Assembly: GCA_017536635.1 (NCBI GenBank)
Contig: JAFXHA010000062.1
Coordinates: 1 to 32,026, forward strand
Direction: 5' to 3'
Length of the DNA: 32,026 nt
Source: Clostridia bacterium
GTDB taxonomy: Bacteria > Bacillota > Clostridia > Oscillospirales > CAG-272
Part shown: one piece after another, positions 1-32,026 of the stretch
How the letters are laid out: each line of letters starts with the position of its first letter
Position numbering within the stretch: position 1 is the first letter of the stretch
Made by a program: the position numbers and the translations under genes
The notes under the pieces: model-generated
Database searches by the model: none
Told to the model about the DNA's origin: nothing
Seen by the model: only the letters and a program-made list of their open reading frames with translations

Positions 1-34
1 CCTTATTTCTTCTCTATTCTCTTTTATCTCTTCT

Positions 35-69
35 ATGCTGATAGTATAAATCTTTTATACTATCAGCAT
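35..69. repeat. Perfect 16-bp hairpin across the queA stop codon
   Basis: Positions 35-50 (ATGCTGATAGTATAAA) are exactly complementary to 54-69 with a 3-base loop. The right arm encodes the last residues of QueA and the stop codon. Neither side has a run of T after the stem, so it is not a standard intrinsic terminator. It could stabilise the mRNA 3' end or act as a weak bidirectional terminator. Confidence 0.6.
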
Positions 70-1125
70 TGCGTCGCCGAAGGAGAAAAATCTGTATCTT
101 TCGTCAACGGCGGTTTCATACGCTTCCATTATCTTTTCCTTGCTATAAAGCGCAGAAACAAGCATAAGCAGTGTGCTTTCGGGCAGGTGGAAATTGGTTA
201 TCAGCGCATCTACCGCCTTGAACTTGTATCCAGGATAAATAAATATTCCCGTATCTCCCGACATAGCGCGTATATTTCCGTTCTCGTCGGCAACGCTCTC
301 TATCGTTCGGCAGGAAGTAGTACCGACGCAGATAAGCCTGCCACCGCGCGCGCGGCGATCGTTGATCACTCTCGCGCTCTCCTCGGAGACCGAAAAGAAT
401 TCTGTGTGCATAACGTGATCCGTTATGTTGTCCACCTTGACGGGACGGAACGTGCCGAGTCCTACGTGAAGCATAACGGGAGCAATAGCCACGCCCTTGT
501 CCTTTATCCTCTGCAAAAGCTCCTCGGTAAAATGCAATCCCGCCGTGGGTGCCGCCGCCGAGCCCTCCTCACGGGCATAGACCGTCTGATACCTTGCGTT
601 ATCCGAAAGCTGCTCGGTTATGTAAGGCGGCAGGGGCATAAGCCCGATGAGACCAAGCACCTCGTAAATGCTCGCGTATTTTTCTCTGTCGTAATCAAAT
701 TTTATTATTCTGTTGCCTTCCTCAACGATGTCCACGACCTCGCCGACAAGCATTCCGTCGCCGAATACCGAGCGCGAGCCGATCTTAGCGCGCTTACCGG
801 GCTTGACGAGACATTCCCAGGTATCAAGCTCGCCCTGGCGGAGCAAAAGAAGCTCTATCTTTGCTTCTTCTCTGCCCTCGACGTGCCCGTAAAGACGCGC
901 GGGAATGACCTTTGAGTCGTTGATAACGAGAACGTCATCGGGACGAAGATAATCTATTATATCGTGAAAGCGCTTATGCGTTATGCTCCCGTCCTCTCGG
1001 GACAACACCATAAGGCGCGAGTTATCCCTGACGCTTTCGGGGTGCTGAGCAATAAGCTCCTCGGGGAGATCGTAAAAAAAGTCTGATGTTTTAAGGTCTG
1101 TCGGTCTTCTTTCGTTGGTTATCAT
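55..1125 (-). CDS. queA: S-adenosylmethionine:tRNA ribosyltransferase-isomerase
   Basis: QueA transfers and isomerises the ribosyl part of S-adenosylmethionine onto 7-aminomethyl-7-deazaguanine in tRNA, giving epoxyqueuosine, the penultimate step of queuosine synthesis in the cytosol. The protein shows the family hallmarks: an N-terminal [19 protein letters not shown] block, the [15 protein letters not shown] block, the [14 protein letters not shown] core, GLGTFRPV, and the C-terminal [17 protein letters not shown] segment. Its length of about 356 residues is normal. An in-frame ATG lies 18 bases further upstream (1143) without a ribosome-binding site; the purine-rich AAAAAGAGAG just before 1125 favours the internal ATG, but this choice is not certain. 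No tgt or other queuosine gene is adjacent in the window; the operon partners may lie beyond position 1. The gene ends inside a perfect hairpin. Confidence 0.95.
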
Positions 1126-1208
1126 GTTTTCTCTCTTTTTCATTATTTTAACTTGATTTTCAGCTTGTCCGCCACGTGTAAAAAACTGTCGTAATTTTTC
1201 AAAAACAC

Positions 1209-1237
1209 TTGACAGACAAAAAAAGATATGCTATTAT
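1209..1237 (+). promoter_or_regulatory. Sigma-A promoter of the dapA leader
   Basis: TTGACA (1209-1214) and TATTAT (1232-1237) are separated by exactly 17 bases, giving a predicted start near 1244, immediately ahead of the lysine riboswitch. Confidence 0.85.
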
Positions 1238-1245
1238 TATGTAAA

Positions 1246-1442
1246 GAACATATAATTATGGTAGAGGTGCGTTTTGCAACCGATACTCGTTAAGGTCTCC
1301 GCGGACCGTCGAGCCGAGCTATCGAGGGTGATTCGCCGAAGTGATGCCGTAGCGGATGCGGCGTTGCTGGTTTACCGATTCATAGTCGGTCGACTGTCAT
1401 CATTTTTAATTTAAAATTAAAATTTGATGGAGAGCTATCTGT
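1246..1442 (+). promoter_or_regulatory. Lysine riboswitch (L box) upstream of dapA
   Basis: The stretch carries the conserved L-box pieces in order: GTAGAGGTGCG (from 1261), GCCGAAGTGATG (about 1336), the TGCTGG arm, the GTCGACTGTCAT block (about 1389) and the closing GGAGAGCTATC (from 1429), which pairs with GGTAG at the 5' side to form P1. Lysine binding is known in this class to favour the downstream terminator, so dapA-dapB should be turned down when lysine is plentiful. The rest of the 1144-1568 gap holds only the promoter, the terminator and an AT-rich stretch; no gene is seen there. Confidence 0.93.
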
Positions 1443-1488
1443 TTTTGTTATGTAAAGCATTTCTATGCTTATATTATATTACAATTAC

Positions 1489-1516
1489 AGCTGGTTTTCA
1501 ACCGGTTTTTTTATTT
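1489..1516 (+). terminator. Expression-platform terminator of the lysine riboswitch
   Basis: AGCTGGTT pairs with AACCGGTT across a TTC loop (1489-1507, with two wobble pairs), followed by a T-rich tail to 1516. A second small hairpin (AAGCAT/ATGCTT, 1455-1470) lies between aptamer and terminator. Confidence 0.75.
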
Positions 1517-1568
1517 TATATGATTTTTTAACTCAAAAACTTCCAAATCACGAAAGGATCCAATTACA

Positions 1569-2462
1569 ATGAGCAAATTAAAGCCTTCTATTTTCACCGG
1601 TGCGGCTACCGCAATAATCACTCCCTTCTCTGAGGGAAAGATCGACTTTGCGAGCTTTGGGAATATTATCGAGGATCAGATAGCCGGCGGTATCGACGCT
1701 ATCGTAGTAGCGGGAACAACGGGCGAGGCGGCAACGCTTACACACGAGGAGCACTGCGAGTGCATCAAGTTCGTAGTTGAAAAGGTCGAGGGCAGAGTTC
1801 CCGTCATCGCGGGCACGGGCTCCAACGACACCGCTTACGGAATTGAGCTTTCAAAGTACGCTTGCGACGTGGGCGCTGACGCGCTTCTTCTCGTAACGCC
1901 TTATTATAATAAGGCAACTCCCAAGGGACTTATAAAGAATTTCCTTGAGACCGCAGATGCCACCAATAAACCGATAATCCTCTACAACGTTCCCTCAAGA
2001 ACCGGCTGTAACATCTCGCTTCCCGTTTACAAGGAGCTTGCAAAGCACGAGCGAATAGTCGCCGTCAAGGAAGCTTCGGGTAACATAAGCGCTATCGCCG
2101 AGCTGTGCGCGGCTTGCGGAGACAGCTTTGATATATATTCGGGCAACGACGATCAGATCGTTCCCATTATGTCGCTCGGCGGTGCGGGCGTTATCTCGGT
2201 GCTCTCTAACCTTCTCCCCAAGGAAACTCACGACATCACCCGCCTTTGCTTTGAGGGCAATTACAAGGACGCGGCAGCACTTCAGCTTAAATATCTTGAT
2301 CTTATCAACGCGCTCTTCTGCGAGGTCAACCCCGTTCCCGTAAAGACGGCTATGGCAGAGCTCGGTATGTGCAAGGTCGATATGCGCTTGCCTCTGTGCG
2401 AGATGGAGGATGCTACCAAGGCACGCCTTGTTTCCGCTATGAAGGCTCACGGTCTGCTTTGA
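1569..2462 (+). CDS. dapA: 4-hydroxy-tetrahydrodipicolinate synthase
   Basis: DapA condenses pyruvate with aspartate semialdehyde to 4-hydroxy-tetrahydrodipicolinate, the first step dedicated to lysine and diaminopimelate (cell wall) synthesis. It is a TIM-barrel class I aldolase. The sequence shows the AGTTGE motif (residues 48-53), the YNVPSRTG motif with catalytic Tyr139, and the Schiff-base lysine Lys167 in VAVKEASGN. At 297 residues it has the usual length. A GAAAGGA ribosome-binding site precedes the ATG. It sits directly behind a lysine riboswitch and is followed 38 bases later by dapB in the same orientation, so the two form a riboswitch-controlled operon. Confidence 0.97.
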   Translation: MSKLKPSIFTGAATAIITPFSEGKIDFASFGNIIEDQIAGGIDAIVVAGTTGEAATLTHEEHCECIKFVVEKVEGRVPVIAGTGSNDTAYGIELSKYACDVGADALLLVTPYYNKATPKGLIKNFLETADATNKPIILYNVPSRTGCNISLPVYKELAKHERIVAVKEASGNISAIAELCAACGDSFDIYSGNDDQIVPIMSLGGAGVISVLSNLLPKETHDITRLCFEGNYKDAAALQLKYLDLINALFCEVNPVPVKTAMAELGMCKVDMRLPLCEMEDATKARLVSAMKAHGLL

Positions 2463-2500
2463 TAAATCACTAAAAAACAAAAAAGAAAAGGAATATCATT

Positions 2501-3274
2501 ATGATAAATATTATTCTGTGCGGCTGCTGGGGCAGAATGGGCGAGGCGGTCATAAAAAGCCTTGAAAGCGGCGTGTCGGGCTGCGACGCGCAAATCGTGG
2601 CAGGAATCAATATTGCCACTCCCAACGAGGCTCCGACCTGCAAATTTCCCACCTACGAGCTTATTTCGGATTTTCCCGGAAAAGCCGACGTTATAATCGA
2701 TTTTTCGCACCACTCTGCACTTCCCTCTCTCGTTGAATATGCGAGGGAGACGTCAACCCCTCTTGTTGTCGCTACCACGGGACACACCGATGAGGAGCTT
2801 GCGCTGATGCGTCAGGCATCTGAAAAGGTTGCGATATTCCATTCGGGAAATATGTCGCTCGGAATAAATCTGCTCATCGAGCTTGCAAAGCTTGCCGAGA
2901 AAACGCTTGGCATCAGCTTTGACGTTGAGATCGTGGAAAAGCATCACAACAAAAAGCTCGACGCGCCCAGCGGAACGGCATTGATGATCGCCAACGCGAT
3001 CAAGGAGAATAAGGCCGACGCCACGTACGTTTTCGACCGACATACCGAAAGACGCGCTCGCGAGCAGAATGAAATAGGCATCCACTCGGTGCGCGGCGGC
3101 ACGATCGTAGGCGAGCACGAGGTGATCTTTGCGGGGCCTAACGAGACGATAACACTTTCCCACTCGGCGCTCTCGCGCGAGATCTTCGCCGGCGGTGCTA
3201 TTCGCGCGGCAAGCTACATCGCCACAAAGCCCGCGGGACTGTATAATATGTCAGATCTTATTAACGGAAAATAA
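2501..3274 (+). CDS. dapB: 4-hydroxy-tetrahydrodipicolinate reductase
   Basis: DapB reduces the DapA product to tetrahydrodipicolinate with NAD(P)H. The N-terminal Rossmann segment is IILCGCWGRMGEAV (residues 4-17), and the catalytic and substrate-binding EKHHNKKLDAPSGTA block lies at residues 146-160. The protein has 257 residues, the usual size, and ends with the YNMSDLI segment seen in the family. AAAAGG lies upstream of the ATG. The gene is transcribed with dapA and followed by a strong terminator, so the lysine riboswitch operon has only these two genes. Confidence 0.97.
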   Translation: MINIILCGCWGRMGEAVIKSLESGVSGCDAQIVAGINIATPNEAPTCKFPTYELISDFPGKADVIIDFSHHSALPSLVEYARETSTPLVVATTGHTDEELALMRQASEKVAIFHSGNMSLGINLLIELAKLAEKTLGISFDVEIVEKHHNKKLDAPSGTALMIANAIKENKADATYVFDRHTERRAREQNEIGIHSVRGGTIVGEHEVIFAGPNETITLSHSALSREIFAGGAIRAASYIATKPAGLYNMSDLINGK

Positions 3275-3327
3275 AACATCCGGATAAAGCGTGATGTTCT
3301 TATCGGAGAAATCACCATAACGTAAAA

Positions 3328-3369
3328 TTCCCACAGACCAATCAAACGGTTTGTGGGAACTTTATTTTT
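3328..3369 (+). terminator. Intrinsic terminator of dapA-dapB
   Basis: TTCCCACAGACC (3328-3339) pairs with GGTTTGTGGGAA (3348-3359) around an 8-base loop, followed by TTTATTTTTA. Confidence 0.88.
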
Positions 3370-3394
3370 ATAGGCAGGAGAGCGGATTACAATA

Positions 3395-3440
3395 AGCCTT
3401 CTCCAGTGGGAGAAGGGGGACCACGAAGTGGTGGATGAGG
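3395..3440 (+). repeat. Left inverted repeat of the DUF559 element
   Basis: This 46-base repeat reads AGCCTTCTCC-AGT-GGGAGAAGG, then GGGACC, then CCACGAAGTGG, ending GATGAGG. It folds into two hairpins (CCTTCTCC/GGAGAAGG and ACCAC-GAA-GTGGT). It faces the copy at 3825-3871 in inverted orientation, with the first 28 bases identical except for one. Confidence 0.85.
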
Positions 3441-3442
3441 TG

Positions 3443-3817
3443 TTATCTCACAGGCTTAAGATCGCTATAATCCAAACCAAGATGCTTCAATATATCCGCT
3501 GTAACAGTGTTGAAATTGTTTCGTATACTATCGTTAGAATATCGTAAAACAGTTATCCCCCAAGAAGATAAGACCGCATCTCTTTGTTTGTCTGCTTCTT
3601 TGTGCTCGGGCAATAGGTGCTGTCTGCCGTCTACCTCAATTACAATCTTCTTTTCTGCTATGTAAAAATCAACGATATAGTTTTCAATATTATGCTGACG
3701 CCTGACGTTATAGGGCAATCTTTTTAAAAAATCATACCACATATGCTTTTCTTCGGGTGTCATGTTTTTTCGCAGAGTTCGAGCGTTTGACACGAGATTT
3801 TTGTTGTAAGGTATCAT
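3443..3817 (-). CDS. DUF559 endonuclease-domain protein
   Basis: This 124-residue protein belongs to the DUF559 group, related to the Vsr-like PD-(D/E)XK nuclease fold. Visible features are the N-terminal LRKNMTPEEKHMWYDFLK helix pair, the NYIVDFYIAEKKIVIEVDG core with the likely metal-binding Asp and Glu, and the KQRDAVLSSWGITVLRYSND segment typical of the family. A GAGGAG ribosome-binding site lies 5 bases before the ATG and is contributed by the end of the right inverted repeat. The stop codon lies 2 bases past the left repeat. Substrate and role are unknown; nicking or cutting at the flanking hairpins is an inference. The upstream kinase gene ends 9 bases before, so both may share a transcript. 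Confidence 0.85.
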   Translation of the reverse strand: MIPYNKNLVSNARTLRKNMTPEEKHMWYDFLKRLPYNVRRQHNIENYIVDFYIAEKKIVIEVDGRQHLLPEHKEADKQRDAVLSSWGITVLRYSNDSIRNNFNTVTADILKHLGLDYSDLKPVR

Positions 3818-3824
3818 TTTGACT

Positions 3825-3871
3825 CCTCATCCACCGCTAGCGCGGTCCCCCTTCTCCCACAGGAGAAGGCT
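3825..3871 (-). repeat. Right inverted repeat of the DUF559 element
   Basis: Read on the minus strand it is AGCCTTCTCC-TGT-GGGAGAAGG, GGGACC, then CCGCGCTAGCGG, ending GATGAGG. Relative to the left copy the second stem changed from ACCAC/GTGGT to ACCGC/GCGGT, a compensatory pair that keeps the hairpin. The repeat encodes the last 13 residues and the stop of the kinase gene. Confidence 0.85.
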
Positions 3872-4372
3872 TTTTATAAGTTCAACATTTTCTTGTATTG
3901 GTTTTCTTCCATCAAGTCTAATGGCTTTGTGCGATAGTGTTTTCAGCCAATCCTCAATCTTTTCGGGAGTTCTTTTTTCTGCGAATGCAAAAAACTTTTC
4001 TTCTTGCTCGTACATATCTCCACCCGGAAGTACCCTATCTCCGAATTTATCAATAGCTCTTTGCCTGATCCTTTTCATTCGGACGTCAAGGGGAACATCA
4101 AGGTATACCACAAGAGTATAATTTTCATTGATCTCCGGAGTCATATTTCCATTAACGGCAGAAAAAACAAAACAGGGATTATTCTTTATATCTTCTAATA
4201 GCAATCGTTCAACTTCTTCTCTCGTTCTTGATGAAGCATACGGATTATGTGTAGAAGTAAAATAATATTGCTCTATATCCATATGTATAAAGTTTAATTT
4301 TTGAGCAAGCGCACCGGCAAGTGTCGTTTTACCACTTCCATTCAGTCCGCATACGCATATTCCGCACTTCAT
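3827..4372 (-). CDS. P-loop kinase-like ATPase with repeat-derived C-terminus
   Basis: This is a small (about 181 residues) adenylate/shikimate-kinase-like P-loop protein. It has a Walker A motif GLNGSGKTT near the N-terminus, a FIHMDIEQYYF strand after the first helix, a YLDVPLDVRMKRIRQRA segment resembling the lid and arginine region of nucleotide kinases, and no other domain. The substrate cannot be told from sequence. An upstream ATG at 4387 overlaps nothing useful, whereas AGGGGG sits six bases before the ATG at 4372, so the latter start is chosen. The final LLLWEKGDRASGG is encoded by the right inverted repeat, so the original C-terminus was replaced when the repeat arrived. The protein is probably still full length for its fold. 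It has its own promoter. Confidence 0.7.
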   Translation of the reverse strand: MKCGICVCGLNGSGKTTLAGALAQKLNFIHMDIEQYYFTSTHNPYASSRTREEVERLLLEDIKNNPCFVFSAVNGNMTPEINENYTLVVYLDVPLDVRMKRIRQRAIDKFGDRVLPGGDMYEQEEKFFAFAEKRTPEKIEDWLKTLSHKAIRLDGRKPIQENVELIKSLLLWEKGDRASGG

Positions 4373-4401
4373 ACCATACCCCCTCATTTATCGCCAGTTT
4401 C

Positions 4402-4434
4402 GCATTTGTAATACAAATGCATCGGGCTATGCCC
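4402..4434 (-). other. Two hairpins in the kinase leader
   Basis: On the minus strand GGGC-ATA-GCCC (4424-4434) is followed by GCATTTGT-ATT-ACAAATGC (4402-4420), both perfect, between the promoter and the ribosome-binding site. No known riboswitch or protein-binding class is recognised; they may only protect the 5' end. Confidence 0.45.
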
Positions 4435-4442
4435 ATACACCT

Positions 4443-4471
4443 ATTATAGCACAAAAAACGCAGAAAATCAA
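4443..4471 (-). promoter_or_regulatory. Promoter of the P-loop kinase gene
   Basis: On the minus strand TTGATT (4466-4471) and TATAAT (4443-4448) are 17 bases apart, with TG upstream of the -10. The -35 lies in the loop of the terminator that ends nrnA. Confidence 0.7.
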
Positions 4472-4483
4472 TCTGCGTTTTTT
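4453..4483 (-). terminator. Terminator after nrnA
   Basis: AAAAAACGCAGA (4453-4464) pairs perfectly with TCTGCGTTTTTT (4472-4483). On the minus strand the stem is followed by the T-run, ending the rbfA-nrnA transcript. A further imperfect stem (4514-4540, core AAAGGC-ATA-GCCTTT) lies between it and the nrnA stop. Confidence 0.8.
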
Positions 4484-4553
4484 GTACTTTTGTGATTCCT
4501 CCGTTAAGAACAACAGAGAAAAGGCTATGCCTTTGTCCTGTTTTGTTTTAAAA

Positions 4554-5552
4554 TCAGATATTCTTTCTTATCTCTGTCAGCACCTTTTCAAGCGCCTGCT
4601 CTATATTTTCTGCCTCAAGCGAGCAGCCTGCCGCGCGGATATGTCCGCCGCCGCCAAACGCCGCGCATATTTTTGCAACGTCAACGTCAGAATTCGAGCG
4701 CATCGAAACTCTGAAGAATCCACGGCTCTCAGGCTGACGGATCGAGAATGCCACCTCTGCCGTATCAAGCGCGCGCGGAATTTCAATTATAGTACCAAGA
4801 TCCTCGTCTGTAAGATCAAGCTCTACCTTTGCCGAGTACGGTATTGCCGTTGCCGCGATACGTCCGCCGTCAAATACACGCAGACGTCTTGCCGCCTCAC
4901 CCTCGGCAATTATCTGCGCGACGCTCTTCATATCAAAGAGTCGTCTGTTGATCTCTGCCGCATCGGCACCAAGCTCTATCAGCTTTGCCGCTATCATATG
5001 AGTTCTCGGCGTGGTGTTGGAATACTTGAAGCCGCCTGTATCCGAGCTTATGGCCGCATACATACAGTTTATTGCCTTGGGCGGAATCTCCTTTATTTTG
5101 CCTATCCTTACAAGATACGCCGCTAAAAGATATATTATCTCGCCCGTTGCCGCGGCACCCGTGTCTATGTAATGATCCGCGTGAGGCGTGCCCGATGCGT
5201 GATGGTCTATCATAAGATCTACGTTGCGCAGAAGCCTTGTGAAAATATTTCCAAGCTGAGAGGGCGATGCGGAATCGACGCTGATAACGCGCTCGTGTCC
5301 GAATTTCATATCGGCCTCGGGCACAACGCTTCCCTGCATGCTCTCGGAAATGAATCTGAGCCTTTCGGGCACCTCGTCATCGCACAGGCAGACCGACTGA
5401 ATATTCATCTCATAAAGCAGCTCACGGAGCGCAAAGGCTGAGCCTACCGCGTCTCCGTCGGGACGAGCGTGAAAAATTATAAGAGTTTTTTTGTTCTCAC
5501 AAATACGCTCGCAGAGCTCCTGCATACCAAGTACCTTAAAATCATTTATCAT
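4554..5552 (-). CDS. nrnA: DHH-family bifunctional oligoribonuclease / pAp phosphatase (NrnA type)
   Basis: NrnA-type enzymes degrade 2-5 base RNA fragments and hydrolyse 3'-phosphoadenosine 5'-phosphate in Firmicutes that lack Orn. The 332-residue protein has the DHH domain motifs FHARPDGDAVGSA (about 28-40), ISVDSASP, IDHHASG (the name-giving DHH signature, about 115-121) and SSDTGGF, followed by the DHHA1 domain with AFGGGGHIRAAGC near residue 300. The length is slightly above the 310-320 usual. The start overlaps the end of rbfA by 11 bases and carries GAGGAAG upstream, so it is translationally coupled to rbfA, a pairing common in Firmicutes. Confidence 0.92.
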   Translation of the reverse strand: MINDFKVLGMQELCERICENKKTLIIFHARPDGDAVGSAFALRELLYEMNIQSVCLCDDEVPERLRFISESMQGSVVPEADMKFGHERVISVDSASPSQLGNIFTRLLRNVDLMIDHHASGTPHADHYIDTGAAATGEIIYLLAAYLVRIGKIKEIPPKAINCMYAAISSDTGGFKYSNTTPRTHMIAAKLIELGADAAEINRRLFDMKSVAQIIAEGEAARRLRVFDGGRIAATAIPYSAKVELDLTDEDLGTIIEIPRALDTAEVAFSIRQPESRGFFRVSMRSNSDVDVAKICAAFGGGGHIRAAGCSLEAENIEQALEKVLTEIRKNI

Positions 5553-5919
5553 CGTTTTCTTCCTCTTCGGGCTCTTCGGGAGTTATTTCTATGCTTTCAA
5601 GAAGCTTCGAGATGTGCGCGCCGTGCTCGATCGAATGATCGGCGATAAAGGTCAATTCGGGCGTCATACGGAGATTCATTCTCGTCGCAAGGCACTTGCG
5701 GATATATCCCGCACACGCCTTGAGTCCTGCTGCGACCTCTTTTTTGTCGCCAAGCATCGACGAATAATATACCTTCGCGAACTTAAGGTCGGGGGTCGCT
5801 TCAACCGCCGTAACGCTTATAAAGGCGCCGCTGAGTCTTGGATCCTTGACCTCGCGAAGTATCATCGCGATCTCCTTTTGCATCTCGTCGTTTATTCTTC
5901 CACGTCTGTAATTTGCCAT
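5542..5919 (-). CDS. rbfA: Ribosome-binding factor A
   Basis: RbfA is a KH-fold protein that binds the 30S subunit and assists late 16S rRNA 5'-end processing. The sequence starts NYRRGRINDEMQKEIAMILREVKDPRL, has the FISVTAVEATPDLKFAKVYYS core, and shows the MRMTPEL-type RMNLRMTPELTF segment before the helix. At 125 residues it is normal, with an acidic C-terminal tail (PEEPEEEENDDK). In many bacteria the gene follows nusA-infB; here it is the first gene behind its own promoter, with only nrnA downstream. Confidence 0.95.
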   Translation of the reverse strand: MANYRRGRINDEMQKEIAMILREVKDPRLSGAFISVTAVEATPDLKFAKVYYSSMLGDKKEVAAGLKACAGYIRKCLATRMNLRMTPELTFIADHSIEHGAHISKLLESIEITPEEPEEEENDDK

Positions 5920-5955
5920 TTTTACCTCTTTTTTTCGGTTTTATTTATTATACTT

Positions 5956-5984
5956 AGTATAACATTATTTTGTCTCAAAATCAA
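5956..5984 (-). promoter_or_regulatory. Promoter of rbfA-nrnA
   Basis: On the minus strand TTGATT (5979-5984) and TATACT (5956-5961) are 17 bases apart, about 37 bases upstream of the rbfA start codon. Confidence 0.7.
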
Positions 5985-6009
5985 TAGTTTTTTCGTCAAA
6001 TAATCAAAA

Positions 6010-6038
6010 CACCGCAGGATCAAACCGATCCTGCGGTG
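6010..6038 (-). terminator. Terminator of the purine operon
   Basis: CACCGCAGGATC (6010-6021) pairs perfectly with GATCCTGCGGTG (6027-6038). It lies 15 bases past the fhs stop on the minus strand and is followed there by TTTTGATTATTT. Confidence 0.85.
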
Positions 6039-6053
6039 CTTTTGATTTGATTA

Positions 6054-7727
6054 TCAGAACAATCCGGATATTTTTCCGTTCTCGTCGACGTCAATGCGTT
6101 CAGCCGCGGGAACCTTGGGAAGTCCGGGCATAGTCATAATATCTCCCGTAAGCGCTACTATAAAGCCGGCGCCTGCCGAGACCTTCATATTTCTGACAGT
6201 TACGGTAAAGCCCTCGGGCGCATCGAGCTTGGTCATATCGTCAGAGAAGCTGTACTGCGTCTTTGCCATACAAACGGGTAGCTTATCGTATCCAAGCGCG
6301 GTGAGCTTGTCCATTTCCTTCTTTGCAAGGGGAGCAAATATAACTCCGTCGCCGCCGTAAACTCTCTTTACTATTGCCTCGATCTTCTCGGCGATAGACA
6401 TTTCGGTATCATAGCTGAAGCTGAAATCATTTTCCTGCTCGCAAAGACGTACGACCTCTTCGGCAAGAGCCGTGCCGCCTGCACCGCCGTCTGCCCAAAC
6501 GGTAGAAAGAACGGTATTTACTCCGAGCTCGTGGCACTTTGCAATGACCTTTTCGATCTCAGCATCGGTATCGGTCGGGAAACGGTTGACCGCAACAACT
6601 GCGGGCAGCTTGTAAACGTTCTTGATATTGGAAACGTGGCGAAGAAGATTGGGAATTCCCTTTTCAAGCGCCTCAAGGTTTTCATTTCCAAGCTCGGTCT
6701 TTGCCATTCCGCCGTGCATCTTGAGTGCTCTGACGGTTGCAACGATAACGACTGCGTCGGGTCGGAGCCCTGCGTATCTGCACTTGATATCAAGGAACTT
6801 TTCAGCGCCGAGATCAGCGCCGAATCCTGCCTCGGTAACGGCGTAATCGCCGAGCCTCATAGCCATCTTGGTGGCAATTACCGAGTTACAGCCATGCGCT
6901 ATATTCGCGAAAGGTCCGCCGTGCACGAACGCGGGCGTGCCCTCAAGCGTCTGCACGAGATTGGGCTTGAGCGCATCCTTTAGAAGTGCCGCCATAGCGC
7001 CGACCGCGCCGAGCTGTCCTGCCGTTACGGGCTTCTCGTCGTAGGTATAAGCAACGACTATGCGCGAAAGTCTTTCCTTAAGATCGGTAATGGAATTTGA
7101 AAGGCAGAATACTGCCATTATCTCGGACGAAACGGTAATGTCGTAGCCGTCCTCACGCGGAACGCCGTTCACTCTGCCGCCAAGTCCGTCGGTAACAAAG
7201 CGAAGCTGACGGTCGTTCATATCGACGCAACGCTTCCAGGTGATACGTCTGGGGTCAATATTCAGTGTGTTGCCCTGATAGATATGGTTATCCAGCATTG
7301 CGGCAAGCAGATTGTTAGCCGCGCCGATAGCGTGAAAATCTCCCGTAAAGTGAAGATTTATATCTTCCATCGGAACGACCTGAGCATATCCGCCGCCCGC
7401 AGCGCCGCCCTTAACTCCGAAAACCGGGCCGAGCGAGGGCTCTCTGAGCGCGACGACGCAGTTCTTTCCTATCCTGCGAAGACCGTCTGCAAGTCCTATG
7501 GTGGTGGTAGTTTTTCCCTCTCCTGCGGGGGTAGGCGTTATAGCCGTAACGAGAATAAGCTTTCCGTTCTTTCTGTCGGATTCCTTGAGCAAGGAGTAAT
7601 CCACCTTTGCCTTGTACTTTCCGTACTGCTCAAGGTACTTGTCGTCAACGCCCGCAACCTTTGCTATCTCGCCTATCGGCTTCATTTCACATCTCTGCGC
7701 TATTTCAATATCGGACAAATATGCCAT
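6054..7727 (-). CDS. fhs: Formate-tetrahydrofolate ligase
   Basis: Fhs makes 10-formyltetrahydrofolate from formate, tetrahydrofolate and ATP. That product is the one-carbon donor for PurN and AICAR transformylase, both encoded upstream in this operon. The P-loop [16 protein letters not shown] lies at residues 64-79, followed by [23 protein letters not shown], and the [13 protein letters not shown] and [17 protein letters not shown] blocks are also present. At 557 residues it is full length. It is the last gene of the operon, 23 bases after guaB, with AGGAG before its ATG. Its presence explains why a ZTP riboswitch controls the unit. Confidence 0.97.
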
Positions 7728-7750
7728 CTTAATTCTCCTTAAATTTTTAT

Positions 7751-9271
7751 TTAACGGTTAGAGCCCCAGGTCTCCTTCATTGCCTGGCTGCGAAGAACGA
7801 CGTCGTGTGCGCCGCCCTCAACGATACTTGCCGAGGAAACGAGGGTCAGACGAGCTTTCTGCTGGAACTCGGGAATAGAGAGCGCACCGCAGTTACACAT
7901 AGTGGAGCGTACCTTTGCGAGAGTTATCTGAACGTTGTCGGCAAGCTTGCCCGCATAAGGAACGAAGGAATCAACACCTTCCTCAAATGTCAGCTTCTTA
8001 GCACCGCCAAGGTCGTATCTCTGCCAGTTACGGGCACGGTTGGAGCCCTCGCCCCAATATTCCTTCATCATAGTGCCGCCTACGTTTACCTTTGCAGAGG
8101 GGCTTTCGTCAAATCTTGCGAAATATCTTCCAAGCATTACGAAATCCGCTCCCATAGCAAGTGCAAGGGTAATATGATGGTCGTAAACTATACCGCCGTC
8201 GGAAGCAACGGGAATGTAGATGCCCGTTTCCTCAAAATACTCGTCGCGCGCCTTGCAAACCTCAATAAGCGCGGTAGCCTGTCCTCTGCCGATACCCTTT
8301 GTCTCACGGGTGATACAGATAGAACCGCCGCCGATTCCTACCTTGATAAAGTCTGCGCCGCAGTCGGCGAGGAATCTGAAGCCCTCTCTGTCGACTACGT
8401 TGCCAGCTCCTACCTTTACGCTATCGCCGTAATGCTCGCGTATCCAGGCAAGAGTCTGCTTCTGCCAAGCCGAGAATCCCTCGGACGAATCGATGCAAAG
8501 CACGTCGACGCCTGCCTCAACGAGTGCGGGAACACGCTCAGCATAGTCTCTGGTACTGATTCCCGCGCCGACTACGTATCTCTTATCAGCGTCGAGAAGC
8601 TCGTTGGGGTTCTGCTTATGCTCGTCATAGTCCTTGCGGAAAACGAAATAGCACATTCTTCCCTCTTTATCAACGATGGGAAGAGAGTTGAGCTTGTGAT
8701 CCCAGATTATATCGTTTGCTTCCTTGAGGGTCGTGCCGTCGGGAGCGGTGATAAGCTTATCAAGAGGTGTCATAAATTCCGACACCTTAGTCGAAGGATC
8801 CATACGGCTGACACGGTAATCTCTGCCGGTAACGATTCCAAGCAGCTTACCGTTTGCCGTTCCGTCGTCGGTAACCGCAACGGTGGAATGTCCCGTCTGC
8901 TCCTTGAGCGCGATAACGTCGGCAAGCGTCATATCGGGGCGGATGTTAGAGTTGCTTCTTACAAATCCCGCCTTGTGCTTCTTGACCGCCGCGACCATAG
9001 CCGCCTCGTCCTCGATAGATTGCGAGCCGTAAATGAAAGCAACGCCGCCTTCCTTTGCGAGTGCTATCGCAAGCTTTTCACCCGATACCGCCTGCATAAT
9101 AGCCGATACCATAGGAGCTTTCATCATAATAGAGGACTTCTCACCCTTCTTGAAGCGCACAAGAGGCGTTTCAAGCGATACTGCCGAAGGAATACACTCC
9201 TCGGATGAATATCCGGGCACGAGAAGATACTCGTTAAAAGTATGAGAAGGTTCATTAAAATAATAAGCCAT
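7751..9271 (-). CDS. guaB: IMP dehydrogenase
   Basis: GuaB oxidises IMP to XMP with NAD+, the committed step toward GMP. The 506-residue protein has a TIM barrel interrupted by two CBS domains (about residues 108-220). The catalytic loop reads [14 protein letters not shown] with the nucleophile Cys319, and ASDGGI and MLGRYFA phosphate and substrate motifs follow. A longer in-frame start (9310) lies inside purL; the ATG at 9271 is preceded by GTGAGGTG and gives the family N-terminus [17 protein letters not shown]. It begins 10 bases after purL stops. Finding guaB inside the IMP operon, not with guaA, means the operon carries flux one step past IMP toward GMP. Confidence 0.95.
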
Positions 9272-9281
9272 AATTTTCACC

Positions 9282-12200
9282 TCACTTAAAATATTTAACA
9301 GCAGATTCAAAGATCTTCATATCGTAATTTCCGGGCACGTTCTTGTAAAGTCCATATCCCTTTCTCTCGGAGTGTCCCATTTTACCGAACACACGTCCGT
9401 CGGGAGAAAGTATACCCTCGACAGCACCCACGCTTCCGTTAGGATTGAAGCGGATATCCATCGTAGCCTTGCCATTCGGATCGACGTACTGCGTCATTAT
9501 CTGACCGTTTGCCGCGAGACGCGCAAGCAGCTCGTCGTCAGCGATAAACTTACCCTCTCCGTGAGATATCGGCACGGTGAACACGTCGCCGACCTCTATT
9601 TGCGAGAGCCAGGGAGAATTGTTAGAAGCAACGCGGATATTTACCATCTTGGACTGATGGCGCGCGATGTTGTTATAAGTCAGAGTCGGGCAGCTCTCGT
9701 CGGTATCGATTATCTTACCGTACGGAACGAGACCGAGCTTGATCAGAGCCTGGAAACCGTTGCATATTCCTCCCATAAGACCGTCTCTGTTCTCAAGGAG
9801 CTCACTTACCTGCTCCTTGATCGCCGCGTTTCTGAAGAATGCGGTGATAAACTTACCCGATCCGTCGGGCTCATCTCCGCCCGAAAATCCGCCGGGAACG
9901 AAGATTATCTGAGACTCTCGGCACTTCTTGGCAAACTCCTCAACACTTCTCGCGACGTCGTCGGGCTTGGTATTGCGGATAACGAATATATCTGCCGTTG
10001 CACCCGCATCCTCAAAAGCCTTTGCGGTATCAAACTCGCAGTTAGTTCCCGGGAATACGGGAATAAGCACCTTGGGAGCTACACCCGCGCCACTTGCCGT
10101 GAGCGCTCTCGCGCCGCTATACGAATAGGTCTCTACCTTCTCCGCGGGGCTCTTTATGTTGCAAGGATAAACGCTTTCGAGCTTATCCTCATATATCTTT
10201 GTGATCTCCGAGATAGCTATGCTGTCATCTGCGCGAGCTATCTTCCGGTCGGTCGTAGTTCTTCCGAGCGTCATGCCGATGTCGCATTCACAGGTCAGCT
10301 CAAGCACGAATGCGCCGTACTTGTATCCGAAGATATCGTCAAGCTCTACGCTCTTGTCATACTCAAATCCTATCGAATTGCCGAGACACATCTTAAGTAT
10401 GCCCTCTGCAACGCCTCCGTAAACAGGCGTGTATGCGGCAACTGCCTTTCCTCTGCGGATAAGGTCGGTAACCTTGTTATATACACCTATAAGAGACTCG
10501 GTAACGGGAAGGCCGTCAGAATCATATTCGGGTGCAAGGAGCACTACCTTGTGTCCCGCCGACTTGAACTCGGGCGAGATAACCTCGTCCACCTTTCCCG
10601 TCGTTACAGCAAAGGAAACGAGCGTGGGGGGAACGTCGATATCCTCAAAGGTTCCGCTCATAGAATCCTTGCCGCCAATAGCAGCACATCCGAGCGCCAT
10701 CTGCGCCTTAAAGGCTCCGAGGAGCGCCGCAAGCGGCTGTCCCCAGCGCGCAGGATCCTTTGCGGGCTTGAGAAAATATTCCTGGAAGGTAAGATAAACG
10801 TCCTCGAACGACGCACCTGCCGCGATAAGCTTGGAAACGCTCTCAACTACGGCATAATACGCGCCGTGATAAGGGCTCTTCTCGGCAATATAAGGGTTAC
10901 CGCCCCAAGCCATATAAGAAACGGTATCGGTGTGTCCCTTTTCACGAGATACAAGGTGCACCATCGCCTGCGAGGGTGTCATCTGATTCTTTCCGCCAAA
11001 GGGCATAAGCACAGTGCCGGCGCCGATGGTGGAGTCAAATCTCTCGGAAAGTCCCTTCTTCGAGCATACGTTAAGATCGTCAGCAAGCGCCTTATAAGCC
11101 TCAGCGAAATCACCTACCGAGCTCTTTTTCCAATCAAGCGGCTTTGCCGTCTCGATATTGATATGCTTCTCTGCGCCGTTGGAATTGAGGAACTCGCGCG
11201 ATATATCAACGATAGTCTTTCCGTTCCAATGCATAACGAGTCTCGGCTCCTCGGTAACGGTAGCGACCACCGTCGCCTCGAGGTTCTCGCTCTCGGCAAG
11301 CTCGATAAATCTGTCGACCGTATGAGCCTCAACCACTACTGCCATACGCTCCTGCGATTCGGAGATAGCAAGCTCGGTGCCGTCAAGTCCGTCGTACTTC
11401 TTCGGAACCTTATTAAGATCGATCTCAAGACCGTCGGCAAGCTCACCGATAGCGACCGAAACTCCGCCTGCGCCGAAGTCGTTACATCTCTTGATAAGAA
11501 GCATAGCTTCCTTGTTTCTGAAAAGTCTCTGGAGCTTGCGTTCCTCGGGTGCATTTCCCTTCTGGACCTCTGCTCCGCAAGCGGTAAGCGACTGCTTGGT
11601 ATGCGACTTTGACGAGCCCGTAGCTCCGCCGCAGCCGTCGCGTCCCGTTCTTCCGCCGAGAAGTATTACCTTGTCTCCCGCGACAGGACATTCACGGCGA
11701 ACGTTCTCAGCAGGAGTTGCCGCAACTACCGCGCCTATCTCAAGACGCTTTGCAACGTATCCCGCGTGGTATATCTCGTCGACCTGACCGGTCGCGAGTC
11801 CTATCTGGTTGCCGTACGAGGAATATCCTGCGGCAGCCGTGGTTACTATCTTTCTTTGAGGCAGCTTACCCTTCATCGTATCCTTGACGGGAAGCAGAGG
11901 ATCTGCCGCGCCCGTTACACGCATTGCCGCGTAAACGTAGCTTCTTCCCGAAAGCGGGTCTCTTATAGCTCCGCCGATACAGGTTGCCGCACCGCCGAAG
12001 GGCTCGATCTCGGTGGGGTGATTGTGCGTCTCGTTCTTAAAGAGCAGCAGCCACTCCTCGTCCTTGCCGTCGGCATTGACCGTCATCTTGACGGTGCAGG
12101 CGTTTATCTCCTCGGATTCGTCGAGCTTATCAAGCTTGCCGACGCTCTTCAGATATTTTGCGGCAAGAGTTCCGATATCCATAAGGTTTATCGGCTTTGT

Positions 12201-12971
12201 TCTGCCAAGCGCCCTTCTGGTCTCAATATACTCGTCGTACGCCCCCTGAAGCAGCTCGTCCTCAAATTTTATTGAGTCGATGGTCGTAAGGAAGGTCGTA
12301 TGACGGCAGTGGTCGGACCAATAGGTATCTATCATTCTTATTTCGGTGAGAGTGGGGTTTCTGCCCTCTCTCTTAAAATACTGCTGACAAAATTCAATGT
12401 CGTCGGTATCCATAGCAAGCGCGTAGCTCTTTACAAAATCAGCAAGTCCCGCCTTGTCAAGCCCGATGAATCCCTCGAGCGTTGCTACGTCGGAAGGTAC
12501 CGCGTAATCTATCTTGAGCGTTTCAAGCTTTTCAAAGCCTGCCTCACGGCTCTCAACAGGGTTGATAACGAATCCCTTGATGACAGAAAGCTGCTCCTCG
12601 CTTATATCTCCGTATACCGCGTATATCTTTGCCGTACGCACCACAGGTCTCTCGCCCTGCGAGATGAGCTGTATGCACTGCGCCGCAGAGTCGGCTCTCT
12701 GGTCGAACTGACCGGGAAGAAACTCGACTGCAAACGACTTTGCGCCCGAAAGATCGACGTCCTCGGTCGCCATATCCATCTGAGGCTCGGAAAATACCGT
12801 GCCTACACAATAATCAAAGAGCTCTCGGTCGATGCCCTCAACGTCGTATCTGTTGATAACGCGTATGCTCTGCACCGCGGACAATTCCAGAAGGTCTCTT
12901 ACCTCGCTTGTCAGGGCATTTGCCTCGTGCTCAAATCCTTTTTTCTTTTCAACAAAAATTCTGTAAACCAT
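9282..12971 (-). CDS. purL: Phosphoribosylformylglycinamidine synthase, large single-chain form
   Basis: This enzyme converts FGAR to FGAM with glutamine and ATP. The 1229-residue protein combines the PurS-like, PurL and PurQ parts in one chain. An N-terminal domain covers about 1-170. The synthetase domains include [34 protein letters not shown] and [11 protein letters not shown]-terminal class I glutaminase domain starts near residue 965 ([16 protein letters not shown]), with nucleophile Cys1070 in GGICNGFQ and His1200-x-Glu1202 in MGHSERK. All three triad residues are present, so glutamine can be used. No separate purS or purQ is needed or seen. The start has GTGAGGT upstream and follows purD by 6 bases. 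Confidence 0.97.
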
Positions 12972-12977
12972 ATTACC

Positions 12978-14246
12978 TCACTTCTTGCAGTCAAGTGCTC
13001 TTTTGCCTATGTCGCGTCTGTAATACGCGTTTTCAAAGCTTATTTTTTCTACAAGCCCGTACGCCTGCTTTACCGCGCATTCAAGGCAGGGGGCAGTCGC
13101 CACCGCACCGAGCACTCGTCCGCCCGCGGTAAGCACCTTGCCGTCCTCAAGCTTTGCGCCTGCGATGTAAACCTTTTCGTTTTCGGCAAGGTCTCCGACC
13201 TTTATTTCATATCCCGTTTTATAAGCCTTGGGATATCCCTCGGACGCCATTACCACACAGCAAGCCGCGCCGTCCGAGAAGCGCACCTCGCACTCGGAAA
13301 GCCTTTCCTCGCTGACCGCTATCATTATATCGAGCAGATCGCTCTCAAGAAGCGGAAGCACTACCTGCGTTTCGGGATCTCCGAAGCGGCAGTTGTACTC
13401 AATTACCTTGGGACCCTTGGGAGTAAGCATAAGTCCAAAGTACAGACAGCCCTTGAAGGCTCTGCCCTCGGCATTCATCGCCTTGATCGTGGGCAGGAAA
13501 ATCCTTTCCATACACTCTTCGGAAACCTCTGCGGTATAGTAGGGGTTGGGAGCGATCGTTCCCATTCCGCCCGTGTTAAGTCCCGTATCTCCGTCGCCTG
13601 CGCGCTTGTGATCCATAGAGGACACCATCGGAACTACCGTCTTGGAATCGGTAAAGGAAAGCACCGAAACCTCGGGACCGGTAAGAAATTCCTCAACGAG
13701 AATTCTGCTTCCGCTCGCTCCGAATACCTTATCGCACATTATTTCCTTTACCGCCGCCTCTGCCTCATCAAAGCTCTGCGCGATTATAACGCCCTTACCG
13801 AGCGCCAGACCGTCAGCCTTGATGACAGTGGGATAGTCCACGCCGCGAAGATATTTTACAGCAGCCTCGTAATTATCAAAGGTCTCGCTGTCGGCAGTCG
13901 GTATGCCGTATTTTTTCATAAGATTCTTGGAAAAGACCTTACTTCCCTCGATTATAGCCGCATTTGCGCGCGGTCCGAAGCAGGGTATTCCGAGCGCCTC
14001 AAGTCTGTCAACACAGCCGAGCACAAGCGGATCGTCGGGAGCGACCACCGCAAAATCTATCGAATGCTCCTTTGCAAAGCTTACGATACCGTCGATATCG
14101 GTAGCCTTTATCGGATAGCATTCGGCGTCAGCGGCTATTCCGCCGTTACCGGGGAGCGCAAAGATCCTTGATACCCTTTTATTTTCCTTTAGCTTTTTGA
14201 TTATAGCGTGCTCGCGTCCGCCGCCGCCTACAACCAATATATTCAT
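12978..14246 (-). CDS. purD: Phosphoribosylamine-glycine ligase
   Basis: PurD joins glycine to 5-phosphoribosylamine with ATP, the second step of the pathway. It is an ATP-grasp enzyme. The N-terminal VVGGGGREHAI phosphoribosylamine-binding motif, PTVIKADGLALGKGV in the ATP-grasp domain, GGMGTIAPNPYYT, and the EYNCRFGDPETQV catalytic strand near residue 290 are all present. The length of 422 residues is normal. GGAGG lies upstream of the ATG. It sits between AICAR transformylase (35-base gap) and purL. Confidence 0.97.
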   Translation of the reverse strand: MNILVVGGGGREHAIIKKLKENKRVSRIFALPGNGGIAADAECYPIKATDIDGIVSFAKEHSIDFAVVAPDDPLVLGCVDRLEALGIPCFGPRANAAIIEGSKVFSKNLMKKYGIPTADSETFDNYEAAVKYLRGVDYPTVIKADGLALGKGVIIAQSFDEAEAAVKEIMCDKVFGASGSRILVEEFLTGPEVSVLSFTDSKTVVPMVSSMDHKRAGDGDTGLNTGGMGTIAPNPYYTAEVSEECMERIFLPTIKAMNAEGRAFKGCLYFGLMLTPKGPKVIEYNCRFGDPETQVVLPLLESDLLDIMIAVSEERLSECEVRFSDGAACCVVMASEGYPKAYKTGYEIKVGDLAENEKVYIAGAKLEDGKVLTAGGRVLGAVATAPCLECAVKQAYGLVEKISFENAYYRRDIGKRALDCKK

Positions 14247-14281
14247 CAGTACAAACCTCCGCCGAAAAATTGCTTAAATGA

Positions 14282-15466
14282 TCAATGGTGGAACAGACGC
14301 ATTCCCGTGAATGCCATAGCCATTCCGTACTTGTTACAGGTCTCGATGACCTGATCGTCTCTGATAGATCCGCCGGGCTCTGCGATATACTTTACGCCGC
14401 TCTTGTGCGCGCGCTCGATATTGTCGCCGAACGGGAAGAAGGCATCAGATCCGAGAGCAACGCCGTCGATGGAAGCAAGATATTCCTTAGCCTCTGCATC
14501 GGTAAGCGGCTCGGGCTGTTCTGTAAAGTACTTCTGCCAATTACCGTCAGCGCAAACGTCCTCTTCGTTCTTGTTGATATATCCGTCGATAACGTTATCT
14601 CTGTCGGGACGTCCGATATCCGCCTTGAAAGGAAGAGAAAGCACCTTTTCGTGCTGACGAAGGAACCAGGTGTCAGCCTTAGTTCCGGCAAGTCTTGTAC
14701 AATGGATCCTCGACTGCTGACCCGCGCCAACGCCGATAGCCTGTCCGTCCACCGCATAGCATACGGAGTTGGACTGCGTATACTTGAGGGTAATAAGCGC
14801 GATTATAAGGTCTCTGACAGCACTTTCGGGAATATCCTTGTTTTCGGTAACGACATTGGTAAGAAGCTCTCTGTTTATCTCAAAATTATTTCTTCCCTGC
14901 TCAAAGGTTATTCCGAACACCTGCTTGCGCTCGGTAACCTCGGGAACGTAATTCTCATCTATCTTTACGATATTATAGTTACCCTTTCTCTTGGATCTCA
15001 GGATCTCAAGAGCCTCGGGCTCGTATCCGGGGGCGATGATACCGTCGGACACCTCACGCTTGATAAGAAGCGCGGTTGTAACGTCGCAAACGTCGGAAAG
15101 TGCTACCCAGTCACCGAAGGAGCACATTCTGTCGGTTCCTCTTGCTCTTGCGTAAGCACAAGCGAGAGGCGAATCGTCAAGTCCCTCGATGTCGTCAACA
15201 AAGCAGGCTCTCTTAAGCTTTTCGGAAAGCTTGAGTCCTACTGCAGCTGACGTAGGGCTGACGTGCTTGAAGGACGCAACTGCGGGAAGTCCTGTTGCTT
15301 CCTTTATCTCCTTAACGAGCTGCCAGCTGTTGAATGCGTCAAGGAAGTTTATGTATCCGGGACGTCCCGAGAGTATCTCTATCGGGAGATCCGCGCCATT
15401 TTCCATATAAATTTTCGAAGGCTTCTGATTGGGGTTACAGCCGTATTTGAGTTCAAATTCTTTCAT
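14282..15466 (-). CDS. purH: AICAR transformylase, stand-alone (PurH C-terminal domain only)
   Basis: This protein formylates AICAR with 10-formyltetrahydrofolate to FAICAR. It begins directly with the transformylase fold (ELKYGCNPNQKPSKIY) and contains the catalytic Lys67-His68 in ASFKHVSPTSAA, GAGQQSRIHCTRLAG, and the C-terminal DAFFPFGDN and AEPGGSIRDDQVI blocks. At 394 residues it lacks the roughly 200-residue MGS-like IMP cyclohydrolase domain of ordinary bifunctional PurH. The missing activity is supplied by the next gene upstream in the operon. AAGGAG precedes the ATG. Stand-alone forms of this type are known in some Clostridia. Confidence 0.93.
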   Translation of the reverse strand: MKEFELKYGCNPNQKPSKIYMENGADLPIEILSGRPGYINFLDAFNSWQLVKEIKEATGLPAVASFKHVSPTSAAVGLKLSEKLKRACFVDDIEGLDDSPLACAYARARGTDRMCSFGDWVALSDVCDVTTALLIKREVSDGIIAPGYEPEALEILRSKRKGNYNIVKIDENYVPEVTERKQVFGITFEQGRNNFEINRELLTNVVTENKDIPESAVRDLIIALITLKYTQSNSVCYAVDGQAIGVGAGQQSRIHCTRLAGTKADTWFLRQHEKVLSLPFKADIGRPDRDNVIDGYINKNEEDVCADGNWQKYFTEQPEPLTDAEAKEYLASIDGVALGSDAFFPFGDNIERAHKSGVKYIAEPGGSIRDDQVIETCNKYGMAMAFTGMRLFHH

Positions 15467-15478
15467 CTCTTTATCTCC

Positions 15479-16195
15479 TTACGCGTTTTTGTTTACGATT
15501 CTGGTTTCCGTATCGCCCGACTCAATATCGATATAACGGACGAATAAAGAGACTTTGTTATCCTCGTTGAGATTTGTCCAGATAAGATCGGTCAGCGCAT
15601 CGATATCCATATCGGGAAGCTCAAGCGTCTTGGGCTCACCCTCAAAGGAAGGAAGCGGATCGCCGTCGCCGTTATAGGTATGAATAAACTTTGCTCTGCC
15701 TGCCACGGGATTCGAATAAGCGTAAGTAAAGCGCTCGCAGGAGCTGTCGTCTCCCTCTGCGCTCTTGAGTATCGACATAGCGTAGTTCATATCTCCCTTT
15801 TCTCTGTGGATTATACCCGATATTCTGGGAGTAAAGTTAGGCTTGTCGTCCTCAAACTCACGCGCTCTGAGTGCCTGCTCAAAGGTCATCTGCTTGTCCA
15901 TAAGCTCGTATATCGTATCGGTCTGATCGCCGTTTGTAACGATAGTCTTGTTACCAAGTACACGAACGGGATAGTAAATGATAAGATGGGGATCGACCAT
16001 CTTGGACTCGTCGTAAGCCTTGGTGCGCATAGCCTCGCCCTCTGCGACGAACACACGGTTTCGGCTGTTTACGCTTCTGCCCATAATGAAATATGCGGTA
16101 ACTGCTTTCTTTGAATCAGCGCTCTTGCCGATAATGATTCCTCTGCCGTGATAAGCCAGAGAATTAAGCTCTTCTTTTATAGTGGAAACCTTCAT
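15479..16195 (-). CDS. purO: IMP cyclohydrolase, PurO-type
   Basis: The 238-residue protein matches the archaeal-type IMP cyclohydrolase family (PF07826 by recognition), which closes FAICAR to IMP and is unrelated in fold to the PurH domain. Features include the N-terminal NSLAYHGRGIIIGKS, the YFIMGRSVNSRNRVF block, HLIIYYPVR, and FTPRISGIIHREKGDMNY. It lies 12 bases upstream of the stand-alone AICAR transformylase, and together they replace PurH for the last two steps. AAGGAG is present before the ATG, and purN ends 2 bases before this start. The symbol is assigned by analogy with the archaeal enzyme. Confidence 0.85.
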   Translation of the reverse strand: MKVSTIKEELNSLAYHGRGIIIGKSADSKKAVTAYFIMGRSVNSRNRVFVAEGEAMRTKAYDESKMVDPHLIIYYPVRVLGNKTIVTNGDQTDTIYELMDKQMTFEQALRAREFEDDKPNFTPRISGIIHREKGDMNYAMSILKSAEGDDSSCERFTYAYSNPVAGRAKFIHTYNGDGDPLPSFEGEPKTLELPDMDIDALTDLIWTNLNEDNKVSLFVRYIDIESGDTETRIVNKNA

Positions 16196-16197
16196 TT

Positions 16198-16854
16198 TTA
16201 TTCTCCTTTGATGTGCACTTTGTTATTTTCAACTGTTATTCTGCCCTCGCAGAAAAGTCTGACCGCCTCGGGAAGTATCTTCCACTCGGCTTCTTCCATA
16301 ATGCGTCTTTGCAGTATCTCGGGGGTATCGCCCTCTTTTACCTCGACCGCTTTTTGCAGAACTATCGGTCCCGCATCGCATTCGGGGGTTACGATATGCA
16401 CCGTCGCGCCCGACACCTTAACGCCCTTGGCGAGTGCCGCTTCGTGAACGTGGAGTCCGTAATATCCCTTTCCGCAAAAGGACGGAATGAGCGCGGGGTG
16501 AACGTTAAGTATCCTGTTCGGAAATCTCTCGTACATCTGCTCGTCAATGATAGTAAGAAATCCCGCGAGCACCACAAGATCGATCCCAGCCGCCTCAAGC
16601 GTGTCGGCAAGCGCCTTTGAATACTCCGCAATAGAGCCGTATTCCTTACGCGCGAGCACCTTTGCCTCAATACCGTTCGTAGTGGCTCTCTCAAGCGCAA
16701 AAACACCCGGCTTTGAGGCTATGACCAGAGAGATGCTTCCGCCCCCAAGCTCTCCTCTTTTCTCTGCATCTATAAGTGCCTGAAGATTAGTGCCGCCGCC
16801 CGAAACGAGCACGCCTATTCTCTTTTTGTTTGAATCGTTTGACCTGCTTGACAT
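16198..16854 (-). CDS. purN: Phosphoribosylglycinamide formyltransferase
   Basis: PurN transfers a formyl group from 10-formyltetrahydrofolate to GAR. The ribose-phosphate loop SGGGTNLQAL lies near residues 18-27. The catalytic NVHPALIPSF segment provides the Asn and His, and TPECDAGPIV provides the Asp. The length of 218 residues is slightly long because of an N-terminal extension, SSRSNDSNKK; a GGAGGT site upstream supports this start. It ends 2 bases before the purO-type gene. Confidence 0.95.
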   Translation of the reverse strand: MSSRSNDSNKKRIGVLVSGGGTNLQALIDAEKRGELGGGSISLVIASKPGVFALERATTNGIEAKVLARKEYGSIAEYSKALADTLEAAGIDLVVLAGFLTIIDEQMYERFPNRILNVHPALIPSFCGKGYYGLHVHEAALAKGVKVSGATVHIVTPECDAGPIVLQKAVEVKEGDTPEILQRRIMEEAEWKILPEAVRLFCEGRITVENNKVHIKGE

Positions 16855-16878
16855 TGGATACCTCCGTTTTAAGTCGCT

Positions 16879-17928
16879 TTAGCAAATGATTATCTTATCC
16901 TCGGATCTGATTATTTCACCGATAACGTAAGCATTCTCACCGCAAGAGGTGAGTACATCGAGCGCCGTCTCCACCTGATCCGCAGGGACTACGATGCTCA
17001 TTCCAACACCCATATTATAGGTATTATACATATCGCGCTCGGGAACGTTGCCCGTCTTTGCGATAAGATCGAAAATAGGAAGAACTCTTACTGCGCTCTT
17101 GTTTATCTTTGCTCCGAGTCCGTCGGGAATGGATCTCGGAATATTCTCGTAGAATCCGCCGCCCGTGATGTGCGAGATCCCCTTAACGTCTACCTTTTCA
17201 AGAAGCGCGAGAACGCTCTTAACGTAGATTTTCGTAGGTGTGAGAAGCGTTTCAGCTATACTCTTGCCGCCGAGAGTCTCATTGGGCATATAAAGCGTAT
17301 CGGGATTGCTGTCTATATCAAACACCTTTCTGCAAAGAGAAAATCCGTTTGAATGAACGCCGCTCGACGCAAGCGCGATGACCACGTCGCCCTCAGCCAT
17401 TCTCGTATTATCAAGTATCTTCTTTTTGTCAACTATACCTACCGCAAATCCCGCAAGGTCATAGTCCTCCGTGGGCATCATTCCCGGATGCTCGGCAGTC
17501 TCACCGCCGATAAGCGCCGCGCCCGACTGAACGCAGCCCTCTGCAACACCGCCTACTATCTCAGCAATCTTTTCGGGAATATTTTTGCCGCAAGCGATAT
17601 AATCAAGGAAAAACAAGGGTCTTGCTCCGCAGCATATGATATCGTTTACGCACATAGCGACCGCATCTATACCGATCGTATCGTGCTTATCCATCAATAT
17701 CGCCATTTTCACCTTGGTTCCGCAGCCGTCGGTGCCCGATACGAGCACAGGCTCTTCCATTCCGGAGAGCGGAAGTCCGAAGCAACCGCCAAAGCCGCCA
17801 ACGTCATCAAGGCAACCCTCGTTTTTAGTACGAGCGATATGCTTTTTCATAAGCTCTACCGCTTTATATCCAGCGGTTATATCAACGCCTGCTGCTGCGT
17901 AGCTATCCGATTTTGACTGTGTATGCAT
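16879..17928 (-). CDS. purM: Phosphoribosylformylglycinamidine cyclo-ligase
   Basis: PurM closes FGAM to AIR with ATP. The 349-residue protein begins TQSKSDSYAAAGVDI and has GGFGGCFGL, GTDGCGTKVKMA, the GGETAEHPGM motif and SHITGGGFYENIPR. A longer reading frame start at 17964 falls inside purF; the ATG at 17928 is preceded by AAAGGA and gives the family N-terminus, so it is chosen. The gene starts 5 bases after the purF stop. Confidence 0.96.
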   Translation of the reverse strand: MHTQSKSDSYAAAGVDITAGYKAVELMKKHIARTKNEGCLDDVGGFGGCFGLPLSGMEEPVLVSGTDGCGTKVKMAILMDKHDTIGIDAVAMCVNDIICCGARPLFFLDYIACGKNIPEKIAEIVGGVAEGCVQSGAALIGGETAEHPGMMPTEDYDLAGFAVGIVDKKKILDNTRMAEGDVVIALASSGVHSNGFSLCRKVFDIDSNPDTLYMPNETLGGKSIAETLLTPTKIYVKSVLALLEKVDVKGISHITGGGFYENIPRSIPDGLGAKINKSAVRVLPIFDLIAKTGNVPERDMYNTYNMGVGMSIVVPADQVETALDVLTSCGENAYVIGEIIRSEDKIIIC

Positions 17929-17933
17929 AATAA

Positions 17934-19349
17934 TTATTCCTTTCCGTTCCAACAATAAGTGCAAAGCTTGTCGGCATCAAGTCCGATAGCCTCGATTATT
18001 CCCTCAAGAGATTGAAATTCAAGCGAAGCAAAGTGCATCTTTTCGCAAATTGCCCTTCTCAACGCTTTTCCTCTTTCAGTAGACGAATCCCTGTATTCGT
18101 CGATATAGTTAAATCCGCTTTCGCCCTCAAGCTCAACTATCACCCTTCTGGCAATAAGATCCATATCCGACGTCGCGCGCGAGAAATTAAGATATTTGCA
18201 AGAATACATTATCGGCGGGCAAGCCGAACGCATATGCACCTCTTTAGCGCCGTTATCGTAAAGAAAATCCACCGTTTCCTTAAGCTGCGTGCCGCGGACG
18301 ATAGAATCGTCAACGAACAAAAGCTTCTTGCCGTCAATAAGATCATGCACCGGAATAAGCTTCATCTTAGCGACCTTGTTTCTGTCAAGCTGGGTCGCCG
18401 TCATAAAGCTTCTCGGCCAAGTGGGAGTATATTTAATAAACGGGCGTGCAAACGCTACCTTGCTCGCATTGGCATAGCCTATCGCGTGAGGAGTGCCCGA
18501 GTCGGGAACTCCGCAGGCATAATCAAGCCCTTCGATCTCCTCGTCGTTTCTCGCCATGATCTCGCCGTTGCGATAGCGCATAACCTCAACGTTCACTCCC
18601 TCGTAGGACGAAGTCGAATATCCGTAATACGCCCAAAGGAACGCGCATATCTTCATTTTTTCAAGAGGCGGAGACAAAAGCCTTATTCCGTCCGAAGTGA
18701 TCTCAACGATCTCACCGGGACCAAGCTCTCGCTCGTTGGCAAATCCGAGCTTCTGATAAGCATAGGATTCAAAGGACACGCTGTATCCGTCCTCGCGCTT
18801 TCCGATAAGCACGGGAAGTCTACCCAGCTTATCGCGAGCCGCGATTATCGAGCCGTCCTGCTTGAGTATAAGTATCGACGCGGTGCCCTCAATAGCGTCC
18901 TGCGCAAATTTTATGCCCTCGACGAAATTGCTTTTCTGATTTATCAGCGCCGCAAGCAGCTCGGTATAGTTCACCTTACCGCCCGTCATAGCGTCGAAAT
19001 GGTCTGTGCTTTTTGAGAGATAATCCTCAATAAGCTTCTCCGAGTTATTTATAGCTCCTATCATACATACGGCATACGCGCCGAGATGCGAGCGTATAAG
19101 CAGAGGCTGGGGAGTTGAGTCGTTGATACAGCCTATAGCCGACGTTCCCTGCATCTCGTCAAATATATGCTCGAATTTTGTTCTGAAAGGAGAGTTTCCT
19201 ATATTGTGAAGCTTTCTCTGCAAGCCGATCTCGGCATCGTAAGCCGCCATGCCGCCGCTTCGCGTTCCGAGGTGCGAGTGGTAATCGGTTCCAAAGAACA
19301 CGTCAGCCATACAGTCTCTCGCAGAGGCTATTCCAAAAAATCCGCCCAT
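17934..19349 (-). CDS. purF: Amidophosphoribosyltransferase-like protein lacking the N-terminal cysteine
   Basis: PurF makes 5-phosphoribosylamine from PRPP, the first committed step. In ordinary PurF the start Met is removed to expose Cys1, the nucleophile of the glutaminase domain. Here the protein starts MGGFFGIA, with Gly at that place. The GHxRYST block is changed (AIGCINDSTPQP), NG is changed (IGAINN), and the glutamine-site Asp appears to be Asn (VNYTEL). The phosphoribosyltransferase half is intact, with the PRPP loop LLFVDDSIVRGTQ (343-355). Four cysteines match the iron-sulfur ligands of Bacillus PurF: Cys235, Cys384, Cys463 and Cys466. The length of 471 is normal. A similar MGGFFG branch is known in Bacteroidetes and gut Clostridia. 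It may use free ammonia or a partner amidotransferase. Confidence 0.88.
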   Translation of the reverse strand: MGGFFGIASARDCMADVFFGTDYHSHLGTRSGGMAAYDAEIGLQRKLHNIGNSPFRTKFEHIFDEMQGTSAIGCINDSTPQPLLIRSHLGAYAVCMIGAINNSEKLIEDYLSKSTDHFDAMTGGKVNYTELLAALINQKSNFVEGIKFAQDAIEGTASILILKQDGSIIAARDKLGRLPVLIGKREDGYSVSFESYAYQKLGFANERELGPGEIVEITSDGIRLLSPPLEKMKICAFLWAYYGYSTSSYEGVNVEVMRYRNGEIMARNDEEIEGLDYACGVPDSGTPHAIGYANASKVAFARPFIKYTPTWPRSFMTATQLDRNKVAKMKLIPVHDLIDGKKLLFVDDSIVRGTQLKETVDFLYDNGAKEVHMRSACPPIMYSCKYLNFSRATSDMDLIARRVIVELEGESGFNYIDEYRDSSTERGKALRRAICEKMHFASLEFQSLEGIIEAIGLDADKLCTYCWNGKE

Positions 19350-19369
19350 CTGCTCTTTCTACCTGTCAA

Positions 19370-20050
19370 TTAAGCGAAGAATAGCTTGGAAAGCGTCATG
19401 GGATCAATATACTGACCGTCCTTATAAACGCGCATATTACCCGAAGCGATCTCATCGATGAGCATTACGTCGCCGTTGGCGTCGTAACCGAACTCAAACT
19501 TGATATCGTAAAGAACAAGACCCTTTTCCTTGAGATCATCTGCAACGATCCTGGTGATCTTCTGAGTCATAACCTTTATGTCGTCATACTGCTTTGCAGT
19601 CATAACGCCGAGGTCAACGAGACCGTCCTTGGTTACGAGCGGATCTCCCTTTGCGTCGTTCTTGAAGGTCATTTCAACGTACTCGGGAAGATCTGCGCCC
19701 TCCTCGATGTAATCGCTGTATCTGCGATAAAAGCTACCAACCGCTTTATGACGGCAGATGACCTCAAGTCCCTTGCCGAATACCTTTGCGGAGAGGACCT
19801 CCATAGTAGTGTTTGCAAGATCAGCGCTGACGTAGTGAGTCTTGATACCCGCAGCGTTTACCTTTTCAAAGAAATATATAGACATACGAAGGTTGACGTC
19901 GCCAACACCGTCTATTTTAAGTGCAACCGAGTTCTCACCCGGATCGAATACTCCGTCCTTGCCCGTGCAGTCGTCCTTGAATTTAAGAAGGCAATTTCCG
20001 TTATCAAGTGCGTAAACGTCCTTTGTTTTTCCTGTGTAAACGAGTTTCAT
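19370..20050 (-). CDS. purC: Phosphoribosylaminoimidazole-succinocarboxamide synthase
   Basis: PurC joins aspartate to CAIR with ATP to give SAICAR. The protein opens with [14 protein letters not shown], carries [15 protein letters not shown] in the middle and ends with [27 protein letters not shown]. At 226 residues it is a little shorter than the usual 235-240 but has all blocks. AAGGAG lies before its ATG. It is the second gene of the operon, 43 bases after purE, and purF follows 20 bases later. Confidence 0.96.
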
Positions 20051-20093
20051 AATTTTTTCTCCTTTGTTTATGTAAATAAAATTTTTATCATGC

Positions 20094-20585
20094 TTATAAT
20101 TTTGACGCTATTTCAGCATCCTTCTCGAGAACCTTCTCTGTATCTCTCTTGCGCTTGGCATCAAGCCTTGCGGCGATCTCCGCATCCTCCACCGCAAGTA
20201 TCTGTGCAGAAAGCAAAGCGGCATTGACTGCTCCGTCGATCGCTACGGTCGCGACAGGAATTCCCGTCGGCATCTGAACCGTAGACAAAAGAGCCTCAAT
20301 GCCACCAAGATTTGAAGATTTGCAGGGTATTCCGATAACAGGGAGAGTGGTGCGCGCAGCAATTGCGCCCGCAAGATGTGCAGCCATTCCCGCAACTGCG
20401 ATAATAGCTCCGAATCCTCTCTCGCGCGCAAAAAGTGCGAACTCCCCTGCCTGCTCGGGAGTTCTGTGTGCCGAATAAATATGTACCTCATAGGGTATCT
20501 GAAGCTCCTTAAGCATATCAACAGCCTTGGAGACTATGGGAAGATCGCTGTCGCTTCCCATTACTATTCCGATCTTCTTAGACAT
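20094..20585 (-). CDS. purE: N5-carboxyaminoimidazole ribonucleotide mutase
   Basis: PurE forms CAIR. The 163-residue protein has MGSDSD (9-14), the SAHRTP motif with His40 (38-43), [21 protein letters not shown] and SLSTVQMP-like [15 protein letters not shown]. An in-frame extension to 20696 runs back through the riboswitch and is rejected; the ATG at 20585 has a perfect CAGGAGGT site. The sequence looks like class I, which normally works with PurK, but no purK gene is in the operon. Either purK lies elsewhere or this PurE uses AIR and CO2. It is the first gene after the ZTP riboswitch. Confidence 0.94.
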
Positions 20586-20600
20586 AAAACTACCTCCTGA

Positions 20601-20643
20601 AAAATAAAAAGGCGCACTTATTCCATAGAAAAACAAGTGTGCC
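20601..20643 (-). terminator. Expression-platform terminator of the ZTP riboswitch
   Basis: On the minus strand GGCACACTT (20635-20643) pairs with AAGTGCGCC (20611-20619) with one A-C mismatch, followed by TTTTTATTTTT. Its 5' arm uses the GGGCA that closes the aptamer, so ligand binding and termination exclude each other. Confidence 0.8.
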
Positions 20644-20717
20644 CAGACGGTCGGCCAAAAAATACGCAAACCTCTGTTCCACTGTGTATCCCACATTATC
20701 CGTCAGTCGCAGAGATT
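20640..20717 (-). promoter_or_regulatory. ZTP (pfl) riboswitch of the purine operon
   Basis: On the minus strand P1 is ATCTCTG with CAGAGGT. The internal loop carries CGACTGACGG (consensus GACUGGCG), P2 is TGTG-GGATA-CACA, and GTGGAA stands where GGGGAG is usual. After a short linker the 3' domain reads GGCCGACCGTCTGGGCA (consensus CCGCCUGGGCA). The class senses AICAR mono/triphosphate, which builds up when 10-formyltetrahydrofolate is short. Here it would switch on an operon that makes both purines and formyl-folate. Apart from this leader, the two outward promoters and AT-rich DNA, nothing is seen in 20586-20992. Confidence 0.85.
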
Positions 20718-20738
20718 TATAATTTATTTACTACAAAT

Positions 20739-20767
20739 ATTTTATCATAATCGCCCTTTTTTGTCAA
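20739..20767 (-). promoter_or_regulatory. Promoter of the purine operon
   Basis: On the minus strand TTGACA (20762-20767) and TAAAAT (20739-20744) are 17 bases apart, giving a start about 15 bases before the riboswitch P1 stem. Confidence 0.82.
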
Positions 20768-20922
20768 CATTTTTTATCTCACTTTTTATTTTTCGGCGAA
20801 TTGTCAAATAGAGCTTTTTCTTTTTAATCAAAATGACGCAAGTTTGACATATTCACGCGTTTTTGGCGTACATAACGTTAACAAAAAAATCCCACATTGA
20901 GCCGGAAAACATTAAAAATATC

Positions 20923-20951
20923 TTGAAAAAGCGATCTCGTTGTGTTATAAT
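20923..20951 (+). promoter_or_regulatory. Promoter of the GH16 gene
   Basis: TTGAAA (20923-20928) and TATAAT (20946-20951) are 17 bases apart, about 42 bases upstream of the start codon. Confidence 0.8.
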
Positions 20952-20992
20952 CAAAACATAACCGTTAAAAATAATTTTCAAGGAGACCGATC

Positions 20993-21901
20993 ATGGCTTT
21001 TGTAAAATCAACACCTGAAAAATATCCGATGAACGAATATAAAATAGACGGCGGAAAGGTATCGAGCTATCTGCCCGCGGACAAGAATTGGAAGCTCGTT
21101 TGGAGTGATGAATTCGACGGAGACAAGCTCGACGAAAGCAAATGGAACTATCGCCTTAATTTCTGGGGCTATCGCTCTCCTACCTTTACCACCGAGGGCG
21201 TTGAAGTAAGCGACGGCACTCTCAAAATAAACCTCGTACGCCACGGCGACGATTTCTGCTCGGCGCATCTTCAGACGGGCGGACTTACCTTTGACAATCC
21301 GCGCGACAACACCTCGCGTATCATCTGGCCCTTCGGCAAGAAGGACGAGTTTAAATTCATGCATAAATACGGATACTACGAGATCCGCTGCCGTCTGCCC
21401 AAGTGCGACGGCTGGCACAGCGCGTTCTGGCTTCAGTCGCCATCTATCGGCGCGCATCCCGATCCCGCATCGGCAGGAGTTGAGTGCGACATTATGGAAA
21501 ATTACCGTCAGTTCAAATACGGCTCTATGATATGCGGCTGCGGCTGGGGCGGATACGGCGCGGAATCCAAGTGGGCAGGCCATTTTGAGTTTCCGCTTGA
21601 GGAGACCGAGGACGGCTGGCACACGTATGCTGTCGATTGGTCGCCCGAGGGATATACCTTCTACTCCGACGGCAAGATCGTAGGTAAGCAGGAACCGCCG
21701 AAATGCCCGGTTTCGCAGGTCGAGCAGTTCATTCTCGTAAGCACCGAATGCCACGGCTATAACCGTGTGTTTGGCGCGGCGGGTGAGGCAGGCGAGGATC
21801 GCGGCTGCTGCGGCGGAAAGCCGGTTGCCGAGCTCTTTGACGCTACCCTTCCCGATTTCTTTGAGGTCGATTACGTAAGAGTTTTCGACGAGGTAAAATA
21901 A
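20993..21901 (+). CDS. Glycoside hydrolase family 16 protein, cytosolic
   Basis: GH16 enzymes cut beta-1,3/1,4-glucans, galactans or related polymers. The 302-residue protein has the family start WKLVWSDEFDGDKLDESKWNY (about 33-53) and the catalytic motif Glu164-Cys-Asp166-Ile-Met-Glu169, with Glu164 as nucleophile and Glu169 as acid/base. HTYAVDWSPEGYTFYSDGK and a C-terminal FEVDYVRVFDE strand follow. There is no signal peptide, membrane segment or carbohydrate-binding module, so it should act inside the cell on an imported oligosaccharide. It is cysteine-rich (for example CGCGWGG and GCCGG), which also fits the cytosol. AAGGAG precedes the ATG, and it is a single-gene unit with its own promoter and terminator. 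The exact substrate cannot be read from sequence. Confidence 0.9.
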   Translation: MAFVKSTPEKYPMNEYKIDGGKVSSYLPADKNWKLVWSDEFDGDKLDESKWNYRLNFWGYRSPTFTTEGVEVSDGTLKINLVRHGDDFCSAHLQTGGLTFDNPRDNTSRIIWPFGKKDEFKFMHKYGYYEIRCRLPKCDGWHSAFWLQSPSIGAHPDPASAGVECDIMENYRQFKYGSMICGCGWGGYGAESKWAGHFEFPLEETEDGWHTYAVDWSPEGYTFYSDGKIVGKQEPPKCPVSQVEQFILVSTECHGYNRVFGAAGEAGEDRGCCGGKPVAELFDATLPDFFEVDYVRVFDEVK

Positions 21902-21915
21902 TTTCAAGGCAAAGC

Positions 21916-21948
21916 AAAACGCCGCAGGATATCCTGCGGCGTTTTTTT
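21916..21948. terminator. Bidirectional terminator between GH16 and the redox operon
   Basis: Positions 21916-21945 are a perfect palindrome, 15 bases per arm (core CGCCGCAGGATATCCTGCGGCG), with T-runs on both strands. It serves the GH16 gene on plus and the 2-hydroxyacid dehydrogenase gene on minus. Confidence 0.88.
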
Positions 21949-21949
21949 A

Positions 21950-22951
21950 TCAAGCCATAGTTTCAAGCATTTTCAGGGAGACCTCGTAACGACACCTTCC
22001 GTTGCCAAGGTATGCTCTGTATTCATCCAGCATATATTCGCCCATTCGGCTGACCTCGTCGCCCGCGCTTCCCGCGATATGCGGCGTCAGCATACAGTTC
22101 GGAAGCGTATAGAACGGATGATCGTCTACGGGCGGCTCGGGATAGGTAACGTCAAGCAGCGCCGTAAGATCCTCTCTCTCGCCAAGCACTCTGACAAGAT
22201 CGTCCTCGACGACCTGCGCGCCCCTGCCGGTGTTGATAAACACGGCGTTCTCACGCATAAGCCTGAACAGCTCGTAATTCAGCATTCCCTTGGTCTGCTC
22301 GTTGTTGGCAAGGTGATTTGACACCACAAACGCTCTTTCAAAGAGCTCTTTTAGCTCACGTTTCTCCACACCGAGCTCATCTGCAGCTTCATCGGGCAAA
22401 AACGGATCGAAAACTATCACGTTCAGATTATACTGCTTGAGCATACGAATAACGAGCTTTCCGATCATTCCCGCTCCTATGATACCCACCGTTTCTCCAT
22501 AATTTCCGCGACATTTCGCAAATGCCGCTGCCGCGGCTTTTCTGCCGTCGGTGTGATAGATACGGTTGGTCAGAAAATATCCCTTGTTCGCAAGGATGAT
22601 CTGCGCCACGGTCATCTCTGCCACGGGCACCGCGTTTGCCGCCCACGCAGAAAAGACCTTGACTCCACAGTTAATAAACGGACGCGCAAAGCTTTGCACG
22701 GTTCCCGCCGTATAGAAAATGCATTTCAAGCTCGGAAAGATCGTCTTTATTTCTTCTTCCGTGAATATTGGCATTCCCCAGGTCGAGAAAATTATCTCGG
22801 TATCGGCAAATTTTTCGGGCGCCGCGACAACGTCGGTCCTGTCGTACACCTCTTTATCCAGCTCAGAAAGCGCACACAGCTCGCGCACGGTGGCATCATT
22901 ATATACCTTTTTGCAGGTCTCTTTATTTTTTGTCAAAAATATTGCTTTCAC
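21950..22951 (-). CDS. D-2-hydroxyacid dehydrogenase family protein
   Basis: Members reduce 2-oxoacids such as hydroxypyruvate, glyoxylate or phosphoglycerate-related acids with NAD(P)H. The Rossmann motif GIIGAGMIGKLV is near residues 154-165. The catalytic Arg is in INTGRGAQVVE, the Glu in the TYPEPP region and the His in LTPHIAGS. The length of 333 residues is usual. The start is GTG: GTGA overlaps the TGA of the upstream isomerase gene by 4 bases, with AGGAG just ahead, showing tight coupling. It is the last gene of the five-gene redox operon and ends 5 bases before the shared terminator. An oxoacid produced by the operon is its likely substrate; this is inference. Confidence 0.88.
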   Translation of the reverse strand: MKAIFLTKNKETCKKVYNDATVRELCALSELDKEVYDRTDVVAAPEKFADTEIIFSTWGMPIFTEEEIKTIFPSLKCIFYTAGTVQSFARPFINCGVKVFSAWAANAVPVAEMTVAQIILANKGYFLTNRIYHTDGRKAAAAAFAKCRGNYGETVGIIGAGMIGKLVIRMLKQYNLNVIVFDPFLPDEAADELGVEKRELKELFERAFVVSNHLANNEQTKGMLNYELFRLMRENAVFINTGRGAQVVEDDLVRVLGEREDLTALLDVTYPEPPVDDHPFYTLPNCMLTPHIAGSAGDEVSRMGEYMLDEYRAYLGNGRCRYEVSLKMLETMA

Positions 22952-23718
22952 GTCTGTTCTCCTATTATAGCTCTCAGTGTCGCAGCTTCGGTCTTGAGCG
23001 TGGACAGTTTGTCGTCCGGCATAAACTCAAGCAAAAGCGTGCGCGGCACGGAAAATTTCGTTAAATACTTGCGCCATTCCTCTATGCCGTCAGCAAGCGG
23101 AAATTTCTCCAGGTGTCCCTTGTCCTTCCACTGAAAAACGTGAATGTGGCGCGTATATGGCGCTATCGCCTCTGCATACGCAAGATTCTCATCTATGCTC
23201 TGCCATTGAAACGGCTGCCAATACATCTTAAAGCAGGGGGAATTTACCGTTCTCATAAGCTCAAGTGCGTCATCAAGATACTGAGTAAAGGTTTTTGTAT
23301 GACACTCCATACACAGCGTAACGCCGTTTTTCTCAGCAATCTTCGCCGCCTTGACACAATCCGAGAGCAGCTCCCCACGCTCCACGTCCAACATATCCGC
23401 GCCCGACCGCTTTCCGCACCAAAGACGCAGGATATCGGTTCCGAGCATCTTAGCGGCGGAAATATATTGCTCCAACTGATCGACAGGCGTTTCTCCCAAG
23501 CGGAAATAGGTTCCGTAAGACGAGCATTCTATGCCGTATTCCCGTTGCAGCTCTGCAATCTCTCCAAGGCGAGATATATCCGTGCAGGGCGCGTGAACAT
23601 CGCTTCCCCACTCTATGCAGGAAAGCCCTGCTGCCTTGACGGCGTCCAGAATTTCTCTCGGCGTATTCTTTCTGAAGGACACCGACACTAATCCCAATTT
23701 ATAATCCTTATTTTCCAT
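22948..23718 (-). CDS. Sugar phosphate isomerase/epimerase-like TIM-barrel protein
   Basis: This 256-residue protein belongs to the xylose isomerase-like TIM-barrel (AP endonuclease 2) superfamily. The metal-site residues expected for such enzymes are visible as Glu in TLCMECHTKTF, a histidine in RHIHVFQWKD and Glu in LLLEFMPDD, all on separate strands. Members isomerise or epimerise sugars and keto-sugars, or cleave C-glycosides and inositols, so the substrate is open. It starts 5 bases after the flavoprotein stop codon and overlaps the dehydrogenase downstream by 4 bases. Confidence 0.78.
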   Translation of the reverse strand: MENKDYKLGLVSVSFRKNTPREILDAVKAAGLSCIEWGSDVHAPCTDISRLGEIAELQREYGIECSSYGTYFRLGETPVDQLEQYISAAKMLGTDILRLWCGKRSGADMLDVERGELLSDCVKAAKIAEKNGVTLCMECHTKTFTQYLDDALELMRTVNSPCFKMYWQPFQWQSIDENLAYAEAIAPYTRHIHVFQWKDKGHLEKFPLADGIEEWRKYLTKFSVPRTLLLEFMPDDKLSTLKTEAATLRAIIGEQT

Positions 23719-23723
23719 CTTTA

Positions 23724-25511
23724 TCAGTTCATCTCCCGCTTTTTTCTCGCCAGAAGCGTTTCAAACCAAAGCTCAGGGCTTGGCATAGGTGAGACGGGTG
23801 CGTTCTCCGATTTCGCCCCTCTCGTCAGCGTGCGAGTGGCTCTCGGCTTGTTTCCCTCTCGACGCGGCAAACGGTCTACAAGAGCCGAGCCGTGCGTTCC
23901 GATGCTCTCTGCGGAGCATATCATAGCGGACAGAGCCGAGCGTTGAGTCAGCACCGTATCGTAAAGTCCAAAAAGCTCTGCGATCTGCGAGGGGTCCTCG
24001 ATCTCTGCCACCTCAAAAAACTCATCGCAAAGCCTGTTGACCTTATCAAACAGAGCCTTCATTCCCGCAGTACTTCTGTCAAAGTCGGCGACACGGCTCA
24101 TCTCACCTTGAAGCTCGTCGCGAATACCTTCGATATTCGATTTTCCATACCGTATATGCGGCGGCGTATAAGACGGCTCGCCAACTATTGCGCTCCGCCC
24201 CTTCGAGATATGCTCAGCCGCGCGCAAACTGCCGACCTGAGTAGAATTCAGCGCGCTTCCGCCCGGGCGGTATACGCCAAAGGTTCCTGCCGCCTCGCCC
24301 GCAACGTAAAGTCCGCGAACGTCGCTCTGCCAATTCTCGTCGACCGCCACACCGCCGTTACAATGCTGTGCGCAAACGGCGATCTCCAGATACTCGGTAT
24401 AAAGATCGATACCGTGATCTGCATAAAGCTCGATCGCACCGAGATTCATTTTCGCAAGCCGCTCTATCGGAGTACCAAACAAAGCTCCCGAGCGTTCAAG
24501 ATATTCGTGAGTTTCCTTCGGCAAAGAATCAAAGCCCGACTCCAAGCCCTTAGGATTTTTAGTAAAATCAAGGAACACGCTATTCCCCATCTTTATCTGA
24601 TCGGCGACGAGCAGATCTACTCTTGACGAGCCGTCGGTCTTTCTGGTATCAAACGGCCACTGATATCCCTTGAGGAAGATCAGACCAAGCGATTCCTCTC
24701 CCAGTGCATCGTAAAGAAACTCTCGCTCGTTGCCGTCTTTATCAACGCAAATATACCTGGGCAATACCTGCTGATAGGTTCCCGACAGATTCCAGCGGAA
24801 CTTAGTGCTTGCTATGCCGTACTGCCATTCTTCCATATTGGAGAGCGCCGCGCCGGCGTCGATCGCAAGTCCCGTTGCGCCGCGCTGACTTTCGGGATAA
24901 ACGGTATTTTTATAAATACCCGCAGGACCGCCCGTACACAGAATAACGTTTTGGCAGGCGATAGTCGATATCTCGCCCGTTACCGTGTTGACGCAGGCTA
25001 TCCCTCTGACCGAATTATCCTCGGTCAGAATTTTTATAACACGCTGAAAATCAATAATTTCTATTCCCTTCGCGAGCACCGAGCGCTCAAGCGCCTCGGT
25101 CATATATTTTGAGGTCAGCGGACCGCAGGACGTTGCTCTCGTTCTCGGATCGTGATCTGTCTTATATCCCGCATATTCTCCGTATTCGTTGGCAGGAAAC
25201 GGCACGCCAAGCTCGACCAGACGCATAAAGCAGCGTGTCGAGTACGCCGCCTCGCAAAGCGCGTGCTCGCCCATCACACCGCCGCCCGAGTATAGTGTCT
25301 CAGCCAACTCGCGTACGCTGTCCCCGTCAGATCCGCAAAGCGAGAGCTTATAATAAGTTTGCTTGTCGCTTCCCGTATTGCGCGACGTTCCCATAAATCT
25401 GCCCTCTGTAACGATAGCTATATCCCGCACTCCAAGATCATAGAGCCTGTCTGCCGCGTTGTATCCCGCACAGCCCGTGCCGATAACGAGAGTATGATAT
25501 CTTTTTTTCAT
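23724..25511 (-). CDS. FAD-dependent fumarate-reductase-like flavoprotein
   Basis: This 595-residue soluble flavoprotein is related to the succinate dehydrogenase, fumarate reductase and aspartate oxidase flavoprotein group. The FAD-binding GTGCAGYNAA motif is at residues 11-20, an NTGSDKQTYY segment stands where the family binds the diphosphate, and the second FAD motif is LYVAGEAAGTFGVYRPGGSALNSTQ. There is no signal peptide, multiheme domain or FMN-attachment domain, so it is not a respiratory urocanate- or fumarate-type reductase of the exported kind. It could oxidise or reduce a carbon-carbon bond alpha/beta to a carbonyl. Its start overlaps the SDR stop by 4 bases (ATGA). Substrate unknown. 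Confidence 0.8.
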   Translation of the reverse strand: MKKRYHTLVIGTGCAGYNAADRLYDLGVRDIAIVTEGRFMGTSRNTGSDKQTYYKLSLCGSDGDSVRELAETLYSGGGVMGEHALCEAAYSTRCFMRLVELGVPFPANEYGEYAGYKTDHDPRTRATSCGPLTSKYMTEALERSVLAKGIEIIDFQRVIKILTEDNSVRGIACVNTVTGEISTIACQNVILCTGGPAGIYKNTVYPESQRGATGLAIDAGAALSNMEEWQYGIASTKFRWNLSGTYQQVLPRYICVDKDGNEREFLYDALGEESLGLIFLKGYQWPFDTRKTDGSSRVDLLVADQIKMGNSVFLDFTKNPKGLESGFDSLPKETHEYLERSGALFGTPIERLAKMNLGAIELYADHGIDLYTEYLEIAVCAQHCNGGVAVDENWQSDVRGLYVAGEAAGTFGVYRPGGSALNSTQVGSLRAAEHISKGRSAIVGEPSYTPPHIRYGKSNIEGIRDELQGEMSRVADFDRSTAGMKALFDKVNRLCDEFFEVAEIEDPSQIAELFGLYDTVLTQRSALSAMICSAESIGTHGSALVDRLPRREGNKPRATRTLTRGAKSENAPVSPMPSPELWFETLLARKKREMN

Positions 25512-26239
25512 AATCTTCTTACGTGCATTCCTCCGTCAATGATCAGCGACTCGCCCGTCATATATCCGAGCGTTCCGTCGCAAAGTGCCACGACCGCCTT
25601 TGCAATATCGTCAGGCTCTCCCCAACGTCCGAGCGGAACGAGTCCGTCCTCGATAAGAGCATCGTATTTCTCCTTTACCGCCTCGGTCATTCCCGTAGCG
25701 ATAATACCGGGGCAGATCTCGTTTACGGTAATACCCTCACCCGAAAGCCTGTCGGCAAAAAGCTTGGTTATCATAGACACGCCTGCCTTTGAAATACAGT
25801 ATTCTCCGCGGCTTGTGGAGCTGGTGTACGCCGAGCAGGACGAGATATTTACTATCGCGCCGCCCTTGCCTTGCCTTACCATTTCGCTTGCCACCGCCTG
25901 CGTCAGAAACAACGTCCCCTTGGTATTGATACCCATAACGAGATCATAGCTCTCCTCGGTCATCTCCAGAATATCGCGGCGCACCTTGGGAGCTACACCC
26001 GCAACGTTGACAAGAGCTGCGATCTCGCCCTTGGACACGGCGGCGCTCACGAGCCGCGCGCGGTCCTCGCCCAAAGAAATATCCCCCCGAACGTACGTAA
26101 TATCAAGCCCCTCAAAATCCGAAAGATCGGGCGTCTCGCTCCGTCCCATTCCTACGACGGCATATCCTTTTTTAGCAAGCAAGAGTGCCGATGCCTTTCC
26201 AATGCCGCCCGCTATTCCCGTTACTATTGCAATTTTCAT
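25508..26239 (-). CDS. Short-chain dehydrogenase/reductase
   Basis: A classical SDR of 243 residues. It has the cofactor motif TGIAGGIG (7-14), the NVAG motif (NVAGVAP), and catalytic Ser134, Tyr147 and Lys151 in EYCISKAG, followed by the NEICPGIIATGM segment. Asp40-region residues suggest no clear NAD or NADP preference by eye. SDRs of this type oxidise secondary alcohols of sugars, hydroxy-fatty acids or hydroxysteroids. It overlaps both neighbours by 4 bases (ATGA on each side), so it is translated with the OYE-type and fumarate-reductase-like genes. Confidence 0.88.
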   Translation of the reverse strand: MKIAIVTGIAGGIGKASALLLAKKGYAVVGMGRSETPDLSDFEGLDITYVRGDISLGEDRARLVSAAVSKGEIAALVNVAGVAPKVRRDILEMTEESYDLVMGINTKGTLFLTQAVASEMVRQGKGGAIVNISSCSAYTSSTSRGEYCISKAGVSMITKLFADRLSGEGITVNEICPGIIATGMTEAVKEKYDALIEDGLVPLGRWGEPDDIAKAVVALCDGTLGYMTGESLIIDGGMHVRRL

Positions 26240-27432
26240 TTTTCGATCTCCTTATAAAGCTCTCGGTAATACTCATTAAACACAGCGCAGCCTGAAACCC
26301 TTTTGTTTCGCATCAGCACCGTGCATTTAGAGCAGGCGAGACAGCATCTTTTAGAATCAAATATACCATTCAGATGATCTCTGTAAAAGCCGGGGTATGC
26401 AAGCCACATCCTGCCGTATCCCACAAGGTCGCATATTCCTTCCGCAAGCTGTCTCTCCGACTGCTCAAACAGATCCTCACGGTAATACGAAAGCCCCGAT
26501 CCGACAACCGTGAGCGTTGGAAAGCGTTCCTTTATGTGCTTCTCGATGGTCTCAAAGCGCGCAAGTCCCATCTGTGCCGTCTCGGGCGGCTGATATCCGC
26601 CCTTTCGGTAAGGACGGTTGACGTGAGGATTATAATACGGATTTCCCACGGTAACGTTCAGCATTTGCACGCCCTCCGCTACAAGCCTCTCGATAAGCAT
26701 ATCGGGCTCGGTAAGATCCAGCTCGTTCTGCTCGGTAGTTCCAAAGCCGTACGGCTTTGGAACCATATCCGAAGCGCTCAGTCGCGTCGTCAGCAAAATG
26801 CCGTCAGGTATTGCCTTTTTAACCGCTCTGACGCAGTCAAGATACAGCCTTGCGCGATTTTCAAAGCAACCGCCATAGCGCCCCTTGCGCTCAAAGGCGG
26901 ATAAAAGCTCTTGAAAAAGATATCCGTGGCAGGACTTCACGTCAACGCCGTCAAAGCCTGCCTCGATAGCGAGAAGCGCCGATAAAACGTATTTTTCGGG
27001 AAGCGTATCAAGATATTCGTCAGACACGATGTTTTCATCGGTTACAGGTCTTTTCTCCTCATAAACCGGATTGCGATAGGCGATCATCGGGACAATACTC
27101 TGCCTGCCAGAATGAGTAAGCTGCAAAATGAAGATGGGACTGATGCCGCACTCATCCCGCGCTATTTTCCGCATATCGCTCAGCAGGGCCTTGAAGGCGG
27201 ACAGATTTTCCCTTGTCAGCATCATCTGTCTCGGATTAGTTCTTCCCTCGGGGCAGACCGCGTTTGCCTCAAACCAGATAACACCCGCTCCGCTTTTCGC
27301 CGCCTTGATATATTTTTCAACCGTCAGTGAGCTGGGACTTCCGTCGGTATTGCAATCACAGCCCTCCATAGGCTGAAGCACTATGCGGTTGCAAATTGTT
27401 TTTTCTCCCACTTGAATCGAATTACTTATCAT
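26236..27432 (-). CDS. Old-yellow-enzyme family NADH:flavin oxidoreductase with iron-sulfur motif
   Basis: The 398-residue protein is an FMN TIM-barrel of the OYE family: ICNRIVLQPMEGCDCN at the start, ILQLTHSGRQ (102-111), and a strand GFDGVDVKSCHGYLFQELLS where ordinary members have the HGYLLxQF segment. Near the C-terminus Cys364, Cys367, Cys370 and Cys382 resemble the 4Fe-4S site of 2,4-dienoyl-CoA reductase and bile-acid BaiCD/BaiH. The second FAD/NADH-binding half of those proteins is missing. A start at 27543 without ribosome-binding signal is rejected; the ATG at 27432 has AAAGGTG upstream and gives a proper domain start. First gene of the five-gene redox operon, divergent from the bile-salt-hydrolase gene. 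Likely an ene-reductase or demethylase; substrate unknown. Confidence 0.82.
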   Translation of the reverse strand: MISNSIQVGEKTICNRIVLQPMEGCDCNTDGSPSSLTVEKYIKAAKSGAGVIWFEANAVCPEGRTNPRQMMLTRENLSAFKALLSDMRKIARDECGISPIFILQLTHSGRQSIVPMIAYRNPVYEEKRPVTDENIVSDEYLDTLPEKYVLSALLAIEAGFDGVDVKSCHGYLFQELLSAFERKGRYGGCFENRARLYLDCVRAVKKAIPDGILLTTRLSASDMVPKPYGFGTTEQNELDLTEPDMLIERLVAEGVQMLNVTVGNPYYNPHVNRPYRKGGYQPPETAQMGLARFETIEKHIKERFPTLTVVGSGLSYYREDLFEQSERQLAEGICDLVGYGRMWLAYPGFYRDHLNGIFDSKRCCLACSKCTVLMRNKRVSGCAVFNEYYRELYKEIEK

Positions 27433-27478
27433 CTGACAATGCACCTTTCGTACCGTTTTTGAATTACTATTCACTCGT

Positions 27479-27507
27479 ATTATATCACGCCGATCACAAA
27501 AAAACAA
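27479..27507 (-). promoter_or_regulatory. Promoter of the five-gene redox operon
   Basis: On the minus strand TATAAT (27479-27484) follows a weak TTGTTT (27502-27507) by 17 bases. The weak -35 suggests activation may be needed. No clear promoter could be assigned to the divergent plus-strand gene in the same 148-base gap. Confidence 0.55.
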
Positions 27508-27580
27508 GAATATAACCGCATAATTATCATTATTTTTGCACACGCTTTACTAAAGATTACTAAGCAAAAAAGGAGAAGCT

Positions 27581-28525
27581 ATGTGCACAGCAATAAGCGA
27601 CAATAGCGGTCGTCATCTGTTCGGCAGAACGCTCGATCTTGAATATTCCCTGTCCGAGCAGGCAGTTATCACACCTCGGGGCTTTGAATTGAATTTCCTG
27701 CGCGAGCCTCCTCTCACAAGGCATCTTGCGATCATCGGAATAGCGCACGTATTTGGCGGTATTCCTCTTTATTACGATGCGGCAAACGAGGCGGGACTTG
27801 CCGCCGCGGGCTTGAATTTCGGCGGCAGCGCCGTATATTCTGAGCCGAGCTCAAGTACGCACAATATTGCATCCTTTGAGCTTATACCATGGGTGCTCGG
27901 GCAATGTAAAAGTGTCGGCGAGGCGGCGGAGCTGCTCAAAGGTACCTCTATAATCGCCGACAGCGTTGACGCATCCCTGCCCGCAACGCCTCTGCATTGG
28001 CTCATCGCCGACAGAACGGGCGCGATCGCCGTAGAGCCGATAGCGGATGGGCTTAAAATCCGCGAGGATCCGTTTGGAGTGCTGACAAACGAGCCACCTC
28101 TCGACTATCATCTGACGAACGTTAAAAATTATACGTCTCTTAATGCCACTCCGCCCAAAAACACGCTCTGTCCCGACGTAAAGCTTGAGCCATATTCGCG
28201 CGGAATGGGTGCTATCGGTCTTCCGGGAGATCTTTCGTCATCATCGCGCTTTGTGCGTGCGATATTCGCAAAAAGCCACACTCTGCCGGAACCAGAGCAA
28301 AACGCCGCAATCAACAGATTCTTTCGCATTATGGACACGGTATCCGTACCGCGCGGCTGTATAATCACCGACGAGGGCAAGGCGGTCTCGACCGTCTACG
28401 TATCCTGTGCCGATACCGAAACCGCGACCTACTATTTTTCCACCTACGGCAACCGCAGCATCCACTCTCTGCGACTTTCCGACGCCAACCTTGATTCAAG
28501 TGAGATATTTGCTGAGACTATATAA
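27581..28525 (+). CDS. bsh: Choloylglycine hydrolase family protein, probable bile salt hydrolase
   Basis: This family cleaves amide bonds of conjugated bile salts, penicillin V or acyl-homoserine lactones. The 314-residue protein has the N-terminal nucleophile Cys2 exposed after Met removal, Arg16 and Asp19 in GRTLDLEYS, Asn79 in AGLNF, Asn170 in VLTNEPP and Arg223 in SSRFVR, matching the six active-site residues of bile salt hydrolases. The loop YSRGMGAIGLPGD is very like that of lactobacillus and clostridial enzymes. There is no signal peptide, as is usual for Gram-positive bile salt hydrolases. AAGGAG precedes the ATG. It is a single-gene unit divergent from the redox operon. Penicillin acylase activity is a less likely alternative. 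Confidence 0.88.
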   Translation: MCTAISDNSGRHLFGRTLDLEYSLSEQAVITPRGFELNFLREPPLTRHLAIIGIAHVFGGIPLYYDAANEAGLAAAGLNFGGSAVYSEPSSSTHNIASFELIPWVLGQCKSVGEAAELLKGTSIIADSVDASLPATPLHWLIADRTGAIAVEPIADGLKIREDPFGVLTNEPPLDYHLTNVKNYTSLNATPPKNTLCPDVKLEPYSRGMGAIGLPGDLSSSSRFVRAIFAKSHTLPEPEQNAAINRFFRIMDTVSVPRGCIITDEGKAVSTVYVSCADTETATYYFSTYGNRSIHSLRLSDANLDSSEIFAETI

Positions 28526-28527
28526 CA

Positions 28528-28559
28528 AAAGCGCTTTTGACATAACCGTCAAAAGCGCT
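28528..28559. terminator. Bidirectional terminator between the bile-salt-hydrolase and UroD-family genes
   Basis: AAGCGCTTTTGAC (28528-28540) pairs perfectly with GTCAAAAGCGCTT (28547-28559) between two convergent genes. Confidence 0.8.
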
Positions 28560-28582
28560 TATTATTTGATATTATTTAAATA

Positions 28583-29806
28583 TTAGCCGTAATATTTATC
28601 CAACACGTCGCTGACCGTTTCTGACCAGACTATAAGATTTTCGGGGCGATGCGACACGGTACTGATATCCTTGAGGACAAGCTCTGTGGGGCAACCGTAC
28701 TTCAGCGCCGCCTTGACAGATCTTTCGGTCTCCTCGCGTATTACGTCGGGATCGGTATTGATTGCTACATACGCAGGGTTTGGCTTGCGCGCGAGCACGC
28801 AATCTCCGCCTATCTGCTCAGCGCAGCGTTCTACGTTTGCCCAAGGTGAACAGCCTATCTTGCGAAGATTAGGAATGGTTTTAAGCAGCTCTATCTTATC
28901 GTCAAGCGGCTCGCAGCAACCGTAATAGGTATAGGCAAAGCGCTCCGCTATCGAATAAAGATAATCAAGCTCAAACTCCTTGAACATCTCGGGAGATACT
29001 ACGCCGAAGGACTGTGCCGCAGCTCTGAGCCACATTGACTTTAAGCCTCCACCCTCCATTCCCGATATCTGCGCGGGCGTACAGTGAAGAGAGGAGGGAC
29101 AAAGCACGTCAAGATACTTTTCAACAAAATCCATCTGCTTGTGCGCTGCGGACTCGTATTTAGCTATTATTTTATGCAGATACTCGGGACGGTCATACAT
29201 ATCCATAAGCATAGGCTCGACACCGCGAAGCCTCGTTATCATATCCCACGGAACATGAGACATATATCCGAAGCCGTACTGTCTTATCGGTATGGAATCT
29301 CCAAGCAGCTCGGTGTAAAATTCCATATTCTGCGCATCCTTTTCGGGATCGAGAGAAAATTCGGGATCGTGCATCAGCTCAAGAGCCGACTCGTCCTCAA
29401 GCACGTCCTCATATTCCCTGGAAACTATTCTGTTTTTATCGTCGGTACGCTTCAGGTCAGCAGTCTTGAATTCGATACCCATTCCCGTCGAATGAACGGT
29501 GCGCGCGACTCTGAAAAAGGGCTCGCAAAGATTATCCGCCTTAAAATGCTTCAGATAAAAAAGCTTGGTTCGAAAATAATATTCTACCTTGCGAGCCGAC
29601 TCGTCCTCACATACGCAGTCAAGCTCGCCGTCCATATTCATCTGATACCACGGGATCTCGTCGAGCAACACGGGCGGACGAACGATCTTCAGATCGTTCG
29701 AATCCTGCATACGCTTAAACATTGCTCTTTGCTTATCGGTGTCCACGATCGCCATATACTGCTTTGCAAGCTCGCGAACTATACTTTTATCCTTTTCGCT
29801 TATCAT
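28583..29806 (-). CDS. Uroporphyrinogen decarboxylase-family protein, non-haem type
   Basis: The 407-residue protein shares the UroD/MtaA/CmuA barrel. Many members outside haem synthesis are zinc-dependent methyltransferases acting on methoxy compounds, methylamines or cobalamin proteins. It carries Cys297-Cys298 in YYGCCEPLDD and Cys319 in KIGCSPWANV at the positions where such enzymes coordinate zinc, and ends ELVLKDISTVSHRPENLIVW. It is longer than true HemE (about 350) and lacks its arginine-rich N-terminus, so a haem role is unlikely. It has its own extended -10 promoter and follows the CE15-like gene. A methyl- or methoxy-group transfer role in plant-derived carbon use is inference. Confidence 0.72.
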   Translation of the reverse strand: MISEKDKSIVRELAKQYMAIVDTDKQRAMFKRMQDSNDLKIVRPPVLLDEIPWYQMNMDGELDCVCEDESARKVEYYFRTKLFYLKHFKADNLCEPFFRVARTVHSTGMGIEFKTADLKRTDDKNRIVSREYEDVLEDESALELMHDPEFSLDPEKDAQNMEFYTELLGDSIPIRQYGFGYMSHVPWDMITRLRGVEPMLMDMYDRPEYLHKIIAKYESAAHKQMDFVEKYLDVLCPSSLHCTPAQISGMEGGGLKSMWLRAAAQSFGVVSPEMFKEFELDYLYSIAERFAYTYYGCCEPLDDKIELLKTIPNLRKIGCSPWANVERCAEQIGGDCVLARKPNPAYVAINTDPDVIREETERSVKAALKYGCPTELVLKDISTVSHRPENLIVWSETVSDVLDKYYG

Positions 29807-29858
29807 GAATGATTTTCCCCCTCATTTATGTATTATTTTATTTTTATTCTTTGGCTTA

Positions 29859-29867
29859 ATTATAGCA
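29859..29867 (-). promoter_or_regulatory. Extended -10 promoter of the UroD-family gene
   Basis: On the minus strand TGCTATAAT, preceded by ATA, lies about 53 bases upstream of the start; no recognisable -35. Confidence 0.6.
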
Positions 29868-29917
29868 TATAAAAAGAAAAAATAAATAGGGTTTTATTGC
29901 CTTTTTCTTGTCTTTAG

Positions 29918-29947
29918 GGATGCCCCCCATAAACTCCGGGGCTATCC
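29918..29947 (-). terminator. Hairpin after the CE15-like gene
   Basis: On the minus strand GGATAGCCCC pairs with GGGGGGCATCC around a 9-base loop, starting at the base after the stop codon. It lacks a T-run on either strand, so termination is uncertain. Confidence 0.4.
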
Positions 29948-31087
29948 TTAAGGACATCTCCACTTATATATCAGCTCGGGCTCCTCAAAGGGCGTTGAGA
30001 AAAAGCCTTCGCCAAGCGGAGCCCCCTCCCGCTGATGCTTTATGACCGACACCGCCATGGCAATATCCTCGGGCTTGTGAAAATGCTCCCCTTTTCTGAA
30101 ATACCAATAAAGATTTTTTTCCTTACCGTAAAGCTTATATACCTCGCTCACCGCCTGCGTGGTCATCCACGAACCGATGGGATTTGCCCAGACGTCGCTT
30201 GCCGCCTCGGCAACCACCAAGGTCCTCGGTGCGACAAGTGCCTTGAGAAAATGCTCGTCAAAGGGCAGCTCCTCTTCACACTGTACGTATTTTTTTATAT
30301 CCGAACCAAACCAATAAGTAAAAGCACGGATAAGATCGGCAAGAGTTTCGCTGCGCTGCTCCGTGCCGTTTTCCTTGATCGCGCTCATATGTACGCGGTA
30401 ACAGCCGCAACCGCCGGCACCCGATTCGTTGGGTACAACGATCCTCGCACGCTTATCAAGAACACCCGCAAGCGCGGCAGTCTTTCCGCCGCGCGAATGT
30501 CCTGTAAAGGTGATCCAATCCATATCGAACAGCTCGAGCTTCTCAAGCGCATCCACACATCTCGAATATCCCCACGCCCAAGCGCCGAGCGCTCCGAACG
30601 TGTATTCGGGATAGCACTCGTAAAGCGGTCCCTTGCGATCGTTCACATATATATCGGGCGCAAGCTCGGTGCGGTTAAATAGCGCAAGCCCTATGCCTGC
30701 GTCAAGCGCCTGTGCTCTCCATTCCTTGTCAAAGGCATAGTCAAAGCACATATCACCGTCAACGATGACGGGAGTCTTCACTCCCTTTGGTGCGGCAAAA
30801 TACACTCTCATCGTAAAGGATATAGGATGCGCGCGTCTTCCCGTTGTAATACGATAATTTCCTACATTGATACCCTTGAAAAGCAACTCTACCTCGAGAA
30901 ATTCGGGCTCGGGCGGCATCGTTCCGTACTGAAGCTCGACCGCACTCTTGTAAAGCTCTGCTTTGTGCTCCTCGAACTCCTCCGACGTAGACACACGCGT
31001 GCCGTCAGCGCGAAGAAACGGATCGGGAAGCTCTCCAAGCACCTTGTAGTCGGTTATCTTTATTACTTTTTCATTAAAAATAGCCAT
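29948..31087 (-). CDS. CE15-like glucuronoyl esterase family alpha/beta-hydrolase
   Basis: CE15 enzymes cut ester bonds between glucuronic acid on xylan and lignin alcohols. The 379-residue protein shows the CE15 nucleophile motif GHSRGGK with Ser198, the VPNESGAGGCGCYR block with Glu221 at the place of the catalytic acid of the fungal enzymes, and GEHFHKPED with the likely catalytic His (335 or 337). A W/Y-rich substrate region precedes the nucleophile. It has no signal peptide, unlike most biomass-degrading CE15 enzymes, so it would act on imported, small uronate esters. It follows the TIM-barrel isomerase gene by 13 bases with AGGAG ahead of its ATG. Confidence 0.75.
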   Translation of the reverse strand: MAIFNEKVIKITDYKVLGELPDPFLRADGTRVSTSEEFEEHKAELYKSAVELQYGTMPPEPEFLEVELLFKGINVGNYRITTGRRAHPISFTMRVYFAAPKGVKTPVIVDGDMCFDYAFDKEWRAQALDAGIGLALFNRTELAPDIYVNDRKGPLYECYPEYTFGALGAWAWGYSRCVDALEKLELFDMDWITFTGHSRGGKTAALAGVLDKRARIVVPNESGAGGCGCYRVHMSAIKENGTEQRSETLADLIRAFTYWFGSDIKKYVQCEEELPFDEHFLKALVAPRTLVVAEAASDVWANPIGSWMTTQAVSEVYKLYGKEKNLYWYFRKGEHFHKPEDIAMAVSVIKHQREGAPLGEGFFSTPFEEPELIYKWRCP

Positions 31088-31100
31088 ACCGTTTCTCCTG

Positions 31101-31871
31101 TCATTGCTTTATTTTTATGTTTTCGAGCAGCTCCGCATAATTTTTCACCGCCGTTTCAAAATCAGGACAATACAAGCATTCAAGGCTCATACGTCCGTTA
31201 TATCCGACACTCTCAAGCGCAGAAACAAATGCCTTTACGTCGTCGGCATCCTCGGCTTCGGGCGCGCCTCGGTCATCGTTCATACGGGCAATATGCGTGT
31301 GCAGTATGTATTTGCCATACCTTGCAATATCCGCCATATCCTCGCCGTTCTTATAAAAATGAAACAGATCAACTATGCAGCCGATATCATCTCTACCGAT
31401 ATCCTCGCATATTTTCGCGGCTTGTGCTAACGTCTTTATAAAATTATCATCGCTGAGCGGCTCTATCGCGACCTTCATTCCATAGACAGAAGCTACGTCC
31501 GCTACGGTAACAAGAGCCATTTTGAAATTCTCCTCGGCTTCTTCCACACTACAGCCCTCGGGTATTTTTCTCGCGCCGCCGCTACCAATAACTACTATTT
31601 TTGTTCCGAGCCTCGCAGCTCTTGCAAGCGCCATTTCGGCATAAGCTTTTATCGCCTTAAGATCAATATTATATGAAAGCTTCAGATCCGAACTGCAAAA
31701 TCCATTTACAGCCTCAAAAGACATTTGAGTTTTCTCAAGCGCGGCGCATACTATATCAAATTTCTCGTCGGTCATTTTGGAGATCGCACTCAGACTCCCC
31801 TCTGCATAGTCAAATCCCAAGCCTTTGATATATTCAAGCTTTTCCGCGCCCGTGCATATTCCAAATTTCAT
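31101..31871 (-). CDS. Sugar phosphate isomerase/epimerase-like TIM-barrel protein
   Basis: A second xylose isomerase-like TIM-barrel protein, 256 residues. The metal-binding strand ends are visible: Glu in KVAIEPLSD, Asp in GCIVDLFHFYKN, His in YILHTHIAR and Glu in MSLECLY. It is not closely similar to the protein at 22948-23718. Substrate could be a keto-sugar, uronate or cyclitol. TAGGAGG precedes the ATG. It is the first gene of a unit with the CE15-like esterase, which could hand it a freed uronic acid; that link is inference. Confidence 0.8.
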   Translation of the reverse strand: MKFGICTGAEKLEYIKGLGFDYAEGSLSAISKMTDEKFDIVCAALEKTQMSFEAVNGFCSSDLKLSYNIDLKAIKAYAEMALARAARLGTKIVVIGSGGARKIPEGCSVEEAEENFKMALVTVADVASVYGMKVAIEPLSDDNFIKTLAQAAKICEDIGRDDIGCIVDLFHFYKNGEDMADIARYGKYILHTHIARMNDDRGAPEAEDADDVKAFVSALESVGYNGRMSLECLYCPDFETAVKNYAELLENIKIKQ

Positions 31872-31902
31872 AACAGCCTCCTAAATATTATGTTACACCA
31901 AT

Positions 31903-31911
31903 ATTATAGCA
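31903..31911 (-). promoter_or_regulatory. Extended -10 promoter of the isomerase-CE15 unit
   Basis: On the minus strand TGCTATAAT preceded by ATA, the same 12-base context as at 29859. A second TGCTATAAT lies further upstream at 31956-31964. Confidence 0.55.
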
Positions 31912-31994
31912 TATTTTCAAGGAAGGTAAATGCAAAATCTTAATTTATAACGCCGATTATAGCATTATATTAATATTTTTCCGAATCATCGCAA

Positions 31995-32024
31995 AAGAGG
32001 CGCCCGCATTTGCAAGCGCCTCTT
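31995..32024 (-). terminator. Terminator of a transcript entering from the right edge
   Basis: AAGAGGCGC (31995-32003) pairs with GCGCCTCTT (32016-32024); on the minus strand a short TTTT follows. It suggests another minus-strand gene ends just beyond the window. Confidence 0.6.
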
Positions 32025-32026
32025 GA

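Follow-up and report, generated by a model that had tools for sequence, protein, structure and literature searches.

An operon core of two flavoproteins and a short-chain dehydrogenase, conserved among gut and rumen Clostridia, that probably takes part in plant sugar-acid breakdown

The routes that we take to be closest to the operon analyzed here are the KduI/KduD route, which leads from 4-deoxy-5-keto-uronate to 2-keto-3-deoxygluconate (KDG), and the DEH reductase of alginate users, itself a short-chain dehydrogenase (SDR). Both resemble our loci in having an SDR near lyases and the genes for KDG kinase and KDPG aldolase, and the end product is likely alike. However, the two flavoproteins of our operon, an ene-reductase-like protein (OYE) and an FAD protein of the fumarate reductase fold (FLV), have no counterpart in these routes, and KduI was not found in 38 of the 42 genomes with FLV. 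A second kind of related system is formed by the levoglucosan (LgdA/B1/B2/C) and glycoside (GlycDH, AtOGE, AtHYD, Gfo) operons, which work by oxidation, elimination, hydration and reduction according to the portions of the two reports consulted (PMC7676230, PMC10628242). In those portions, oxidoreductases and annotated sugar phosphate isomerases share one operon, as in our case, whereas our operon has OYE and the FrdA-fold protein, no Gfo/Idh, and a TIM-barrel gene (TIM) that is optional. The preliminary description of the operon had matched it to no pathway, and we likewise found none described for this gene set in the literature searched.

The stretch of DNA analyzed, referred to as the window, comprises 32,026 nucleotides of a Clostridia bacterium contig. 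All five open reading frames lie on its minus strand at the coordinates given in the preliminary description (Table 1), and re-reading of the sequence bore out the junctions, which are, in order, ATGA, ATGA, a 5-base gap and GTGA, that is, three 4-base overlaps and one gap. The gene family calls were also borne out by the Pfam models PF00724 (OYE), PF13561/PF00106 (SDR), PF00890 (FLV), PF01261 (TIM) and PF02826 (the 2-hydroxyacid dehydrogenase, HDH). OYE starts at an ATG at 27432, the mechanical reading frame opening upstream at an in-frame GTG at 27543; the start codon of HDH is GTG. The operon is closed by a strong predicted terminator-like hairpin behind HDH, its last gene, at a point where HDH and a GH16 gene converge. 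This hairpin is the longest of 11 terminator-like sites in the region, where 6.3 are expected.

Table 1. Positions of the operon genes and adjacent features in the window
Feature	Coordinates	Strand	Length	Description	Model match
OYE	26236..27432	-	398 aa	FMN/4Fe-4S-type ene-reductase-like	PF00724, 104.5 bits (gathering score 27)
SDR	25508..26239	-	243 aa	NAD(P)-dependent short-chain dehydrogenase	PF13561, 163.8 bits
FLV	23724..25511	-	595 aa	FAD flavoprotein, fumarate-reductase/aspartate-oxidase fold	PF00890, 84.8 bits
TIM	22948..23718	-	256 aa	xylose-isomerase-like TIM-barrel, optional	PF01261, 76.3 bits
HDH	21950..22951	-	333 aa	D-2-hydroxyacid-dehydrogenase family, optional	PF02826, 151.4 bits
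Hairpin	21916..21945	-		intrinsic-terminator-like; 13 pairs, 8 G-C, 4-base loop, T-rich tail	
CBAH	27581..28525			bile-salt-hydrolase-like, divergent	NF038245, 367.3 bits (cut-off 350)

Because 4-base overlaps are common in bacterial operons, the overlaps alone do not prove that the genes serve one pathway, and gene order kept elsewhere is stronger evidence for one unit. When the best 80 of 567 relatives were examined, the order OYE-SDR-FLV was found in 60 of the 70 loci with enough upstream sequence. The preliminary description had named an order confined to this one genome as grounds for giving up its proposal of a single pathway, and this is not the case. Its proposal of one functional unit holds for OYE, SDR and FLV, a conserved core that is well supported as such, but TIM and HDH are more loosely attached: among the same best 80 of 567 relatives, TIM lies downstream of FLV in 23 and HDH is present in 19 of the 66 loci with room. 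In each of two distant families (L112, L111) an HDH homologue was also found beside FLV or two genes away from it.

The OYE-SDR-FLV module is common to many related gut and rumen bacteria, its alcohol dehydrogenase being an SDR in the window and a zinc ADH in other lineages. FLV is patchy, with a single strong match per genome in 42 of 98 family genomes and 21 of 398 phylum genomes, and its occurrences in the phylum sample span 12 families. In this sample OYE was found in 15/20 FLV-positive versus 14/377 FLV-negative genomes, on a separate contig in 8 of the 15. The tree revealed a second, very divergent FLV subfamily that also adjoins OYE; of the genomes fetched that had OYE and lacked FLV, 9 of 11 carry a divergent FLV homologue next to OYE. 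One such locus (L140) combines divergent FLV, OYE, SDR and zinc ADH with TRAP transport, a dehydratase, KDG kinase and KDPG aldolase.

The earlier label "fumarate-reductase-like" for FLV is right as to the fold and no further. FLV shares with the flavoproteins of fumarate reductase and L-aspartate oxidase the FAD fold and an Arg, but it scores far under the equivalog cut-offs, both for fumarate reductase/succinate dehydrogenase (TIGR01812, 77.8 bits; cut-off 567.3) and for NadB (TIGR00551, 111.6 bits; cut-off 452.75), and it often has OYE as its companion. An alignment of 32 FLV sequences, window included, has 112 invariant columns, among them R415 (in YRPGGSALN), which the HMMER alignment places opposite the Arg of the ANRLGSN stretch in E. 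coli fumarate reductase. Q382 aligns with the His of the AHYTMGG stretch, the conserved His of the FLV motif QH.NGG lying one position beyond, and a Gly stands opposite the His that ends the QYH stretch, the active-site residue of the HPT motif. Since FLV has Gln at the carboxylate-side His, one Arg alone argues for an acid substrate. The region of the proton-shuttle Arg, R287 of E. coli FrdA, falls outside the HMMER alignments, and by eye we saw no conserved Arg there among the aligned FLV sequences.

The fold of FLV and its pairing with OYE across two subfamilies would be consistent with FLV acting as an electron sink of the fumarate reductase type, in which an enoate is reduced to shed electrons and OYE is the electron donor. 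We consider this improbable, given that the FrdA models are missed by a wide margin, that Gly and Gln replace the two His, and that neighboring genes for TRAP and ABC transporters, KDG kinase and KDPG aldolase suggest carbon use.

Residues 364-382 of OYE form an iron-sulfur-type motif, Cx2Cx2Cx11C, which we read as a 4Fe-4S site, as in iron-sulfur OYEs. The canonical substrate-binding pair of OYEs is His/His or His/Asn; this pair was not found in the window OYE, which has KSCHGY at residues 166-171. K166, C168, H169, Y171 and the four cysteines are invariant in an alignment of 24 sequences, window included. Although the barrel is shared with BaiCD, bilirubin reductase and mycofactocin OYEs, the window protein reaches only 85 to 112 bits against their cut-offs of 425 to 825, is too short for the C-terminal FAD/NAD (dinucleotide) domain of long OYEs, and bears the Lys of its K-S-C-H-G-Y motif.

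The BaiCD match of OYE (NF041087) and the adjacent CBAH gene, which passes its own model, could be taken to mean that the operon transforms bile acids or sterols with a Bai-type set of OYE and SDR, and bile acids were among the substrates first listed. But the BaiCD match, 85 bits, is far below the cut-off of 825, CBAH recurs near the core in just one other of the loci listed (L047), and the recurrent neighbors are carbohydrate genes; bile acids fit poorly and we regard this reading as extremely improbable. The SDR, with the motifs TGIAGGIG and YCISK, passes NF009386 (PRK12745; 268.8 bits, curated cut-off 250), whose name, 3-ketoacyl-ACP reductase, is an annotation label and not an established function of this protein. 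It does not reach the model for KduD, the 2-dehydro-3-deoxy-D-gluconate 5-dehydrogenase (TIGR01832, 152.7 bits; cut-off 338.85). Bile acids, KduD and membership in fumarate reductase are all disfavoured. HDH has the motifs GAGMIG, NTGRG, EP and PHI, and the sole PDB sequence match of TIM at E 0.01 is AsbF (6.8e-6).

From the substrates first listed, uronates fit best, because of KDPG aldolase, KDG kinase, heparinase-fold lyases and pectin genes. KDPG aldolase (PF01081) was found in 41/42 FLV-positive versus 30/56 FLV-negative family genomes (p 4.5e-7), or 31/32 versus 20/37 with one genome per genus (p 5.5e-5). The FLV-positive genome with no KDPG aldolase match (G050) is 63% complete. The heparinase II/III fold (PF07940) was found in 33/42 versus 7/56 family genomes (p 2.3e-11), 26/32 versus 6/37 with one genome per genus (p 5.1e-8) and 10/20 versus 38/377 in the phylum sample. 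In the family sample UxaC (38/42 versus 32/56) and GH28 (35/42 versus 23/56) were also associated with FLV, whereas GH88 (8/42 versus 9/56) and KduI (4/42 versus 10/56) were not, which speaks against both ordinary unsaturated oligouronides and a swap for KduI. Plant-fibre lifestyle and genome size confound these associations: FLV-positive genomes are bigger (median 2.3 versus 2.0 Mb), and within genome-size classes the association was significant in 3/3 for heparinase and 2/3 for KDPG aldolase. Some of the association may reflect a plant-fibre lifestyle and the ordinary use of uronates.

In L111 and L117, which represent two distant families, homologues of KDPG aldolase and KDG kinase directly follow FLV, and KDPG-aldolase/kinase genes lie close to the core in L017, L018, L070 and L078, the first two of which have a heparinase-fold gene near the core as well. 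Only 9/80 loci of the first set have such a gene at a distance of 6 kb or less from FLV. The genome of the window has one marginal heparinase match on another contig (24.7 bits, cut-off 24) and a single KDPG aldolase, which lies outside the operon on contig C54 at some 2 kb from UxaC, so that this aldolase may serve ordinary uronate use.

These data suggest that the module probably takes part in plant sugar-acid breakdown by a route not yet described. More specifically, though tentatively, the operon could be a cytoplasmic catabolic redox module that turns a uronate-like sugar acid into KDG. The substrate, most likely uronate-derived, would be freed by lyases of the heparinase II/III or another (alpha/alpha)-toroid fold, or by glycosidases. 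In an order that is likewise conjectural, SDR would oxidise a hydroxyl on the ring or chain to a ketone or catalyse the reverse, OYE and FLV would put hydrogen on or take it off a C-C bond next to ketone and carboxylate, TIM would isomerise or eliminate, and HDH would work on a 2-keto/2-hydroxy acid. KDG would then pass through KDG kinase and KDPG aldolase to pyruvate and glyceraldehyde-3-phosphate. Most speculatively, OYE and FLV may form one electron-transfer complex (FAD - 4Fe4S - FMN). A bolder proposal, to which we give rather low odds, is that much of the Clostridia uses a third route to KDG, one that depends on flavins, in which the alcohol dehydrogenase, the FMN/4Fe-4S OYE and the FrdA-fold FAD protein would act as one complex, passing electrons along FAD - 4Fe4S - FMN - NAD(P)H, to desaturate and re-reduce a uronide or unsaturated uronate, and in which the deep sister subfamily would do likewise with other sugar acids.

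Some neighbors fit other substrates. Gfo/Idh was the commonest family among extra neighbors (9 of 121 scanned) and lies near the core or OYE in 20/119 loci, and diverse glycosidases (GH43, GH65, GH28, GH112, GH38) accompany the core or FLV. Both observations would suit glycoside breakdown, in which a dehydrogenase gives a 3-keto glycoside, TIM eliminates the aglycone to leave a 2-hydroxy-3-keto-glycal (an enone), and OYE and FLV act on the enone or oxidise the sugar again. The portions consulted do show published levoglucosan and O-/C-glycoside operons that pair an oxidoreductase with "sugar phosphate isomerase" proteins serving as eliminase and hydratase, but they mention neither OYE nor FrdA-type proteins in those operons (PMC7676230, PMC10628242). 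The window operon lacks a Gfo/Idh or GMC 3-dehydrogenase, most loci lack the downstream TIM, and glucose as the end product would leave the KDPG link unexplained, so we judge this reading possible but doubtful.

Other neighbors point away from uronates: a zinc ADH in L064 that scores highest on IolM, scyllo-inosose dehydrogenase (233.8 bits, cut-off 450), nearly level with threonine dehydrogenase (232.9); IolB-like (87.7 of 205) and FrlC/IolO-like (158.7 of 305 and 109.4 of 300) genes in L109; a second TIM gene in the window that is IolO-like (71.6 of 300); UroD-like genes near the core in 8/119 loci, which could handle methyl groups; and, by eye, a shikimate-dehydrogenase-like gene in L140. 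With the AsbF match of TIM, they would suit breakdown of cyclitols or hydroaromatic acids (inositol, O-methyl-inositol, quinate/shikimate), in which a ring hydroxyl is oxidised, water is lost, and the ring C=C is reduced or the ring opened to give KDG or CoA esters. However, none of these model matches reaches its cut-off, and the heparinase-fold and pectin genes would be left unexplained; this reading seems unlikely to us.

FLV relatives in E. coli and Rhizobium have no adjoining OYE. An island with the FLV family is present in 3106 of 5426 complete E. coli genomes; we found no description of it in the literature searched. Located between ytfB and rplI, it carries genes for an SDR, a TIM-type protein, an enoyl-CoA hydratase, a CoA transferase, an FAD-binding protein and a TRAP or MFS transporter. 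Its FLV homologue is 37% identical to the window FLV and its SDR matches the same NCBIfam model as the window SDR (419.3 bits), but the island differs in lacking OYE and in adding CoA chemistry.

Should the module supply the KDPG route, a branch of uronate and plant-fibre breakdown by rumen and gut Clostridia may be absent from models built on genomes, and two flavoprotein families would gain a testable function. Because the same FLV family occurs in the E. coli island, the outcome of an assay would extend to a model organism.

The preliminary description had proposed five coupled genes, and this was borne out: complete minus-strand genes for an OYE-type flavoprotein (OYE), a short-chain dehydrogenase (SDR), an FrdA-fold FAD flavoprotein (FLV), a TIM-barrel isomerase-like protein (TIM) and a member of the D-2-hydroxyacid-dehydrogenase family (HDH) are joined, in that order, by ATGA, ATGA, a 5-base gap and GTGA. 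HDH, the last gene, is followed by a hairpin of 13 pairs and its T-rich tail.

Features of the operon, its surroundings and selected loci of relatives
Sequence	Positions	Strand	Feature	Pfam
Window	27432-21950	-	Operon OYE-SDR-FLV-TIM-HDH	
Window		-	OYE	PF00724
Window		-	SDR	PF13561/PF00106
Window		-	FLV	PF00890
Window	22951-23718	-	TIM	PF01261
Window		-	HDH	PF02826
Window	21945-21916		Hairpin	
Window	27581-28525	+	Choloylglycine-hydrolase-family gene	
Window	28583-31871	-	UroD-like, glucuronyl-esterase-like and IolO-like TIM-barrel genes, in a row	PF22244 (esterase-like)
L140	5408-6328		Shikimate-dehydrogenase-like protein	
L126	5892-14815		E. coli ytfB-rplI island	
L130	5844-13263		E. coli ytfB-rplI island	
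L003	11543-13237		554-570 aa family	
L005	11533-13245		554-570 aa family	
L008	11544-13235		554-570 aa family	
L067	10892-12556		554-570 aa family	

We identified Cx2Cx2Cx11C in OYE (residues 364-382), TGIAGGIG and YCISK in SDR, GTGCAG near the N-terminus of FLV, and GAGMIG, NTGRG, EP and PHI in HDH. The Lys, Cys, His and Tyr of K166-S-C-H169-G-Y171 in OYE were invariant across 24 aligned sequences. In comparisons with NCBIfam models, SDR exceeded the cut-off of NF009386 (268.8 vs 250 bits) and stayed under that of KduD (152.7 vs 338.85). OYE scored 89 bits against bilirubin reductase (cut-off 425) and 85 bits against BaiCD (cut-off 825); a link to bile acids is disfavoured. FLV scored 77.8 bits against the fumarate reductase/succinate dehydrogenase flavoprotein (TIGR01812, cut-off 567.3) and 111.6 bits against L-aspartate oxidase (TIGR00551, cut-off 452.75). 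When a profile built from 32 FLV sequences was compared with E. coli fumarate reductase, R415 in RPGGSALN of FLV aligned with the ANRLGSN Arg, whereas FLV has Gly at the position of the HPT-motif His and Gln at that of the AHYTMGG His; the conserved His of FLV (QH.NGG) falls one place on, which weakens the case for an acid substrate. FLV thus retains a probable carboxylate-binding Arg in an otherwise different active site. E138 of 'ECH' and the terminal EF are retained in TIM and its close orthologues, which have YWQP at the position where a metal-site Asp would be expected.

Gene order was counted in the best 80 of at least 567 FLV relatives from a scan of GTDB genomes; judged from their record titles, these 80 come from Bacillota, chiefly Clostridia, and L036 belongs to a cultured relative, Lacrimispora algidixylanolytica. 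Loci without upstream or downstream room were excluded, so that 70, 77 or 66 were retained. OYE and SDR preceded FLV on the same strand in 60 of the 70 that offered 1.7 kb or more upstream, SDR adjoined FLV in 70/77, and OYE was upstream of FLV in 64/70. Downstream of FLV we found TIM in 23, HDH in 19 and both in 17 of 66 loci. Thus, of the five-gene unit first described, OYE-SDR-FLV recurs and is the conserved core, and TIM and HDH, which are not constant, are recurrent extras. In two distant families, an HDH homologue adjoins FLV (L112) or lies two genes off (L111). An AraC-family gene was present within 6 kb in 31 of the 80 loci. A family of 554-570 aa proteins is encoded directly behind HDH in four loci; the L003 member had no Pfam match, and no convincing PDB sequence match was found.

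We annotated 119 loci (the 80, 19 FLV loci from a phylum sample, with same-genus L125 left out, and 20 OYE loci), labelling genes by BLAST against our own label set. A separate neighbour census scanned 121 of 146 co-directional extra ORFs; the core neighbours there included Gfo/Idh (9), heparinase II/III-fold proteins (7), KDPG aldolase (4), PfkB kinase (4), GH43 (3), MFS_2 transporters (3), GH88 (2) and UroD (2). L017 and L018 are among the loci that encode a heparinase-fold protein. Distant loci also had GH28, pectinesterase and GH112 nearby, and others CoA transferase, enoyl-CoA hydratase, TRAP, ABC and IlvD/EDD-type dehydratase genes. Homologues of KDPG aldolase and 2-keto-3-deoxygluconate (KDG) kinase directly follow FLV in L111 and L117, from two distant families, and L140 brings together TRAP, a divergent FLV, SDR, zinc alcohol dehydrogenase (ADH), OYE, dehydratase, KDG kinase and KDPG aldolase. 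The Rhizobium locus L127 combines FLV with Gfo/Idh, a gene that passes the fructose bisphosphate aldolase model and a KDG-kinase-like gene scoring 249.9 bits against a cut-off of 400.

Next to the operon in the window, and divergent from OYE, the choloylglycine-hydrolase-family gene scores 367.3 on the NCBIfam model for bile salt hydrolase, above the cut-off of 350. The neighbouring UroD-like protein was assigned by eye and had no Pfam match at 1e-3; UroD-like genes lie near the core or OYE in 8/119 loci. In E. coli, an island flanked by ytfB and rplI encodes an FLV homologue together with SDR, TIM, enoyl-CoA hydratase and CoA transferase, and its transporter is of either the TRAP or the MFS type. 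Of 5426 complete E. coli genomes, 3106 have its FLV gene; strain Nissle is one carrier of the island, for which we found no name.

At E 1e-80, FLV gave one match per positive genome, in 42 of 98 family and 21 of 398 phylum genomes (own genome included); at E 1e-3 the own genome had a second, weak match (27% identity). Within the family sample, KDPG aldolase was present in 41/42 genomes with FLV vs 30/56 without (p 4.5e-7), heparinase II/III in 33/42 vs 7/56 (p 2.3e-11), UxaC in 38/42 vs 32/56 and GH28 in 35/42 vs 23/56. The first two links were kept with one genome per genus (p 5.5e-5 and 5.1e-8). Heparinase was linked in all three genome-size classes (p 0.0039, 0.0092 and 3e-6) and KDPG aldolase in two; genome size may still confound these associations, and lifestyle can account for some of their strength. 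In the phylum sample, counted by hand, heparinase occurred in 10/20 FLV-positive vs 38/377 other genomes. GH115, in 3/98 genomes, was too rare to judge. The own genome alone ties the operon to neither enzyme, since its heparinase match, on a different contig, barely clears the cut-off (24.7 vs 24 bits), and only about 2 kb separate its KDPG aldolase from UxaC. We also considered replacement of KduI by the FLV module; KduI was not associated with FLV in the family sample (4/42 vs 10/56, p 0.38), so there is no exclusion pattern.

The reading with the most support, which we adopt tentatively, is that the operon encodes a cytoplasmic redox module that would break down sugar acids, probably uronides, and feed KDG, the substrate and step order being our proposal. 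GH88 showed no association in the family sample (8/42 vs 9/56), which speaks against ordinary unsaturated oligouronides as substrates. Oxidation-elimination of glycosides, the main rival, seems rather improbable to us; in its published operons, oxidoreductases are encoded alongside proteins that carry a sugar phosphate isomerase annotation (PMC7676230, PMC10628242). Breakdown of cyclitols or hydroaromatic acids, to which IolM-, IolO- and IolB-like neighbours (all under cut-off) and the shikimate-dehydrogenase-like gene near OYE and FLV in L140 (judged by eye) would point, is quite unlikely. The Anaerostipes inositol-to-propionate pathway, described with iol genes, CoA transferase and acyl-CoA dehydrogenase (PMC8355322), is a different gene set and does not match.

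Of the 20 other FLV-positive phylum genomes, 15 carry the window OYE, against 14 of 377 FLV-negative ones (counted by hand); in 8 of those 15, OYE and FLV sit on separate contigs. Eleven of the 14 OYE-positive, FLV-negative genomes were fetched (G250, G428 and G470 left out); these loci were located via OYE and so inform only on FLV beside OYE. A divergent FLV homologue (29-32% identical to FLV of the window or of E. coli) adjoined OYE in nine, and no FLV was seen in L145 and L146. Zinc ADH accompanied eight of the nine, ABC or TRAP transporters were frequent companions, and the nine formed a separate, fully supported branch in a tree of 52 chosen FLV rows. Thus, the 'OYE + FLV + alcohol dehydrogenase' unit is shared by two deeply separated FLV branches.

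In the KDG-feeding module that we favour, SDR (or zinc ADH) would interconvert an alcohol and a ketone, and the C-C bond next to the ketone and carboxylate would be the target of OYE and FLV. A putative OYE-FLV electron-transfer complex would account for the two travelling together. Our search found no description of the OYE-SDR-FLV-TIM-HDH set, a weak sign of novelty because most subscription papers lay outside the literature searched. That ADH, the FMN/4Fe-4S OYE and the FrdA-fold FAD protein act as one complex in a third, flavin-dependent route to KDG is an idea to which we give a low probability. We file the operon among the catabolic redox operons, as a variant and not as a separate kind.
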